Positions 1-64,000 of a stretch of 64,000 nucleotides of DNA are shown here, piece by piece; within the stretch, counting starts at the first letter, position 1; each line of letters starts with the position of its first letter. The notes beneath the pieces were generated by a model. It did not search any database. It saw only the letters and a program-made list of their open reading frames with translations, and was not told the DNA's origin. Position numbers and translations under genes: made by a program. Source of the DNA: Verrucomicrobiota bacterium (GTDB taxonomy: Bacteria > Verrucomicrobiota > Verrucomicrobiia > Opitutales > Puniceicoccaceae); contig JBCDMB010000006.1 of assembly GCA_038744685.1 (NCBI GenBank), forward strand, positions 32,176-96,175, written 5' to 3'.

Positions 1-145
1 AATAACCCGATGGACGGGTCAATAGCCAATACAAAGTTTCACGTTAGGTGAGGTTGCCGAACGCACTCGTCATCTCGTTCTTCTAATTCTTCATTTCTAG
101 CTTGATCTACCTTCAAATGACCCTTCTATTCCTCCCCTTTGCCGC

Positions 146-223
146 GTCCCGTTCGTCTAGCCAGGCCTAGGACACTGGGTTTTCATCCCAGCAACAGGGG
201 TTCGAATCCCCTACGGGACGCCA
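146..223 (+). tRNA. tRNA-Glu (anticodon UUC)
   Basis: A full cloverleaf can be drawn. The 7-bp acceptor stem pairs 146-152 (GTCCCGT) with 213-219 (ACGGGAC), the anticodon stem CTGGG/CCCAG encloses the loop TTTTCAT (anticodon TTC), and the T arm is CAGGG GTTCGAAT CCCTA-like. The discriminator G is followed by an encoded CCA (221-223). It reads glutamate codons GAA/GAG and stands alone, with no second tRNA beside it. The next gene on this strand starts about 210 bp downstream. Confidence 0.95.
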
Positions 224-433
224 AATCATTTTTCACTCCGCAGGGAGGGTCAACAAAGGGTGTTGGCTCCGCTCTTTCTCCAGGAAGAAGAGCCCCACGG
301 ATCCGTTCGCGATTCTCGCATCGGCGTACCCTGAAGTGCTGCCAAAAACGCAGCGGGCATTTGTCGTCGCCAGGCCTGAGATTTTTCCCTGATTGCTTTT
401 CGTTGCTACCTCGTAAGGGTAGTTCCGTCTAGC

Positions 434-1879
434 ATGGTCATTCTTTCGAACATGAGAATCGGCAAGCGGTTAATCGCCGGATTCGGGTGCATTCTCGTGA
501 CGATCGTATTGCTAGCCGTTTTGGCCATCTTCCAGATCAATCGCCTCGCGCAGCAGACGAGACTCATCTTTGAACATCCCTTCACGGTAATGACCGAAAT
601 CGCCGAAACGGAAGTGCGTATACTCGAGATGCACCGAGAGATGAAAGATCTGGTTGCCTATCCGACCATTGAAGAGAAAATTGCCTCGGGCGAAAAGGTT
701 CAACGACTGGAAGCACGAGTTCTCTTCCTTCTTGAAAGAGTGCGCGAACGCTTTTTGGGGGATTTAAGCGAGATCGATGCTCTACGGGCTGCGGTGCTGG
801 ATTGGAGACCCATTCGCGACGAGGTCATCTATCTAAACGTCGAAAAGGAAGACCCTGTTGCCGCCGAAATAACCCGAGGAAAAGGCGCTCGGCACGTCGT
901 TTTGATTCAGGAGAAGCTAGCTTCTGTGCGCAACTTCGCCCAAGAGAAGGCAGCCCAGGCCAAACAACGCGCGAATCAATTGAAACAAAGGTCCGTCATT
1001 GTTACTCTGCTTGCGATGATCACGGTCTTCGTGATTGCCTTGGCCCTAGCACTGCGCATCACCCGAAGTATCACTGACCCTCTTTCCCAGCTAGACCATT
1101 CTATTGCCCGAGTATCGGAAGGAGACTACAAAAGCCAAATCCGAAGCACTTCGAAAGATGAACTCGGGCGCCTGACCCGATCGTTCAACGAGATGACCAC
1201 TCGAATCGATGAGCAGAATCGGGTGATTGCCGAGAAGAATCGGGAGAATGAGTCACTTCTTCTCAATGTTCTCCCTGAGGGAATAGCCGGTAGACTCAAA
1301 AAGGGAGAGCAACGCATCGCGGATTTCTTTCCAGAGGTCTCTGTTCTCTTTGCAGATATCGTTGGCTTCACTCCGATGACGAGAGAGTCAACCCCACAAA
1401 ATGTCGTCGAGTTTCTCGACGAGTTGTTCTCAGCCTTTGACTCCATTGCCCAAAAATACGGCGTCGAGAAAATCAAAACCATAGGAGACGCCTACATGGC
1501 CGTTTCTGGACTTAGCCAGCCGAACGATTCGCCGACTGAAGCACTTGTCTTTGTAGGACTAGAGCTCATCGACGCTACAGAATTAATCAACGAGAAGTAT
1601 GGCACCGAGGTATCTCTCCGCGTTGGGATCCATAGCGGTCCCGTTGTCGCTGGAGTAATTGGCAAGTCGAAGTTCATCTACGATCTGTGGGGAGATACGG
1701 TCAATATCGCGAACCGAATGGAATCGCATGGCATCGCTGGGCGAGTGCAGACCTCAGATACGGTTAAACAAAAGGTCGAAAGTGCTTTTTCGTTCGAACC
1801 GAGGAGAGGAATCGAGATCAAAGGGAGAGGCAAACAAGACGTGTGGCTGGTGATAGGGCCCAAACCGAAGTTTGGTTAG
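434..1879 (+). CDS. Membrane-bound class III adenylate cyclase with HAMP domain
   Basis: Predicted to make cAMP from ATP at the inner membrane in response to a periplasmic signal. Order of parts in the 481-aa protein: TM1 about residues 13-34, a helical periplasmic region of about 150 residues resembling four-helix-bundle sensors, TM2 about 188-208, HAMP about 209-262, a short linker helix, then the class III catalytic domain about 290-470. Visible catalytic residues are metal ligands D308 (FADIVGFT) and D352 (TIGDAYM), adenine-specifying K348 and D417 (YDLWGDTVN), and transition-state residues N424 and R428. The Lys/Asp pair argues for adenylate rather than guanylate cyclase (family knowledge). 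The gene is monocistronic. An in-frame ATG at residue 7 is an alternative start. No CRP-like regulator is in this window. Confidence 0.9.
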   Translation: MVILSNMRIGKRLIAGFGCILVTIVLLAVLAIFQINRLAQQTRLIFEHPFTVMTEIAETEVRILEMHREMKDLVAYPTIEEKIASGEKVQRLEARVLFLLERVRERFLGDLSEIDALRAAVLDWRPIRDEVIYLNVEKEDPVAAEITRGKGARHVVLIQEKLASVRNFAQEKAAQAKQRANQLKQRSVIVTLLAMITVFVIALALALRITRSITDPLSQLDHSIARVSEGDYKSQIRSTSKDELGRLTRSFNEMTTRIDEQNRVIAEKNRENESLLLNVLPEGIAGRLKKGEQRIADFFPEVSVLFADIVGFTPMTRESTPQNVVEFLDELFSAFDSIAQKYGVEKIKTIGDAYMAVSGLSQPNDSPTEALVFVGLELIDATELINEKYGTEVSLRVGIHSGPVVAGVIGKSKFIYDLWGDTVNIANRMESHGIAGRVQTSDTVKQKVESAFSFEPRRGIEIKGRGKQDVWLVIGPKPKFG

Positions 1880-1940
1880 CACTGCTTCCAGCGTAACCGA
1901 ACAGCAGTTTGATTAATGAAAAAAAACCTCTTGGTCTCCT

Positions 1941-2246
1941 TTAGAGCACTTTTCGATTAGGTTGAACCGTCAGGTGGGATTTAAAATGAGAGCAGCGCAC
2001 TTGTCCCGCCGTAGCTTCTCAGCGAAGGAGGAAGGCGGCTTGGTGTGTAGCGGGCTAAAGCCCGTGAACACCAAGCTAACGCAGCGAACTCTCAGTTTAA
2101 CCCCATCCGGAGGACTGGCTGCTTTTGAGCCCCAACAGCGTTCGAGCGACGCTCACGCACTTCTAGTGCGCAGCGCGTCGCTCCGCCTCGTTGAGGCGCA
2201 AAAGCAGCTCAGCCTGATGGTTCAAACTAATCGAAAAGTGCTCTAA
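1941..2246. mobile_element. MITE-like element with 34-bp terminal inverted repeats
   Basis: The ends 1941-1974 and 2213-2246 are 34-bp inverted repeats with two mismatches, starting TTAGAGCACTTTTCG and ending CGAAAAGTGCTCTAA. The interior carries two strong hairpins: one near 2039-2079 with the arm GCTTGGTGT/ACACCAAGC around CGGGCTAAAGCCCG, and one near 2145-2186 built on GAGCGACGC/GCGTCGCTC. No transposase is encoded; a 94-codon open frame inside has no protein-like character. The outer TTA/TAA is part of the repeat, so a target duplication cannot be separated from it. The right end overlaps the stop codon of the M16-like gene (2243-2245). This fills the 363-bp space between the cyclase and that gene. 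Confidence 0.75.
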
Positions 2247-3472
2247 TCGACCGATTCCGGCAAAAGGCGAAGGGTAGAGAATTGCTTCTGACCCCACTCT
2301 TCCTCCGTCCAGACTTTGAGAGTGTCCAGGGAAATCTCTTTCAGTTGAACCTCTTCGTTCTCGCCAAGATCAGACTGCCAACCAATCACGGCACGTGTGG
2401 CGAGTCGGTAACTCCTCCACGAGGCTCTTTGCCGATTTATTCGTAAACCTGACAAAACCATCGCCTTTCCTGCTGCCATCTCGTCAGGAGTAAACCCTTC
2501 CCTAGACAGCCTTCGGAAAACGCTTTGCAGTTGATCGACCAGAAACTCTGTCTGATTTCTTTCACATCCCGCAACAACGCCAAACACTCCGGCGGAGAGA
2601 CCCACCACCTGACGGGCATAACAAAAATAAGCCAGTCCATGACTTTCCCGAATCTCCTCAAAAAGAGGTCCGGACAATCCGTTCAAACTCGCTAAAGCCA
2701 ATCTACCTAAGAGCGACTGTATGCCGTCTGTCTCAGGCCCAGTTCGGAGAGCGTGCACTACGATCGCCTGTGCCCGATCATGCTCCTCTCTTCGATCCAA
2801 GGAACCGACATGGGATCGATCATTGTTCAAAAAGGGGGTCTTGTTCTCTCTCCTGCCGAGAGAAAAATGACGGCCGACGATTCTACAAACAGACTCCACA
2901 TCAAATTCACCGCTGATCGCCATAGCGGTGTGCCCCCGTCTGATAATTCTCTCTCCTAATGATTTCAATTGGCAGAAAGACACCTGCTGAAGATCTTCCT
3001 CGCGCCCATCCGGCGAATCGGCAAGGGAAGATCCAGCCAACAGATACTGTCGCATTTGGCGAAAAGCTTTTGACGAAGGATCGTCCCTCTCCTCCTGAAT
3101 CAATGAAGTCCGAACGTTTCTCTCCCTGTCCAAAAGCCCGGGATCCTCGATAATCGAGACCAGCAACTGAGACAGGAATGCCAATGAGTCACACACAACC
3201 TCAGGCCTGACTGAAAAACGCAAACCACAAACTACGTCTCCACAGAAGGATGATAAGCCACCACCCCATCCTCCAAACTTCTCTGCAACCTCAATGTCGC
3301 TGACAACTCCCGCTCCCGAACGAATGTAGTCCATGAGCAACGCGGAATACCCCAACTGCCCCGGTGCTTCCCAAAATTCCGGTCCCGTGAAAGCAATACA
3401 GACACTTGCAAACCCTCTTTCTGGAAGCAGATCGAGAATGAGACCTTCGGGGACACCTGAAACAAAGCTCAT
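2243..3472 (-). CDS. M16-family peptidase homologue, non-catalytic subunit
   Basis: A 409-aa protein with the overall two-domain layout of M16B peptidases, including a mid-protein segment GLSGPLFEEIRESHGLAYFC typical of the second half of the family. The N-terminal HxxEH zinc motif is absent: the matching region reads GQLGYSALLMDYIRSG. It is therefore probably the inactive partner of an M16 heterodimer, as in mitochondrial processing peptidase or bacterial two-gene M16B systems. It overlaps the upstream catalytic gene by 4 bp, which indicates translational coupling. No signal peptide is seen. The C-terminal codons end SVD-stop exactly at the edge of the MITE-like repeat, so the native C-terminus may once have been different. 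Confidence 0.85.
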   Translation of the reverse strand: MSFVSGVPEGLILDLLPERGFASVCIAFTGPEFWEAPGQLGYSALLMDYIRSGAGVVSDIEVAEKFGGWGGGLSSFCGDVVCGLRFSVRPEVVCDSLAFLSQLLVSIIEDPGLLDRERNVRTSLIQEERDDPSSKAFRQMRQYLLAGSSLADSPDGREEDLQQVSFCQLKSLGERIIRRGHTAMAISGEFDVESVCRIVGRHFSLGRRENKTPFLNNDRSHVGSLDRREEHDRAQAIVVHALRTGPETDGIQSLLGRLALASLNGLSGPLFEEIRESHGLAYFCYARQVVGLSAGVFGVVAGCERNQTEFLVDQLQSVFRRLSREGFTPDEMAAGKAMVLSGLRINRQRASWRSYRLATRAVIGWQSDLGENEEVQLKEISLDTLKVWTEEEWGQKQFSTLRLLPESVD

Positions 3473-4692
3473 CTATCTGCCGAACTCAGCTGCCCGACCA
3501 CTGCTTTCGCCGTGTTCACTACTCCCCCCACAAAATTCCGGAAGTCTTCCTGTTTCAGACTGCGCAATTCCTCCATTTCAACCGAGGAATCCAAAACCTC
3601 TCCAAAGAGTCGATAGCCGTCGCCTATCCATTCTGCCAAACCATCGATCGACTCGATCCTGCTCATCATACGGAAAGCCAAACGATCTCTTCCATCAGTG
3701 AACCAATCGTCGATTGAATCACCGCGGGCAATTTGCTCAAACTCAGCAAGGATCGTTTTTTCCACCTTGCCTAGGTTCTCGCGATCCGCCGTCCAAGACA
3801 AAACCAACACTGAGCAGCCCCCAACCGGAAAGATGAAACCATCGACTTGGTGAACGAGTGAGTTCTCCAGCCGGAGCACCCGATTGAGGAGACTGCTCTC
3901 CCCACCGACGAGCGATTCGAGAAGAACTTCTGCCTGAAGAGCGGTTCTCGGAGTGTCGATTTTCAGAGGAAAGATCAGGCTGCCTCGGCTCCCTTCCCAA
4001 CTACCGGTCAGTCGAACCTGAGCCGCTCCCTGCTCTCCGGACCATCGTGCAGGATCTCGCAGAGACTTGTTTTTCCGAGGCACCAAAAACTTCGCCCGAA
4101 GCCGTAGTTCCTCCGAAATATCACCTGCGAGAAGGAGAAAACACTCCCCCGAAAAGTAGTTTTCACGGTGAAAAGATCGAAGCGCGTGCAAATCCAAATT
4201 TAAAAATGAGGGCTCCAAGCCGATCACCGGATAGCGACAAGTGTCCGAAGGAAAAGCAGCTCGCATCATCTCCTCAAAAAGATGATTCTCGGGATCATCC
4301 CGCGTCATAGCGATCTCCCGAAGGATAACCTCCCTTTCAGATTCGAATCCATGATCCGAAAGAGCCGGGTGCCAAACGAAATCGGCCAAGAGATCAAGCC
4401 CCTCGACTGCATTTTCTGCCGGTAATTCAATATGGTAGACGGTCCGATCGTAAGAGGTGTAGGCGTTTAAATATCCTCCAAGCAACTCCGCTTGGCGATT
4501 GATCATGGCCGCAGAGCGGGATTCTGTTCCCTTAAAAACCATATGCTCAAGAAAATGAGCCAGTCCGCTCCCTACCCAACCATCCTTCTCAGCGCAGCTA
4601 CCCGCTCCGATCCAGATCTGTAGGGAAACCACTCCAACGCCCGGCCTGTTCACCTCGACGACAGGCACTGTATCCTGCTCCGCTATACCCAC
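3469..4692 (-). CDS. M16-family zinc metallopeptidase, catalytic subunit
   Basis: A 407-aa protein with the inverted zinc-binding motif HFLEH at residues 46-50, followed by MVFKGT and, about 76 residues later, the glutamate-rich ligand region ESEREVILREI. These are the signature features of processing-peptidase-type M16B proteases. YDRTVYHIELPAEN is the usual strand after the zinc site. No signal peptide is seen, so it is cytoplasmic unless exported by another route. It is the first gene of a two-gene unit with the non-catalytic paralogue (4-bp overlap), and the two probably form a heterodimer that degrades or processes peptides. Substrate unknown. Confidence 0.9.
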   Translation of the reverse strand: MGIAEQDTVPVVEVNRPGVGVVSLQIWIGAGSCAEKDGWVGSGLAHFLEHMVFKGTESRSAAMINRQAELLGGYLNAYTSYDRTVYHIELPAENAVEGLDLLADFVWHPALSDHGFESEREVILREIAMTRDDPENHLFEEMMRAAFPSDTCRYPVIGLEPSFLNLDLHALRSFHRENYFSGECFLLLAGDISEELRLRAKFLVPRKNKSLRDPARWSGEQGAAQVRLTGSWEGSRGSLIFPLKIDTPRTALQAEVLLESLVGGESSLLNRVLRLENSLVHQVDGFIFPVGGCSVLVLSWTADRENLGKVEKTILAEFEQIARGDSIDDWFTDGRDRLAFRMMSRIESIDGLAEWIGDGYRLFGEVLDSSVEMEELRSLKQEDFRNFVGGVVNTAKAVVGQLSSADR

Positions 4693-4744
4693 GAACTACG
4701 CCGACAAAAAACCACTGCAAAGGTAGAAACTGATTTCGCGACAA

Positions 4745-5167
4745 TTACGGCTTCTCAGGAAGAAAAGGTTCTTCAAAAGCCTCGAAGAAATCGTATCCAC
4801 TCTCAAAGTCCTCGATCCTATCTTCATCGGTCTTGCCAAGAACCCCGTAATCCACGAGTTCAAAGACGATCGTTCCAAAGTCACGGCACGTTTCGATGTT
4901 CCAGTGGTCAAAAACCGCCTTGGTCATTGGGCCATATTGTTCCAACGCATAAGCTCGGATTCCATCCAGCAACTTTTCACCCGAGATATGTTGCCTTGTC
5001 TTGATTTCACCACGCTCTTTCAGCGAGGTCAGCGTGTAGTCCAGACCCTGCCGAACGAAAAGGTAGGCATTGGGGTGGAACCTACCGTTCTCCGCGCAGA
5101 TACGGTCAACCACTTCACTGAACTCTGGTTTTTGCATTTTTGGCAAGATTGCTTGGCTCCCGGCCAA
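4745..5167 (-). CDS. Minf_1886 / TIGR04138-family protein
   Basis: A 140-aa soluble acidic protein. Residues after an internal methionine at position 11 (MQKPEFSEVVDRICAENGRF, then HPNAYLFVRQGLDYT) and the later segment FGTIVFELVDYGVLGKTDED match my memory of a conserved family of Planctomycetes and Verrucomicrobia of unknown function. The start may be residue 11 (position 5137), because the first ten residues look unconserved. It lies 52 bp upstream of the M16 pair on the same strand and could be co-transcribed with it. No catalytic motif is visible. Confidence 0.75.
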   Translation of the reverse strand: MAGSQAILPKMQKPEFSEVVDRICAENGRFHPNAYLFVRQGLDYTLTSLKERGEIKTRQHISGEKLLDGIRAYALEQYGPMTKAVFDHWNIETCRDFGTIVFELVDYGVLGKTDEDRIEDFESGYDFFEAFEEPFLPEKP

Positions 5168-5225
5168 ATCTCAAACGTGAAATACCGAACTTGCGCCAAG
5201 CCGCAATTGCGACGATACGTATCTC

Positions 5226-5669
5226 ATGAAAAGATCCCACTTTTCTTCGCGAAAAACAGATCTGCGCAAAGCCTCCAGCGGTTTCACTCTCCTGGAAGTG
5301 CTGATGGCGATCGCCCTTCTCGCCCTTCTAGTCGGTGTCGTTCTCACCAATGTGGAAGGCCTCTTCAGCGGGGGTCAGGAAAAGGTAGCGACCATTTTTG
5401 TTGAACAGACCGCCCGCACTGGACTTGCCGCATACCGGCTCGATACGGGCAACTATCCTTCAGGAGGTGAAGGTCTACAAGTTCTAGTCGACAAGCCTGC
5501 GGGGGAAGAAGATTGGAGAGGTCCGTACCTCGATGATATCCCCGAAGATCCTTGGGGAAACCCTTACCGTTACCAATTCCCGGGAACCAGAAGCAGCAAA
5601 GGCTACGATGTATGGTCCACCGGCCCCGATGGAACCGACGGGACAAGCGACGATATCGGTAACTGGTAG
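5226..5669 (+). CDS. gspG: Type II secretion major pseudopilin GspG
   Basis: A 147-aa prepilin-like protein: basic leader, then the prepilin peptidase site SSGFTLLEVLMAIALLALL (cleavage after G19, Glu at +5), an N-terminal hydrophobic helix, and the GspG globular domain. Diagnostic parts are YRLDTGNYPSGGEGLQVLV, DPWGNPYRYQFPG and the C-terminal DVWSTGPDGTDGTSDDIGNW, which forms the calcium site in the family. It would build the periplasmic pseudopilus of a type II secretion system. No other gsp genes flank it; both neighbours are unrelated and divergent, so it is a lone copy here. Confidence 0.92.
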   Translation: MKRSHFSSRKTDLRKASSGFTLLEVLMAIALLALLVGVVLTNVEGLFSGGQEKVATIFVEQTARTGLAAYRLDTGNYPSGGEGLQVLVDKPAGEEDWRGPYLDDIPEDPWGNPYRYQFPGTRSSKGYDVWSTGPDGTDGTSDDIGNW

Positions 5670-5986
5670 GAGAAAAGCACCGACCAATTCCGATCCCGCG
5701 AAGCTGGAGACCGCTAATATTCTCTAATCAACGCTGATCCGCCACCAATGTCTGACAGCACAGACCACAAACCAACAAGATACCCCAATCCGGAACATAC
5801 TCTTTCAGGATAAACCGTTTCCATTCTAGCCCATCCAAACCCCTCAAAGATGCCTCTGTTTGATAAGCGCCCATAAGAGAGGATAAGCGGTTCCGGCTAT
5901 GCCGTTGGAAACACCGGAATCTAACCTACCCCCTCTTCTTGCGGCTCTCCTTACCGAATTCGTCTGGCGATAGAGTTCGGATCCCT
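5670..5986. other. 317-bp intergenic region, no gene seen
   Basis: This lies between the convergent gspG and the TIGR03790-family gene. I see no tRNA, no convincing open frame in coding register, no strong hairpin with a T-run and no inverted terminal repeats. It probably holds the 3' ends of both transcripts. Confidence 0.5.
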
Positions 5987-7651
5987 TCACTTTTTCTTAT
6001 TCTTTGGCTCTGGGGGCGGAGGCTTTCTCCGCTCGTATTCCTGTCTAAAATTCTCTGCCTCTACGAAGCTGCCCATACCGTTTGCGATATCGGCGGCCTC
6101 CTGCAGGACAGAGAGCTGCAGAATCAAAGGAGCGTTTGGAGAATCCGCCATCGCGGAAAGAAGTCGCATCGCACTGGTCGTATCTCCAAGCTTCGCAAAC
6201 TCCCCGGCGATACCTACGACCACAGCAATCTCGTCAGGTGCAACACTTATCGAATGGCGGAAGGGAGCCAGCAGATCGAGTGCTTCCACCGCCCGGCCAT
6301 CCTCCCTGAGCAGGCGAGCAGTCTTTAAACCAATCGCAAACCCAGGTGCTTCCAAAAATTTCCTTTTTCCGTAGTCCGCCGCTGCACTCTCACCTTCTTC
6401 ACCGAGGATACGATTCATTTCCCGAATGACCGCGTATTGGGAAAATGGATTCGTAATGGAAATCGAAGAAAGTTGGTCTTCGAGAGGAACCGCAAACGGC
6501 CGGTAAAGCGGATCGCCCAGCACTATCGTCTGCCAACTTAAGAAACGAATACTCTGGAGAGCGGCGTCCGCGAGAGTGTTTCCATTCAACAGACTGGCAA
6601 GGAAGATTACCGGGTTGTGCGTTCCTTCCAAGTAGGGCTCGAACACATTCCCGACGGTCGCCGCAACGCCTCGATCAACCAAACCACCCGACCATCCTAC
6701 ATCACGGTCTTGTAGCGTCGTGGCTGAAAAGCTGTGAATGTGAAAGGCAATTGCCCCGGGAGGAACGGCTACATCGAGATCCTTCCAAGCCCCTTCGATT
6801 GATCGAGCATACCAGCCAAAGTAAAGAGCGGGAGCGTCAAACCGAGCCGACGCCTTTATCGTCGGCTTTCCTCGGTCGATATCGAGATCGTAATTGGATT
6901 GCTCGATGAGGTTGCCCACTTCTTCGAGCCACTCATCTCCGTTTTTGTGAGGACCGCCGATATCTACATACGCTCGACCCCAAAGACCGGTTTCCTCAGC
7001 CTCGATAGCAGAATCAATCATTCTGCGGGCGGTCGTAAAAGACGGCCCATCAATCCGAGAGACCTTGATGATTTTTTCGAGAGAGAAAGCAGACGGGTTG
7101 AATCTCCCGAAGATCGGATTTCTCGTAGGACCTGCCATGCGGTAAGCGTCCCCTGCAAGTAGAGCCAGCTCTGAGTCCACGGAAGCCCGAGTCGTCTGGA
7201 ATGGTTTCGGTAAACGCCTTGTGTCCCGTTCAGCAAAAAAAAGATCCTCGTGCGCCACCCGCAGTGGCACTCCTTTGCAGAGAACCAAGGCTCCAATCTT
7301 ATGACCAAATACAATCGCGTTTCGCCGAGTGAAATCATCACGTCCGGACCGAAAAGTCGCTCTTATCCAACCATCTTCGACCAGGCGATCCTGCAACGGG
7401 TCCCAGATCTCTCCAATGAAATCCATTCCGGAAAGGGTTTCCTTCTCAGGCATTGGAAGGGCGACAATATTCTCTTCCGGGATCCCCCTTCGTTCTGCGT
7501 AATACTCTGCAAGCTCTACCGATTTCGAGTTCGATGAGTTTGCCACAATCACTACAGACTCCGGATCTATGGCAGAAGCTGAACCTGAAAAACCAAAGGC
7601 GCACAGGTGCAAAGCGAAGAGCACAAACGGAGTTCGAACAGTGCGGACCAT
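5987..7651 (-). CDS. TIGR03790-family secreted protein
   Basis: From the preferred ATG at 7651 the protein is 554 aa and begins with a clear signal peptide (MVRTVRTPFVLFALHLCAF, cleavage near SASA-IDPE). The family-typical start follows: VVIVANSSNSKSVELAEYY, AERRGIPEENIVALPMP. Further conserved parts are IGALVLCKGVPLRV, FGWYARSIEGAW and IAFHIHSFSATTLQ. The C-terminal third is helical and TPR-like (LLREDGRAVEALDLL). Function is unknown in the family, which occurs in Planctomycetes, Verrucomicrobia and Cyanobacteria. A longer frame begins with TTG at 7720, but ATG 7651 has an AAAGGGTG ribosome site and places the signal peptide at the N-terminus. It follows the amidase gene by 52 bp. Confidence 0.85.
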   Translation of the reverse strand: MVRTVRTPFVLFALHLCAFGFSGSASAIDPESVVIVANSSNSKSVELAEYYAERRGIPEENIVALPMPEKETLSGMDFIGEIWDPLQDRLVEDGWIRATFRSGRDDFTRRNAIVFGHKIGALVLCKGVPLRVAHEDLFFAERDTRRLPKPFQTTRASVDSELALLAGDAYRMAGPTRNPIFGRFNPSAFSLEKIIKVSRIDGPSFTTARRMIDSAIEAEETGLWGRAYVDIGGPHKNGDEWLEEVGNLIEQSNYDLDIDRGKPTIKASARFDAPALYFGWYARSIEGAWKDLDVAVPPGAIAFHIHSFSATTLQDRDVGWSGGLVDRGVAATVGNVFEPYLEGTHNPVIFLASLLNGNTLADAALQSIRFLSWQTIVLGDPLYRPFAVPLEDQLSSISITNPFSQYAVIREMNRILGEEGESAAADYGKRKFLEAPGFAIGLKTARLLREDGRAVEALDLLAPFRHSISVAPDEIAVVVGIAGEFAKLGDTTSAMRLLSAMADSPNAPLILQLSVLQEAADIANGMGSFVEAENFRQEYERRKPPPPEPKNKKK

Positions 7652-7703
7652 TCGATCACCCTTTCCGAATCCCGGGAAACGGACAAGCGGAAACAGGAAA
7701 AGC

Positions 7704-8690
7704 CTACGGCGATGTTTCAAGCCGCATCAAGGTGCGCCGGTATCGCAAAACTCCCTGAGTGACGGCGTCAGCCAAACGGTTGAGAAAGGCTGGTTGTTTC
7801 AAGAGTAGAGCGGTCTGCGAATTCGACAGGAATCCCAATTCGAGAAGAGCACCCGGAGAATCCAGGTCTTCTAAAACCGTGAAGCGAGCCCGCTTCAGAC
7901 CTCTATCCGGAAGACCTGTCCCTTTCACCATCTCGCTCTGGATGTAGAAACCGAGCAAGGCATTCCAGTGATCATTTGCATTCCCGGGGTAGCCCCGCCT
8001 GTCCACAGGTTCCACATTTGTTCTCCCCGAAGATGGATCACCACGAAGGGTATAAACAAAAGTCTCTACTCCTCTTACCGACGGGTTTGCTGCGTTAAAG
8101 TGAATGCTGAGAAAAATGTCTGCCTGGAGACGGTTCGACGATTCCGGTCGATCGTCCAATGGAATGAAACGATCGTCTCTTCTCGACAGCCGAACCTCAA
8201 ATCCCTCAGCGGAGAGTCTTTGCGCAATCAATCGAGATACCGCGAGCGCCAAATCCTTCTCCTGAATACCCATCGCGGAATTTACCGCTCCGGGATCCTT
8301 CCCTCCATGTCCGGGATCGATTACTACCTTCCGGTAGCCCGGTGAATTACCGACGACCCTTGGCATGAGGATTGGCTTTAGCAAACGTTCCCAATCATCG
8401 GTTGAAAGATAAAGCCCTCCCCGGCTCTGCCATACAGGGTTTCCCAGGAAGATCTTTAATCCGTTCAGCCACATGATCCTCGAAGCCGCTTTAAAGTCGA
8501 GCACGACCCATTCACCCTTCAAACGTACTTCCCTCTCGCTTTCCCCAGGCCCCATCTTCAGGCCAAGGTCCTTAGCAATTTTTGACAGCCCGATGAACTC
8601 GGGTCTGTCCGGTTCCTGAGCGGTAACCAAACACGCCAGAAACAGGAGACCAATCACGATTCCGGGAACTTTACCCGGGCGAACCATCAC
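7704..8690 (-). CDS. N-acetylmuramoyl-L-alanine amidase (Amidase_3)
   Basis: A 328-aa exported peptidoglycan hydrolase. It has a hydrophobic signal peptide (about residues 8-24), an N-terminal domain of about 100 residues resembling the copper-amine-oxidase-like/AMIN linker, then the Amidase_3 domain from about residue 120. Zinc and catalytic features visible are [15 protein letters not shown] (first His), [11 protein letters not shown] (Glu), [10 protein letters not shown] (second His) and the terminal LLELGFLSN (catalytic Glu). It would cleave the bond between MurNAc and the stem peptide during growth or septation. It overlaps infC by 4 bp and precedes the TIGR03790 gene, so the three probably share a transcript. 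Confidence 0.93.
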
Positions 8691-9271
8691 TCGACTTCTT
8701 CGGAACTAAATCGCCTTTTCCGGCGGCTTGACGGAAGAGGCGAAAGAGTCACCGAAATGTTTCGTCCCGCCAAGCGTGGGTCATTGTCAGCGGCCGCCAT
8801 CGTATCGAGGTCGTCAATCGCTCTTTTGATCGTTTCAAAGCCCAAGTCGGTGTGTTCCATTTCCCGTCCTCGGAACATGAGAGTCAGCTTGAGCTTGTTC
8901 CCCTTATCGAGGAAATCCTCAGCACGGCGAATCTTGGTCAGGTAATCATGGGTATCGATTTTAACCCTGAACTTTACCTCTTTGAGTTTCTGCGAGGTGC
9001 TCTTCGACTCTTTCTGCTTCTTGCTCTGTTCGTACATGTATTTCCCGAAGTCGAGAATACGGCAGACCGGAGGACGCGAATTCGGTGCTACTTCAACGAG
9101 ATCGAGCCCAACGCTCTTCGCCAAATCGAGGGCATCTTTCGTCGGCATGACACCAATCATTTTTCCCTCTGGACCAATTACCCGGATTTCGGGGACGCGA
9201 ATTCGATCGTTTCGCCTCGGGCCGGTTTGAACCGAACGCCGATGCCGGCTGGAAGATGGGATCCTGCCCAT
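8687..9271 (-). CDS. infC: Translation initiation factor IF-3
   Basis: A 194-aa protein with both IF-3 domains. The N-domain carries [36 protein letters not shown] and [19 protein letters not shown]. The C-domain carries [39 protein letters not shown] and the 30S-binding end. It prevents premature 50S joining and proofreads initiator tRNA. About 15 basic residues precede the conserved start, and no clear ribosome site precedes the ATG at 9271. infC often uses a rare start codon for autoregulation, so the true start could lie a little downstream. rpmI/rplT, its usual partners, are not adjacent. Confidence 0.95.
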
Positions 9272-9487
9272 TCAGGAAGCCGGGGTCATAGAAAACAAGC
9301 CTGCACCCGGACCGATCCGGGCGGAGGCAAGAGAGCAAGGAGCTGCACAAGATATCATTGACCTTCCACCTTGCGTTGACCGTTCGATCAGTTCAAACCC
9401 AAATTCTCCCCTTCTCAAAAAACTGAGGACTCCTCTTACGATCTGTTTTTTCTTTCCCTGGGCACTAGTTTTGCTCTCAATTCAGGC

Positions 9488-9904
9488 GTGGTAAGGATGC
9501 GAAAAAAGGGCCCGGAGCCCGAGGAGTTCCAAATGGCTCCGATGATCGACATGGTCTTTCTACTTCTCGTTTTCTTCATGACGGTCAGCACCCTCGCCCA
9601 AGCCCAGAAAAGAGTCCCTCTGGATCTCCCCGAGAGTCTAGAGGCAGAGGTCCCCGACGATCTTTCCAACCGGACTCCGATCTCAGTGAAAGCCGATGGC
9701 ACCGTGTACTGGGGTGCGACGGAAACTGAGCTGGAGGTCGTGACAGAACGGCTCGAATCTCTCCTTTCCGACGAGCCTGAGCTGCAGATCCAGCTGCGAG
9801 CCGATCGGACTACCCCTTTTTCCGAGGTGAAGAAAGTTCTCGAGGCTTGTGCGGAAGCAGGTGCCTACGAAGTAATCTACTCGACCTATGAGTCGGGCTC
9901 TTGA
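9488..9904 (+). CDS. ExbD/TolR-family biopolymer transport protein (copy 1)
   Basis: A 138-aa protein with the ExbD pattern: a short cytoplasmic N-terminus, one TM helix with the conserved proton-channel Asp in MAPMIDMVFLLLVFFM, then a periplasmic domain ending in VKKVLEACAEAGAYEVIYST. ExbD works with a pentameric ExbB to convert proton-motive force into motion of a TonB- or Tol-type partner. The frame opens at GTG 9488; an ATG at 9497 is an alternative start. It is followed after 3 bp by a second ExbD. No ExbB gene lies next to it. Confidence 0.88.
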   Translation: MVRMRKKGPEPEEFQMAPMIDMVFLLLVFFMTVSTLAQAQKRVPLDLPESLEAEVPDDLSNRTPISVKADGTVYWGATETELEVVTERLESLLSDEPELQIQLRADRTTPFSEVKKVLEACAEAGAYEVIYSTYESGS

Positions 9905-9907
9905 GTC

Positions 9908-10354
9908 ATGGCCCGCCTGAAGAAAAAGAAGCAGCCGAAACCGGAGATCCAAATCGCTCCGATGATCGATTGTGTCTTTCTCCTTCTGATCTACTTCATG
10001 GTATCGGCAACCTTGGAAAAACAGGAAGCTGATCTGTCCTTTCAGTTGCCTGGAACCATTGAGCAAACGGAAGCACTCGAAATTCCGGATGAACAGATTA
10101 TCGAGATTCGTGAAGACGGGCAGGTCATCGTCAATGATTTCGCCTACGATTCACCCGATGCAATTCAGCTGATCGAGCTGACGGCGATGCTCACACGTTT
10201 CAAGGAAACCTCCTCAGCGAACCAAGTTGAAGCGATCGTCACCATTTCCCCTGCCGATTTGGCTCTACACGAAACGATCGTCCGCGTCATGGACGCTTGT
10301 GCGATCGCTGGAATTGACTCCGTTAACTTTGCGTTAGGGGATACGGAGACCTAG
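9908..10354 (+). CDS. ExbD/TolR-family biopolymer transport protein (copy 2)
   Basis: A 148-aa paralogue of the preceding gene, with the same opening (KPEIQIAPMIDCVFLLLIYFM, essential Asp in the TM) and a periplasmic domain ending VRVMDACAIAGIDSVNFALG. The 3-bp spacing to copy 1 means co-translation. The two may form an ExbD heterodimer in an ExbB pore supplied from elsewhere. The only ExbB in the window is at 17290-17868, beside its own ExbD. Confidence 0.88.
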   Translation: MARLKKKKQPKPEIQIAPMIDCVFLLLIYFMVSATLEKQEADLSFQLPGTIEQTEALEIPDEQIIEIREDGQVIVNDFAYDSPDAIQLIELTAMLTRFKETSSANQVEAIVTISPADLALHETIVRVMDACAIAGIDSVNFALGDTET

Positions 10355-10403
10355 AGGGCGGGCTCAACCCTCAAGAGTCGGGGCTCAAGCCGATTTGAGG
10401 AAC

Positions 10404-10616
10404 CTACCGGTCATCTTCCACACGAAAGATTGGCTCAGCACCTTCTTCTCGAGCTCGGGTATTTTCCTGTGTGATTTGATCACGCAAAGAACCTCCGGTC
10501 TCATCTCCCTCTGCTGCGTCGATTAGCGGATCCGCTTTAATTCCGTATTCAGAGTTCGACGCACAACCCAAAGCGAAAAGAGCAAAGATGAAAGTAAGAA
10601 GAACGCCACGCATCAT
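10404..10616 (-). CDS. Small lipoprotein
   Basis: A 70-aa protein with a signal peptide and lipobox (FALFALGC, lipidated Cys at 18). The mature part is about 52 residues, acidic and hydrophilic (KADPLIDAAEGDE, RDQITQENTRAREEG). It lies 74 bp downstream of the LptD-like gene on the same strand. A role beside the outer-membrane barrel is possible by position only. No family recognised. Confidence 0.65.
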   Translation of the reverse strand: MMRGVLLTFIFALFALGCASNSEYGIKADPLIDAAEGDETGGSLRDQITQENTRAREEGAEPIFRVEDDR

Positions 10617-10690
10617 GGATCAGAGAATGGCTGCTCTGTCCTGAGTACGCAAGCTTGAGAAGTCGAAGCGACTTCGTCGATAAAAGCGTA

Positions 10691-13096
10691 TCAAAACAGA
10701 AGACTGGTCACCGAAACATTGAACTGAAAATCACTCTCCCGAGTATCGTCACGTCGAAAAATCACTCTGGTCTCTAACTCCCATGCGTTACCCACACGTC
10801 GACGCCACCCGTAAGACTGTTTCGTGATCTTCTGGCTCTGGCCATTGTAACGCATCTCAAACAAGAATCGGTTTTTTCGATTAAAGGCGATCGAAGCATC
10901 CCAAAGTAGTTGATTGACCTGGCGTTGCAGTGACTGGAAATACCAGCGGCTATCCCAACGGTCACCGTCTCGCAACGCGAGTCCAGGAACCAGTTCCGTT
11001 AGCGTTAAACGATTGGTATCCAAACGGGTAAACAAGTCGAACGAGACCCAGCTTGCTGGCTTAGCGGAAGCGACCACCATTGAGTTGTTGGGTCGGCTCG
11101 ACCCTTCACTTCGCCCTTCGATCCAATCTTGGTAAACCGAAATTGCACCCAAGGCACGCAACTGACCCGGTTCCCCGTAGGTTCCCGCAAGAATCCGATT
11201 CTCCCAACCAACTCGAAGGATCTGCTCCGCACCGGGATCGGACCGGTAGATCAGGTTGGTAAAGCCAAGGGGATCGACTCCGCTAGTATAAACGTCCGGC
11301 TGGATCTGCGGTATCTCGTCAACTGCCAATCCGGAAAGTGGCAAGTATCGATACCCCAAGACAGGCCTCGTCTGGTGCAATAGTCCATCGACGTTCCAAA
11401 CTCTACTCTTCGTATCCCACCGTCGGTTGAAATCGAGGCCTGCATCGAAACCTACCTCAAATAGGGTCGAGGATCCTTCTGAGCCGGTTGTGCTGCCAGA
11501 AAAGTTTTCATACACCCGTTGCCTCACTCCCGCTACGGGTTCAATCGTCACCCAGGAAGCAGTTGGTAAAACCGTGCTCAGCCGATAAGCCGCTTCCAGT
11601 CGATCGGCTTCGGCCTCGGTGGAGTTGTCTGAGTCTGCCCTGCGAAGCCGACCGTAGCCAAGCCAACCCTCCTGGACGATATCCGTTTTGCCCAGTGGGA
11701 GAGGATTGAGAGCCACCGAAACGGAAGGGATCGCCTCGATTGACTCCGTCATATCGAGAGTCCGGAACCGACCGAGGGCCGAGAATGAAAACGGTCCGAA
11801 CGGAACAAAAACCTCGGAGAAGGAATCCGGAGCGAAATAGCGACTTTCGAGACCGGGCCGAAAATCTCGTAAGACCTCGGTATCAGACCGAGCCTCAAAC
11901 TGATTCACGAAACTCCACGAGCCACGACGGTTTCCCAAACCCTGCGCCAAGGCATACCCCCGGGAAGAACCGATTGGATCTCCGAACCGGTCCACTCCTC
12001 TCAAACTCGATCCTCCCCGGTCCGAAATATATCCGCTGAATAACGATCCGCTCGTGTAATACTCTCCGCTTTCTGAAGACCGCTGCCACGAAAAATTAGG
12101 GGACAACATGACGCCTCTTTTGCTGTAGAGGGAGACTTCCGGCATGAGGTAAAATGTGGGAGATACACTGAAACCGAGACCGATTTCGGCATAGGTCCCC
12201 AGGTTATCGCTAAAACCACCCCCAAGATCGAAGCGAATTCCCAGGTCCCAGTCACGAAGCCATGCGCGAGGAAGGTAAAGGATAGGAACAGGACCCACTC
12301 CGAGCGTCACTCCGTAGAGTGAAATATATTCTTTACCTCGCGCATGACGGATTTCTCGGGCCGAAATCCGCGGTCCCCAGTCAGACGGCTCACTCAGGTA
12401 GACGGTAGCATCCGTCAAGGTTGCTCCAACGACATCACCGCTGACTGAGTCCGCTTCTAGAAGGAAGACTCCACTCCCTGCGGCAACACCCTCGGCAGCC
12501 AATGATCCTTCCTCAGTGGCCACGACATCAAGTTTCTCGGCAATCATTCGACCCCTTGGAAATCGAGCAGCCACCCTACCATCGGCCTGAATCGAACGAT
12601 CAGCGATCCCGAGACTTCCCCGATGGGCCTCGAGAATAAAAGGAGCGTCGCCGTAAGATCTCGGCCACCAGGCCTCAAAAAAGTCCCCTCTGCCCTGCAA
12701 GTCTGGATCGACAAATTCGGCCTCCAGGTTGTCCAGAACCATACCACCGCGGAGGAGGATCAGCCCTTCTCCACGATTCCAGACGACCTCACCTGCTTCC
12801 ATTCGATAGGGACCGTAGGCCGCCTCGACCGGACCCGTTGCAGAGATTGTATCCGTCGAGAAATCATAATCCATTGTCCCGGATGAGAGAAACCGAAGTG
12901 GTCCCGATGGCAGCTCTGGCTCATCCGAAGCCGAAAGAGAACCAAGGGCACCTCCGACCACCAAAAGAGAGCACAAGACAAAACGAATTCGTATCCATTC
13001 TGTGGAGATCGCGAAAATTATCTGAAGAAAAACGACCTTGGCGCCAAGACCAGACTCTCCCCTTCGCGAAGGGGAATGTATTGAAGTGCCAATCAT
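10691..13096 (-). CDS. LptD/OstA-like outer-membrane beta-barrel protein
   Basis: From the ATG at 13096 this is 801 aa. A signal-peptide-like segment (IRFVLCSLLVVGGALGSLSA) precedes an OstA/LptA-like beta-jellyroll (GTMDYDFSTDTISATGPVEA, YRMEAGEVVWNRGEGLILLR) and then a long barrel (FDLGGGFSDNLGTYAEIGLG, PTFYLMPEVSLYS) ending in the aromatic LLF. This is the layout of LptD, which inserts LPS into the outer membrane. Divergence from the proteobacterial protein is large, so the exact role is inferred. The open frame extends to 13291, but that would run through the divergent glgB start. The first 66 extra residues are not protein-like, so I take the internal ATG. Confidence 0.75.
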   Translation of the reverse strand: MIGTSIHSPSRRGESGLGAKVVFLQIIFAISTEWIRIRFVLCSLLVVGGALGSLSASDEPELPSGPLRFLSSGTMDYDFSTDTISATGPVEAAYGPYRMEAGEVVWNRGEGLILLRGGMVLDNLEAEFVDPDLQGRGDFFEAWWPRSYGDAPFILEAHRGSLGIADRSIQADGRVAARFPRGRMIAEKLDVVATEEGSLAAEGVAAGSGVFLLEADSVSGDVVGATLTDATVYLSEPSDWGPRISAREIRHARGKEYISLYGVTLGVGPVPILYLPRAWLRDWDLGIRFDLGGGFSDNLGTYAEIGLGFSVSPTFYLMPEVSLYSKRGVMLSPNFSWQRSSESGEYYTSGSLFSGYISDRGGSSLRGVDRFGDPIGSSRGYALAQGLGNRRGSWSFVNQFEARSDTEVLRDFRPGLESRYFAPDSFSEVFVPFGPFSFSALGRFRTLDMTESIEAIPSVSVALNPLPLGKTDIVQEGWLGYGRLRRADSDNSTEAEADRLEAAYRLSTVLPTASWVTIEPVAGVRQRVYENFSGSTTGSEGSSTLFEVGFDAGLDFNRRWDTKSRVWNVDGLLHQTRPVLGYRYLPLSGLAVDEIPQIQPDVYTSGVDPLGFTNLIYRSDPGAEQILRVGWENRILAGTYGEPGQLRALGAISVYQDWIEGRSEGSSRPNNSMVVASAKPASWVSFDLFTRLDTNRLTLTELVPGLALRDGDRWDSRWYFQSLQRQVNQLLWDASIAFNRKNRFLFEMRYNGQSQKITKQSYGWRRRVGNAWELETRVIFRRDDTRESDFQFNVSVTSLLF

Positions 13097-13153
13097 TCCG
13101 TGTCTATAGTTCAACCATTGCGCGCAATGCGCTCCAACCCTAAAGCTATCGAT

Positions 13154-15373
<2,220 letters not shown>

Positions 15374-15384
15374 CGCAAAAGCTA

Positions 15385-15413
15385 TTGACACTAGCGCCGA
15401 AAAATTGATCCTT
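15385..15413 (+). promoter_or_regulatory. Candidate sigma-70 promoter for rpmJ-rpmE2
   Basis: A perfect TTGACA (15385-15390) lies 38 bp before the L36 start and just after glgB. The -10 region 17-18 bp downstream (ATCCTT/TCCTTT) is weak. No dyad resembling a Zur box is obvious around it. Confidence 0.4.
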
Positions 15414-15427
15414 TCCCGTTTTTCGCC

Positions 15428-15553
15428 ATGAAAGTCGTCTCTTCCATCAAGTCCCTGAAGCACCGTCATCCTGACTGCCAAGTGGTTCGTCGGCGCGGTC
15501 GCATCTACGTTATTTGCAAGACCAACCCTCGCTTCAAAGCCCGCCAGGGTTGA
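15428..15553 (+). CDS. rpmJ: 50S ribosomal protein L36 (zinc-independent form)
   Basis: A 41-aa basic protein, read directly from the sequence: [18 protein letters not shown], then [19 protein letters not shown], ending ARQG. The family core is clear. The zinc ribbon CxxC...CxxxxH of the common form is missing: only C17 and C32 remain and no CxxC pair exists. This is the C-minus, zinc-independent type that some bacteria use under zinc limitation. It is followed after 22 bp by the type B L31 gene, also a zinc-independent form. Confidence 0.93.
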
Positions 15554-15575
15554 TTTACCAAAGAGAACAAGACCG

Positions 15576-15827
15576 ATGAAAAAAGACATCCATCCCGACT
15601 ACGGTCCTACTTGCTTTGTCGACGTTTCGACCGGTAATCGCTTCCTCACTCAGTCGACCGTTAAGGCTGACAAGACTGAGGACATTGATGGCGTATCGCA
15701 CAAGATGATTATCTGTGACATCACTTCTGACTCTCACCCGGTTTTCACCGGTGAGAAACGGTTTGTCGACACGGCCGGGCGGGTTGAAAAATTCCAGAAG
15801 AAATTCAGCCGCGGTCGGCGCGGGTAG
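15576..15827 (+). CDS. rpmE2: 50S ribosomal protein L31 type B
   Basis: An 83-aa protein: MKKDIHPDYGPTCFVDVSTG, then FLTQSTVKADKTED, SHPVFTGEKRFVDTAGRVEK and FQKKFSRGRRG. The TGEKRFVDTAGRVEKFQKK end and 80+ aa length mark type B L31. The CxxC zinc pair of type A is absent. It is co-transcribed with L36. The two together are a typical zinc-sparing cassette, although in Verrucomicrobia they might simply be the only copies. Confidence 0.95.
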   Translation: MKKDIHPDYGPTCFVDVSTGNRFLTQSTVKADKTEDIDGVSHKMIICDITSDSHPVFTGEKRFVDTAGRVEKFQKKFSRGRRG

Positions 15828-15829
15828 TC

Positions 15830-15980
15830 TTCCGCCGGTAAAGATGTGGCGGAGATTTAATCCTCCGTTACGAGCGGGACAGGGTCTTATTCATCGACGA
15901 TGGAGTCCGTCTGAAATTCTAGGTGATCGAGGCGTAAAGCCTCATCCTACAAAATGACTCTGTAGAAGAGGGTTCATCCC
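15830..15980. repeat. Intergenic cluster of short hairpins
   Basis: The space between rpmE2 and the porin gene carries several small inverted repeats. TCCGCC/GGCGGA pairs 15831-15836 with 15848-15853 and could be an rpmE2 terminator without a long T-run. AGGTGATCGAGGC pairs with GCCTCATCCT around GTAAA near 15921-15950. GAGGG-TTCAT-CCCTC lies near 15969-15983. Similar G/C-rich arms with short TAAA or TCA loops recur in the other intergenic elements of this window. Confidence 0.5.
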
Positions 15981-16063
15981 TCGAGAAAAGAGCCGCGCCA
16001 ACAGTCCTCGGTGGTTGGCCTTATAAGCAACCGCGTCGCTAAGTGCTCAAGGGTGGGATACTC

Positions 16064-16804
16064 TCAAAACCCAAAGCTGACCGAAGCACCCCAATACAAG
16101 AAATCAGTGTATCCGCTGTCTTCCCGTCCTGAGTAACGCACTCCCAACGAGGCGCTGGAGGCCACGTTGATTTCATAGATCAGATCTAAATAGGTCAAAA
16201 AATACACGTAACTGTTTCTCGGCTCTCCCGGAACCTGATCGCTATTGGCATCATTCTCCTGTGCGGCACCCGCATACAATCCTCCCCTGAGAAAACTCCT
16301 TTCCGCAACCTTCACTCGATGGGACAAGGATGCCTCGACGAGAAACTGCTCAAAGGTGAAGTTATAAAAGGCAAACAAACCGGGTTGCAGGGGTAAATCT
16401 GCAAAGACCCCGAGGAAAGGCTCCTTCTCACGATTCGGAGTCGCACCCTCATCTGGATACCAGTAGTAGGTGAATCCCGCCGTAGCTGCAAAAATCGGTG
16501 AAAGCGGCACACTGTATCCGGCGTAAATATTCACCTCATCAGAGGCATCTCCTCCAATATCCTGGCTGGCCCAAACTCCAATATAGACATCTCCGGAACC
16601 AAGAGGGTGCCCTGCTTCAAGACTGGGTTGAAACGACTCGTCTCCCTGTTTCTCCCCTCGGAATACATACTCGGATTCAAACGAAAGAATAGTGGAAAGG
16701 GACAGGTTCTGCAAAGGATCGTCCTGGCCATGGAGCGGGATGAACCCAAGGAAAATCAAAAGAAAAAACCACCGAAACAACGTCAAACTTCGAACTTCCA
16801 ACAT
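16064..16804 (-). CDS. TorF-like putative porin
   Basis: From the ATG at 16804 the protein is 246 aa: a signal peptide (SLTLFRWFFLLIFLGFIPLH, cut near HGQ-DD) and a small beta-barrel with family features FESEYVFRGEKQGDESFQPS, GDVYIGVWASQDIGG, EVNIYAGYSVPLS and the C-terminal YWGASVSFGF ending in Phe. These resemble the TorF/Gcw_chp porin family. A longer frame to 16882 only reads through a low-complexity DNA repeat (RRLLNVERRGGVGSWMLEVR), so it is rejected as coding. The gene lies directly downstream of an ExbB-ExbD pair and may be co-transcribed with it. Confidence 0.78.
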   Translation of the reverse strand: MLEVRSLTLFRWFFLLIFLGFIPLHGQDDPLQNLSLSTILSFESEYVFRGEKQGDESFQPSLEAGHPLGSGDVYIGVWASQDIGGDASDEVNIYAGYSVPLSPIFAATAGFTYYWYPDEGATPNREKEPFLGVFADLPLQPGLFAFYNFTFEQFLVEASLSHRVKVAERSFLRGGLYAGAAQENDANSDQVPGEPRNSYVYFLTYLDLIYEINVASSASLGVRYSGREDSGYTDFLYWGASVSFGF

Positions 16805-16860
16805 CCAACTTCCAACACCACCTCGACGCTCAACGTTCAAAAGTCGACGTTCGACGCCAG
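16783..16860. repeat. Low-complexity 'NVERR/SWMLEVRS' DNA repeat
   Basis: Tandem-like degenerate copies of CTTCCAAC/CTTCGAAC and CGACGTTCAA/CGACGCTCAA units. Translated on the minus strand they give the RLLNVERRGGVGSWMLEVRS-type peptide that recurs between genes in many Verrucomicrobia genomes (from memory). It spans the start region of the porin gene and the gap before exbD. A shorter related stretch (CGTTCAAAGTTCA) lies at 17985-17997. Confidence 0.55.
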
Positions 16861-16885
16861 CCATCCTTGTTCCTACCTCCATCTC

Positions 16886-17293
16886 CTACTCTGTCTCCCG
16901 CGATTGAATTCGTATCGCGTTCAGGTTGGCTTGACGCGACCAATCCATGACCTGGGTAACGATCCGCAGCGGCGTTTCCTCATGTGCTGCCAGCAGGACT
17001 TTTCGGTCAGGATTAGCCTGACCAGCCAACCGTAGGGCAGTTTGCAAACTGTCAGCATCGACCGCCTGCTCGTTGAGGAAGAAATCACCGTTTTGGTCGA
17101 CCACTAAACGCAGGTCACCACGAGATTCGCTCGTTCCAGCGGTCTCAATCTCAGGAAGCTCGAGGTTAAGCACCTTTTGATCCCTAAACTGCATAGTCAT
17201 TAGGAAAAAGAAGATTAAGACCATCAGAACGTCGACCAAAGGAACGATGTTGATCTCGGCCCTTCGCTTCCTTGTGCGGGAACGAAGGCTCAT
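16886..17293 (-). CDS. exbD: ExbD/TolR-family protein
   Basis: A 135-aa inner-membrane protein. The basic start RSRTRKRRAEINIVPLVDVL is followed by a single TM with the proton-channel Asp in PLVDVLMVLIFFFLM and a periplasmic domain with ELPEIETAGTSE and RIVTQVMDWSRQANLNAIRI. It overlaps the ExbB gene by 4 bp, so the two form one motor unit. The porin gene follows after 81 bp. Confidence 0.92.
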   Translation of the reverse strand: MSLRSRTRKRRAEINIVPLVDVLMVLIFFFLMTMQFRDQKVLNLELPEIETAGTSESRGDLRLVVDQNGDFFLNEQAVDADSLQTALRLAGQANPDRKVLLAAHEETPLRIVTQVMDWSRQANLNAIRIQSRETE

Positions 17294-17868
17294 TGAACCT
17301 CTCCCGAAGACGGCTTCGCAACCAGATGCTCGACGACAACTTCGAGACGCGCTGCATGGGTATCCACGCGACGATTGAAATACGCCGAAGCCACTAGAGC
17401 AGGGATTGCAATAGCAAGCCCAAGGATAGTCGTCGTTAAGGCCAAGGAGATTCCCGCCACGAACTGCTCTGGGTTGGGGATCCCTGGCTGCTCCGAAAAC
17501 GTCGCAAATACCTCCACCAATCCAGTAACCGTGCCAAGAAGGCCGACTAAAGGAGCCGCGCTAACCACGAAGTCGAGGATGAAAAGCCCACGCTCCAAAC
17601 GGGTGACCTGCAGCTTGGCGAAAGCTTGGAAGGTCTCTGGAGTCGGCGAATGTTTCAGATAAAACCGAACCAGCTCCGCAGCGATTGACCGATCATTTTC
17701 CCGAAGCTCCGGCAATTTCCCCTCAAAGAGCGAGGCCTTCTGATAGCTCGGAACAACCGCAGCTTCCCGGAGGACAATTAACCTCTCGACGATAATAACA
17801 CCCGCCAGAATGGAAAAGGCGCCGAGAGGATAAAGAAAGTAACCAGCTTCTTGGAGGAACGATAGCAT
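17290..17868 (-). CDS. exbB: MotA/TolQ/ExbB proton channel protein
   Basis: A 192-aa protein with three TM helices: about 10-30 (YFLYPLGAFSILAGVIIVER), 100-125 (FVVSAAPLVGLLGTVTGLVE) and 140-165 (AGISLALTTTILGLAIAIPA). The conserved proton-path segment with Thr residues (AGISLALTTT) is present. It forms the pentameric channel around the ExbD dimer coded next. The pair would energise an outer-membrane transporter through a TonB-like protein; one candidate partner is at 51024-52097. Confidence 0.93.
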   Translation of the reverse strand: MLSFLQEAGYFLYPLGAFSILAGVIIVERLIVLREAAVVPSYQKASLFEGKLPELRENDRSIAAELVRFYLKHSPTPETFQAFAKLQVTRLERGLFILDFVVSAAPLVGLLGTVTGLVEVFATFSEQPGIPNPEQFVAGISLALTTTILGLAIAIPALVASAYFNRRVDTHAARLEVVVEHLVAKPSSGEVQ

Positions 17869-17996
17869 CCGACAGCGATCATCGATTTCACACGGCTACC
17901 GTCAATGGGAAACAGTGGAGACTGGCCCCTCGGTCGATCGGTTCCTCGTTTTTCGGTTCCTGTCTTTCAACAATAGACGTTTAGCGTTCAAAGTTC

Positions 17997-18018
17997 ACTA
18001 TCCCGGAACCGGGATAGT
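17997..18018. terminator. 22-bp perfect palindrome downstream of leuD
   Basis: ACTATCCCGG and CCGGGATAGT flank AA, giving a very stable hairpin 14 bp past the leuD stop on the minus strand. The following minus-strand bases (GAACTTTGAAC) are not a clean T-run, so termination is possible but unproven. A dyad operator for the ExbB unit is an alternative. Confidence 0.4.
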
Positions 18019-18031
18019 TTACCTCCAGCCA

Positions 18032-18628
18032 CTAAACGTAAGGTAATGCCTCAGCGACTGCGTCGACTCCCTTCTCGTTCTCGAGAAGCTCTGCAATCGC
18101 ATCCCATCGGCCTTCAATCAATCCATCTCGAGCCGACGCGGGGATATGCCCATCGTACACCTTGTCACCCGCATGAACCGTTAGGTTTTCCACGTGAAGG
18201 GTGATTGGAGTCTGATGATCTTTTTCAAGCATTTCCGAAATCTCGAAGAGACCCGCCCTATTGAGCGTCATACATGGCATTCCGAGCGTAATTGAATTTC
18301 CAAAGAAAATTTCCGCAAAACTCTCTGCCAATACGCCCCGAAAACCAAAGCGATAGAGCGACTGCGGAGCGTGTTCACGGGAGCTCCCACACCCAAAGTT
18401 CGCCCCAGAGACGAGGATGGATGCATCCCCGTAGCGTTCATCGTTCAATATGTGGTCTTTGTCCCTACCATCCTCATGTTTTCGAACATCATAGAACGCG
18501 TAGTCTCCAAGACCGTCAAAAGTAACGCACTTCATGAAGCGAGCCGGAATGATCCGGTCCGTATCAATATCGTCACCCATGACGTGAACGCCCAACCCGT
18601 GGATTTTGGAAATTTTTTCTAGTGCCAT
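18032..18628 (-). CDS. leuD: 3-isopropylmalate dehydratase small subunit
   Basis: A 198-aa protein with the swivelling-domain hallmarks: VMGDDIDTDRIIPARFMK near the start and GANFGCGSSREHAPQSLYRF in the middle, then GVLAESFAEIFFGNSITLGM. With LeuC it isomerises 2- to 3-isopropylmalate in leucine synthesis. It lies 12 bp after leuC. Other leu genes (leuA, leuB) are not in the window. Homoaconitase or citramalate-type relatives cannot be excluded by motif alone. Confidence 0.93.
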   Translation of the reverse strand: MALEKISKIHGLGVHVMGDDIDTDRIIPARFMKCVTFDGLGDYAFYDVRKHEDGRDKDHILNDERYGDASILVSGANFGCGSSREHAPQSLYRFGFRGVLAESFAEIFFGNSITLGMPCMTLNRAGLFEISEMLEKDHQTPITLHVENLTVHAGDKVYDGHIPASARDGLIEGRWDAIAELLENEKGVDAVAEALPYV

Positions 18629-18640
18629 CTTCTTATCCTC

Positions 18641-20065
18641 CTAAGCTGCTGACTGACTGATTTCAAATAGCTCTCGAGCGTCAGTAATCTCTCCAGTTAC
18701 TGCTGCTGCGATTACCATTATTGGGCTCATGAGCATGGTTCTCCCGGTCGGACTTCCCTGCCTTCCCTTGAAGTTACGATTGCTGGAGCTCGCGCACAGT
18801 TGATTCCCAATCAGCTTATCGGGGTTCATAGCCAAGCACATAGAACACCCTGCCCCTCTCCATTCGAAACCTGCGTCTGAAAAGATTTTGTTGAGTCCCT
18901 TCTTCTCGGCGATCGAGGCTACCACCTGCGAGCCGGGAACAACGATCGCCTTCACCCCTTTAGCGACTTTTCGGCCTTTCAGGTAATGGGCCGCTTCCTC
19001 CAAATCTGACAACCGTCCGTTGGTGCAGCTACCGAGGAAAGCCACGTCGATAGGAGTTCCCGCAATCGGCGCACCGGGCACCAGTGACATGTGCTCAATA
19101 GCTTCTTCGGCCGTGCCACGGTCTTTTTCGGGAAGCTCTGATGGAATTGGAATATTCTGATCCACGAAAATCGCCTGCCCCGGAGTGATTCCCCAAGTCA
19201 CGGTTGGCAAAATATCTTCACCACGAATATTGACGACATCGTCGTAAACACAGTCTGGATCAGAACGAACCGACTTCCAACGCTCGACTGCGGACTCCCA
19301 ATCCTTAGGGGCGTAGGGCCGGCCCTTCAGGTACTCGAAAGTAGTCTCATCCGGATTTACATATCCGCATCGAGCACCGCCCTCGATCGACATGTTGCAA
19401 ACCGTCATTCGCTCTTCCTGAGTAAAGTTATCAAAGACATCTCCACCGTATTCGTAGGCGAAGCCAATTCCCCCATTCACTCCTAGAATGCGGATGATGT
19501 GCAAGATCACGTCCTTCGCGTAAACCCCGGGGGAAAGTTGACCATCAACGTTGATCCGGCGCACTTTCAGCTTGGACATGGCAAGGGTCTGGGTAGCCAG
19601 AACGTCACGCACTTGGCTTGTTCCGATTCCAAATGCGATCGCTCCGAAAGCACCGTGGGTCGACGTATGCGAATCCCCACAGGCAATCGTCATTCCCGGC
19701 TGAGTGATTCCCTGCTCTGGACCTATAATGTGAACGATACCCTGTTTGCCAGAATCCGTATCAAAGAAAGTAATGTTGTTCTCACGACAGTTCTTCCGCA
19801 GCTCCTTTATCATCGCATCAGCGAGATCGTCGGAATAGGGTTCCATTCGTTCATCAGTGGGAACGATATGATCCACAGTTGCGAATGTGCGGTGTGGGTA
19901 GCGGACGGGGAGGTCAAGATCCTTGAGCATGCCGAAGGCCTGAGGACTTGTGACCTCGTGGATCAAGTGGGTGCCGATGAGAAGTTGGGAGCGTCCGTCG
20001 GAAAGTTTACCAACCTCGTGGGCGTCCCACACTTTTTCGAAAAGACTTTTGGGTGTGTGTATCAT
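18641..20065 (-). CDS. leuC: 3-isopropylmalate dehydratase large subunit
   Basis: A 474-aa aconitase-superfamily enzyme from the ATG at 20065 ([20 protein letters not shown]). An upstream frame to 20125 adds 20 residues with no family match. Fe-S cysteines are in [12 protein letters not shown] and [13 protein letters not shown]. Other conserved blocks are [20 protein letters not shown] and [15 protein letters not shown]. It binds a [4Fe-4S] cluster and pairs with LeuD encoded 12 bp downstream. No leader peptide rich in Leu codons was seen upstream. Confidence 0.95.
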
Positions 20066-20208
20066 GAGAACCCTGAAACCTGACCCAATTGAGACAGTTT
20101 TGCAACTCAGATTCGCCAGAGCCACGAGCAGACTAAAGCCATGTTCAATGAATTCGTAAGCTATTCACCAATAATTACTTAAAAACTATACTAGGGATCT
20201 CGAATCGA

Positions 20209-20649
20209 CTATTCGTCAATCAATGCTAGTGCAAAAGACAAGGTGGCCGCCTTCCGGGCAGCATTTTCGATCACCGCGCTCAAAAATTCAAAGCGAGAGA
20301 CCGTCTCCTTGTGTGTGACAGTTATTCGAATACGGTCTCCCGGTTTCACCATCGACTTGAACCGCGCGTCGGTGATCCTCGAGAGCACTGGCGTCTTCCC
20401 TTCGATATCTTGACCACTCTCCTCAAGGCGGTGAACCAGCAAAACGGCCGCAGCCTGAAAGGAAGCTTCGCAAATCAAAACACCGGGCATGATTGGGTTT
20501 CCCGGATAATGGCCGGCGAAGTGTGGCTCCTCAGCACGGATCTCTCGTTCGGCAATGATCTTTCCTTCTTCAATGCCAACAATCTCGTCTATAAATAAAA
20601 AAGGCGGACGGTGGGGGATGCGGCGTTTGATCTCTTCAGTTGAAAGCAT
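20209..20649 (-). CDS. fabZ: 3-hydroxyacyl-ACP dehydratase FabZ-type
   Basis: A 146-aa hot-dog-fold protein from the ATG at 20649 (MLSTEEIKRRIPHRPPFLFI). The catalytic His is in EPHFAGHYPGNPIMPGV and the catalytic Glu in LICEASFQAA. It dehydrates 3-hydroxyacyl-ACP in fatty acid synthesis. A frame from 20682 adds 11 residues (HFSKKPKNTD) that are probably untranslated. It lies upstream of leuC on the same strand (143 bp gap) and is not in a lipid A cluster. Confidence 0.9.
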   Translation of the reverse strand: MLSTEEIKRRIPHRPPFLFIDEIVGIEEGKIIAEREIRAEEPHFAGHYPGNPIMPGVLICEASFQAAAVLLVHRLEESGQDIEGKTPVLSRITDARFKSMVKPGDRIRITVTHKETVSRFEFLSAVIENAARKAATLSFALALIDE

Positions 20650-20720
20650 GTCCGTATTCTTCGGTTTTTTTGAAAAATGCAAAGACAGGAATGCTTAGCT
20701 GCCAAAAAAGCTAAACCAGC

Positions 20721-21839
20721 CTACTCCTCTGCAGTCGCCCGAGAAAGCTCCTCTAACGAAAAAGGTTTTTTCAACCTTCCCGTGAATCCGAACTCTTCCG
20801 GGTGATTCATGACCTTCGCGGTGTCCTCCCCCGAGCTGATGAACAGCTTTGCTCCAGTCTCAAACTTACGGATTTCTACTGCGGTTTCCACTCCGCCAAG
20901 GCCACCGGGAACGCGAAGGTCGAGAACGACGAGAGAAAACGGGTCTCCCTCTTTCACCGATTCTTCAAAAAGACGAATGGTTTCCCGCCCATCGACAGTC
21001 GCCGAAACCTCCCAGCCCAAATAGTCCAACATTTCCTCGACGATCTGCAGGACCAATGGATCATCATCGAGAACCAGTGCACGCCCGGCAGCACCATGGC
21101 CAAGACTCCTAGGTAGGCGGGAGCGCGGATCGATCTTCTCCAAACCCGGAAGCCGCACGAGAAAAGTGGTCCCTCCGCCTTCTCCCGAATTCAAAGTGAT
21201 CTCACCTCCGATTCGATCCAGCCATTTCCTGGCAGACGAAAGCCCAATCCCAGAACCTTTCTTTCGGGTCGAAAACCCAGGTTCGAAAATGCGCGAAGCG
21301 ATTTCTTCTGAGATTCCCGGCCCATCGTCCTCAATCGTGACCCGCAAAATCGTCGCATCGTCCTTCCGTCGGTTAGGTCCCTCCCTCTCAAAATGCACCC
21401 GGATACTTCCACCGCCCGGCATAGACTGGACGGCATTTGTGAAAAGATTGTTGAACAACTGCCGCAAAGGAACCACTTCAGCACGAACCAGTGGCAGCTT
21501 GTCCTCGTAAGTAAGACGCAACGAAAAACCCTCCGGAGGAATGCAAATGCCAATCGAAGTTCCAACTACATCGAGAACCGACAAATCCTGAGGTACGTGT
21601 CTCTCATTTGGCCGCAATGCCATTTCAGCCAAACTCGAGGCACCTTGTAGGATGTTTTCCACTGCACCCAAAGACTCGATTACTGGAACATTACCTTCCG
21701 CCCGGCGACGTGCCAGCGATAGATGTCCAAGAGCCCCAGTTAAGATATTTTTGAGGTCGTGGATGAACACACTGCTTTCATTTAGTCCCTGCCCTTCGGA
21801 AGGAAAGTCGTCCTGAGAAGACGTCATATTTCTAATCAC
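20721..21839 (-). CDS. Soluble hybrid histidine kinase with C-terminal receiver
   Basis: A 372-aa protein without TM or PAS domain. An H-box lies near the N-terminus (FIHDLKNILTGALGHL, phospho-His H27). The ATPase domain has LFNNLFTNAVQSMPGGGSIR (N box), EDDGPGISEEIASRIFEPGF (G1) and KGSGIGLSSARKWL (G2). The receiver from about residue 254 has acidic pair D259/D260, phospho-acceptor D307 (VVLDLRVPGG) and K358. The short N-terminus implies that signals come from a partner protein. No DNA-binding response regulator is nearby. An ATG at residue 5 is an alternative start. Confidence 0.9.
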   Translation of the reverse strand: MIRNMTSSQDDFPSEGQGLNESSVFIHDLKNILTGALGHLSLARRRAEGNVPVIESLGAVENILQGASSLAEMALRPNERHVPQDLSVLDVVGTSIGICIPPEGFSLRLTYEDKLPLVRAEVVPLRQLFNNLFTNAVQSMPGGGSIRVHFEREGPNRRKDDATILRVTIEDDGPGISEEIASRIFEPGFSTRKKGSGIGLSSARKWLDRIGGEITLNSGEGGGTTFLVRLPGLEKIDPRSRLPRSLGHGAAGRALVLDDDPLVLQIVEEMLDYLGWEVSATVDGRETIRLFEESVKEGDPFSLVVLDLRVPGGLGGVETAVEIRKFETGAKLFISSGEDTAKVMNHPEEFGFTGRLKKPFSLEELSRATAEE

Positions 21840-21920
21840 ATTTTACCACGAAGTATCCGCGCAAAGTTTTACCTTCTCCCAAGATCTCTTACCAGTGGTT
21901 TTTTCTCAAAATGTCCTACT

Positions 21921-22072
21921 GGGTGTAACTAAACCCACGGGGTAGTATGGAAAACACACTACTCCACTGGTGCGGACTCAAGTCCGCTCTCCATCGTGAT
22001 GGTCTTGAGGAGCGCGGACTTGAGTCCGCATCAGTATCATTAGCCCGATACCCCGCGCTTTTAGTTACACCC
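21921..22072. mobile_element. 152-bp MITE-like element with terminal inverted repeats
   Basis: The ends GGGTGTAACTAAA (21921-21933) and its complement (22060-22072) form terminal inverted repeats extended inward by CGGGGTA/TACCCCG. The element is flanked by near-identical 8-bp direct repeats, GTCCTACT (21913-21920) and GTCCTATT (22073-22080), as expected of a target-site duplication. Inside, GCGGACTCAAGTCCGC (21972-21987) and GCGGACTTGAGTCCGC (22014-22029) are each palindromic and complementary to one another. There is no coding content. It fills most of the 349-bp gap between the kinase and glyS. Confidence 0.72.
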
Positions 22073-22188
22073 GTCCTATTGGAAGTTCTCTCCTCTTTTG
22101 ACGTTGATTCACAAAGGAAGAAAAAATGAGGAGTTTCGTCTAAGCCAGAGCTTGAAGCCTCCTCATGGGTTCGGCTTACTAAGCCTTT

Positions 22189-23715
22189 ATGTCAGAACCA
22201 AACTCCACGCCATTTACTAGCGTTACTATGGACGAGATCATCGCCCTCTGTAGGCGTCGCGGATTCGTTTTCCAATCTTCCGAGATCTACGGCGGTATCA
22301 ACGGCTTTTTTGACTATGGACCCATGGGCGTCGAACTCCGGAAGAATATCAAGGATGCATGGTGGCAGGATATGGTTCACCGCCGCGACGATATCGTTGG
22401 AGTCGATTGTTCGATCATCATGCACCCAAGAGTCTGGCAGGCGTCTGGCCATGTGGATGGATTCTCCGATCCGATGGTGGACTGCAAAGAAACCAAAATG
22501 CGATTTCGCGCGGACCAATTCTTCTTTGCGCCCGTCTTGGTCGAAGGGGAAACCATCGGTTACGTGTCGGTGTTGGAAGACGCTGGAATGGCAGATGAAG
22601 CGGGACAGAAAGCGAATGAGTTGAAACGAAAACTCTCTAAAGCAGGTGAGCTTGCTCCACTTTCTTTAAAACCTTACACGGAAGCAGATCCTGCCGAATA
22701 CGATTTAATCCCATCACCTGCGACGGGAAAACCGGGCAGCCTAACACCGCCGAGGGATTTTAACCTCATGTTCGAGACGAACGTCGGCGCAATTCGCGAT
22801 GATTCGTCGCGCGCCTATCTTCGCCCGGAGACAGCACAGGGAATCTTCGTGGAATTCAAAAATGTCGTAGATACCGGTCGTGTTAAAGTGCCCTTCGGAA
22901 TCGCTCAAGTAGGACGATCCTTTCGAAACGAAATTACGCCGCGTAACTTCATTTTCCGCTCTCGGGAGTTTGAACAGATGGAGATGGAATACTTTATTTC
23001 TCCCGACGAAGAGGAATGGCCCAAAGTCCATCGGGAATGGATCGATTGGTGCCGCGAGTGGCTACTTTCCATTGGCCTGACAGCCGAAAAGATCGGCGAA
23101 GACGTTCACCCGAAAGAGAAGCTGGCCCACTACTCCAGAGCCTGCACCGATCTCACTTTCGAATTTCCGTTCGGCGTTCAGGAACTGTGGGGTATCGCCG
23201 CTCGCGGAAACTTCGATCTCACCCAGCATCAGGAGCACTCCGGCAAATCGATGGAGTATTTCGACGAAGCTCGAAAGGAGAAATATATTCCTCATGTCAT
23301 TGAACCTGCCGTCGGAGTGGACCGTATTTTCCTCGCAGTTCTTTGTTCCGCCTACACGATCGACGAAGTTGGCGGAGAAAAGAGAACCGTGTTGAAGTTC
23401 CATCCGCGACTCGCACCGATCAAAGCTGCGATTCTTCCCCTGGTTAAGAATAAGCCGGAAATTGTCGCTAAAGCTCGCGGTCTCTATGAACGGCTCCAAA
23501 GGCGTTTTCCCGTTTACTTCGATGCTGCAGGTGCCATCGGACGGCGCTACCGGCGTCAAGACGAGGCGGGCACGCCTTTCTGTCTGACCATCGACTTCGA
23601 CACGATCGAGAAAGATGGATTGGTTACCATTCGGGATCGAGACACTTGCGAACAGGAGAGGGTGGAAGAGAACGAAGCGATTGAGCGAATTTCGCAGGCA
23701 GTCTACGGGAGATGA
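22189..23715 (+). CDS. glyS: Glycyl-tRNA synthetase (dimeric class II type)
   Basis: A 508-aa enzyme of the alpha-2, eukaryote/Gram-positive-like type, also named glyQS. Class II motifs are [35 protein letters not shown] (motif region 2), [20 protein letters not shown] and [18 protein letters not shown] (motif 3). The C-terminal anticodon-binding domain is at about 400-505 ([18 protein letters not shown]). It charges tRNA-Gly. The start agrees with the conserved beginning [15 protein letters not shown] a few residues on. No T-box-like leader was recognised upstream, where the MITE sits. Confidence 0.96.
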
Positions 23716-23731
23716 CTGGCCTTGAGAGCCA

Positions 23732-23753
23732 CTTGGAGTCCACCTCCTCCAAG
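23732..23753 (+). promoter_or_regulatory. Hairpin between glyS and pyrR
   Basis: CTTGGAG (23732-23738) pairs with CTCCAAG (23747-23753) across an 8-nt loop, 44 bp before the preferred pyrR start. Its place directly in front of pyrR suggests a leader element, but the match to known PyrR-binding loops is poor and no terminator with a T-run follows. Confidence 0.3.
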
Positions 23754-23796
23754 ACGAGACTCGACAAGCTGCTTCGGCTCCTCATCTATAAGGACC

Positions 23797-24360
23797 GTGC
23801 CAGCTGCATTTGAGGAAAACACTCCAGCCGTCGAAATAGTACACCGGGGCGAGGAGGTATTTTCTCTGGTTTCTGATTTAGCCAATCAGATCTTGGCACA
23901 CGGAGAGGTCGATCCCGACCTTGTGGTCATCGGAATTGCAGACGGTGGAATCGCGCTTGGCAATCTTGTCCGTCTTCTCCTTGAAAAACAGACTGGAAAC
24001 TCATTTCCATACGGGATCATAGAAACCTCCTTCCACCGGGATGATATTGGCCGCAGACCGATACCAATGGTGGTTCAATCGACGGAGATTCCAGTAAACA
24101 TCGATGGAAGGCCCATTCTCCTCGTCGACGATGTGATCGCTTCAGGAAGAACGATTCGGGCCTCAATGAACGAAATTTTTGATCAGGGTCGCCCAGACAG
24201 TATCCGACTCGCCATCCTCTTCGATCGAGGCGGGCGAAACATCCCGGTTCAGCCCGATTTTCTCGCCAAAAAGATTTCGGTTGCCGATGATCGATCTCTG
24301 GTAGTTCAGATCAACGAGGAAGACCCTTCCCGCCACCAGATTGAGCTCCATCCTCGATGA
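23797..24360 (+). CDS. pyrR: PyrR-like phosphoribosyltransferase/regulator
   Basis: A 187-aa type I phosphoribosyltransferase from the GTG at 23797, which has a good AAGGA site 2-6 bp upstream. A longer frame begins with TTG at 23722 but adds 25 low-quality residues (WSPPPPRRDST). The PRPP loop ILLVDDVIASGRTIRA is clear; VVIGIADGGIALGNLV and SFHRDDIGRRPIP match PyrR (family GIxxGG and YRDDL-like). It can act as uracil phosphoribosyltransferase and, in Gram-positives, as an mRNA attenuator. It overlaps pyrB by 4 bp, giving pyrR-pyrB-pyrC, which supports a pyrimidine role. Confidence 0.88.
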   Translation: MPAAFEENTPAVEIVHRGEEVFSLVSDLANQILAHGEVDPDLVVIGIADGGIALGNLVRLLLEKQTGNSFPYGIIETSFHRDDIGRRPIPMVVQSTEIPVNIDGRPILLVDDVIASGRTIRASMNEIFDQGRPDSIRLAILFDRGGRNIPVQPDFLAKKISVADDRSLVVQINEEDPSRHQIELHPR

Positions 24361-25316
24361 AATCCGAATACGAATGGACTCGCCGTAACCTGATCGGTAT
24401 CGAGAATCTCACCCCGGAAGAGGTGACCTTCATCCTCGACACAGCGGTCTCATTCAAGAAAACGATGGGCCGGAGTGTGAAGAAGCTCCCATCCCTTCGC
24501 GGCAAAGTCGTGGCAAACCTGTTTTTGGAACCGAGCACCCGCACACGTGTCGCTTTCGAGGTTGCCGCGAACCGATTGAGTGCCGACGTCCTGACGGTTT
24601 CCGGATCCTCCAGTAGTATCACTAAAGGCGAAACTCTTCGTGATACTGCTCAAAACATCGAAGCCCTCAAGGCAGACATGATCGTGATTCGGCATTCAGC
24701 TCCCGGATCACCTCTCTATCTGAGCCAGTTGGTGGACATCCCTGTGGTCAACGCTGGAGATGGCGCTCATGAGCACCCTACCCAAGCGTTACTCGATTGT
24801 TTTACGCTTAGAGAAAAAATTGGATCACTGGAAGGGAAGAAGGTAGCGATCCTCGGCGACATTCTCTTTAGCCGTGTCGCACGATCTAACATCTGGGCGC
24901 TCCGCAAACTTGGAGCTCACGTGACATTGGTTGGTCCCTCTACCCTTGTTCCCGGCACCTTCGAATCGATGGGCGCAGAGGTGAGCCATGATCTTCGATC
25001 AGCCCTGACTGATGCTGATGCTGTCATGCTTTTACGGATACAGCACGAACGCCAATCGCAGATGCACTTCCCTTCTCTTGGAGAATATACCAGTCTCTTC
25101 GGCTTGAATCGCGAGCGCACTTCATGGCTAAAGCCCGAGGCTGTTATCATGCATCCGGGGCCCCTGAATCGAGGGGTAGAAATCGATTCCGATCTGGCGG
25201 ATTCGTCCCGCTCGGTAATCCTGGATCAGGTAACCAACGGAATCGCCGTGAGAATGGCAGTCCTCTATCTGTGCGCAAGTGCCGACGAATGGCAGAAACG
25301 GGAGGCAGTTTTATGA
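24357..25316 (+). CDS. pyrB: Aspartate carbamoyltransferase catalytic subunit
   Basis: A 319-aa enzyme that joins carbamoyl phosphate and aspartate in pyrimidine synthesis. Signatures: carbamoyl-phosphate loop FLEPSTRTRVAFEVA, the SSSSITKGETLRDT 80s loop with Lys, GDGAHEHPTQALLDCFTLRE, and the aspartate-binding IMHPGPLNRGVEIDSDLAD. No regulatory pyrI is adjacent, which fits the class that works with dihydroorotase. It overlaps pyrR and pyrC by 4 bp each, so all three are translationally coupled. Confidence 0.96.
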   Translation: MKSEYEWTRRNLIGIENLTPEEVTFILDTAVSFKKTMGRSVKKLPSLRGKVVANLFLEPSTRTRVAFEVAANRLSADVLTVSGSSSSITKGETLRDTAQNIEALKADMIVIRHSAPGSPLYLSQLVDIPVVNAGDGAHEHPTQALLDCFTLREKIGSLEGKKVAILGDILFSRVARSNIWALRKLGAHVTLVGPSTLVPGTFESMGAEVSHDLRSALTDADAVMLLRIQHERQSQMHFPSLGEYTSLFGLNRERTSWLKPEAVIMHPGPLNRGVEIDSDLADSSRSVILDQVTNGIAVRMAVLYLCASADEWQKREAVL

Positions 25317-26599
25317 GCGTGGAACCGCTCATTATCGAAGGGGGGAGAATCGTGGATCCCTCATCAAATCGTGACGAGGTCGGAGACCTTTTTTTGCGCG
25401 ACGGAGTGGTTTCAACCCCGTTTGCCCGCGACAAGGCCCGCGTCATCGATGCGAAGGGCAAAGTAGTGTCCCCAGGACTCGTGGACATACATGTTCACTT
25501 TCGGGAACCTGGACAGACTCACAAGGAAGATGTGGGTTCGGGCACAAGAGCCGCTGCGGCAGGTGGATTTACTACTGTCGTGTGTATGCCCAATACCTCA
25601 CCACCCTGCGACAATCCGGCGACGATTCGATACATCAATAACGCCATCGCCGAGAATGCTGTAGTTAAAGTCCACACTACCGGATGCCTGACCAAGGGAA
25701 TGGAAGGAGATTCTCTCGCGCCAATCGGTTCACTGAAAAAGGCAGGGGTAGTCGCGGTCACTGATGACGGAAGATGCGTTCAGAACAATGCGTTGATGCG
25801 GCAAGTGGCGACCTACTCAGAAATGTTTGACCTACCGGTAATGGACCATTGCCAAGACACCTCACTCACCGAAGGGTCCGTGATGCACGAGGGTGACTGG
25901 TCCCTCCGACTCGGACTCAAAGGATGGCCAGCTGCTGCAGAGGATATTATTGTCTCCCGAAATATCATACTTTCTGAGCTTACTCGTGCTCACATTCACA
26001 TGCAGCATGTTTCGTCTGCAGGTTCGGTTTCTCTTTTGCGCCGGGCGAAACAGAGAGGCGTTGCAGTAAGCGGCGAGGCGAGCCCCCATCATATCTCCCT
26101 GACCGACAAGTATCTCGGAGGCTACGATCCGGTCTTTAAAATGAATCCTCCTCTGCGATCAGAAGATCACCGGCTTGCTCTCATCGAGGGCCTTCGGGAC
26201 GGGACTTTGGACTGTATTGCGACCGATCATGCACCCCACCGAAATTACGAGAAGGATGTCGAGTTGGACAGTGCGCCCTTTGGGATCACGGGTCTGGAAA
26301 CTTCCCTTCCCGTCTGCCTCGAAACACTCCATCGCTCTTCCGGTTTTTCTCTTTCAGAAGTGATTGACCTGATGACCCGCAAACCAGCGGGCTTACTTGA
26401 TCTACAGGCAGGCACACTATCCGAAGGGGCCGACGCTGATGTCACGATTTTTGATAGCGAGAAAGAATGGACGCCTACCATTGACGGTTTCCAAAGCCGG
26501 AGCGATAACTCGCCCTGGCTCGGGCAAACTCTCAGAGGCCAAGTAGAGACCACGATAGTTCAAGGACGCATCGTTTACGAAGACGGAAAGATCCTCTGA
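25313..26599 (+). CDS. pyrC: Dihydroorotase
   Basis: A 428-aa amidohydrolase from ATG 25313, which overlaps the pyrB stop as ATGA. A longer frame from 25124 only reads through pyrB. The zinc motif is GLVDIHVHFREPGQTHKED; further blocks are GFTTVVCMPNTSPPCDNP, VTDDGRCV, SGEASPHHISLTDK and the catalytic IATDHAPHRNYEK. The length and DIHVHFREPG place it in the class I (PyrC/AllB) group. It closes carbamoyl aspartate to dihydroorotate and may associate with PyrB. Confidence 0.95.
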   Translation: MSVEPLIIEGGRIVDPSSNRDEVGDLFLRDGVVSTPFARDKARVIDAKGKVVSPGLVDIHVHFREPGQTHKEDVGSGTRAAAAGGFTTVVCMPNTSPPCDNPATIRYINNAIAENAVVKVHTTGCLTKGMEGDSLAPIGSLKKAGVVAVTDDGRCVQNNALMRQVATYSEMFDLPVMDHCQDTSLTEGSVMHEGDWSLRLGLKGWPAAAEDIIVSRNIILSELTRAHIHMQHVSSAGSVSLLRRAKQRGVAVSGEASPHHISLTDKYLGGYDPVFKMNPPLRSEDHRLALIEGLRDGTLDCIATDHAPHRNYEKDVELDSAPFGITGLETSLPVCLETLHRSSGFSLSEVIDLMTRKPAGLLDLQAGTLSEGADADVTIFDSEKEWTPTIDGFQSRSDNSPWLGQTLRGQVETTIVQGRIVYEDGKIL

Positions 26600-26693
26600 G
26601 GGCAGGAAATGATTTCCGAATCGTTTTCGACTATGTCTATCCTCTGTACTCGCAAACCGATTGTGAAAGGTAACACCGGATTCAGGAAGGTTT

Positions 26694-27542
26694 ATGGAAG
26701 GTGAAGCTACGATCAGCCCAATAAACGCAATTCTCTTTCTCCTGATCTTTTTGGGTGCGATCATTGCCTATTTGCGCCCGGTCAAGAATCACTACCAAAA
26801 CCAAAATGGCTGGGACAGGTGGGCCTTTTCGCTAGCCGACATCCTTCTCATCCTCTTCCTGGCAGTCGTTCTTCTAATTCTTGCTCCATTTGCAGGGATG
26901 ACCTTGGTGGACCTGATCAAGGAAGAGGGGACCAATTATGATCAGTATGTTTCGATCGGCGCTACCTTTTTGATGCAAGTTGGCTTAGTGGCCATTATTC
27001 TTGGCTTTGTCCACAAACGTGGGTGGTCGATCATTGGTTTTTTTCGACAGGATGGATTGCCGTTCTGGCCCGCTTTTTGCCAGTCTATGCACCTGTTTCT
27101 GCGCTACTTGCCCCTTGTTTGGTTAACTGCAGTTTTTTGGGGGATGCTTCTTTGGGGAATCCAGCAGTTGGGAATCGGAATTCAACCGGCGCCACAGGTT
27201 GCAGCCGAGTGGATCGCAAATGCTGAATCTGTTGGATATATGTTCACTCTTGGACTCATGGTAGTCATTGGTGCACCGATTTCAGAGGAACTCGTCTTTC
27301 GCGGATTCCTTTACAGATTCCTCCGTGAAATTGGTCCTGCAAGATTGTCACTGATCGTCTCTTCAATCCTCTTTTCCCTGATTCACGCAAATTTGCAGAA
27401 TTTCCTTCCGCTTTGTATGATCGGGCTGCTTCTAGCCAAAGTTTACGAAGACACTAAGGATATTCGGACCCCGATACTGTTCCACGCGTTTTTCAATCTC
27501 TTCTCGTTTCTGAACCTTATCGCCCTTCCGCAGGACCTATGA
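26694..27542 (+). CDS. CPBP-family intramembrane metalloprotease
   Basis: A 282-aa membrane protein with about seven hydrophobic segments. The family motifs are present: APISEELVFRGFLYRFLRE (EExxxR) and the second conserved helix SLIHANLQNF (His). Members cleave prenylated or other membrane substrates, and some give bacteriocin immunity. The substrate here is unknown. It overlaps thiL by 4 bp and lies 94 bp after pyrC. The overlap suggests coupled expression with thiL, although no functional link is known. Confidence 0.88.
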   Translation: MEGEATISPINAILFLLIFLGAIIAYLRPVKNHYQNQNGWDRWAFSLADILLILFLAVVLLILAPFAGMTLVDLIKEEGTNYDQYVSIGATFLMQVGLVAIILGFVHKRGWSIIGFFRQDGLPFWPAFCQSMHLFLRYLPLVWLTAVFWGMLLWGIQQLGIGIQPAPQVAAEWIANAESVGYMFTLGLMVVIGAPISEELVFRGFLYRFLREIGPARLSLIVSSILFSLIHANLQNFLPLCMIGLLLAKVYEDTKDIRTPILFHAFFNLFSFLNLIALPQDL

Positions 27543-28519
27543 ATCCTTTTGCTCAGACCCAGCTTGATCGTGTGGATAGATTCGGAGAGGAGCAACTTGT
27601 CCATTTCATCAAGGAGTGGTTGGCCGATGCTAGTCCGGAATCTCCTCAAGGTATTGGAGACGACACAGCAGTCCTTCAGGTGCCTTGTGGCCGAAGCCTT
27701 CTGCTGACCACTGACAGCCTAACCTACACAGTCCACTTCGACGATACCGCATCGCCTGCACAGGCGGGGGCTAAATTGCTCAAACGCAATTTAAGCGATA
27801 TTGCCGCGATGGGTGGATCCCCATTGCATTCGGTGGTAGCGATCACTTGCGGGGCAGACCTTTCCGTTCAGTGGCTTGAAGGATTCTTTCACGGATTGAG
27901 AGATGCTGCGATTTTGACAAAGTGTGAAATAAACGGGGGCGACCTTTCCCAGGGTGCTGAAGGGACTTTCACCGCCACTTTGAGTCTAGTCGGTCAGGCT
28001 GAAAAGCCAATCTACCGCAAAGGAGGTTCCGCTGAATCTTGGGTTTGGGTGACTGGATCTCTCGGTGGAAGCATCCTTGGCCACCACCTCAGTTTTCAGC
28101 CCCGGCTTAAAGAAGGCCAGTGGCTCGGCAAAAACGAAGCCGTCACTGCGATGATGGACGTAACAGACGGCCTCGCCAGTGATCTTCCGAAAATGCTTCC
28201 AGAAGGACTGCGGGCAAAACTGGACCTCTCATGCATTCCAACCTCTGACGAAGCGCGGGCAGCCGCCCAGGATACAGGCAAACCAGCAGTTTGGCATGCG
28301 TTCACGGACGGTGAAGATTATGAACTTCTCTTCTTTACGAAACCGGGAATCGATCACGTGGCGTTTGAGGAGGCTTGGAAGGAAGATTTCAAGATACCCT
28401 TAGCTGCAATAGGAACACTTGAAGAGGCGACGAGCCAGAAAGGCTCTTCCTCAAACCTCATCGTTGACCTTGATGGAAGACCGGTGTTCTCGGAGGGTGG
28501 GTTTACCCACTTCGAGTAA
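27539..28519 (+). CDS. thiL: Thiamine-monophosphate kinase
   Basis: A 326-aa PurM-like ATPase that phosphorylates TMP to TPP. Motifs: GIGDDTAVLQVPCGR, LLTTDSLTYTVHFDD, KLLKRNLSDIAAMGGSPLHS, NGGDLSQGAEGTFTATLSLV, VTGSLGGSILGHHL, MDVTDGLASDLPKML and DGEDYELLFF. The length is normal. No TPP riboswitch was recognised, which would not be expected inside the preceding coding sequence. Confidence 0.94.
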   Translation: MNPFAQTQLDRVDRFGEEQLVHFIKEWLADASPESPQGIGDDTAVLQVPCGRSLLLTTDSLTYTVHFDDTASPAQAGAKLLKRNLSDIAAMGGSPLHSVVAITCGADLSVQWLEGFFHGLRDAAILTKCEINGGDLSQGAEGTFTATLSLVGQAEKPIYRKGGSAESWVWVTGSLGGSILGHHLSFQPRLKEGQWLGKNEAVTAMMDVTDGLASDLPKMLPEGLRAKLDLSCIPTSDEARAAAQDTGKPAVWHAFTDGEDYELLFFTKPGIDHVAFEEAWKEDFKIPLAAIGTLEEATSQKGSSSNLIVDLDGRPVFSEGGFTHFE

Positions 28520-28627
28520 AACCGTATGGCCCGGGCAGTATTTATCACCCTTTCCCTGTTCAAGATCGCTTCATCGGTAGTACGCAATTTTCATTCACCG
28601 CAAAGAACTTTGAAGTAAGGAAGACCA

Positions 28628-29545
28628 GTGAACCAGATTCAAAAACGTTTCTTTCTCCCCGCATTGCTCACCGTAGGAACGCACCTTTCCTCCTTTGGTC
28701 TTGAGATTGCCACCCTTCATCCCCTCTTGGCAGACATGGCCTCGCAAATTGGCGGAGAGAAAGTCCAAGTGATCGAGTTGATCGGAAGGTCGGATGATCC
28801 GCATGATTTCACGCCAAGCCCCAGCACTCTGGCGAAGGCAAGCTCTGCCAGATTAGTGGTCGCATCCGGTAAGGGAATGGAGTCCCATTACCTCGAGGAA
28901 TTGAAGGACAACCTCTCACCCCAACAGATTGTCTTTGAAGCGGGAGGAAGAGTCTACTCCATCAGGACAGACCCGGTGGAGTTTGGGACCGACCATCACC
29001 ACCATGATCACGAAGGAACCATCGATCCACACTGGTGGCACGACCCAGACAATATGAGGCAAGCTTCCCGTGAGCTCGCGAACGTGATGAGTTACATCGA
29101 TCCTCAAAATCGCGACCTCTACATGGGAAATTTGCAAAGCTACCGAAATGAACTCTCTCTTCTCGATGACTGGATCGAAGAGCAGGTTGCCTTCATCCCC
29201 AAGGAGAGGAGAATTCTCGTCACCCCCCATTTAGCCTTCGGCTACTTCTGCCGAAAATATGATTTCACCCCGGTTGCCGCAAAAGGTTTTCAAAATGAAC
29301 AAATGGTCTCCCAAAGAGAGCTGGGCGAAATCCTGAGATACCTGAAAGAAAATGATGTTGCCGCTATTTTTACGGAACGAGGGATGAATCCGAAGTTCAT
29401 TCACTCGTTGGCAAAGGAAGCGGGACTCCCAGTAGGCGGAGCTCTCTATGCGGATGGCATCGGGCTTCCAGAGAGTTCAGGCTACGTCGATATGATGAGA
29501 TCTAATGTTGAAACCATCGTCACTGCGTTGCGGAAAGGAATGTGA
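28628..29545 (+). CDS. ZnuA-like metal ABC transporter substrate-binding protein
   Basis: A 305-aa periplasmic protein of the cluster 9 (ZnuA/TroA/AdcA) family, starting at GTG 28628 with an AAGGAAG ribosome site. A signal peptide covers about residues 1-24. Metal ligands are His59 (SDDPHDFTP), the His after DPHWWHDPDN, the second-lobe His in LVTPHLAFGYF and the acidic ADGIG near the C-terminus. A His-rich loop (DHHHHDHEG) as in zinc-specific members points to Zn. No permease or ATPase gene is adjacent, so it is an orphan here. Confidence 0.9.
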   Translation: MNQIQKRFFLPALLTVGTHLSSFGLEIATLHPLLADMASQIGGEKVQVIELIGRSDDPHDFTPSPSTLAKASSARLVVASGKGMESHYLEELKDNLSPQQIVFEAGGRVYSIRTDPVEFGTDHHHHDHEGTIDPHWWHDPDNMRQASRELANVMSYIDPQNRDLYMGNLQSYRNELSLLDDWIEEQVAFIPKERRILVTPHLAFGYFCRKYDFTPVAAKGFQNEQMVSQRELGEILRYLKENDVAAIFTERGMNPKFIHSLAKEAGLPVGGALYADGIGLPESSGYVDMMRSNVETIVTALRKGM

Positions 29546-29585
29546 GGACCTCTAGCCACTTGCCCGGTCTCAGAGTAATTTGAAA

Positions 29586-30497
29586 TCAGGCTAGCAGATC
29601 TTCGAGTGCTTCTTCCAAATCCGAGTCCTGAAATTCGAAACCGTCTGAAAGCAGGGCTGCAGGAGCTGCATCCACTCCTTCGATAACCGTCAAACGCCCC
29701 ATCTCTCCAAAAGCAAGGCGGATTGCCATTTTGGGAACAGCAAGAGACGCAGGTTTTCCAAGCACCTTCGCCAGTGCTTTCGTGAAGCTCTCGTTGGTTG
29801 CAGCTTTGGGAGCAACCACATTAATCGGCCCAGTCAGTTCCGAGTCAAACAACAGGTAGCTGCATACCCTCTTGTAGTCCCCAATCGAGATCCAGGGGAA
29901 AGGCTGCTTACCCGTTCCGATTCGTCCGCCTAGCCCTTTCGAGAATACAGGCAACAGTTTGGCCAACGCACCGCCCAAAGGAGAAAGAACAACGGCCGTT
30001 CTCAAAAGGCACACGCGGCTGACCAGTGGATTTGCCTTTGAAGCTTCCGCTTCCCAATGCAGGCAAACCCGCGAGAGAAAATCATCGCCTACGTCTGCCT
30101 GTTCGTCGAGACGCGCACCCATCTCTGTCGAGGGGTAGTAATTGATTCCGGAAGCAGATAAGAAGACTCTTGGTGGTGTCTTGAGTTTCGCAAATGAACG
30201 CACTAGCAAACGCGTAGACTTCACCCGACTCGAGTAAATCCGCTCACGCACCTCGCCAGTCCATCGCTGGGCGATAGGCTCACCCGCTAGATGAACAACA
30301 GCGTCCAGCCCCTCCAAGGTAGCAATGTCGATCTTCTCGTTCTCCGGGTCCCAGAAAATTCCGTTTCCATCATCCTTTCGACTCACGGTCAGAACCTCGT
30401 GCCCTGCTTCCTCCCATTCCTTGCGCAACTCGCGTCCGATGAGACCTGTTCCTCCCGTTATCGCGATCCGCCAAGGCTTCTGGTCGACTTCTTTCAT
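29586..30497 (-). CDS. TIGR01777-family NAD(P)-binding epimerase
   Basis: A 303-aa extended SDR protein from the ATG at 30497 (MKEVDQKPWRIAITGGTGLI). The nucleotide loop is GGTGLIGRELRKEW. DAVVHLAGEPIAQRWT, SGINYYP (catalytic Tyr area) and GALAKLLPVFSKGLGGRIGT are typical of the YfcH/SulA-like group. Its substrate is unknown. A longer frame to 30626 reads through the 3' end of the M14 gene and is rejected. It is the last gene of a three-gene minus-strand run. Confidence 0.88.
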   Translation of the reverse strand: MKEVDQKPWRIAITGGTGLIGRELRKEWEEAGHEVLTVSRKDDGNGIFWDPENEKIDIATLEGLDAVVHLAGEPIAQRWTGEVRERIYSSRVKSTRLLVRSFAKLKTPPRVFLSASGINYYPSTEMGARLDEQADVGDDFLSRVCLHWEAEASKANPLVSRVCLLRTAVVLSPLGGALAKLLPVFSKGLGGRIGTGKQPFPWISIGDYKRVCSYLLFDSELTGPINVVAPKAATNESFTKALAKVLGKPASLAVPKMAIRLAFGEMGRLTVIEGVDAAPAALLSDGFEFQDSDLEEALEDLLA

Positions 30498-30555
30498 CTC
30501 GATCAATTCTCTAAAAAAATCCTTCGTCGCAAGTCGGAAGCGCCAGTCACGTGTC

Positions 30556-31344
30556 TTACACCTTCCACGAATCGATAGAACCAAACGCCCGCAGGCACAG
30601 ACCCAAGGCCCTGACTCTGTTCTCAAGTTTCTGGCTACTCGGGGTCTCGATTGTGTAGCTCATAGCCGTGTGATGATTCATTAGATAAACTTGTTCCGGC
30701 CAGTATTCACGGAGTTGGGGATCGCTCGAAGGGTGAATGACTCCCGGGCAATAAGTCTCCCAACCGTCGATCGTATCGCCAGATTCAATTCCGACCGAAC
30801 TGCTTAAGCCCTCCAGTAGATGGTTGCGAGGATTCGGGCGATTTTCTGTATTGTGCTCGTAAATGTAACCTGCAGAAGCCTCCCAGTCTTCATGCAATCC
30901 CAGTGCTGCCCAGAAGTGCCAACCAGAAGCACTGAGAAAGTGCCGGTGAGCCCGCGCTTCCTCGGACTCCAAGAGGAGGTAGTCACGGTTTAAATCAATA
31001 CCGTCGTCCGTCTCCCGGGTTGCTTGGCTTAGGCCAGTCGGATTGATGACCGGAAAGATCACCCAACCGACTTCGCGGTTGAATCCGTCGTCGGACAACA
31101 CTTCCTCGATCGCCAGTGGCCCTGCCGGCTCATCCCCGTGAACACCTGAGGAAACGTACAGTATCTTTTCTCTGGAAAGATCACGCGAAAGCACGGGAAG
31201 CCGAAAGCCCTTGATTTCGGCAAAAATAGAACTCTCAAATCCACACTTCTGCGCCAGCCGTTCGATCTGATGAAGATAGTCGGCTACGTCGATCCTTTCC
31301 TCCTCCGGCACATCCTTCCGGCCTGTGTTCCGACTCTCTGTCAT
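30556..31344 (-). CDS. M14-family zinc carboxypeptidase-like protein
   Basis: A 262-aa protein with the M14 zinc site: SSGVHGDEPAGPLAIEEVL (HxxE), the substrate Arg region GIDLNRDYL, and the third ligand in ALGLHEDWEASAGYIYE. It resembles MpaA-like murein peptide amidases and succinylglutamate-desuccinylase-like enzymes. No signal peptide is seen, so it is cytoplasmic. It overlaps the upstream MetB-like gene by 4 bp. Substrate unknown; peptide or peptidoglycan-fragment trimming is plausible. Confidence 0.85.
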   Translation of the reverse strand: MTESRNTGRKDVPEEERIDVADYLHQIERLAQKCGFESSIFAEIKGFRLPVLSRDLSREKILYVSSGVHGDEPAGPLAIEEVLSDDGFNREVGWVIFPVINPTGLSQATRETDDGIDLNRDYLLLESEEARAHRHFLSASGWHFWAALGLHEDWEASAGYIYEHNTENRPNPRNHLLEGLSSSVGIESGDTIDGWETYCPGVIHPSSDPQLREYWPEQVYLMNHHTAMSYTIETPSSQKLENRVRALGLCLRAFGSIDSWKV

Positions 31345-32504
31345 TGACGCGCTGCGTCGAGGGCTTGAGCCAGGTCCGTCAGCAGATCTCCAATCGCCTC
31401 GATTCCAGGCGACAGGCGAACCAACTCAGGAACCAGTCCGGCAGACTTCTTCTCTTCCTCTTCAAGGGATTTGTGGCTCATCGAATAGGGAAGTTCGATC
31501 AAAGACTCGACACCGCCGAGACTGACTGCCAGCTGGAACACTCGAACCGCCTGAACAAAACGAACAGGGTCTACCAAGTTAGGATTTAGCGTGACCGAGA
31601 GCATTCCACCCGGTCCGGTTTGCTGCCTCTTTACGAGATTCTTCCAAGGAAAACCGGGCAAGCCGGGATAGAACACTTGATCCACTTCCTCTCTCTCCGA
31701 GAGAAAACGAGCAATCTCGCTGGCATTTTCCTGATGGGCCCTCATTCGAGCTCCCAGGGTCTTGATTCCCCTTAGCACAAGCCATGCGTCGAATGGCCCC
31801 TGCCCCAAGCCTGCCGAGGAAACGATAAACTCTAGCTCCTCAGCATAAGTTTCATCCCGACAAATGATCGCTCCCCCGACAACATCGCTGTGCCCGTTGA
31901 GATACTTGGTCGTCGAATGCACAATTATGTCTGCGCCTAACTCGAAAGGACGCTGGAAAACCGGCGTAAGAAACGTGTTGTCCACCACGGAAATCAACCC
32001 GTTCTCCTTTGCCAGAGCTGTCGTCGCAGCGATGTCGACCATCCTCATCATCGGATTGGTAGGAGTCTCAATCCAAATCATCCGCGTTTCCGGACGGACC
32101 GCAGCTCGGATTTCCTCATCGTCTTCCATCGGCACGAGAGAGAAATGGATCCCAAAGCGGTTCAGTAACCGCAAGAAAAGCCGCAAAGTTCCCGCGTAAG
32201 CATCACGCCCGCAAATCACATGATCTCCTGACCTCAGAAGATAAAGAACGGCCTGTATCGCCGCCATGCCACTTACGCAGGCCCAAGCTCGATGGCCACC
32301 CTCAAGGCTGGCAAGATTTTCCTGCAACGCGTCCCGTGTGGGGTGATTGCATCGCCCGTAATCAAAGTGCGGCGTTTCACCAGGAGTGGGAAAGGCAAAT
32401 GTGGAAGAGGGATAGATGGGCGTGGTAACCGAACCGTGGGTCCCATCCTTATAGACCCCGGCATGAACCGCACGGGTGTCCAAACTGCCTTTATCCTTAC
32501 TCAT
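31341..32504 (-). CDS. Cystathionine gamma-synthase/lyase-type PLP enzyme
   Basis: A 387-aa Cys/Met-metabolism PLP enzyme from ATG 32504 (MSKDKGSLDTRAVHAGVYKD), preceded by an AAAGGGG ribosome site. Typical blocks: TPIYPSSTFAFPTPGE, YGRCNHPTRDALQENLASLE, IETPTNPMMRMVDI, VVDNTFLTPVFQRPFELGAD and the PLP-lysine HSTTKYLNGHSDVVGG. MetB, MetC and MGL cannot be told apart reliably by eye; transsulfuration is the likely role. A long structured-looking leader precedes it (32505-32700). Confidence 0.88.
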   Translation of the reverse strand: MSKDKGSLDTRAVHAGVYKDGTHGSVTTPIYPSSTFAFPTPGETPHFDYGRCNHPTRDALQENLASLEGGHRAWACVSGMAAIQAVLYLLRSGDHVICGRDAYAGTLRLFLRLLNRFGIHFSLVPMEDDEEIRAAVRPETRMIWIETPTNPMMRMVDIAATTALAKENGLISVVDNTFLTPVFQRPFELGADIIVHSTTKYLNGHSDVVGGAIICRDETYAEELEFIVSSAGLGQGPFDAWLVLRGIKTLGARMRAHQENASEIARFLSEREEVDQVFYPGLPGFPWKNLVKRQQTGPGGMLSVTLNPNLVDPVRFVQAVRVFQLAVSLGGVESLIELPYSMSHKSLEEEEKKSAGLVPELVRLSPGIEAIGDLLTDLAQALDAARQ

Positions 32505-32700
32505 ACCCCTTTCTAGGAGTAGCACCTGTCTCTGACCAGCCGAATCCTAACGATGGATCTGATAGGAAAATCGACCGAATCTAACAGATTCTACCGACCA
32601 GAGGCGGACACCGGAAGTTTTACGCCTCCCTGGTGACTGCAATAAGTTTTCGTCCCTTTTATATTCAAAGTAAACTGGTAAACAGTTGTCCCGCGCGATA
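32505..32700 (-). promoter_or_regulatory. Candidate structured leader of the MetB-like gene
   Basis: On the minus strand about 140 nt of non-coding leader precede the start. ACCA-GG-GAGGCG pairs with CGCCTC-TGGT, GAATC-TGTTA-GATTC makes a hairpin, and CCTA...TAGG another. An A/T-rich stretch containing TATAAA at about 32658-32663 could be a promoter element. It does not match the SAM-I core as I know it. Confidence 0.3.
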
Positions 32701-32806
32701 ACGACTGCACCTGCGGCAAGGAGACTCTGCACGAGGAGAAACTCCTATCTTAAGAGATCTTTCAAGGGTTGCCCAGACGTTGAATTCAAACCATAGTCAG
32801 GATCCC

Positions 32807-33586
32807 ATGAAAAAGGTACTCCTCTGCGCCCTCCTCCTCTCGCCCAGTTTTTCCAATCCTGCAATAGGCACAACCGTTGAACTCGTCGGTTTTCATCTGG
32901 GAAGCGAATACTTCATCCTGACCGAAGAGATCAACTCGGACGATTTTCGTGCACGGCAGATTATTTTTGTCCTCAAATGCTCCTTCAACGAAGGCCAGAT
33001 CAGCGGTATTGATGAAGATTCTGTCCGCCTTCGTGTGATTCCCAAAGGCTCCACTACCGGTATCTCCTATTCCGCAGGTGACCTTTCCGTTCTCGTTACC
33101 GAAGTTCTCGATGACCGAACTGCCCTCATCCAGATTGCTTGTCCTTACGATGTAAATGTTCTTGGGACCGAAGCGGAATTCAGCGGTCAGATCAGAGTCA
33201 TTCTCGAAGAAGAGGAGAAACAATCCCGTCCGATTCCGCTGCGTCTCGAACCGGGATTTGAAGTGCAGCTAGACAGCTTTCCGATACTTCTTTCCGGAGT
33301 AGAAATTCCAAAGAACTCGCCTTACCCGCTCGCCATGACTTTCCGGATGTCTCAGGGGAACACCGACCGGAACTACTCCGTCCAGTTTTTCGATGAAAAA
33401 ATGCGTCCAATTGTGTCCGACCGCAGCGACTATGTTGTCGACGATATCCACGAAGCCACCTACAACCTCCAGAAGAAACCAGCGGACGTCTTCGCGGTAT
33501 TTACCTACGTCGGTGTATCCAAGAGTTCTATGGTCGAATTCAACATCGAATGCGACCTCGGGCTGGTCAACCTGACCATGGAGTAG
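32807..33586 (+). CDS. Secreted protein of unknown function
   Basis: A 259-aa protein from the ATG at 32807 (MKKVLLCALLLSPSFSNPAI, signal peptide with cleavage near AIG-TT), preceded by AGGA. A frame from 32780 adds nine residues before the signal. The mature part is acidic and beta-rich, with segments such as VELVGFHLGSEYFILTEEIN, SGQIRVILEEEEKQSRPIPL and PYPLAMTFRMSQGNTDRNYS. The repeated sandwich-like pattern suggests two or three beta domains. No family is recognised. It is divergent from the MetB-like gene and followed by tRNA-Pro. Confidence 0.75.
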   Translation: MKKVLLCALLLSPSFSNPAIGTTVELVGFHLGSEYFILTEEINSDDFRARQIIFVLKCSFNEGQISGIDEDSVRLRVIPKGSTTGISYSAGDLSVLVTEVLDDRTALIQIACPYDVNVLGTEAEFSGQIRVILEEEEKQSRPIPLRLEPGFEVQLDSFPILLSGVEIPKNSPYPLAMTFRMSQGNTDRNYSVQFFDEKMRPIVSDRSDYVVDDIHEATYNLQKKPADVFAVFTYVGVSKSSMVEFNIECDLGLVNLTME

Positions 33587-33702
33587 GCTTTTTAGGGTCC
33601 AGTCCCCTGGGTTCTTTCGCGCACAGTGTAATCCCAAGCGGATCCCAGCATTAAATCGCTTGCAACAGTCTCAATTTTCCGTTGTCTACCCCTTTTTGGC
33701 AA

Positions 33703-33779
33703 CGGGGTGTAGCGCAGTCTGGTAGCGCATCTGCTTTGGGAGCAGAGGGTCGCTGGTTCGAATCCAGTCTCCCCGACCA
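33703..33779 (+). tRNA. tRNA-Pro (anticodon UGG)
   Basis: The acceptor stem pairs CGGGGTG (33703-33709) with CTCCCCG (33769-33775, one G-U). The anticodon stem TCTGC/GCAGA surrounds TTTGGGA (anticodon TGG), the T arm is CTGG-TTCGAAT-CCAG, and CCA is encoded (33777-33779). It reads proline CCN codons, mainly CCA/CCG. Confidence 0.96.
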
Positions 33780-33842
33780 ATCCTCATTCGCACTGATTGC
33801 GCCACGGTTTTCTTCGCATTTCGTTGGCACTTCGGCTGATCA

Positions 33843-34919
33843 TTATCGCCGAGCTTCGTCTGCCAAAGCCTGAGCCTCTAGCGAAAGTCTCGCTGCCTGA
33901 AATGCGTGGTGCTGGGTCATCGCCTTTTCCGTTCGATTGAGGCAATCCAGGATCATCTCTCCAAAAAAGGGAAAACCGACTTTTCCTCCGACGTCGAGCA
34001 CTTGCTCTCCCGATCCATCGACCAAAAAAATGAGGTCGCCCTGATCGCCTCGACCAAGGTCGAAATACTTTCGTATCTCCATCACGCCTTTTGTTCCTGT
34101 GATGAAGGTTCGCCCATCACCCCACCCTCTCATTCCATCGGGGGTATACCAGTTCACCCGTGAGAAGCACTGTACACCATTCGCCAAAATCAGCGAAGCC
34201 TGGCCAACGTCCTCGAATTCAGGTCGATCCGGATGGCTGCGATTGTCCACCACGGCATGGACAACCTCCCCTTCGTCGCAACGCGCATAATGAAGAAACT
34301 GGTCGAACTGGTGAGAGGCGATATCCGTCAAAATTCCTCCGTAGCGGGTCTTTTCAAAGAACCACACCGGCCGATTGTCCTTGCTCAGTCGGTGGGGACC
34401 AAAAATTTCCATGTGAACGATATCCCCAATCGCTCCTCCCTGAATCAACTCATCGGCGTACCAAGCGGATTCCACGTGAAGGCGCTCTGAATAGTAGACG
34501 AGGTACTTTTGACCTGTCTGCTCGACAGTTGCGCGTGCCGACTCCAACTGGTCAATAGAGGCAAACGGGCACTTATCGACAAAATAGTCTTTTCCAGCCT
34601 TCATCACCTCGATTCCAATCCGAGCCCGCTCCGACGGGATTGCAGCAGAGGCCACCATACTCACATCGCTTTGAAGAACCTCCTCAAAAGTCCTCGCTAT
34701 CCGTACCTCTGGAAACTTTTCCTTGAGTGAACGCAGCCGTGTCTCGTCAGTATCATAAATCAGAGAGAGCTTGGCGCCGGCTTCCAGCAATCCATTGATT
34801 TGCCCGTAAAGGTGGCCGTGGTCAAAGAATGCCGCAGCAAACGGAAACTCTTCGCCATCGACCACTTTCTTCGTCTTGCGCGCTTCCGGCGCGTAAACCA
34901 TACCGTCCTTTTTCTGCAT
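33843..34919 (-). CDS. Gfo/Idh/MocA-family oxidoreductase
   Basis: A 358-aa protein with the two-domain Gfo/Idh/MocA layout. The Rossmann part AAFFDHGHLYGQINGLLEAG has an unusual loop (DHGHLYG rather than GxGxxG). FVDKCPFASIDQLESARA carries the EKP-like lysine motif as DKCP, and YGGILTDIASHQFDQFLHYA carries the GGGxxxDxGxH motif, with catalytic Asp and His. It uses NAD(P) to oxidise or reduce a sugar or polyol. Substrate unknown; it stands alone downstream of a divergent promoter region. Confidence 0.88.
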   Translation of the reverse strand: MQKKDGMVYAPEARKTKKVVDGEEFPFAAAFFDHGHLYGQINGLLEAGAKLSLIYDTDETRLRSLKEKFPEVRIARTFEEVLQSDVSMVASAAIPSERARIGIEVMKAGKDYFVDKCPFASIDQLESARATVEQTGQKYLVYYSERLHVESAWYADELIQGGAIGDIVHMEIFGPHRLSKDNRPVWFFEKTRYGGILTDIASHQFDQFLHYARCDEGEVVHAVVDNRSHPDRPEFEDVGQASLILANGVQCFSRVNWYTPDGMRGWGDGRTFITGTKGVMEIRKYFDLGRGDQGDLIFLVDGSGEQVLDVGGKVGFPFFGEMILDCLNRTEKAMTQHHAFQAARLSLEAQALADEARR

Positions 34920-35088
34920 GAGATGCTATACTCTGTAGGCTGCTACGCTTTTCTAAATCAATTGTTATGAGGCTTGGGCAACATCGCTGCGCACCTTTCA
35001 AACCTTGGATTAAGATTCTTCCGTTGCAAGGGGTATTCGAACCCCGATCAAAGTTGCACAACTCCAACCGTCGAGCACCCTCTGCTCT

Positions 35089-36330
35089 ATGAACAAGCCC
35101 GTTCTCGTTGTAGGTGCCGGAATGGCAGGACTCTCCTGTGCTGTGCATTTGCAACGTGCTGGCATTCCCTCGCGGGTTTTCGAGGCGAGTGACGACGTTG
35201 GCGGGCGGGTTCGGACCGACTGCGTAAACGGCTTTCTTCTTGATCGCGGGTTTCAGGTCTACCTCGATGCCTATCCGGAAACCGGCAAGCTGCTCGATCT
35301 TGAGTCTCTTGATCTGCGTGGCTTCGCGCCGGGTGCCTTGGTTTACAAAGAAGGCAATCTCTATCGCCTGATGGACGTCTTCCGCCGCCCTAATTCAGCT
35401 ATTGCTAGTCTTCGAGCTCCCATTGGGTCGTTCGCCGACAAACTTCGCGTAGGCCGAATGCGGTCCCGTCTCCTAAGAAGCTCACTGGCGGAAATCGCCT
35501 CACGACCCGACCAATCCACTGAAGATTACCTAGCCTCCAAGGGTTTCTCCGGACAAATGATCGATAGTTTTTTTCGGTCGTTCTACGGAGGAATTTTTCT
35601 CGAGCGTGAGCTTCGCACATCGAGTCGAATGTTCGAGTTTACCTTCAAAATGTTTGGACAAGGAAGCGCGACTATTCCTGCCCGCGGGATGGGGCAGATC
35701 CCCAAGCAACTTGCATCACAACTTCCAGGAGGAACCGTTTCGCTGAACACCTCTGTTGCGGAAGTAAGCGAACGTCGGGTCACTCTGGAAACAGGAGAAC
35801 AAATAGATGCTTCAGTTGTGGTGCTTGCGACCGATTCCAGTCAGATCGGGAAACTTCTCCCGATCAGTATCCATCCCGAACCTCGATGGCGTTCAGTGAC
35901 AAACGTGTATTTTTCGGCGAAGCAATCTCCAACCAGAGAGGCGATCATCTGCCTGAACGGCAGTGGCGAAGGCCGGGTGAATAACGTATGTACACTCACT
36001 GACGCAGCCCAGGACTACAGTCCGGATGGTCGGGCCCTACTATCCGTATCTGTTCTAGGGCTACCGAAAGAAGAGAACCTTCCTGAAAGGATTCAAGAAG
36101 AGCTCGTCGGGTGGTTTGGAACAGCGGTGAATGATTGGACTCATCTCCGCACGGATGTTATTCCAAGAGCCCTACCGGAGCAGCTACCCGGAGTTGAGCG
36201 AAACGGATTTCAGGTGGAACGGGGAGTCTACGTCTGCGGCGACCACACATTGAGCGCTTCGATCGAAGGTGCTGTCATCTCCGGTAAACTCGTCGCTGAG
36301 GAGATCGCAAAAAATGACCATGGCAAATAA
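35089..36330 (+). CDS. FAD-dependent amine-oxidase/phytoene-desaturase-like protein
   Basis: A 413-aa flavoprotein. FAD-binding VLVVGAGMAGLSCAVHLQRA is followed by FEASDDVGGRVRTD (GGR motif). The centre has SFFRSFYGGIFLERELRTSS and PARGMGQIPKQLASQLPG. The C-terminal FAD loop is VYVCGDHTLSASIEGAVISG. This set is shared by protoporphyrinogen oxidase-, carotenoid desaturase- and amine oxidase-like proteins, so the substrate cannot be given. It overlaps the DUF72 gene by 17 bp. Confidence 0.88.
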   Translation: MNKPVLVVGAGMAGLSCAVHLQRAGIPSRVFEASDDVGGRVRTDCVNGFLLDRGFQVYLDAYPETGKLLDLESLDLRGFAPGALVYKEGNLYRLMDVFRRPNSAIASLRAPIGSFADKLRVGRMRSRLLRSSLAEIASRPDQSTEDYLASKGFSGQMIDSFFRSFYGGIFLERELRTSSRMFEFTFKMFGQGSATIPARGMGQIPKQLASQLPGGTVSLNTSVAEVSERRVTLETGEQIDASVVVLATDSSQIGKLLPISIHPEPRWRSVTNVYFSAKQSPTREAIICLNGSGEGRVNNVCTLTDAAQDYSPDGRALLSVSVLGLPKEENLPERIQEELVGWFGTAVNDWTHLRTDVIPRALPEQLPGVERNGFQVERGVYVCGDHTLSASIEGAVISGKLVAEEIAKNDHGK

Positions 36331-37198
36331 ACTCCCCTACGCAATTGGTTGTCCGGCATGGAGCATCCCGGAATGGAGAGGGAAATTCCTACCCCAATCG
36401 ACTCCCCAGAGTAAGCTTCTTCGTGAGTACTCAAGAGTTTTCAACACGGTAGAAGGAAACTCGTTTTTTTATGCATTACCTCAAGAGGAAATTGTCCAAC
36501 GCTGGGCGGATGAGAGTGCCGAGGGCTTTGAGTTTTGCATGAAAGTTCCTCGTGACCTGTCTCACACGAATCGACTCTCAGCATCCGGCCCTATTTTTGA
36601 GTCCCTCATCAGGAGACTCGATATTCTACGGGAAGCCATCCGACTCGGAACCACCTTCCTACAGCTCCATGCGAGCTTTGGTCCATCACGCTTGGAGGAG
36701 TTGGGAGAATTCCTCGATGGATGGCCTGACCGACTACCCATCGCCGTCGAAGTGAGGAACGAAGCGTTCTTTCAACCCGGTAGAAGCCGCAGTGACCTGT
36801 ATGCACTTTTGCGGGGGCGCGAATGTGATCGGGTGACTTTCGATAGCCGCGCTCTTTTCAGCGCACCACCTAGCGATCCTGTGGAGGAGAAATCTCAAGA
36901 GCGCAAACCACGGTTGCCCGTTGAATGGACCGTCACCGGAAAACGGCCCTTGGTCCGGTTTGTGGGAAGGAACAACATAAACCTTGTGGACCCATGGCAA
37001 AGCGAAGTTGCCAGAGTGGTGGCGCATTGGATCCGCGAGGGAAGAAGGCCCTACGTGTTTATGCACACTCCAGACGACACCTTCGCACCCCAACTCTGTA
37101 GACGATTTCACTGCCTCCTTCAGGAGTGGATTCCCGATTTGCCCGACCTCCAGTTTCCCCAAGTGGAGTCGCAGCTCGGGCTCTTTGATCTTTTATAA
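36314..37198 (+). CDS. DUF72-family protein
   Basis: A 294-aa TIM-barrel-like protein from ATG 36314. DUF72 signatures are AIGCPAWSIPEWRGKFLP, LLREYSRVFNTVEGNSFFYA, WADESAEGFEFCMKVPRD, FLQLHASFGPSRLEELGEFL and IAVEVRNEAFF. The C-terminal part has RPLVRFVGRNN and PYVFMHTPDD. The family (YecE) has no established reaction. The 17-bp overlap with the FAD gene shows co-transcription. Confidence 0.9.
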   Translation: MTMANKLPYAIGCPAWSIPEWRGKFLPQSTPQSKLLREYSRVFNTVEGNSFFYALPQEEIVQRWADESAEGFEFCMKVPRDLSHTNRLSASGPIFESLIRRLDILREAIRLGTTFLQLHASFGPSRLEELGEFLDGWPDRLPIAVEVRNEAFFQPGRSRSDLYALLRGRECDRVTFDSRALFSAPPSDPVEEKSQERKPRLPVEWTVTGKRPLVRFVGRNNINLVDPWQSEVARVVAHWIREGRRPYVFMHTPDDTFAPQLCRRFHCLLQEWIPDLPDLQFPQVESQLGLFDLL

Positions 37199-37239
37199 CG
37201 AAAAAGTACGAGGAGATATGAATCTACAATGGGCAAGAA

Positions 37240-37326
37240 TGTAGCGTCGGTCGTGAGACCGATGACTCAGAGTCAAAACGGGTTCAAGGTGTAAGACTGT
37301 CATCCGCCTTACGGCGAGATGCTACA
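37240..37326. repeat. Cloverleaf-like palindromic repeat
   Basis: The outer arms TGTAGCGTC (37240-37248) and GATGCTACA (37318-37326) are inverted with one mismatch. Inside are TCGGTC-GTGA-GACCGA (37247-37262), GACT-CAG-AGTC (37264-37274) and CGCC-TTAC-GGCG (37305-37316). The compact multi-arm fold resembles REP/BIME-type elements. It lies in the 286-bp gap before argC; the remaining part (37327-37484) shows nothing clear. Confidence 0.6.
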
Positions 37327-37484
37327 AATATCCCCTTGTACATGTTGGAGCGATTCGCCAGTCAGAAAGATCCTGTTTCTACTTCACCGCTCAGTCCAAT
37401 CAGACCTGTCCCGACCCCAATCTCAGAAACAGCCACAAGATTTCAGGGTTGGTTTATCCCTATCTTCAGTGGTAAGTCTCTTTG

Positions 37485-38513
37485 ATGCTACGAGTCGGTA
37501 TAGTGGGAGCATCCGGATACTCCGGAGAAGTTCTGGTGGAGCTGTTGGCCAGCCATCCTGGGGTGGAGTTGGCTGCAGTCACCTCCCGAAGCCTTGGCGG
37601 CACTCAAGTTTCTACGGTTTTTCCCAAACTGGCCCACCGGTTGGGCGACCTTGCTTTTTCAGAATCCAACGCAGATGAGCTTGCCAAACGCGAGGATCTG
37701 GAGGTGGTCTTTTTAGCGCTTCCTCACGGGGTCGCTGCCGGCTATGCCCGACCGCTTTTCGAAGCTGGAAAGGCAATTTTTGATCTCAGTGCAGATTTCC
37801 GACTTGGATCCACCGCCCTTTACGAGGAGTTCTACGGCGCACCCCATCCGGACCCCGACCTGTTGAAGGCTGCAGCATACGTCATTCCTGAGTTTCCCCT
37901 TTTTGACTGGAAGAAGAGCAATCTCGTGGCGTGTCCCGGTTGCTATCCGACATCGGTTCTTGTCCCCCTTCTGCCGCTTCTCTCGGCCGGGCTAGTTGAG
38001 ACCGAAGGGATCGTTGCTTGTAGCATGAGCGGCGTTAGCGGAGCGGGAAAGAAAGCTAACGAAGATTTTAGTTACTGTGAGAGAAACGAGAGTGCACGCC
38101 CTTACGGACAGCCCAAACATCGGCACCTTTCCGAGATTGAGGAACAGCTGGGAATAGCTGCCAACGACGAGGTGATTCTTCAATTTCTCCCCCATCTGAT
38201 TCCGATGCGAAGGGGTATCATCACTACCATTTCTTTACCTTACGATGGTATAAGCACCGACGCTGTTGTCGCGGAGTGGAATCGGGTTTATGGCGACAAA
38301 CCGTTTGTTCGCGTTTTAGACGGTGATTCGCTGCCTGAATCAAAGTATGTGGTCGGCACCAACCGGATTGATATAGCGGCGCGAATGGACGTGCGCACCC
38401 AACGTCTGCTGCTTACCTCATCTGAGGATAATTTGCTAAAAGGAGCGAGTGGGCAGGCCGTTCAATTGATGAACCTGAAATTCGGTCTGGATGAAACCGC
38501 TGGACTTCCCTAA
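37485..38513 (+). CDS. argC: N-acetyl-gamma-glutamyl-phosphate reductase
   Basis: A 342-aa enzyme from ATG 37485; the frame also opens at the TTG just before it. NADP loop VGIVGASGYSGEVLVELLA, catalytic Cys in VACPGCYPTSVLVPLLPLL, SGVSGAGKKANEDFSYCE and HRHLSEIEEQLG match ArgC. It reduces N-acetylglutamyl phosphate to the semialdehyde. First gene of argC-argJ-argB-argD, with 9 bp to argJ. Confidence 0.96.
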   Translation: MLRVGIVGASGYSGEVLVELLASHPGVELAAVTSRSLGGTQVSTVFPKLAHRLGDLAFSESNADELAKREDLEVVFLALPHGVAAGYARPLFEAGKAIFDLSADFRLGSTALYEEFYGAPHPDPDLLKAAAYVIPEFPLFDWKKSNLVACPGCYPTSVLVPLLPLLSAGLVETEGIVACSMSGVSGAGKKANEDFSYCERNESARPYGQPKHRHLSEIEEQLGIAANDEVILQFLPHLIPMRRGIITTISLPYDGISTDAVVAEWNRVYGDKPFVRVLDGDSLPESKYVVGTNRIDIAARMDVRTQRLLLTSSEDNLLKGASGQAVQLMNLKFGLDETAGLP

Positions 38514-38522
38514 CCACACCCG

Positions 38523-39743
38523 ATGAACCTTTCCGTCAAAGAACAGAGCCCGGGGATCACGGACGTTCCGGGATTTTCAGCATCGGGCGTTGCCTGCGAT
38601 ATCCGCGGAACGGGTGACGACCGGCTTGATCTTGGCCTTATCCTAAGTGAGAAACCATGCACAGGTGCTGGAGTCTTCACACTCAACGATGTTGTCGCAG
38701 CGCCGGTGGACTTCTGCAAGTCCCTGCTCTCTCCAACCCACGTCTTTCATGGAATTGTTGCCAACAGTGGAAATGCGAATGCCTGCACGGGGGAACAGGG
38801 TGAAAAAGACTGTGCGGAAATGGCCACCATCGCCCGCCAGGCACTCAGCCTTCCGCCGAATAGTGTTTTCGTAGCCTCGACCGGGAGAATTGGCCGAGAG
38901 CTCCCCATGGAAAAAGTCCGGGGTGGAATTCGCGAATCCGCACTCCGAGTGACCCGCGACTCTGCTGGCGGCCATGACTTTGCCAACTCAATTCTGACAT
39001 CAGACACCCGGTCCAAAACGGTAACCGTCCGCATCGAGGAGGGTTCGAAGCGGTATACGGTTTCCGGAGTGGGAAAAGGAGCCGGCATGATTGAGCCAAA
39101 TATGGCGACCATGCTCGCGTTTCTCGCAACAGATTTCGTCGTACCCCAGGCAACCCTTCAAGCAACGCTGACCCGAGCCGTGCACGGTTCTTTCAACCGC
39201 ATTTCAGTGGACGGAGATATGAGCACCAACGATACGGTTCTCCTCCTCGCGAACGGTGCGTCCGGCACGCGTGTTGACGACAATGCCGATCTACTCGATG
39301 CGTTCCATCGTGCAGTGGGGGAAGTTTGTAACCGGCTTGCGCGGATGATCGTGGGTGATGGAGAGAGAATCAATCACGTGGTTACACTTTCCGTGACCGG
39401 AGCTCCCTCTGATGAAGAGGCCGAGAAAGTCGCTCGGTGTGTCGGCAATTCTCTCCTGGTGAAAACTTCATGGTTTGGAAATGACCCGAACTGGGGACGC
39501 ATCGTCGACGCCGCAGGTTACGCACGTGTCGGTATTGACTACAACAAAGTAGATATGGACTACGGTCCGGTGCCCGTTATGAGAAGAGGCGCTCCGCAAA
39601 CGGAGAACCTACCTCTCTGGAAAAAGGAGGTCGAACAAAGAGAGTTTACGGTCAATCTGAACCTGAATCTCGGCAAGGGGTCCTTCCAACTGCTCACAAC
39701 GGACCTTTCAGAAGGGTACGTAGACTTCAACAAGAGTGAGTAA
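38523..39743 (+). CDS. argJ: Glutamate N-acetyltransferase (ornithine acetyltransferase)
   Basis: A 406-aa ArgJ that self-cleaves into alpha and beta chains at the conserved Thr in [20 protein letters not shown]. Other blocks: [54 protein letters not shown] and [20 protein letters not shown]. It recycles the acetyl group between N-acetylornithine and glutamate, so the cyclic arginine route is used. Its stop overlaps the argB ATG (TAATG). Confidence 0.96.
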
Positions 39744-40627
39744 TGGATCTTAGTCACATCGACGTCACATCGAAGGCGGCGGTGCTCATCGAAGCACTTC
39801 CGTACATTCAGCGTTTCAACGGTTCGGTCTTTGTCGTAAAATACGGCGGCGGCTTCATGGACGACCCCGACCCCAAGGTCCGTGCAAAAGTAGCTACCGA
39901 CCTTTGCTTTCTTGCAGCCGTCGGAATCCACGTCGTAGTTGTTCACGGTGGGGGCAAAGCAATTACCCGCGCGATGGATGCCTCTGGGCTGGAAGCAAGA
40001 TTTGAAAAAGGGCTTCGGGTTACCGATTCGGAGACCGTCGAGATTGTCCGCAAGACTCTTGACGAAGAAGTGAACCTCGAAATTTGCGAGATCATCCAGA
40101 GAAAGCTGGGTCGTCCGCTATCGATTCCTGGGAAGAAAGTGCTTCGAACCGAGAGGCTTGCCTTCTCTCCCTCTGGTGAGCCAATCGATATTGGATATGT
40201 AGGAGAGGTTCAGGAGGTGAAAACCCGTCCCATTCGGAAGGCGATCGCAGATGGTTACATGCCGATCATTTCCCCGGTTGGCGCTGATAAGACTGGACAG
40301 GCTTACAACACCAACGCAGATGTAGCCGCTTCAAGGGTTGCCTCTGCTCTTAGAGCGCGTCGCCTAGTCTATCTCTGCGATGTGCCAGGACTAATGAAGG
40401 ACCCACAAGACCCGGAAACCCTGATATCAAGCCTAACTGCGACGAGCGCGAACGATCTGAAGGAGAAAGGCGTCATTGCGCATGGAATGATACCGAAAGT
40501 GGACAGTGCCGTTCATGCGCTGAAGAACGGCGTTCATCGCGTTCACTTTGTTGATGGAAGAATGCCACATTCACTTTTGCTCGAGGTCTTTACTGACGAA
40601 GGGATTGGAACCGAGATTGTTCACTGA
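39743..40627 (+). CDS. argB: Acetylglutamate kinase
   Basis: A 294-aa amino-acid kinase. [17 protein letters not shown] is the phosphate loop (usual KYGG with G, then F for N/A-like residues), [20 protein letters not shown] the GGG substrate loop, and [20 protein letters not shown] the acetylglutamate-binding block, followed by [11 protein letters not shown]. The N-terminal helix [14 protein letters not shown] is of the hexameric, arginine-sensitive type (family knowledge), so feedback inhibition is plausible. Overlaps argD by one base (TGATG). Confidence 0.95.
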
Positions 40628-41820
40628 TGGATCCGCGAACCGAAGAACAGTACCAGCAGTTCCTGATTCGAAACTATGGAGCTCCACCTATCTCTCTGGT
40701 CAGCGGATCGGGTAGCCGGGTGACTGATGACGAGGGACGAACTTACCTGGACTTTACTACCGGTATAGCCGTCAATGCTCTTGGGCACTCACACCCCGAC
40801 TGGGTGAAGGCTGTTCAGGAGCAGGCCACCCGTCTCACACACTGCAGCAACCTTTTCGCGAACCCACTTCAAGCGGAGCTTGCTGAACGTTTGAATCAAA
40901 ACACACCCGCAGGAAAGGTTCTTTTCTGCAACAGTGGTGCCGAAGCCAATGAAGCACTGATTAAGCTCGCCCGGCTTCATGGTCGGAAAATTTCGGGTCG
41001 AGAGGGAAAGCGTTTTACTGTGTTAACGGCGGAAAATGCCTTTCACGGAAGGACCTTCGGGGGTATGGCAGCAACGCCTCAAGAGAAAATCCAAAGTGGA
41101 TTCCGCCCAATGCTGAAAGGGTTTCGCCACGCCAAACTCAATGATATTGACTCTTTTAAAAAGGCAGTGGACCGCTCCGTTTGTGCGGTTCTTGTAGAGA
41201 CTATTCAGGGAGAAGGGGGTATCTACCCAGCAGATGAGCAGTTCCTTCGTGATCTCCGGGAACTGTGCACCGAACGCGGAGTCATGCTTATGGTGGACGA
41301 AGTGCAGTGCGGAATCGGCCGTTCCGGTAAGTTCTTCGCCTACCACTATTCCGGGATCGAGCCGGACGCGATAGGAATGGCGAAAGGACTCGGAGGTGGT
41401 TTTCCCATCGGTGCGATTTGGACCGCAAACGCGTTCTCCGATCTATTCACACCCGGCTCTCATGGGACCACCTTCGGCGGAACTCCGCTGGCCTGCTCGG
41501 CAGCGTTAGCGGTCTTAAACGTTCTCGAGAGAGACAACCTCATCGAACAAGTCGCTCGGCAGGGAACACACCTCATGGAAGCCCTCCTCAATCTACAGAA
41601 GAAATTCCCTGAGCGGATTCGGGAAATTCGTGGCAAAGGATATTTGGTAGGGATCGCACTCAACGAAGATCACCTGCCCATCGTCGCCCGGCTACGCGAC
41701 GAGGGACTCCTTACCGCTCCAGCGGGAGGGCAGACCGTCCGATTCATACCACCTCTCACGGCTTCGATGGAGGAGCTGGATGAGGCCGTAGGAATATTCG
41801 AGCGGGTGTTGAAGGATTAA
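40627..41820 (+). CDS. argD: Acetylornithine aminotransferase
   Basis: A 397-aa class III PLP aminotransferase. YLDFTTGIAVNALGHSHPDW, FCNSGAEANEALIKLAR, AFHGRTFGGMAATPQEKIQS, LMVDEVQCGIGRSGKFFAY and the PLP-lysine GMAKGLGGGFPIGAIW are all clear, with HGTTFGGTPLACSAALAVL. It converts N-acetylglutamate semialdehyde to N-acetylornithine. Last gene of the operon; argF, argG and argH are not in the window. Confidence 0.95.
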   Translation: MDPRTEEQYQQFLIRNYGAPPISLVSGSGSRVTDDEGRTYLDFTTGIAVNALGHSHPDWVKAVQEQATRLTHCSNLFANPLQAELAERLNQNTPAGKVLFCNSGAEANEALIKLARLHGRKISGREGKRFTVLTAENAFHGRTFGGMAATPQEKIQSGFRPMLKGFRHAKLNDIDSFKKAVDRSVCAVLVETIQGEGGIYPADEQFLRDLRELCTERGVMLMVDEVQCGIGRSGKFFAYHYSGIEPDAIGMAKGLGGGFPIGAIWTANAFSDLFTPGSHGTTFGGTPLACSAALAVLNVLERDNLIEQVARQGTHLMEALLNLQKKFPERIREIRGKGYLVGIALNEDHLPIVARLRDEGLLTAPAGGQTVRFIPPLTASMEELDEAVGIFERVLKD

Positions 41821-41836
41821 CGTTCCCTCAATCGCA

Positions 41837-41889
41837 CCCCTTGTAGCGAAGCGACGGCAGTCGTTTCGAGTAACCGCACGACCCAAGGG
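41837..41889. terminator. Strong hairpin after argD
   Basis: The outer arm CCCTTG (41838-41843) pairs with CAAGGG (41884-41889). Inside, CGAAGCGAC (41847-41855) pairs with GTCGTTTCG (41860-41868), one G-T, around GGCA. No T-run follows, so it may be a Rho-type 3' end, an mRNA-stabilising fold or a REP-like element. Confidence 0.45.
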
Positions 41890-41963
41890 CACTTGAAGAG
41901 AAATCGCTACTGCAGTTTTTCTACATTCTTGATTCCGCCCCCTACCCTCTTTACCACGTTTTC

Positions 41964-42803
41964 ATGTTTGCGACACTTTCCCGCAGTTGGCAGTTCGCCA
42001 AGATCAGCTATCGGACTCTTTTTGAGAACAAGCAGCTCCTTGCTTTTCCGGCTATTTCTACCGTCGCCTCGATTCTGGTCTTCGCCAGTTTTCTCCTACC
42101 GCTTTGGCAGACCGGCCAGCTGGATGCATGGTTTGACGACGTCGAAGCGGGAACTTCGCAGCAGGATTACGGAATGTATGTGACCGCATTTCTTTTCTAT
42201 TTCTGCAACTACTTCGTGATTATTTTCTTCAATACAGCCTTGGTGGCTTCAGTGATGAATATTTTTGAAGGAGGACAGGGGAAAGTAGGATTCGGTCTCT
42301 CCTTTGCCGCAAAGCGACTTCACTCCATTTTTGGATGGGCTTTGGTTTCCGCAGTGATCGGCACTATTCTCAGAGTCATCGAAAGGAACCAAAAGGCAGG
42401 AGCCTTCATTGCTGCAATCATCGGCTCAGCTTGGACCGCACTCTCCTATTTCGTTATTCCCGTTATCGCTTCGCAAGGTCTCGGACCGATTGGCGCCTTC
42501 AAGGAATCGGTGCGCACCCTGAAGTCGACGTGGGGAACCGCACTTGCCGGAAATTTCTCCATGGGGGGTATTGGATTTTTGATTTCCCTTCCCGTAATTC
42601 TATTGATTGTCGCCCTGTTCATAATCAACCAACCGGCTCTTGCTCTCGGTTTGGGCATACCTCTCCTCATTCTAGTTGCAGTCATCACCGCTACAGCGGA
42701 CTACATTTTCAAAGCCTACCTTTTTACCTATGCGACTGGAAAGGCACTGCCGGACAATATCGATACTTCAATGATGGGCGAAGCGTTCCGGCAGACGAGG
42801 TAA
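41964..42803 (+). CDS. DUF6159-family membrane protein
   Basis: A 279-aa protein with about six TM helices: SRSWQFAKISYRTLFENKQL at the start, then LLAFPAISTVASILVFASFL, YMYVT-like FYFCNYFVIIFFNTALVASV, and Gly/Ala-rich helices to about residue 250. These fit my memory of DUF6159 membrane proteins of unknown function. The segment SVRTLKSTWGTALAGNFSMG is a typical cytoplasmic loop of the family. It lies 143 bp after the arg operon; the next gene starts after 29 bp. Confidence 0.75.
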   Translation: MFATLSRSWQFAKISYRTLFENKQLLAFPAISTVASILVFASFLLPLWQTGQLDAWFDDVEAGTSQQDYGMYVTAFLFYFCNYFVIIFFNTALVASVMNIFEGGQGKVGFGLSFAAKRLHSIFGWALVSAVIGTILRVIERNQKAGAFIAAIIGSAWTALSYFVIPVIASQGLGPIGAFKESVRTLKSTWGTALAGNFSMGGIGFLISLPVILLIVALFIINQPALALGLGIPLLILVAVITATADYIFKAYLFTYATGKALPDNIDTSMMGEAFRQTR

Positions 42804-42832
42804 CAACCCACCATCCGTGAGTTGATCGAATA

Positions 42833-44182
42833 ATGAAGAAATACTTCGCCGTTTTCGCCACACTCTCATCATCCTTACCGCTTTTTGGAGATATTTCGGA
42901 CGCTTTTGGAAAGTGGATGACCAACGCTGATCGAATTCGGACGATCAACGAATCAGCATTCAATGAAATACCTGCCGGATTTTTTGAGCAGATAGAAGAG
43001 GAACCGGTCTTTCTTGAGATACGCGACGGATTCCTCTCAACGAGCACCAAGGCAAGAACTATCCGGGAGACATATCAGGTTCATGACGGTAGTAAGGCTA
43101 ATGTTTTCGATCTCAATTATGTTGAGGAGAACGGCGAAGTTGGAGAGCGCGGCACTACGATTGAAATCCAGTCAAATAATGAAATTCTACTCAAAAACGA
43201 AGGAGTTCCTACCCTAGTCTTCTATCGGATTTTTCCTACTTCGCCTAGCCCCAGAGCAGAGCTTCTTAGTTCCTTCGAAACAAAGAACTTTCGACTAACC
43301 ATGTTAAGCGACATGGGATACGCAAAAACAGTTGCAGCAATATCATGGATGAAACCTGATCGAAGAGCTATGGTTGTCTACGATCTCGATGACGGGTTTC
43401 CTGTGATGCTTGCAGTCGATGGAACGATTCTTTTCTACAACGTAGTCGGCGGCAATATCCTACAGATTCGGGCTGACCCAGAAGCCAAAGCGATTCGTTT
43501 AGAAGACATCGCCCGATTCCAAATTGGAATGCGTGGAGACTTTCCAGATTCAGATTCTAGAAATATTTTCGAGTTTGATTTAGGAGCTGTATTCAAAGCA
43601 TATACTGCATCTAGCAGCAACGATTTGTTCTTCATCAAAGAAAACCAATCCTATCAGTTTCTTTCAGAAGAAGCCTTTGCGACTCTCAAGGTATCAGACT
43701 TGGGCGTTCCCGAACTCTTTTTCTTAAGAGTTCAACCCCAAGGTCTACCGTTTTTTTTCAGTATCAAGAATGTTGAAATGTCTACTGTTCTACCGAGTTG
43801 GCACAAACCGCTGAACATTAATCTATTCTCATCCCGACTAGAGGTAATTCCCGTTCGGCAGAAATGGAGACTCTCAGAAAATGATCGAAAAGTTCAAAGA
43901 CTAATCCAGGGAGGTGCCATGTGGGTCATCAGAAGATCTCTGATCGACCCGGCTCTTGAAAACGGCCTCAAGACGAACAGCCCGATTCGTCTGGATTTTG
44001 AGCAGATGAGAGAGAATGACGAAGCGATGAGAGAGAAATGGCTGGAGGCTGTTCAAGAACAGGGACTTCTCTGGAACCAAGTCCTCGGATCAAGCGACCC
44101 TGACAATCCGGCGAAGGCAATTGATTCAGCACCATCAACCCCCTCGGAAGAGCCTACCGGCGCCAAACCCGAGGAACAATAG
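42833..44182 (+). CDS. Secreted protein of unknown function
   Basis: A 449-aa protein with a signal peptide (MKKYFAVFATLSSSLPLFGD). The mature chain is mixed alpha/beta, with no recognised motif. The centre repeats patterns like TMLSDMGYAKTVAAISWMKP, MVVYDLDDGFPVMLAVDGTI, and the end is acidic and Pro-rich (SAPSTPSEEPTGAKPEEQ), as in surface-exposed proteins. The base composition looks more A/T-rich than its neighbours, which could mean transfer or relaxed selection. It follows the DUF6159 gene after 29 bp and may be co-expressed. Confidence 0.75.
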   Translation: MKKYFAVFATLSSSLPLFGDISDAFGKWMTNADRIRTINESAFNEIPAGFFEQIEEEPVFLEIRDGFLSTSTKARTIRETYQVHDGSKANVFDLNYVEENGEVGERGTTIEIQSNNEILLKNEGVPTLVFYRIFPTSPSPRAELLSSFETKNFRLTMLSDMGYAKTVAAISWMKPDRRAMVVYDLDDGFPVMLAVDGTILFYNVVGGNILQIRADPEAKAIRLEDIARFQIGMRGDFPDSDSRNIFEFDLGAVFKAYTASSSNDLFFIKENQSYQFLSEEAFATLKVSDLGVPELFFLRVQPQGLPFFFSIKNVEMSTVLPSWHKPLNINLFSSRLEVIPVRQKWRLSENDRKVQRLIQGGAMWVIRRSLIDPALENGLKTNSPIRLDFEQMRENDEAMREKWLEAVQEQGLLWNQVLGSSDPDNPAKAIDSAPSTPSEEPTGAKPEEQ

Positions 44183-44205
44183 TTTGATGTGCCCTGCAGA
44201 ATGTT

Positions 44206-45618
44206 CTAGAAGACCTCGTTTGGCCCGGGAATTGAAAGACCCTGATTTTGGGGATTTTCCCGGAATGATTCCCGGTCAAATCCTCTGGCCGGAGTGATTT
44301 CGAAAACACGATCAGGCACACCTTCCCCATCTACCGGGACAGAAACTCCCACATCGTTCAGCCATCGTGCATACTGACGCAACAAATCCCTGCGGCATGA
44401 TTCCGGAGAGTCGACGCCTTCAGCATTCTTTACCGGGCTAAAATCCTCGTCGCGGGCAGTTTCGATCACGATCGGGTTCTTCGCCTCGGGAAGGGCATCA
44501 AATACAAACATCTCAAACTTTACCCCGTTTGGCTCTTCCGGCTTTCGGGTTACACCGTCTTCTCCGGCAACCCCTATTTTTTTGTCTGCGCGATGCGGAG
44601 GCAACCCACCCTCGCCAGAGCCCATTCGGTCGACGAACTCTCTCGATAGCATATGAATGGCAATGCTCCCCGCCAAAAACCGAAGCTGCCCATTCTCCAT
44701 TTTCTGGCGTGCCATTTCCATGGGTAGGTCACTGTATTCCACCACCGCGAGCTTCCCGTTCAGCAAAGTAAAATTACCCACTTTCTCTTCCGCATAGGCT
44801 TTCGGAATCATCTTGCTCGACATCTCCGAACCTGTCTTGACGTGAAAACCGATAAAAGCGGGGTCGATCGCTCTCACCAACGGATTATCGACTTGAAAGT
44901 AGCTTATGATGTCGATCCCCCGCTTTTTCATCTCAGCCGTGGCACCGCTGCGGACCAAAGCCCTCAACGACCCTCCATGCCCGTCCGGGCTCAGGGCAAG
45001 CGAACCAGGGGACTCCAGCAAAAGCTTTCCGTCGTAATCAACCGCAGGCATCATCCCTTGTGAAAAGAAGATCACATCTGTTTCGGGAAGACCAAAGAAG
45101 CTGTTTTCTGCGAAAAACGATACCGTCGCCTCATGATTGATCCGGCTCGTCATAATGAACCACGGTATACTCACATCGAAACTAGAGCTGGCTGCACGGA
45201 TTTTCTCTGCAAACACTTGGAAGAGTGTCGCTCCTCGCACAGGGGTTACCGGAAAAGTTCCCTTGGGTCCATCATAGCCAAGACGGGTTCCTTGCCCACC
45301 AGCTACGGTAAACGCGGCAACCCGTCCTGCCCGAAGAGCATTCTCGCCCAAAGAGCGGGCCTCGGCCCATTCTGAAGCACTCCCTCCCGCCTCGGGAAGT
45401 GCGATGAAGGGCGCCGGCTCGAGCTGTGTAAAGTCAGTGGACGCCTCCCCATCCCCGAGAACGAGAGTATCAACCAATCGTTGAATTTCATCGAGGTCGA
45501 CTGCCTCTAGCTGCGAAACAAGACCCTCCTTTTGCTCTTCGCTCAAACCATCCCAAAAACGGAACACTTGCCCCTGGCCAGCCCGCTCAAATTCTTCCTT
45601 CAGTGTCTGATGATCCAT
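44206..45618 (-). CDS. UDP-sugar pyrophosphorylase (UDPGP/UAP family)
   Basis: A 470-aa nucleotidyltransferase. The UTP-binding loop is AGGQGTRLGYDGPKGTFPVT, then PWFIMTSRINHEATVSFFAE, VIFFSQGMMPAVDYDGKLLL, GHGGSLRALVRSG and ISYFQVDNPLVRAIDPAFIG. These match eukaryote-like UDP-N-acetylglucosamine pyrophosphorylases and relatives. It makes UDP-GlcNAc/GalNAc or UDP-glucose; the exact sugar is not decided by motif. Convergent with the secreted protein gene; 23 bp between stops. Confidence 0.88.
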   Translation of the reverse strand: MDHQTLKEEFERAGQGQVFRFWDGLSEEQKEGLVSQLEAVDLDEIQRLVDTLVLGDGEASTDFTQLEPAPFIALPEAGGSASEWAEARSLGENALRAGRVAAFTVAGGQGTRLGYDGPKGTFPVTPVRGATLFQVFAEKIRAASSSFDVSIPWFIMTSRINHEATVSFFAENSFFGLPETDVIFFSQGMMPAVDYDGKLLLESPGSLALSPDGHGGSLRALVRSGATAEMKKRGIDIISYFQVDNPLVRAIDPAFIGFHVKTGSEMSSKMIPKAYAEEKVGNFTLLNGKLAVVEYSDLPMEMARQKMENGQLRFLAGSIAIHMLSREFVDRMGSGEGGLPPHRADKKIGVAGEDGVTRKPEEPNGVKFEMFVFDALPEAKNPIVIETARDEDFSPVKNAEGVDSPESCRRDLLRQYARWLNDVGVSVPVDGEGVPDRVFEITPARGFDRESFRENPQNQGLSIPGPNEVF

Positions 45619-45747
45619 CGCGCGAGAGTATTCCTCCCTGCAACACAGTTTTCGAGGAGAAACTTGGCATTACATCAACAAGCCTCACTTTCAGGTTTGC
45701 GCCTTCTCTTGACCGAATTCAGCCTTCTATCCTCCCGGGACAGCATC

Positions 45748-46167
45748 ATGTCTGACGAAGAGAACCATCTACAACTGCTCTCCATCTTCCACTACATCCT
45801 TGGAGGTATTGGATGTGTGACTTCTTTTTTCCCGATCATACACCTGATTATCGGAATTGCATTGGCCGTCTCGCCCACGACTTTCGAAGGAGGAGATGAA
45901 GTCCCGACCATGATCGGATTAGCCTTCGCTTTGATCGCGGGATTATTCATCGTCGTTGGACTTGCCGGATCCATTTGTGTGATCCTCACTGGACGGTTTA
46001 TCGCTCAAAGGAAGCATTACACGTTTTGTATCGTGATCGCCGCTATTGAGTGCCTTTTCATGCCCTTTGGAACGATTCTTGGGGTCTTTACCCTCGTCGT
46101 TCTCATGAAAGACTCGGTCAAACAGAGATTCGAAAACCACCCGACACCTCCAGAAGCTTCATCATGA
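45748..46167 (+). CDS. Small membrane protein, four TM helices
   Basis: A 139-aa protein from the ATG at 45748 (MSDEENHLQLLSIFHYILGG). An open frame back to 45532 lies in the promoter region of the divergent gene and is discarded. It has four hydrophobic helices (FHYILGGIGCVTSFFPIIHL, IGLAFALIAGLFIVVGLAGS, YTFCIVIAAIECLFMPFGTI, LGVFTLVVLM) and a short cytoplasmic tail ending SVKQRFENHPTPPEASS. I recall the SIFHYILGG...FGTILGVFTLVVL pattern from conserved unknown bacterial membrane proteins. Its stop overlaps the next gene as ATGA. Confidence 0.75.
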   Translation: MSDEENHLQLLSIFHYILGGIGCVTSFFPIIHLIIGIALAVSPTTFEGGDEVPTMIGLAFALIAGLFIVVGLAGSICVILTGRFIAQRKHYTFCIVIAAIECLFMPFGTILGVFTLVVLMKDSVKQRFENHPTPPEASS

Positions 46168-46640
46168 AATCCTTTCTCTTTACCCTCTCAGGTCTCCTCA
46201 TCGCCTTAGCTCACGTAGCCCACTCCGACACCCTTCATTTCCGGGAGCAAGGCTACTCGATTGATGCCCTTATCGGCGTCTCGACCGACGAGACTTTTCA
46301 ATCGATGTCGATGTTTTTGCCCGTAACCGATGGATTTGCTCCCAACGTCAACGTGCAGATCCAGAGTTTCGTCGGAGACGTTGATGACTACGAACGCATC
46401 TCTCTGAAACAGATCAAACAAATGGGGATGTCTCTCCGGCAGGAAGTGAACAAGAGCGGAGACGAATTGGTGTTCTTCTACGAAGGGACCGCGAATGGCC
46501 GCGACCTTCGATTCTACAGCAAAGCCATTCGAAAAAACGGTAGTTACTATCTGGCGACAGCAACTGCCCTGCAATCCCAGTGGCCGATCGTGGGCAAACG
46601 CTTGATGGATAGCGTTGGTAGCTTTTCACTCGACGACTGA
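46164..46640 (+). CDS. Secreted small protein of unknown function
   Basis: A 158-aa protein from ATG 46164, overlapping the previous stop by 4 bp. Signal peptide MKSFLFTLSGLLIALAHVAH, cleavage near AHS-DT. The mature part (FLPVTDGFAPNVNVQIQSFV, YLATATALQSQWPIVGKRLM, VGSFSLDD) resembles small alpha/beta lipoprotein-like folds such as PsbP/DcrB-type domains, but this is a weak impression. A longer frame from 46050 duplicates the coding region of the upstream gene and is rejected. Confidence 0.75.
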   Translation: MKSFLFTLSGLLIALAHVAHSDTLHFREQGYSIDALIGVSTDETFQSMSMFLPVTDGFAPNVNVQIQSFVGDVDDYERISLKQIKQMGMSLRQEVNKSGDELVFFYEGTANGRDLRFYSKAIRKNGSYYLATATALQSQWPIVGKRLMDSVGSFSLDD

Positions 46641-46689
46641 ATGCCGCCCAGCGGCGCTTTTCCCCTAGTGAGTATCTGGGTTTTGCCGC

Positions 46690-46977
46690 CTACTCCTCTT
46701 CGAAACGGAAGATCACTTCCCCCTCGCGCACATAGCCAAGCCTCTCCCGAACGACTGCCTCGAGGAATACCGGATCATTCATAAGTTTACGGTAATACTT
46801 TCGCTGGCGCTCATACTCCGCCCTCTCGGTTTCAATTCTCTCTCGCAATTGGATCTCCCGCTCACGAAACTGACTATACTCCTTAAAACTCTGGCGCCCC
46901 ACTACTGCGAAAATCACGAGTAACGTGAGGATCGAAGCGAGCAGAATCCATCGGACTACCTTTTCCACAAACCTCAA
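46690..46977 (-). CDS. ftsB: FtsB/DivIC-like septum formation initiator
   Basis: A 95-aa bitopic protein: TM at about 10-28 (ILLASILTLLVIFAVVG), then a coiled coil (RERIETERAEYERQRKYYRK) and the FtsB end LMNDPVFLEAVVRERLGYVR EGE, with the family motif RERLGY. It would act in the FtsQBL complex at the division site. It lies upstream of no recognised division gene here, and eno, a frequent neighbour, is absent. Confidence 0.88.
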   Translation of the reverse strand: MRFVEKVVRWILLASILTLLVIFAVVGRQSFKEYSQFREREIQLRERIETERAEYERQRKYYRKLMNDPVFLEAVVRERLGYVREGEVIFRFEEE

Positions 46978-47123
46978 ACTTTAGCTGAGAAAGCGCTCGG
47001 TTGAAAAGCCTGAAAACGGCGGAAGCAGAGAAGACTGGAGCCCATTTCTCATTAACCTTAAGCAGCATAGTTCAACCGTCGGTGAAGCGGACTCAAAAAC
47101 ACTCTATTGAACAGGAAACGGCT

Positions 47124-48092
47124 CTAGGACTCCACCGGACTCCGAAAAAGGAGGCGCACCGCTCCAAAGTTTGGAACGATCTCCAAACTAGAAAGGAGGA
47201 ACAATCGATCGCCGTCCTGCCGGACCTCAATTTCTCTCGGATGCTGTACTCCTAGAATATCGGCGTGATCTCCGTAGACGACCTCCAGCTCCTCACCACC
47301 TTCGGATTCGAATTCGTGACGGAGTATTCGAAGATCCTGCTGGCTCAGATCAACTAATTCCTCCTTACCCCCTTCCCTTCGGAGAAAGATAATCCGAATG
47401 TAATCCTCCGACGTCCCATCGACATCCTCAACCGAAACAATCCTCCCTTCCTGGTTGAGAAGAATAGATATCAGCGGGCTATGAACCGAATCGAACACGT
47501 CCAAAACAAGCTGATCAATCTGATCCAAAGCCATTCGAGAACGGACGCCATTGGGTCCCCGTTCAAACTTCCAGAATCCGATACCGTCGAAACCAATTCC
47601 TATCTGGCCTGATTCATCCTCACGGCCAACCCGGACTAGATTCGGAGCCATATTGAGAATTTCGATAGAACCCTCTAGATCGTCCGTAGCGAATTGGCCA
47701 ACGCGCCTCAACGAATTGAGAGCCGTCAAATTCACCCTTCCTCCACGCTCATTCATCAGTGCGTCCCGCAAAGCACTTTCACGTTGGAGTTGAGCCGCAG
47801 AATACCCGTTGCGATTTCGAGTTGGGTGGACAACATCCTCGACTCTCTCTTTCTCAACCATTTTAGCCCCATCATTCTCCGTCAAATCACGCTGCCCAAA
47901 AACGACCAAAAACAGCGCAACTAAAAGACAAACTCCCACGAAAACTATTCGCGACAAGGGATGGAGAATCTTAAAGAGTCGCTCAGCTCGCGAAACCGGC
48001 ACCTCGGTTTCCTCATCAGGTGTCTCCGAATACTCGGCAAAAGTCTTCTCCCGCAAGACCAACGGGGGCTTGTCGTTTCTCTTTATGTTCAT
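47124..48092 (-). CDS. Single-pass membrane protein of unknown function
   Basis: A 322-aa protein with a cytoplasmic N-terminal 45 residues, one TM helix at about 47-65 (IVFVGVCLLVALFLVVFG), and a large periplasmic part. The latter has an acidic segment followed by beta-rich pieces (GGRVNLTALNSLRRVGQFAT, GQIGIGFDGIGFWKFERGPN, QLVLDVFDSVHSPLISILLN). No family recognised. It lies 28 bp downstream of the inositol-phosphatase gene on the same strand. Confidence 0.7.
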   Translation of the reverse strand: MNIKRNDKPPLVLREKTFAEYSETPDEETEVPVSRAERLFKILHPLSRIVFVGVCLLVALFLVVFGQRDLTENDGAKMVEKERVEDVVHPTRNRNGYSAAQLQRESALRDALMNERGGRVNLTALNSLRRVGQFATDDLEGSIEILNMAPNLVRVGREDESGQIGIGFDGIGFWKFERGPNGVRSRMALDQIDQLVLDVFDSVHSPLISILLNQEGRIVSVEDVDGTSEDYIRIIFLRREGGKEELVDLSQQDLRILRHEFESEGGEELEVVYGDHADILGVQHPREIEVRQDGDRLFLLSSLEIVPNFGAVRLLFRSPVES

Positions 48093-48120
48093 TCCAGCCG
48101 TCGCAAAAAGCTTACCATAT

Positions 48121-48942
48121 TCACTCCTGCAAAGAAGAATTTTCGCTGCTACTCAAAAGGGCCTCAATCTCTTCGCAAAAGTCGTTTGAGCCGGCGACAA
48201 AGGGAGTCGAGCGGGCTTTCAAATCGAACAGTTGCAGTGGAAACGCAGGATCCCGAAGAAAACGATAGGGAACATCAAACTCACGAAAGAACGCCACAAA
48301 GGCAGCGATATCCCAGACTTTAACCTTAAAGTCCACCGCACCCTTGAGATGACCCAGGGCGACGTATACCCCTTCCATCGTGCTCGACCCAAGGGACCTC
48401 ACTCGCTCGCGGTTCAAGACGGAGAGCAACTTTTCCAATATTCCTTTCGAGAGGGGAAACTGAATTCCGATCGGAGTCTGCTCTCCCAGATCCGCCACCC
48501 GCCTTTCCACTTGCTGGTCGCCGACAAAGATGCCTCGCCCGGCACCACCATGAATGAGTTGTCGTCCTGCAAAGTCGTAGACCCATCCGTAAACAGGCAT
48601 ACCATTTTCCAACAATGCCAAAGAAATGGCGCAGTTCGGCATTCCGATCGCAAAATTGTTCGTTCCATCCACTGGATCAAGAATCCAGCAAAAACGACTG
48701 ACCAGGGGTTTGGGGGAGTCGAGATCCAACTCCTCGCTACAACAATCATCTTCTGAGAATTCACGTGCGATCCCACTCATGATCGAGTCCGAAATGATCC
48801 GGTCGGTTTCCGTGACCCGGCTTGCATCACTTTTCCATTCGCTCTCAACGGCACCAAAAGAATTGTGAAAGGGGAGAATCTGGGAACGCATCAAGTCGAG
48901 GCCAACGGTGATCCTCCTGTCGATTTCTGAGCCCTGGGGCAT
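48121..48942 (-). CDS. Inositol-monophosphatase-family phosphatase
   Basis: A 273-aa Mg-dependent phosphatase. The metal motif is WILDPVDGTNNFAIGMPNCA (DPxDGT), with the first acid in the EE region around LD and the C-terminal KVWDIAAFVAFFREF (WDxAA). It acts on inositol phosphates, 3'-phosphoadenosine phosphate or histidinol phosphate; the exact substrate cannot be read. Its start overlaps the aminotransferase stop by one base, so they form an operon with the membrane protein downstream. Confidence 0.88.
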   Translation of the reverse strand: MPQGSEIDRRITVGLDLMRSQILPFHNSFGAVESEWKSDASRVTETDRIISDSIMSGIAREFSEDDCCSEELDLDSPKPLVSRFCWILDPVDGTNNFAIGMPNCAISLALLENGMPVYGWVYDFAGRQLIHGGAGRGIFVGDQQVERRVADLGEQTPIGIQFPLSKGILEKLLSVLNRERVRSLGSSTMEGVYVALGHLKGAVDFKVKVWDIAAFVAFFREFDVPYRFLRDPAFPLQLFDLKARSTPFVAGSNDFCEEIEALLSSSENSSLQE

Positions 48943-50201
48943 TATCCGGGAATCACGACCGGGTGAGATTCCACCATTTCCTCAAGACATTCCGACGCAA
49001 TGGAAATCGCTTCGTCTACCGATTCATCATCATGGGCTGCACTCAGAAACCAATTGTGGTGGGGATGAAAAAACGCGCCCTTACGAACCGCCCGGGTGCA
49101 AAAATCCTGAATCTTTCTCAAATCTCGATCGTCTTCAAAAAATGGATACGGTGCGGCCCTTGGACCCGTGCACCGAAGCGAATAGCCAAACCGGCTGGCT
49201 GCATCGCTCAACCCCCGGCAGAGTCGATCCCCTACTCTCTCGATTTTCTCTGGTATATCGTCCCGCTCAATCACCATCAAGCAGGTCCTAGCAGCCGCCA
49301 TAGCATCTGCATTATTCCAGTAACTTCCGGTGAGAAAGACCTTAGCTGCGGCCGATTTCAACGAGTCCCGACCGACCGCGGCCGAAATCGGAAAGCCGTT
49401 GCCCAAAGCCTTGCAGTAGCAGGCGATGTCCGGCTGAAAGCCGAATCGCTGATGCGAGCCACCGGTATGCAAGCGAAAGCCCGTCCGAATATCATCCAGA
49501 ACCAAGACCACTCCCTGTCGATTACATTCCTTCTGCACTTCCAAAAGAAATCCATCTTCCGGCATTTCGGAGGGAGCGAACGAAGGGTGGTGGTAGGGAG
49601 TAACGAAGATTGCGGCAACTTGGCCTGAGAACGCATTCAGCATTCCGCGAAAGGATCCCAAGTCGTTCCACGTAAAACGGTGTATGTGTTGCCGGTCTTC
49701 TTCAATAATTCCACCGAAGCCGGGAGCGCACCATGCGTCGACCCCATGGTAAGCACCTTTAAGCATCAGGATCTTCTTGCGACCAGTTGCCTCACGAGCC
49801 ACCTGAAGCGCCCAAGTCGTCACGTCGGAGCCATTCTTTCCAAAAACCGCCCAATCGGCGAAGTCCACCCGGTCTACGAGAAGCTCTGCAAGCTCCACAA
49901 ACCCTCGGGACGGTTGGTTATACAAATTTCCTTTGCTCTTGGCTTCGGAGGCCGCTTCTTCTACCTCTGGATGGTGATAGCCAAGGACAATCGGTCCAAA
50001 TCCGCACATGAAATCCAGGTAGACATTGCCGTCTACATCGGTGAACCGACAACCCTCAGCAGATTCAGCAAAGTAGGGAAAGACTCCCGGCAAACCGGCA
50101 GCGGGGCTAGTGTGCCCATACACGCCACCTGGCACCACCCGCACAGCCCGTTCAAAAAGAGAACGGGATTCGGCGAGACGACTATCGGAAAAAGCTGACA
50201 T
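48942..50201 (-). CDS. Class III aminotransferase (GSA-like)
   Basis: A 419-aa PLP enzyme similar to glutamate-1-semialdehyde aminomutase. Start block ERAVRVVPGGVYGHTSPAAG, FTDVDGNVYLDFMCGFGPIV, AVFGKNGSDVTTWALQVARE, MLKGAYHGVDAWCAPGFG, VLVLDDIRTGFRLHTGG and the PLP Lys in YCKALGNGFPISAAVG. GSA has the SGTEA motif where this protein has KNGSDV, so it is more likely a related aminotransferase or mutase of unknown substrate than HemL itself. Confidence 0.85.
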   Translation of the reverse strand: MSAFSDSRLAESRSLFERAVRVVPGGVYGHTSPAAGLPGVFPYFAESAEGCRFTDVDGNVYLDFMCGFGPIVLGYHHPEVEEAASEAKSKGNLYNQPSRGFVELAELLVDRVDFADWAVFGKNGSDVTTWALQVAREATGRKKILMLKGAYHGVDAWCAPGFGGIIEEDRQHIHRFTWNDLGSFRGMLNAFSGQVAAIFVTPYHHPSFAPSEMPEDGFLLEVQKECNRQGVVLVLDDIRTGFRLHTGGSHQRFGFQPDIACYCKALGNGFPISAAVGRDSLKSAAAKVFLTGSYWNNADAMAAARTCLMVIERDDIPEKIERVGDRLCRGLSDAASRFGYSLRCTGPRAAPYPFFEDDRDLRKIQDFCTRAVRKGAFFHPHHNWFLSAAHDDESVDEAISIASECLEEMVESHPVVIPG

Positions 50202-50262
50202 TCTTGGCCTATTACAGAAAAGTTATCTTCACGGTTTATCAGGAAGTCAATTTTCCGGCACT

Positions 50263-51027
50263 TTACGCTTTTACCGACTGCAAGTCACGGATTCGAGCGG
50301 TCCCCGGGAAGCAGTCTACGAACTCCTGTGGAATCGCGGATCCCACCTTCATGACCCGGCCACCTTCTTTCCACTGCAAACGAGAGGCGTGCAGAAAAAG
50401 CCGGGAACCCCGACTCTTCTGCCGAAATAACCGATTTGCCCTAAAATCACCATATTGACGATCACCCAGAATCGGCAGTCGATGGGCAGCGGCTTGGACC
50501 CGGAGTTGATGGGTCCGACCCGTCCTCGGCTGAAGCTGGAGCAAAGTCAACGGAAGAGCATTTCGCGAGAATGTGATCTCACGACCTCTCGTTTCAGCGG
50601 CTATCCCACTTGCTCCAACCTCAACCCTGATCTTGCCACTCACCCGCTTCTTTACCAACCGATCCGTCCAGGAAAACTCCCTGTCGCGGGGTCGTCCGAC
50701 GACGATTGCCCAATAGTCCTTTTTCACGCGACCTTCCTCCCAAGCGCGACGAAACCAATTCGCCTTTTCGCCGGTCGCTAACGTCAACAGCCCCGAAGTC
50801 GGACCATCCAGGCGATGACAAAGCCGCAGCGAAAGTTCCGACGTGACGGTAAATTCCTCTTTGTCGGGTTGATAGGGAAGACAGAGAACCGATCGCGATC
50901 GATCTCCTTCCTCATTGGGATGAGACAATACCCCTTCCGGCTTCTCAACCACAACCCAATCGACGCCCGACGAGGCCACCCTGACTCCACGGCACCAGGG
51001 AAGCGCCCTCCACTCTGACGGAATCAT
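50263..51027 (-). CDS. RluA-family pseudouridine synthase
   Basis: A 254-aa enzyme. The catalytic Asp lies in CHRLDGPTSGLLTLATGE (HRLDxxTSG). WVVVEKPEGVLSHPNE is the N-terminal KP block, and LLQLQPRTGRTHQLRVQAAA plus HRLPILGDRQYG are the C-terminal blocks. It has no S4 domain, so it resembles TruC/RluA. It isomerises uridine in rRNA or tRNA. It overlaps the TonB-like gene by 4 bp. Confidence 0.93.
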   Translation of the reverse strand: MIPSEWRALPWCRGVRVASSGVDWVVVEKPEGVLSHPNEEGDRSRSVLCLPYQPDKEEFTVTSELSLRLCHRLDGPTSGLLTLATGEKANWFRRAWEEGRVKKDYWAIVVGRPRDREFSWTDRLVKKRVSGKIRVEVGASGIAAETRGREITFSRNALPLTLLQLQPRTGRTHQLRVQAAAHRLPILGDRQYGDFRANRLFRQKSRGSRLFLHASRLQWKEGGRVMKVGSAIPQEFVDCFPGTARIRDLQSVKA

Positions 51028-52097
51028 CGGTAGTTGAACGTGATCTCCATTCTCGTGCGCTCACCCAAGGTGCGCACCATGTTCTCAGTCCAGATTCCGT
51101 AGGGTGCCCTCGCGTATATCGAATCAAGCGTAATCAGTGTACCAAGCTCGCCCGCAGTCGTCTCCACGATGCGGGCCTCATCAATAGACCCGTAACGATC
51201 GATGTAAAACTCCACCTTTACCGACGAAAAAGTAGAGTTCGCGCCCACGGAAACTTCTCGAATCAATCGATGCCATTCCGCCTGAATCGCTTCCAATGCT
51301 CGCTGGGTATAATCCCCAAAATCCGTGAGCCTCGAGTTGACCGCCAACTCACCACGGCGAGCTGCCCGCGCTTCCGAGCGGTTCAACGGGGCAAGCAAGA
51401 CCTCCGCTCCCACTTTCTTTCGCGGCAACGGACGAGCTGCAGGATTATTGAGCGAAGGCGATTGCTGCTCATTTGCCGAGTCCAAAGGTCCGTCATCGAG
51501 CACGATGGAACCCGGCCGACGGTCGGGTTCATCCACCCTGTTTTGCTCCCCCTCTTCTTGAGTGGGTATTCGGGTGCCTTCTCCTTCTTCGACCGGTTTT
51601 ACCCAATCCGGTGTTTCACGTTCGGCACGGGGAGCGAGATCTCCAAGAGTTCCTCCACCCGCTTCGACTGGGGGCTGCTCTGTAGCAGCCTCACTGTAGA
51701 CCCCCGGCTGAAACTGTTCTCTCGTATCCCCTCTTTCGAGGAAAGTCTGGGATAGATCATCGGAATCCCGAGAAGGGAAGTCCGACTCCGAATCCGCAAC
51801 GGGTTCTGGCTCTGCGGCCTGCTGATCACGGGCCCCAAAGTTAACCGTTTCATCCGGAGGGTTCGAGGGAACGTTCGGATTGGGCTCCACGAAACGCTCG
51901 TTGAATGGCTGTACATAGACCTCAATCTGTCGGTTTTGATTTTCTTCCGCCTTGCGGACCGAACTATCAGAAAAAGCAGAGTCGAGCTGCCAAGCACCCG
52001 TCCAATTGACTGCCACTGATATCCCAATTGCCAGTAGCCACACTGCAAGACGACCAGACCAAGTGGTCTTCCGAACCTCTCCAAACCAATTTGTCAT
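51024..52097 (-). CDS. TonB-like periplasmic-spanning protein
   Basis: A 357-aa protein. One N-terminal TM (about residues 15-37, GRLAVWLLAIGISVAVNWTG), then a long Pro/Glu/Asp-rich disordered region (about 50-250) and a compact C-terminal domain of about 100 residues (FGDYTQRALEAIQAEWHRLI, FSSVKVEFYIDRYGSIDEAR, ENMVRTLGERTRMEITFNYR). This is the layout of TonB/TolA proteins, and FYIDRYGSIDEARIV recalls the TonB_C 'G.v.d.rv' pattern. It may partner one of the ExbB/ExbD motors (17290 or 9488). Sequence identity to TonB is low, so the call is tentative. Confidence 0.65.
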   Translation of the reverse strand: MTNWFGEVRKTTWSGRLAVWLLAIGISVAVNWTGAWQLDSAFSDSSVRKAEENQNRQIEVYVQPFNERFVEPNPNVPSNPPDETVNFGARDQQAAEPEPVADSESDFPSRDSDDLSQTFLERGDTREQFQPGVYSEAATEQPPVEAGGGTLGDLAPRAERETPDWVKPVEEGEGTRIPTQEEGEQNRVDEPDRRPGSIVLDDGPLDSANEQQSPSLNNPAARPLPRKKVGAEVLLAPLNRSEARAARRGELAVNSRLTDFGDYTQRALEAIQAEWHRLIREVSVGANSTFSSVKVEFYIDRYGSIDEARIVETTAGELGTLITLDSIYARAPYGIWTENMVRTLGERTRMEITFNYR

Positions 52098-52312
52098 CCT
52101 TAAACCCCAACCACGCTAGGTCGGCTTATCCTCAAACTCAACAAGGTTCCTGGACTCTCCAAAAGCACTATGCTGCGACCTTTTACTCCCTGTCGGTGCC
52201 TTGGTAGGTGATACCCGGGTGCCAAACAAAGCTTCCCGCCTATCAAGTTTCGTTCAACACCTACTACATTTTTTCCTAGCGGTTCTCCCGCCCAACGGAC
52301 ACCTTACCACCT

Positions 52313-53269
52313 GTGCTACGATATTTCCTGAAACGATTGTTGATTTCGATTCCGGTCCTTTTCGCAGTAGCGACCATCACTTTCTTCCTTGTTCGAGCTG
52401 CACCAGGGGATCCGTTTTCCGACGAGAAAAAAATCCCCGAAACGAGTCGCGAAGAAATCGTAGCCTTCTACGGACTCGATAAACCCATCTACAAACAGTA
52501 TTTTCAATTCCTTGGAAATATCGCGCGGCTTGACCCCGGATACTCCTACTCGCACTCCGGTTACACGGTACTTGAGATCGTCTCCCACCACTTCCCCATA
52601 ACGCTCGCCTACGCTTTACCCGGATTTCTCCTCGCGCTGCTTCTTGGCATTCCTCTCGGATCGATCGCGGCACTTCATCATGGTAAAGCGGGCGATGGTC
52701 TTGCCTCCAGTCTCGCAATGATAGGAATCTGCTTACCGACTTTTGTCATTGGTCCCCTGCTCGCACTCTTTTTTGGAGGAATTCTAGGTATCCTACCCTC
52801 GGTCGGATGGGTTTCAGCCGCTCAGTTTGGAGGGACGTTTCTACCCTGGACCTATCTAGTTCTGCCTACATTGACTCTTGCCATTCTCTACGCCGCTTTC
52901 ATCACTCGGCTCTCAAGGTCAGGCTTAATTGAAACCCTGCAAAGCGATTTCATTCGTACTGCGCGAGCAAAAGGTCTTTCTTCCCGCCGAATTCTCTGGA
53001 GACATGCGCTTCCGGTGAGCGTGCTTCCCGTGGTCAATTTTCTCGGGCCTGCCCTTGCGGGAATTCTGACCGGGTCTTTCATAATAGAAACAATCTTCAA
53101 TATCCCCGGCCTCGGCCAGTTTTTCGTAGAGGCGGCTATTGATCGCGACTACCCTCTTCTCCTCGGCTTGGTGGTGTTTTACGCGGCCCTAATCCTCGTC
53201 TTCAATCTCTTGGTCGATCTGGCTCAAGGAGCCTTAAATCCAAGAATCCGGGAAGGTATCGGAAAGTGA
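52313..53269 (+). CDS. OppB/DppB-type ABC transporter permease
   Basis: A 318-aa inner-membrane permease starting at GTG 52313 (LRYFLKRLLISIPVLFAVAT). Typical blocks: FFLVRAAPGDPF near the start, YGLDKPIYKQYFQFL, PITLAYALPGFLLALLLGIP, IRTARAKGLSSRRILWRHAL (EAA-like loop) and LTGSFIIETIFNIPGLGQFF. It forms one half of a peptide or oligopeptide importer. It overlaps the OppC gene by 4 bp. The binding protein and ATPase genes are not in the window. Confidence 0.92.
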   Translation: MLRYFLKRLLISIPVLFAVATITFFLVRAAPGDPFSDEKKIPETSREEIVAFYGLDKPIYKQYFQFLGNIARLDPGYSYSHSGYTVLEIVSHHFPITLAYALPGFLLALLLGIPLGSIAALHHGKAGDGLASSLAMIGICLPTFVIGPLLALFFGGILGILPSVGWVSAAQFGGTFLPWTYLVLPTLTLAILYAAFITRLSRSGLIETLQSDFIRTARAKGLSSRRILWRHALPVSVLPVVNFLGPALAGILTGSFIIETIFNIPGLGQFFVEAAIDRDYPLLLGLVVFYAALILVFNLLVDLAQGALNPRIREGIGK

Positions 53270-54465
53270 ACACTCCAGCCGATTTTTCCGCTTCCGCCAC
53301 GTCAGGACTCTTTCGCAAGCTGATTCATCGACCCATTGCCGCTGGGTCTCTCGCGGTATTCTTATTGATCACAATCGCCTGTTGGATTCTCCCGGTCCTT
53401 TGGATTTACGACGCAAACGAGACTCGATTGTCACTCGGTGCCAGCGCCCCATTTGCAAAGATTTTTTCGCTACAACCGACTGGCGAAAACACCGTACCGA
53501 GGTTGATCGACGAAACGAGGGCCCAACATTTGATCCGTGGCGGAGCTCTCCAGTTAGGAGGGAAAAGTCAGCTTGCTCTCGAGCCTGGAAACCAAATTGC
53601 GTGGGTTTCCATCCCTCCGGTCGTCAAAACGGAGAAGGGTGCCAGTGTTCGACCCGTCTGGTTAGCACCTCAAGACATAGAGGTCTATCTCCAGCACCTG
53701 GAGAATGGCCTTCCCGATGGATTCAATTCATTGCCCGGACCTCTGGAAGATTACGTTGAGGAATTTATCATCGAACCCTCAGGTCTCACCTTCCCTTTTG
53801 GAACCGACCCGCTGGGTAGGGACCTTTTCTCTCGCAGTCTTGAAGGGGGTCGCATTTCGCTCGCGGTAGGTCTCGTAGCAACAGTGGTCTCTGTCTTGAT
53901 CGGAGTGTTCTACGGAGGAATTGCCGGATACTTTGGAGGTTGGATCGATTCGGCAATGATGCGGCTGGTAGATATCCTCTACGCACTTCCGTTTCTCATT
54001 TTCGTAATTCTTTTGATGGTCGTCTTTCCGCAGTCCCTTTTACTCCTTTTCCTCGCGATCGGAGCCGTCGAGTGGCTGACTACAGCACGAATTGTTCGAG
54101 GAGAGGTGCTGGCCCTGCGGAAGCTTCCGTTTGTCGAGGCAGCGCAATGCCTCGGGCTCAGGCATACAACAATTCTCGGTCGCCATATTCTTCCGAACAC
54201 CCTTCCACCCGTAATCGTCTACGCCACTCTCACGGTGCCCACGGTAATCCTCCTAGAATCTGTTCTCAGTTTTCTCGGACTTGGAATCCAACCGCCGAAT
54301 AGCTCCTGGGGGGTTCTTCTCAACGAAGGAGCGGAACGCATGCAAACCTACCCTTGGATGCTTGTCTTTCCTGCGATTCTCTTTGCCCTCACTCTCCTGA
54401 GCCTCAATCTCCTTGGAGATCACTTACGGGATATACTCGATCCAAAGTCGAGAAAACGAGGATAG
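53266..54465 (+). CDS. OppC/DppC-type ABC transporter permease with large insert
   Basis: A 399-aa permease. TM1 at about 25-48, then a hydrophilic insert of about 110 residues (about 52-165), then the normal OppC core: FPFGTDPLGRDLFSRSLEGG, FYGGIAGYFGGWIDSAMMRL, YALPFLIFVILLMVVFPQS, RGEVLALRKLPFVEAAQCLG (EAA loop) and ESVLSFLGLGIQPPNSSWG. Typical OppC is about 300 aa and reaches the GTD motif near residue 75-85, whereas here it is at 179-181. The insert lies on the periplasmic side. Paired with OppB. Confidence 0.9.
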   Translation: MNTPADFSASATSGLFRKLIHRPIAAGSLAVFLLITIACWILPVLWIYDANETRLSLGASAPFAKIFSLQPTGENTVPRLIDETRAQHLIRGGALQLGGKSQLALEPGNQIAWVSIPPVVKTEKGASVRPVWLAPQDIEVYLQHLENGLPDGFNSLPGPLEDYVEEFIIEPSGLTFPFGTDPLGRDLFSRSLEGGRISLAVGLVATVVSVLIGVFYGGIAGYFGGWIDSAMMRLVDILYALPFLIFVILLMVVFPQSLLLLFLAIGAVEWLTTARIVRGEVLALRKLPFVEAAQCLGLRHTTILGRHILPNTLPPVIVYATLTVPTVILLESVLSFLGLGIQPPNSSWGVLLNEGAERMQTYPWMLVFPAILFALTLLSLNLLGDHLRDILDPKSRKRG

Positions 54466-54600
54466 GGTTTCTATCGAATTCTGCACCGCGCCAGAGACCG
54501 CACCCGCAGGGATTCTCCTAAAACACTAAAGGGATCTAGTGTGGTGTCAGCGAAGTTCGTTTCTAAACAATTCGCTGTTTCAGCCAAAGAGTCGCTGGAG

Positions 54601-54741
54601 GGTCCGCGTCTCGCGGACCGTTTGATTTTCTGCATTGCCAAGGATTACGGACACCGAGACGGCGTCCCTCCATGGTTGGGGATGTTAATCTGTAGATTAA
54701 TTCCCGGACTCCAAACTAGATCGCAGCTAGTTTGCTACGTT
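54601..54741. repeat. Array of four short hairpins
   Basis: Between oppC and the ClpP-like gene: GGTCCGCG-TCT-CGCGGACC (54601-54619), GGACACC-GAGAC-GGCGTCC (about 54649-54667, one mismatch), TTAATC-TGTA-GATTAA (about 54686-54701), and AAACTAG-ATCGCAG-CTAGTTT (about 54714-54734). The last ends within 10 bp of the stop codon of the ClpP-like gene (54742-54744). The 276-bp gap holds no gene. It may combine terminators with a REP-like element. Confidence 0.55.
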
Positions 54742-56235
54742 CTACTGCCAACGGTAAAAGTTGTGCGGATCGTGCATGAAGTAAAAGTCATAGGGCTGTG
54801 GACGAGGCAGGATCACATGATCGGGAACGTCTTGCCTCGCCCTAACCAAGTCCTCGGCACCCGCCTCGCCAGAAAAGAAAAACCAATAAAAGGGCTGCGG
54901 GGCGCTATCTGTCGGCTTCTTCAATATGCCTTCCTCACGAACCTCGGTAACGATATGATCCACCCAACTGAGCTCCTGCGCAACATCTGCGAACTCCTCC
55001 CAATCCCCGCGTGAATTCTCCTCATACATACGCTCGTAAAATTCCTCGAGCGAAATCCCCATCTTATCGACAACCTGTCCGTGCAGCCGCCGCGCCCACT
55101 CTTCAAACACATCCACCTGCTCGTTCTGCTCAGTCAGGTTTCCAAAACTCACTCCAAAAGGCTGATGGTGCAGAAGAATTGCATTCGGGTAGGCGTATGA
55201 TTGCTCTGCGATAGTCGTGATCACCGCTGCCATACTAGCTGCGAAAGACTTAACGACGACGTGAATCGGAGCATCGGACGACTCGATACTCTTCATGATA
55301 CGGTAGCCCTCCATCACAGATCCTCCAGGCGAGCTGTTAATCACGATAAAAATCGGAGCTTCTGGGTCCTGGTTGTTGAAGAAGTCGATCCGGCGACTAA
55401 CGAAATCAGCTGTGCCCGTCATGATGGGGCCATCGAGAGGAATACGACGATCCGAAATTGAAAGGACTCCGTCCTGAAAAGGTTGATCTGGATACTCGGG
55501 GGCTACCCCGATTTGGACACGGAGCGATTCCTCTTTCTGACGCCTTTGAAGTTCGGTGTTCAATTCCGAGAGCTCGATGTCCCACTTGATTTTCTCCAGA
55601 CTCAGGCGCTTGGATTCCAAGTCAATCTCCTGCATGGCCGCTTGGGCTTGAAGTTGTACCCCTTTCAACTCCTCAGCCCGCTTTTGGTTCTCCAGTGCCA
55701 ATCGCTGCTTTACCAGCTCCAGCTCTGCCATTTCAGACTTAAATTGTTCGGTCTCGAAAGAACGCTCAGCAGACATACGCATTTTCTCTGCTTCTTTTTC
55801 AGCCAACTCGTTTTTCAGCTTTTGCTCCGCGAGCTGTAACTTCGCCTGAAGACTTTCCCGCTCCACAGCCAACTCCGCAGTCTCCCTCTCGCTCCTTGCC
55901 TTCAATACAGCAAGTTCGTTCTGCAGCCGATTTACCTCGAGCTCCGTCTCCTGTAAGTCGTTCTTCAATCGCTGTTGGCGGAGTTCGTACTCGATCTTGA
56001 GGCGTTCAAGTATCGCCCTTTCTTCCTGCAACTCCTGCTTTAGTTTTTCATCGAAAAGCCTGTTCGAGGCAGCGATATCATCGGCGATACTCTCATTCGC
56101 ATCCTTTGTAGACGGATTCTCAGCAACGTCTTTCCCGGAAGCGATCGGCTCGCTACCTACGGATGCAGACTCCTCACCAAAGAGGGTAGTCAGAGTAAAT
56201 GCAAAAACTGCGAAAGTGGTTAGATACGGACGCAT
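54742..56235 (-). CDS. Exported ClpP-like serine protease with long coiled coil
   Basis: From ATG 56235 the protein is 497 aa. A signal peptide (RPYLTTFAVFAFTLTTLFGE) precedes an acidic linker, a heptad-rich coiled coil at about 55-240, and a ClpP domain at about 255-440. ClpP features: IFIVINSSPGGSVMEGYRIM (oxyanion loop), nucleophile S334 in SFAASMAAVITTIA, and H357 in AILLHHQPFGV. The usual third residue, Asp, is not clear at the aligned place (ERMYEENSRGDWEE). It ends with a Tyr/Phe/Trp-rich tail. ClpP normally works in the cytosol with an ATPase ring, so the export signal and coiled coil are unusual. A frame to 56316 adds 27 poor residues before the signal. Confidence 0.85.
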   Translation of the reverse strand: MRPYLTTFAVFAFTLTTLFGEESASVGSEPIASGKDVAENPSTKDANESIADDIAASNRLFDEKLKQELQEERAILERLKIEYELRQQRLKNDLQETELEVNRLQNELAVLKARSERETAELAVERESLQAKLQLAEQKLKNELAEKEAEKMRMSAERSFETEQFKSEMAELELVKQRLALENQKRAEELKGVQLQAQAAMQEIDLESKRLSLEKIKWDIELSELNTELQRRQKEESLRVQIGVAPEYPDQPFQDGVLSISDRRIPLDGPIMTGTADFVSRRIDFFNNQDPEAPIFIVINSSPGGSVMEGYRIMKSIESSDAPIHVVVKSFAASMAAVITTIAEQSYAYPNAILLHHQPFGVSFGNLTEQNEQVDVFEEWARRLHGQVVDKMGISLEEFYERMYEENSRGDWEEFADVAQELSWVDHIVTEVREEGILKKPTDSAPQPFYWFFFSGEAGAEDLVRARQDVPDHVILPRPQPYDFYFMHDPHNFYRWQ

Positions 56236-56523
56236 AGGGCAAGTGATTTGGTGTTGATGATGGTTCTGTCCGATTACAGGACCCTGAGGACCTAAACTTT
56301 TATCTCCGACGCACAAATCTTGTCAATCTTAAGGCCCCGGTCGGGACTAGGTTTAGTAACCCTCCGTCCAAAGTGTAGACCAAACCTACAGATACCTCCG
56401 GGACTCTCTCGATCCGAAGGCAAGAAAGCGAAATTGAGCATTACTTTCCTGTGGATGGATTAAACTTCGAACTAATCGTTTAGCTCGACACCCTATCCCA
56501 TAAGATATTTGTTCTTTCCTTAA

Positions 56524-57312
56524 ATGTGTCTGGTTAAAGCACTCGTTTTCGGACTTTTAGTGTTTAAGGCACTGCCAGCTAACGAAACTCGATTGTGGAC
56601 TTCTGTTGAGGGTTACAGCTTTCGCGGCACACTTATGAAAGTTGAGCCAGACAGAGTACTCATAAAACGAGAGTCTGATGACCAAGAGTTTTGGGTGTAT
56701 CGCACTCGTCTCTCACCGTCCGACCTTCTCGTAGTTAAAGGTTTTGAAGAGCTACGGCAAGAACGCGAAGATTCAGCACGGCGTATGTATTCTAGTATGG
56801 CTAGAAATGGAGACTTTGAAAGAAGACTACTGCACTGGGAAACGCCAAACGAGAGAGCGACAGTAGAGGTCGTATCGTCCAATAAGTGTCCGGTTCAGCC
56901 TGATTATTTCTACTCGGGGGAGTGGATGATTAGATTCGGCCACCGCCCAGATCTAAGCACGGGCCCGCCCTTTATAACTCAATTGATCACCCTACCTTCA
57001 GCCGGACAAAAAGTAAGGATCGAGGTGAATCTTCTACCAATCCAAGGTTCTGATAAATCGGATAATTCTGGGTTTTTCCGGCTTAGTTTAACGGATCCAG
57101 ATCTCCTTTACTATTCTAGGGATGGAGAGCCTGCTCCGAAATTTCCTTTTAGATCAAAAAGATTATCGGTAAACGGAGAGTGGAAAAAAATAGTGTGGGA
57201 GGTGGAAGAAAACTTCATCGAAAATCGGGACGTGAAGGTTGGGATCATGGGCGACCACAGTCACACCTATTACATCGACTATGTCAGTGTAACCCCTTTG
57301 GACGGGGGTTAA
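56524..57312 (+). CDS. Secreted SHD1-like domain protein
   Basis: A 262-aa protein with a signal peptide (LVKALVFGLLVFKALPAN). The first mature segment LWTSVEGYSFRGTLMKVEPD followed by RVLIKRESDDQEFWVYRTRL SPSD is the SHD1-like (SLA1 homology) pattern common in Planctomycetes and Verrucomicrobia. The rest is a beta-sandwich-like domain with segments VRIEVNLLPIQG and NRDVKVGIMGDHSHTYYIDY, resembling carbohydrate-binding modules. Base composition seems more A/T-rich than its neighbours. Function unknown. Confidence 0.75.
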   Translation: MCLVKALVFGLLVFKALPANETRLWTSVEGYSFRGTLMKVEPDRVLIKRESDDQEFWVYRTRLSPSDLLVVKGFEELRQEREDSARRMYSSMARNGDFERRLLHWETPNERATVEVVSSNKCPVQPDYFYSGEWMIRFGHRPDLSTGPPFITQLITLPSAGQKVRIEVNLLPIQGSDKSDNSGFFRLSLTDPDLLYYSRDGEPAPKFPFRSKRLSVNGEWKKIVWEVEENFIENRDVKVGIMGDHSHTYYIDYVSVTPLDGG

Positions 57313-57515
57313 GAACTAAAGACGCACCTTCATCCGGTAAACATCACTCGCGCCGCATCCTTTCGAGAGTCCTTGCCCGGAAATTTCACGGCCAAACGAC
57401 CCCCAAGTTCAGATCAAGAGACCTTGTCTCTGTGGCAGAAACGGATCAGCCTCGTTTTGGCTCCGGAGGGCTTCTTCTCGGGACCGCGTCCTCCTAGAAG
57501 AACAAGTTCGTCTGT

Positions 57516-57836
57516 TTACGAAAGCCGCTTCTTCAGGTCGTCCTTGGAAGTGAGACCGACAACTTGGTCGACCTTGTTTCCGTCTTTATCGAAAAAGAGA
57601 AGGGTGGGAATTGCCCGCACCCCGTGCTTCTGCGCGATTTCTTGGTTGTCATCTACATTCACCTTGAAGACCGCAGCTTCTTCTCCCAGCTCGGTAGCCA
57701 CCTCCTCGAGGATCGGTGTAAGAGCTTTACAAGGTCCACACCATGGAGCCCAAAAATCTACGACGGCAGGTTTCCCGGCGCCACCAATGGAAGCGTCAAA
57801 GTCTGCGCTGGTAAGTTCTGTGATGTTTTCTGCCAT
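57516..57836 (-). CDS. trxA: Thioredoxin
   Basis: A 106-aa thioredoxin: VVDFWAPWCGPCKALTPILE (active-site WCGPC), VFKVNVDDNQEIAQKHGVRA and IPTLLFFDKDGNKVDQVVG (cis-Pro loop). It reduces disulfides in the cytosol. Normal length; the start MAENITELTSADFDASI agrees with the family. It is the last gene of a minus-strand run (scpA, small protein, Pro-rich protein, trxA), 11 bp after the Pro-rich gene. Confidence 0.96.
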   Translation of the reverse strand: MAENITELTSADFDASIGGAGKPAVVDFWAPWCGPCKALTPILEEVATELGEEAAVFKVNVDDNQEIAQKHGVRAIPTLLFFDKDGNKVDQVVGLTSKDDLKKRLS

Positions 57837-57847
57837 AAATGTAATCC

Positions 57848-58549
57848 TTAAAGGACAGTAAAAAAGTCATTGAGAATTAAGTAGCCTACGGCAAGAGCCC
57901 CCACACACGCCAAGATGTCGAGTGCTAATGCCACCGAGCTCACACCGGAATGCCTTTTCTTCCCTGTGTCAACTGACACTGCCGCACCACCTTGAGTCGG
58001 CTGAGACTTAACACGAGCTGCACCAGGCTGCACAACGTGCGGTTTGGGTGGAGGAGTTTTCACCGGAGGCTTGGGTGGCATTGGTCTTACCGGTGCCGGG
58101 GCGGGAGAAGCGTTCTCAACCGTTTTTTCCTCAACTGGCTCGGGCTTCGATGGAATCTTTGGCGTGAGTTTCGGCTTCTCTGTCTTCGGTGCCAACTTGG
58201 GTAGGCCATCTGAAGCCACAGGCTCCGGATCTCCTTCAGCATCTCCAGCGTCCGATTTGGCCGGTAGGGGCGCAGGAGGCTTCTTGGCTTTGAGGTCACC
58301 AAGATTGGGGAGCGCCGAACCAGGCTTTTTCGGGGGGAGCTTAGGGGTAAGAGCGGGTGCTTTCACCGCTGGTTTAGGAGTTTCTTCGGTAGTTTTTTCG
58401 TCGTCCGCCATAGTTTGGGGTGGGTTCTCGTTGGAATCTTCCGTCTCCTTTGAGCGGGTCATACGAATAGACGCGCCCGGGGACTTGGATGCTTTCAGGG
58501 GTATTCCGCTTCCAGCGGAACTGGCTTCTAAATCAGATTCTTGGGCCAT
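57848..58549 (-). CDS. Pro-rich protein with C-terminal membrane anchor
   Basis: A 233-aa protein: a long low-complexity region rich in Pro, Lys, Ala and Glu (KLPPKKPGSALPNLGDLKAK, KLAPKTEKPKLTPKIPSKPE) and one C-terminal TM (ALALDILACVGALAVGYLIL). It looks like a tail-anchored scaffold or linker protein. Internal methionines at 30 and 47 are alternative starts. No family recognised. It sits between trxA and the small conserved gene. Confidence 0.7.
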   Translation of the reverse strand: MAQESDLEASSAGSGIPLKASKSPGASIRMTRSKETEDSNENPPQTMADDEKTTEETPKPAVKAPALTPKLPPKKPGSALPNLGDLKAKKPPAPLPAKSDAGDAEGDPEPVASDGLPKLAPKTEKPKLTPKIPSKPEPVEEKTVENASPAPAPVRPMPPKPPVKTPPPKPHVVQPGAARVKSQPTQGGAAVSVDTGKKRHSGVSSVALALDILACVGALAVGYLILNDFFTVL

Positions 58550-58563
58550 TAAAAAAATTGAAG

Positions 58564-58824
58564 TTAGAAAGGCGTATTGCGCTCAAGCAGCTCTGACAAT
58601 TCCTTTTTGTCTGTTTCTTCGAGTGCTTTTCCTTTCCGCGAGAGGTCTTCAAACGTTTTTACCAGAGTCTCGGTCATGCGGCCATGAGTCTCCTCCGACC
58701 CTCCAACAATGGAGAACTTTTCAGCACGAGTCACTCGGCGGTGACCATCGTCGTTATCGAGACCTACTCCAAATAGGTGCGCTTTGCGTTCCTGTTCCAC
58801 CCCGCAACTATCGGTCCATTCCAA
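58564..58824 (-). CDS. Small conserved protein (LDNDDGHRR motif)
   Basis: An 86-aa soluble protein. The core FGVGLDNDDGHRRVTRAEKF SIVGGSEETHGRMTE followed by LVKTFEDLSRKGKALEETDK resembles a small conserved unknown that I recall from Verrucomicrobia. The strong DGHRR and GGSEETH blocks suggest a real protein with a conserved surface. The first eight residues may not be translated (a GTG codon at V9 is an alternative). It lies 33 bp after scpA and 14 bp before the Pro-rich gene. Confidence 0.7.
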   Translation of the reverse strand: MEWTDSCGVEQERKAHLFGVGLDNDDGHRRVTRAEKFSIVGGSEETHGRMTETLVKTFEDLSRKGKALEETDKKELSELLERNTPF

Positions 58825-58857
58825 GAATTTTCAAGGAGTTTCCCCAATACCGTAGGC

Positions 58858-59610
58858 TCACGGTTCAACAGCGCTGCAGGCGATATCGCTAAAGGCGACA
58901 TCCTGTTCTACTTTCAATTGGCCCACTCTTGCCAACTCAAGGACAGCAAGAAAAGTTGCCGCGAGCGTATTCAATGAATAGCTCCCAACAAAAAGATCGC
59001 TGAAGGCAAACTTCCTACGGGTTTTTAACTGATCGATGATATACTCCATCCGTTCGGCAACGGTAATAGGGTCGTCCTCAATCTCGCCGACAACGATTCG
59101 ATCCGCGAGCCTCCGAAGCACGCTGTTGAATGCATTCCATACCTCGATCTCGTCACTGGATTTCAGCGGAATGATCTCCTCTGGATCCCTCTGACCCACT
59201 TCTCGGGGAAGCCTGTTCGTATTCGCCTCAATCAGATCTTCAATCTGCGCCGATACTTCTTTGAATGCCCGATATTCGATCAATTGCTGCACCAGCTCCC
59301 AGCGTGGATCCTCTCCCTCTTCCTCAACGAGGTCCTCACTGTCCCGTTTTTCCTTGGGAAGGAGGAAACGGCTTTTGATATACATGAGTGTAGAAGCCAT
59401 CACGAAAAACTCTCCGGCTACTTCCAGATCCAGCTCCTCCATGTTTTTCAAAATCCCCAGATACTGTTGGGTCACCTCCTGGATCGGGATGTCGTAGATA
59501 TTGATTTCGTTTCGCCTGATCAGGAACAGTAGAAGATCCAAAGGCCCCTCAAATACAGGCAACCTCACCGCGGGATCGTCGGCAGACAATAGCTGGTCGT
59601 CGGTCAACAC
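58858..59610 (-). CDS. scpA: Segregation and condensation protein A
   Basis: A 250-aa kleisin of the bacterial condensin. The N-terminal block VRLPVFEGPLDLLLFLIRRN EINIYDIPI is the SMC-neck-binding region, EVAGEFFVMASTLMYIKSRF the next helix, and the C-terminal winged helix (FSDLFVGSYSLNTLAATFLA VLELARVGQL) binds the SMC head. It works with SMC and ScpB in chromosome segregation. scpB is not adjacent here; the next gene is the small conserved protein. Confidence 0.93.
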   Translation of the reverse strand: MLTDDQLLSADDPAVRLPVFEGPLDLLLFLIRRNEINIYDIPIQEVTQQYLGILKNMEELDLEVAGEFFVMASTLMYIKSRFLLPKEKRDSEDLVEEEGEDPRWELVQQLIEYRAFKEVSAQIEDLIEANTNRLPREVGQRDPEEIIPLKSSDEIEVWNAFNSVLRRLADRIVVGEIEDDPITVAERMEYIIDQLKTRRKFAFSDLFVGSYSLNTLAATFLAVLELARVGQLKVEQDVAFSDIACSAVEP

Positions 59611-59771
59611 TTTAAAGAACTACGAGTTGTTTTTGATCGAAGGGTAGGTTTTCCATCTTCCCAAAGGAAAAACGAATCCCGGTGAGTAAGCCAACGCATT
59701 TCTGATACTCCCAAAGGCTCAATTGCCTTCTTGCTTCCCCAAGCCAGTCCACTCATCCTCACCCATCGACC

Positions 59772-60458
59772 ATGGCGAATCGCTCCGACATCATTGCAGT
59801 CCCCCGGCTCTCGGGCACCGGCGGCTCTCTCGCAAACGAAGATTTGTCGGTGATTCGGGCTTCATTGGTCGAGGCCCAGCCACAGTCTTTGGTTCAACAT
59901 TGGTCGAAAACGCCCGAACGGGGGTTTCAGCGAGGAGATGCCTGTGCTGCCTGGTGCCCCGAATTCCTCCACATTTTTGCCAGGCTTGAAGACGAAGACA
60001 TCATCATGGCAGGTAACCTGACCGCCGGGGCTGCACTCGTTGTTGCTGATATTTTTCAGTTTTTCGTGCAGAGGGAGGGTGTGGGTGACTACCTCGAGTG
60101 GCATGTGACGCCTGACAACAGAAATCAGGTTCTCTCTTGGACTCCTTCCCGTTTTTCAGCGTTCCGTGAGGGTGGAATATCTATCGACGAGATTCTTTTA
60201 GCTGAAACCTCAGGCTTCTCTTCGCAGGCATGGATTGACGAAAGTGAAGCAGTTTGGAGTGCCTATCTTGCGATTCCAGTCCGTCTCTTGGTTCCCAATG
60301 CGGCCAAACTCAGGGAAGGACTAGAACTGTGCGGATCGTTCTGTCGGTTCGATTCCGCTCCAGACTCAAACTCCCCCGTCATTTCTTCGAATAGCCTATT
60401 TCCCAGTGGACCTCATCTCCACGAAAGTAGGCATTGGAGCCACTTCCGGCTGGTGTAA
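59772..60458 (+). CDS. CBM9-like carbohydrate-binding fold protein, unknown role
   Basis: A 228-aa protein without signal peptide. EFLHIFARLEDEDIIMAGNL, DIFQFFVQREGVGDYLEWHV and TPDNRNQVLSWTPSRFS recall the 'ffV-x-P-G-x-x-Yfe-fevnP' pattern of CBM9/DOMON-like beta-sandwich modules. The match is by eye and moderate. It is convergent with purF (14 bp between stops). The gap 59611-59771 upstream shows no gene. Confidence 0.6.
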   Translation: MANRSDIIAVPRLSGTGGSLANEDLSVIRASLVEAQPQSLVQHWSKTPERGFQRGDACAAWCPEFLHIFARLEDEDIIMAGNLTAGAALVVADIFQFFVQREGVGDYLEWHVTPDNRNQVLSWTPSRFSAFREGGISIDEILLAETSGFSSQAWIDESEAVWSAYLAIPVRLLVPNAAKLREGLELCGSFCRFDSAPDSNSPVISSNSLFPSGPHLHESRHWSHFRLV

Positions 60459-60472
60459 GATCACTTCAGTTA

Positions 60473-62389
60473 TCAGTAACTTCTCCCCGTTCTCGCTTCG
60501 TAAAAGTTGAGATAGGCTTGGTTAAGCGCCCTGTAGCCTCCTGGTGTTGGGAACTTTCCTGTAAAATACCAATCCCCGCCGTTGTTGGGAAGTGCTTTGT
60601 GAAGGGCTTGGATACTCTGGAAAACGATTTGAACCTCACCGTTCCAATCCGGGGTGATCGGCGTAACCAATTCGGAGATCTTGCGCGACAACTTCTCCGC
60701 TGAGAAACAATCATAGAGGGTCGACACGTGATTTTTCATCTCTTCAGGATTTTTGTCCCTCTGCTCAAGACACGCGTGATAGACCTCTTCCAGCATTCCA
60801 TTACGCCCTTCCTCCTTGAGCAACTCAACCATAGCCTGAAAAGCAATGAAGTTTCCAAGCTCTGACATATCGATCCCGTAGCAATCCGGGTAGCGAATCT
60901 GCGGAGCAGTGGAAACGATAATGATCCGGGAGGGGTGAAGGCGGGAGAGAATCTTGATAATCGAGCGTCTGAGAGTAGTTCCCCGAACGATCGAGTCGTC
61001 GAGACAAACCAAAGTCTCCCCGGGGCTCACCGACCCGTAGCTGATATCGTAGACGTGAGAAACCATCTCGCCACGACCCTTTTCCTGACTGATGAACGTC
61101 CTCAGTTTTATGTCTTTGTTCGCGACTTTCTCCGACCTTGGCCAGTTGGCCATGATGAGCTCATCGAGCGAACTCTCATCCAGCGTGCCCTCTTTCATCC
61201 GTTTAAGGATCGCAGCCTTCACCTCGTCCCGGCGATGCCGCCGCAGACCCTGCATCATCCCATAGTAGGCAACTTCGGAAGTATTGGGAATATAGCTGAA
61301 GACTGTTTTTTCTAAATCCCCTTCGATCAAGTCCAAGACCTTTGGCACGAGAGCCGCTCCGAGTTTTTTTCGCTCCTCGTAAATCTCGAAATCATTTCCG
61401 CGCGAGAAGTAAATCCGCTCAAACGAGCACGAGGAACGCGATTTTTGCTCCCGTATCCGCTCCACTGAGTGGACCCCGTCAAACTTTACCACCTCAATCG
61501 AACCCGGCTCCACCTCACGCACCCCGTCCGCGTCAGTCTGGAAGACAGTCATCAACGGCGCCCTCTCAGAGGCATAAGCAATCACCTCATCATTGACCAA
61601 CGCATAGAGAGGCCGGATGCCCCATGGATCCCTAAGCACAAAGAGATCCCCGTTTCCAATTAACCCAGAAATTGAGTATCCTCCGTCCCATTCGTGACTC
61701 GCATCCCGAAGGACCCGTGCCGGATCGAGGGAGCGGGAAATCTTGTCACTGTTTTCCAGTCCACCGAGACCTTCGTCGTCGCGGAAGTGACGATACAATC
61801 GATTGTGTTCCTCATCAAGGTGGTAACCGACCTCCTCGAGGATGGTCTGTGTATCTGTGTTGAAGACCGGATGCTGACCCCGCGAAACAAGACGTTCGTT
61901 GAGATCAGTCGTATTCGTCATGTTGAAATTTCCTGCCAAGAGCAGGTTGCGCATCGGCCAGTTGCTTTTGCGAAAGTAGGGGTGACACACTTTCTGGCTG
62001 TATCCACCAGAGGTGCCGTAACGGAGGTGCCCCAGCAAAAGTTCTGCCCCAAAGTTGAATCCATTTTTGACGCTGCCGGGAATCTCCGGATGAATCTCGC
62101 CCGACTTTACACGACTGTCGTACTCCTTCATCAACCCTCTAAAGATTCGGTCAAGCGAGTTGGACTTCACACTTCGCTCCCGATACACATACGGAGATCC
62201 TGCGGGCATGTCCAACTTCACCGCTCCGACCCCCGCGCCATCCTGACCACGATTGTGCTGCTTCTCCATGAGAAGAAAAAGCCGATAAAATCCCCACAGC
62301 GGAGTGCCATATTTCTCGCCGTAGTATTCCAGGGGCTTCCGAAGCCGCACGACCGCCAGGCCGCACTCATGCTGAATCGCATCACTCAC
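60473..62389 (-). CDS. purF: Amidophosphoribosyltransferase (long PurF)
   Basis: A 638-aa enzyme that makes phosphoribosylamine from PRPP and glutamine. The glutaminase nucleophile Cys9 lies in HECGLAVVRLRKPLEYYGEK, followed by LLMEKQHNRGQDGAGVGAVK and ELLLGHLRYGTSGGYSQK. The PRPP loop is LVCLDDSIVRGTTLRRSIIK. It is longer than the usual 470-510 aa and has an eight-residue propeptide before the Cys, as in the Bacteroidetes-type PurF (from memory). Other pur genes are not adjacent. Confidence 0.92.
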   Translation of the reverse strand: MSDAIQHECGLAVVRLRKPLEYYGEKYGTPLWGFYRLFLLMEKQHNRGQDGAGVGAVKLDMPAGSPYVYRERSVKSNSLDRIFRGLMKEYDSRVKSGEIHPEIPGSVKNGFNFGAELLLGHLRYGTSGGYSQKVCHPYFRKSNWPMRNLLLAGNFNMTNTTDLNERLVSRGQHPVFNTDTQTILEEVGYHLDEEHNRLYRHFRDDEGLGGLENSDKISRSLDPARVLRDASHEWDGGYSISGLIGNGDLFVLRDPWGIRPLYALVNDEVIAYASERAPLMTVFQTDADGVREVEPGSIEVVKFDGVHSVERIREQKSRSSCSFERIYFSRGNDFEIYEERKKLGAALVPKVLDLIEGDLEKTVFSYIPNTSEVAYYGMMQGLRRHRRDEVKAAILKRMKEGTLDESSLDELIMANWPRSEKVANKDIKLRTFISQEKGRGEMVSHVYDISYGSVSPGETLVCLDDSIVRGTTLRRSIIKILSRLHPSRIIIVSTAPQIRYPDCYGIDMSELGNFIAFQAMVELLKEEGRNGMLEEVYHACLEQRDKNPEEMKNHVSTLYDCFSAEKLSRKISELVTPITPDWNGEVQIVFQSIQALHKALPNNGGDWYFTGKFPTPGGYRALNQAYLNFYEARTGRSY

Positions 62390-62612
62390 CGGAGAAGACC
62401 CTTCCGTTTGTCCTTATACGCATTCCCTTCAGAAAAACCGCGAGGTTCACGAATTCTCATTGGTGAAGCAATTCATTTTGACTTCCGACTTTTGTGCTTG
62501 CCCCGAACGCTCTCCACTCACTTACTCCCCACCAGCGTTAGGGGCCAGTTGGAGACAGCCAGCCCCCTCGGCTTTCCCTCATTGCAATAGGGATTCAACG
62601 GCACTTACGGCG

Positions 62613-62664
62613 CCGCGCTGTGGTGCGGGGTTTCCTCCGAAACTCCCAAAGTCGTGAAAATCAC
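62613..62664 (+). promoter_or_regulatory. Structured rpsO leader with competing hairpins
   Basis: CCGCGC-TGTG-GTGCGG (62613-62628, with a G-T pair next to G-C) overlaps GGGGTTTC-CTCC-GAAACTCC (62627-62646): the two share G62627-G62628 and cannot both form fully. A third stem GTGA-AAA-TCAC (62654-62664) ends 8 nt before the start codon. S15 is known in several bacteria to repress its own mRNA by binding such folds, so a regulatory role is likely but unproven here. Confidence 0.45.
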
Positions 62665-62672
62665 TAAAATCT

Positions 62673-62942
62673 ATGTCCGAAACATCCATCGATAAAGAAA
62701 AGATCATCTCAGAGTATAAGACCCACGACGGCGACACCGGTTCAGCCGAGGTGCAGATTGCGTTGCTTACGGCACGCGTCTCTCATCTCACCGAACACCT
62801 TCGCGCACACCGCAAGGATTTCCATTCTCGCCGTGGCCTGCTAAAGATGACCGCCCGCCGCCGTAAACTGCTCGACTACGTGAAACGTCACGATCTCGAC
62901 AAATACAACGAGCTGCTGCAGCGCCTGAACATCCGTCGCTAG
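62673..62942 (+). CDS. rpsO: 30S ribosomal protein S15
   Basis: An 89-aa protein with the full S15 pattern: [60 protein letters not shown] and [20 protein letters not shown]. It is a primary binder of the 16S rRNA central domain. No clear ribosome site precedes its ATG. pnp follows, the common rpsO-pnp order. Confidence 0.97.
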
Positions 62943-62970
62943 CCGACCCAAAGGTTTCAGGCAAAACCGT

Positions 62971-63030
62971 GTCTTCCCCGGATGCGTGAGAAGTGGGAAG
63001 ACCAGATGCACGACTGAAGAGCGGTCGTGC
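62971..63030 (+). ncRNA. Two mRNA hairpins between rpsO and pnp
   Basis: GTCTTCCC (62971-62978) pairs with GGGAAGAC (62995-63002), and GCACGAC (63008-63014) with GTCGTGC (63024-63030). In E. coli the same intergenic place holds stems cut by RNase III that control PNPase levels. No T-run follows, so they are more likely processing sites or attenuating folds than terminators. Confidence 0.5.
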
Positions 63031-63063
63031 GCCCCCCACCCTCTTACAAGCAACGAAAAAGAT

Positions 63064-64000
63064 ATGGAACAAAAGCATACTGTCCGAGTTGAAGAACTTG
63101 GGCTCGAAATCGGAACCGGAAGTCTTGCCAACCTGGCAAACGGTTCAGTCACCCTTACCCTCGGCGAGACTACTCTATTTGCGAGTGCCTGCGCTGCTAA
63201 ATCGCTCCGCCCCGGACAGGATTTTTTCCCTCTTACGGTCGACTACCGTGAGAAGTTTGCCGCTGCCGGACGCTTCCCAGGAGGATACTTCAAGCGGGAA
63301 GCGCGTCCAACCGAGAAGGAAATCCTGACGTCCAGACTCTGCGACCGTCCTCTGAGGCCGCTCTTTCCGAAGGGCTTTATGAACGAGGTTCAGGTAATCG
63401 GAATGGCCCTCTCGATCGACGGAATCCACGAGCCAGACATCCTCATGGTCAACGCTGCATCGGCCGCTCTGATGGTGTCGGATATTCCTTGGAATGGCCC
63501 TGTTGGTTGTGTTCGAGTGGCAGAAATCGATGGAGAATTCGTCGCCAACCCGACTCAGGATCAGATGTTCGACTCGACCTTGGACCTCATTTACGTGGGG
63601 AACGAAAAAGAGATGATGATGATCGAGGGAAGCGCTGACTTCATCTCCAAGGAACGCTTTCAAGAAGCACTCCGTTTCGGTCAGGAAAAGATCCAACCAA
63701 TCGTAGCCGCACAGAAGGAACTCGCTGCGAAAGTTACCAAGGCGAAGAGTGAGTTTGAACTCTACGTTCCTAGACCGGAAATCCTGGCCCTTTGTCGGGA
63801 GCTCTCTGGCAGCAAGCTGGAAGAGGCCATCTTCATCGCGGACAAACAGTCCCGAGGTGAGGCAGTAGGCAAGATCAAGGAGGAAGTCTCAGAAGCCGTA
63901 AAAGAAAAGGTCGGCGAGGAAGACTTCGATCCGGATCAGATCTCCCTCTCTTTCGAAGTGCTTCAGGAAGAAGTCTACCGCTCGAACATTTTAGAGAAGG
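63064..64000 (+). CDS. pnp: Polynucleotide phosphorylase, 5' part (runs off the window)
   Basis: An open frame from ATG 63064 to the window end, 312 codons and more. [69 protein letters not shown] and [18 protein letters not shown] are the first RNase PH domain of PNPase. [22 protein letters not shown] is the core. The helical linker follows ([20 protein letters not shown]). It degrades RNA 3' to 5' by phosphorolysis. The second PH domain, KH and S1 lie outside the window. Confidence 0.96.

Follow-up and report, generated by a model that had tools for sequence, protein, structure and literature searches.

The window, i.e. the whole stretch of 64,000 nucleotides analysed here, contains at 54742-56235, on the minus strand, a gene for a ClpP-type protease with predicted export, read in a single frame of 497 codons (ATG at 56235, stop at 54742-54744). 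On the plus strand, this interval is interrupted by several stops. Four parts can be distinguished in the 497-residue product: a hydrophobic N-terminus, a helical rod, a ClpP domain and an aromatic tail. An initial sequence-only reading had described a signal peptide, a coiled coil of about 185 residues and a ClpP fold, and these features are confirmed here. The gene stands alone, with a divergent upstream neighbour (starting at 56524, plus strand) and, on its other side, convergent genes for peptide-transporter permeases. Its neighbours also include thioredoxin, ScpA-like and PurF-like genes, recognised from their sequence and not by search. The product of the divergent gene, 56524-57312 (plus strand), is a secreted protein that has no match in Pfam or NCBIfam, and by eye its start (TSVEGYSFRGTLMKVEPDRVLIKR) looks like an SHD1-type domain.

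The ClpP (S14) domain was located by Pfam, PDB ClpP profiles and VIA-align at residues 250-435 (54931-55488, minus strand, as for all features below). Pfam CLP_protease matches residues 261-404 with an E-value of 8.9e-19 (68.5 bits, for a cut-off of 20.2), and matches to PDB ClpP profiles reach 8.5e-25. The same Pfam family (PF00574) is the top match of the window protein and matches 27/27 members of the family to which it belongs (best E-value 3.1e-24), which upholds the assignment to ClpP and not to NfeD/SppA. Within the domain, the PGGSV oxyanion loop (residues 303-307; 55315-55329), Ser334 (E. coli S97; 55234-55236) and His357 (E. coli H122; 55165-55167) lie where they had been placed from sequence, and are kept in 27 aligned relatives; P303, G304, G305 and S306 are invariant among these and V307 is nearly so. 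The two catalytic residues are found in 34/34 family domains; the adjacent His356 is not fully conserved. For the third catalytic residue, the sequence-only reading had found no obvious candidate and had suggested a dyad or an inactive enzyme. This does not hold: Asp411 (55003-55005), in a GDW motif, is invariant in 34/34 domains and aligns to E. coli Asp171. In the alignment, the positions of S97, H122 and D171 are occupied by Ser, His and Asp in all 34 family domains and in all 16 canonical ClpPs, where the E. coli row agrees at these three positions with the other 15 canonical rows. GDW was also placed opposite the catalytic RD of ClpP structures by two HMMER comparisons separate from this alignment. 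Since both the full Ser-His-Asp triad and the oxyanion loop are conserved, the domain is probably proteolytically active.

Predicted structures agree with this fold. Because only four sequences were present in the alignments, the models are weak, with a mean pLDDT of 55 for the whole protein and 65 for the domain. ClpP chains nevertheless rank first in a Foldseek search with the whole model (E 3e-7, rmsd 8-12), and all 50 matches listed by VIA-align for the low-confidence domain model are ClpP, with Z-scores of about 10-11 over 87-136 residues. We take these matches as support for a ClpP fold, and not for any particular oligomer or triad geometry.

The surfaces by which ClpP engages its unfoldase are a different matter. 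Subtracting a constant 56 from human L104, Y118 and Y138 gives what we take to be their E. coli equivalents, L48, Y62 and F82 (our own numbering). In human ClpP, the three residues form part of the hydrophobic pocket that receives the IGF/IGL loop of ClpX (PMC6110781). All 16 canonical ClpPs keep L48, Y62 and F/L82 in this pocket, whereas the family has mostly polar or small residues and Val: the L48 position is H, D, N, A, Y or Q; Tyr62 is replaced by Val298 in the window protein (55342-55344; Val in 33/34 domains versus Tyr in 16/16 canonical ClpPs); and Phe82 is replaced by Ser319 (55279-55281; A, G, S or T in 34/34 versus F or L in 16/16). Other family changes relative to E. coli ClpP are M92 to K/R and D78 to K/Q. 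In S. aureus ClpP, R171 acts as an inter-ring sensor, salt-bridged to D170 (PMC6110781, PMC9823225). The equivalent Arg170, present in 16/16 canonical ClpPs, is Gly410 in the window protein (55006-55008) and Gly in 34/34 family domains, which argues against two rings locking together as in ClpP. The protein scores far below the cut-off of the equivalog-level ClpP model TIGR00493 (46.8 versus 308.6 bits), and it departs from the cytosolic, signal-less character of canonical ClpP as judged by a sequence rule. By its domain and triad it is of ClpP type but, because its docking-pocket residues and Arg170 are replaced, it is placed by sequence outside the ATP-dependent ClpP group. The earlier proposal that it would act independently of ClpX/ClpA is borne out to this extent, the docking residues being lost across the family. 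The same genome carries two ordinary ClpPs, each about 30% identical to the window protein.

Residues 1-20 (MRPYLTTFAVFAFTLTTLFG; 56176-56235) form a predicted Sec-type signal peptide, a feature shared across the family. The signal peptides were assigned by rule and by eye and not by a trained predictor, the strict rule asking for a positive n-region, an 11-residue hydrophobic stretch and small residues at -3 and -1. This rule is satisfied by 28 of the 33 readable N-termini and by none of 15 canonical ClpPs, and it also flags 52 of 165 other genes in the family loci; the remaining five N-termini each break one point and are clear by eye. The sequence-only reading had made export hinge on homologues carrying a signal peptide too, and they do: an export-type start is present in all 33 members whose N-terminus can be read, among them the window protein. 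The N-termini are widely diverged in sequence, and that such a start is shared in spite of this argues for function. We infer that the window protein is sent via Sec to the periplasm. In two members (L052 5587-6999, minus strand, and L023 1291-2682, plus strand), the signal peptide contains a lipoprotein-like box, FAGC (MFAGCAAG), and some members may therefore be membrane-anchored, the adjoining paralogue perhaps not.

Between the signal peptide and the ClpP domain, residues 44-242 (55510-56106) form a predicted helical rod of 25-residue repeats, with helices predicted at 44-158 and 166-242 within a charged region. When the family is pooled, residue identity at a lag of 25 stands 13-15 z-units above shuffled sequences and that at a lag of 50 stands 12-14 above, with minor peaks at 7, 11, 14, 18, 32, 36, 39 and 43. 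The pooled hydrophobic period is 3.56-3.58 (z 14-15), which equals 25/7; Fourier analysis of hydrophobicity on single sequences gave no significance. A 25-state cyclic model has an advantage of over 300 log units against periods of 18, 21, 22, 24, 26, 28 and 29, and the spacing of hydrophobic residues fits 4,3,4,3,4,4,3, i.e. two heptads and one hendecad (7+7+11). Repeats of this kind form long, nearly straight helices. The long helical region noted initially is thus retained, but not as a plain heptad coiled coil. No standalone relatives of the rod were found elsewhere in the genome.

The protein closes with a conserved aromatic tail, residues 474-497 (VILPRPQPYDFYFMHDPHNFYRWQ; 54745-54816), which terminates in FYFMHDPHNFYRWQ and follows the family pattern LPRL.P.D.Y..YNPDGYYR (alignment A1). 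In close pairs, dN/dS is 0.04-0.12 for the core, 0.09-0.20 for the tail and, where not saturated, 0.16-0.27 for the rod. Purifying selection on the core is strong, and the low values in core, tail and rod indicate that all of these parts are retained. That 27 aligned relatives keep S334, H357, PGGS and an export-type start, and that close pairs are under purifying selection, takes the feature beyond chance. The window gene is one member of an uncharacterised yet conserved family.

With the docking surfaces lost and the export signal kept, the family probably works outside the cytoplasm and without ATP. The explanation that we favour, with moderate confidence, is that of an exported, ATP-independent ClpP-fold serine endopeptidase with its rod sited where an AAA+ unfoldase would dock. 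The signal peptide would take the protein through Sec into the periplasm. ClpX, ClpA and ClpC would not be used as partners, because the pocket is replaced, the compartment is another one and the ordinary ClpPs of the genome are available for that job. The N-terminus of a ClpP domain sits at the axial pore, and the rod would therefore project from the unfoldase-docking face. Several rods might then gather over the axial face and set the oligomer and, as a conjecture, act as a passive gate or catcher, needing no ATP, for specific envelope proteins or for ones already unfolded. More tentatively, the family could constitute a separate class of self-compartmentalised, ATP-independent envelope ClpPs, in which the axial face bears, in place of the AAA+ unfoldase, a built-in bundle of 25-residue-repeat helices that selects or feeds unfolded envelope proteins.

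Compared with ClpP (S14), with which it has the domain, the oxyanion loop and the Ser-His-Asp triad in common, the window family adds the signal peptide, the 25-residue-repeat rod and the aromatic tail, and has the pocket and the inter-ring Arg replaced. SppA and NfeD are exported or membrane ClpP-fold proteases that use a Ser-Lys pair. The family resembles SppA (S49) and NfeD1b/PH1510-N as ClpP-fold proteases outside the cytoplasm and gives weak matches to their profiles, each below its cut-off (NfeD1b_N 22.4 bits versus 40; SppA_dom 24.5 versus 155). Unlike them, its members have no invariant Lys after Ser334 (27 members), while His357 and Asp411 are invariant. Skp and other ATP-independent periplasmic helical holdases have comparable helical coiled arms, by analogy only and not by demonstrated homology, but Skp has no protease domain. 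ClpP is the textbook example of a protease chamber reliant on an ATP-driven unfoldase. A conserved family in which the catalytic machinery is kept, the unfoldase interface is lost and the protein is exported would show how ClpP-type proteolysis can proceed where ATP is absent, and would add to the envelope of two or more bacterial phyla a protease for processing or quality control that E. coli is not known to have. No description of an exported or periplasmic ClpP of this kind was found in the literature searched, a search largely outside subscription journals.

Alternatives differ mainly in how the subunits assemble, where the fold came from and whether the enzyme is exported and active. Firstly, the protein could be an exported processing or regulatory protease with few specific substrates, its rods setting a low-order oligomer (e.g. 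a trimer or tetramer) with neither ring nor chamber. We consider this possible though rather improbable. Among residues of the inter-ring region, it is not only Arg170 that is changed, to Gly in 34/34 domains: Asn150 and the Pro following HQ are not kept either, and Gln131 is Asn in the family. With Arg170 and Asn150 replaced, the oligomer might not be a ring, in which case it would have no chamber, and a rod of such length could dominate assembly. Against this, the segment at the position of the handle helix is unchanged in length, and a single long helix is predicted for it.

Secondly, the ClpP fold may have been recruited from a phage head maturation protease and only then exported, an origin that would be compatible with the function we favour and that we regard as plausible but unlikely. 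Phage head maturation proteases are S14-domain enzymes that act without an ATPase. Their profiles match the window protein about as well as those of ClpP do (PHROG 94, 2.2e-19; NCBIfam NF045542, 6e-18), although the NF045542 score of 65.3 bits falls short of its cut-off of 120. In the tree, all family members group together (96/89), separately from canonical ClpP (91/93). One viral homologue, in which Tyr62 and Phe82 are likewise missing, branches with the family at weak support (80/46). The viral branches, that of this homologue included, are very long, however, and the tree carries a warning of false joins. To our knowledge, neither an export signal nor a rod occurs in phage head maturation proteases, and the window gene lies outside any phage neighbourhood, no capsid, portal or terminase gene being recognised next to it.

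Thirdly, an envelope scaffold of ClpP fold with no proteolytic activity would have suited the initial doubt over the third catalytic residue, but it is very hard to reconcile with a Ser, His, Asp and oxyanion loop that are invariant in 34/34 domains, tandem duplicates included, and with the strong purifying selection acting on the core. Finally, a cytoplasmic ClpP variant with a hydrophobic N-terminus that is not an export signal, for which the ClpP nature of the domain is the argument, is scarcely credible given 33/33 export-like readable N-termini despite their divergence, 0/15 in canonical ClpPs, and the lipoprotein-like boxes of two members.

Genomic context was compared across the family loci. 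No neighbour is common to the whole family among the loci compared, and the context therefore points to no substrate. Nudix and GDSL-lipase genes flank the family gene in some genomes, and PADLOC gave no match to a defence system. In six loci the gene immediately upstream, and in a seventh the gene two positions upstream, encodes a member of an uncharacterised membrane protein family (alignment A2); its members (L047 7119-8006, L049 4637-5488, L053 7312-8172 and others) have no Pfam match. This family was considered as a required partner and rejected, since the window genome lacks it and many genomes without an exported ClpP have it.

The same architecture was found in other genomes, in one phylum besides that of the window. 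Using the family profile, full-length relatives were detected in 33/286 genomes of the class. A Phycisphaerales MAG also has one, and in its phylum 7/246 genomes, counting the MAG, carry full-length relatives. As only these two phyla were sampled, this range is a lower bound. Among 289 genomes of the window's own phylum, 21 (its own included) carry relatives that match far past the ClpP domain, at 36-48% identity; nearly all match to the C-terminal end, and some genomes have two copies, some of them in tandem. The distribution is patchy, the gene being absent from two other genomes of the same genus and present at 53% identity in a genome from another family of the order. Plasmid and phage records gave matches to the ClpP domain only, none covering 80% of the query. 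Tandem duplicates occur in L046, L052, L023 and L038, and both copies keep the triad. The gene of one member (G121, L035 5528-7025, minus strand) is broken near its C-terminal end by a frameshift or a sequencing error, giving two overlapping frames (443 and 67 codons), the second of which still ends in FDFYFLYNPDNFYRWE.
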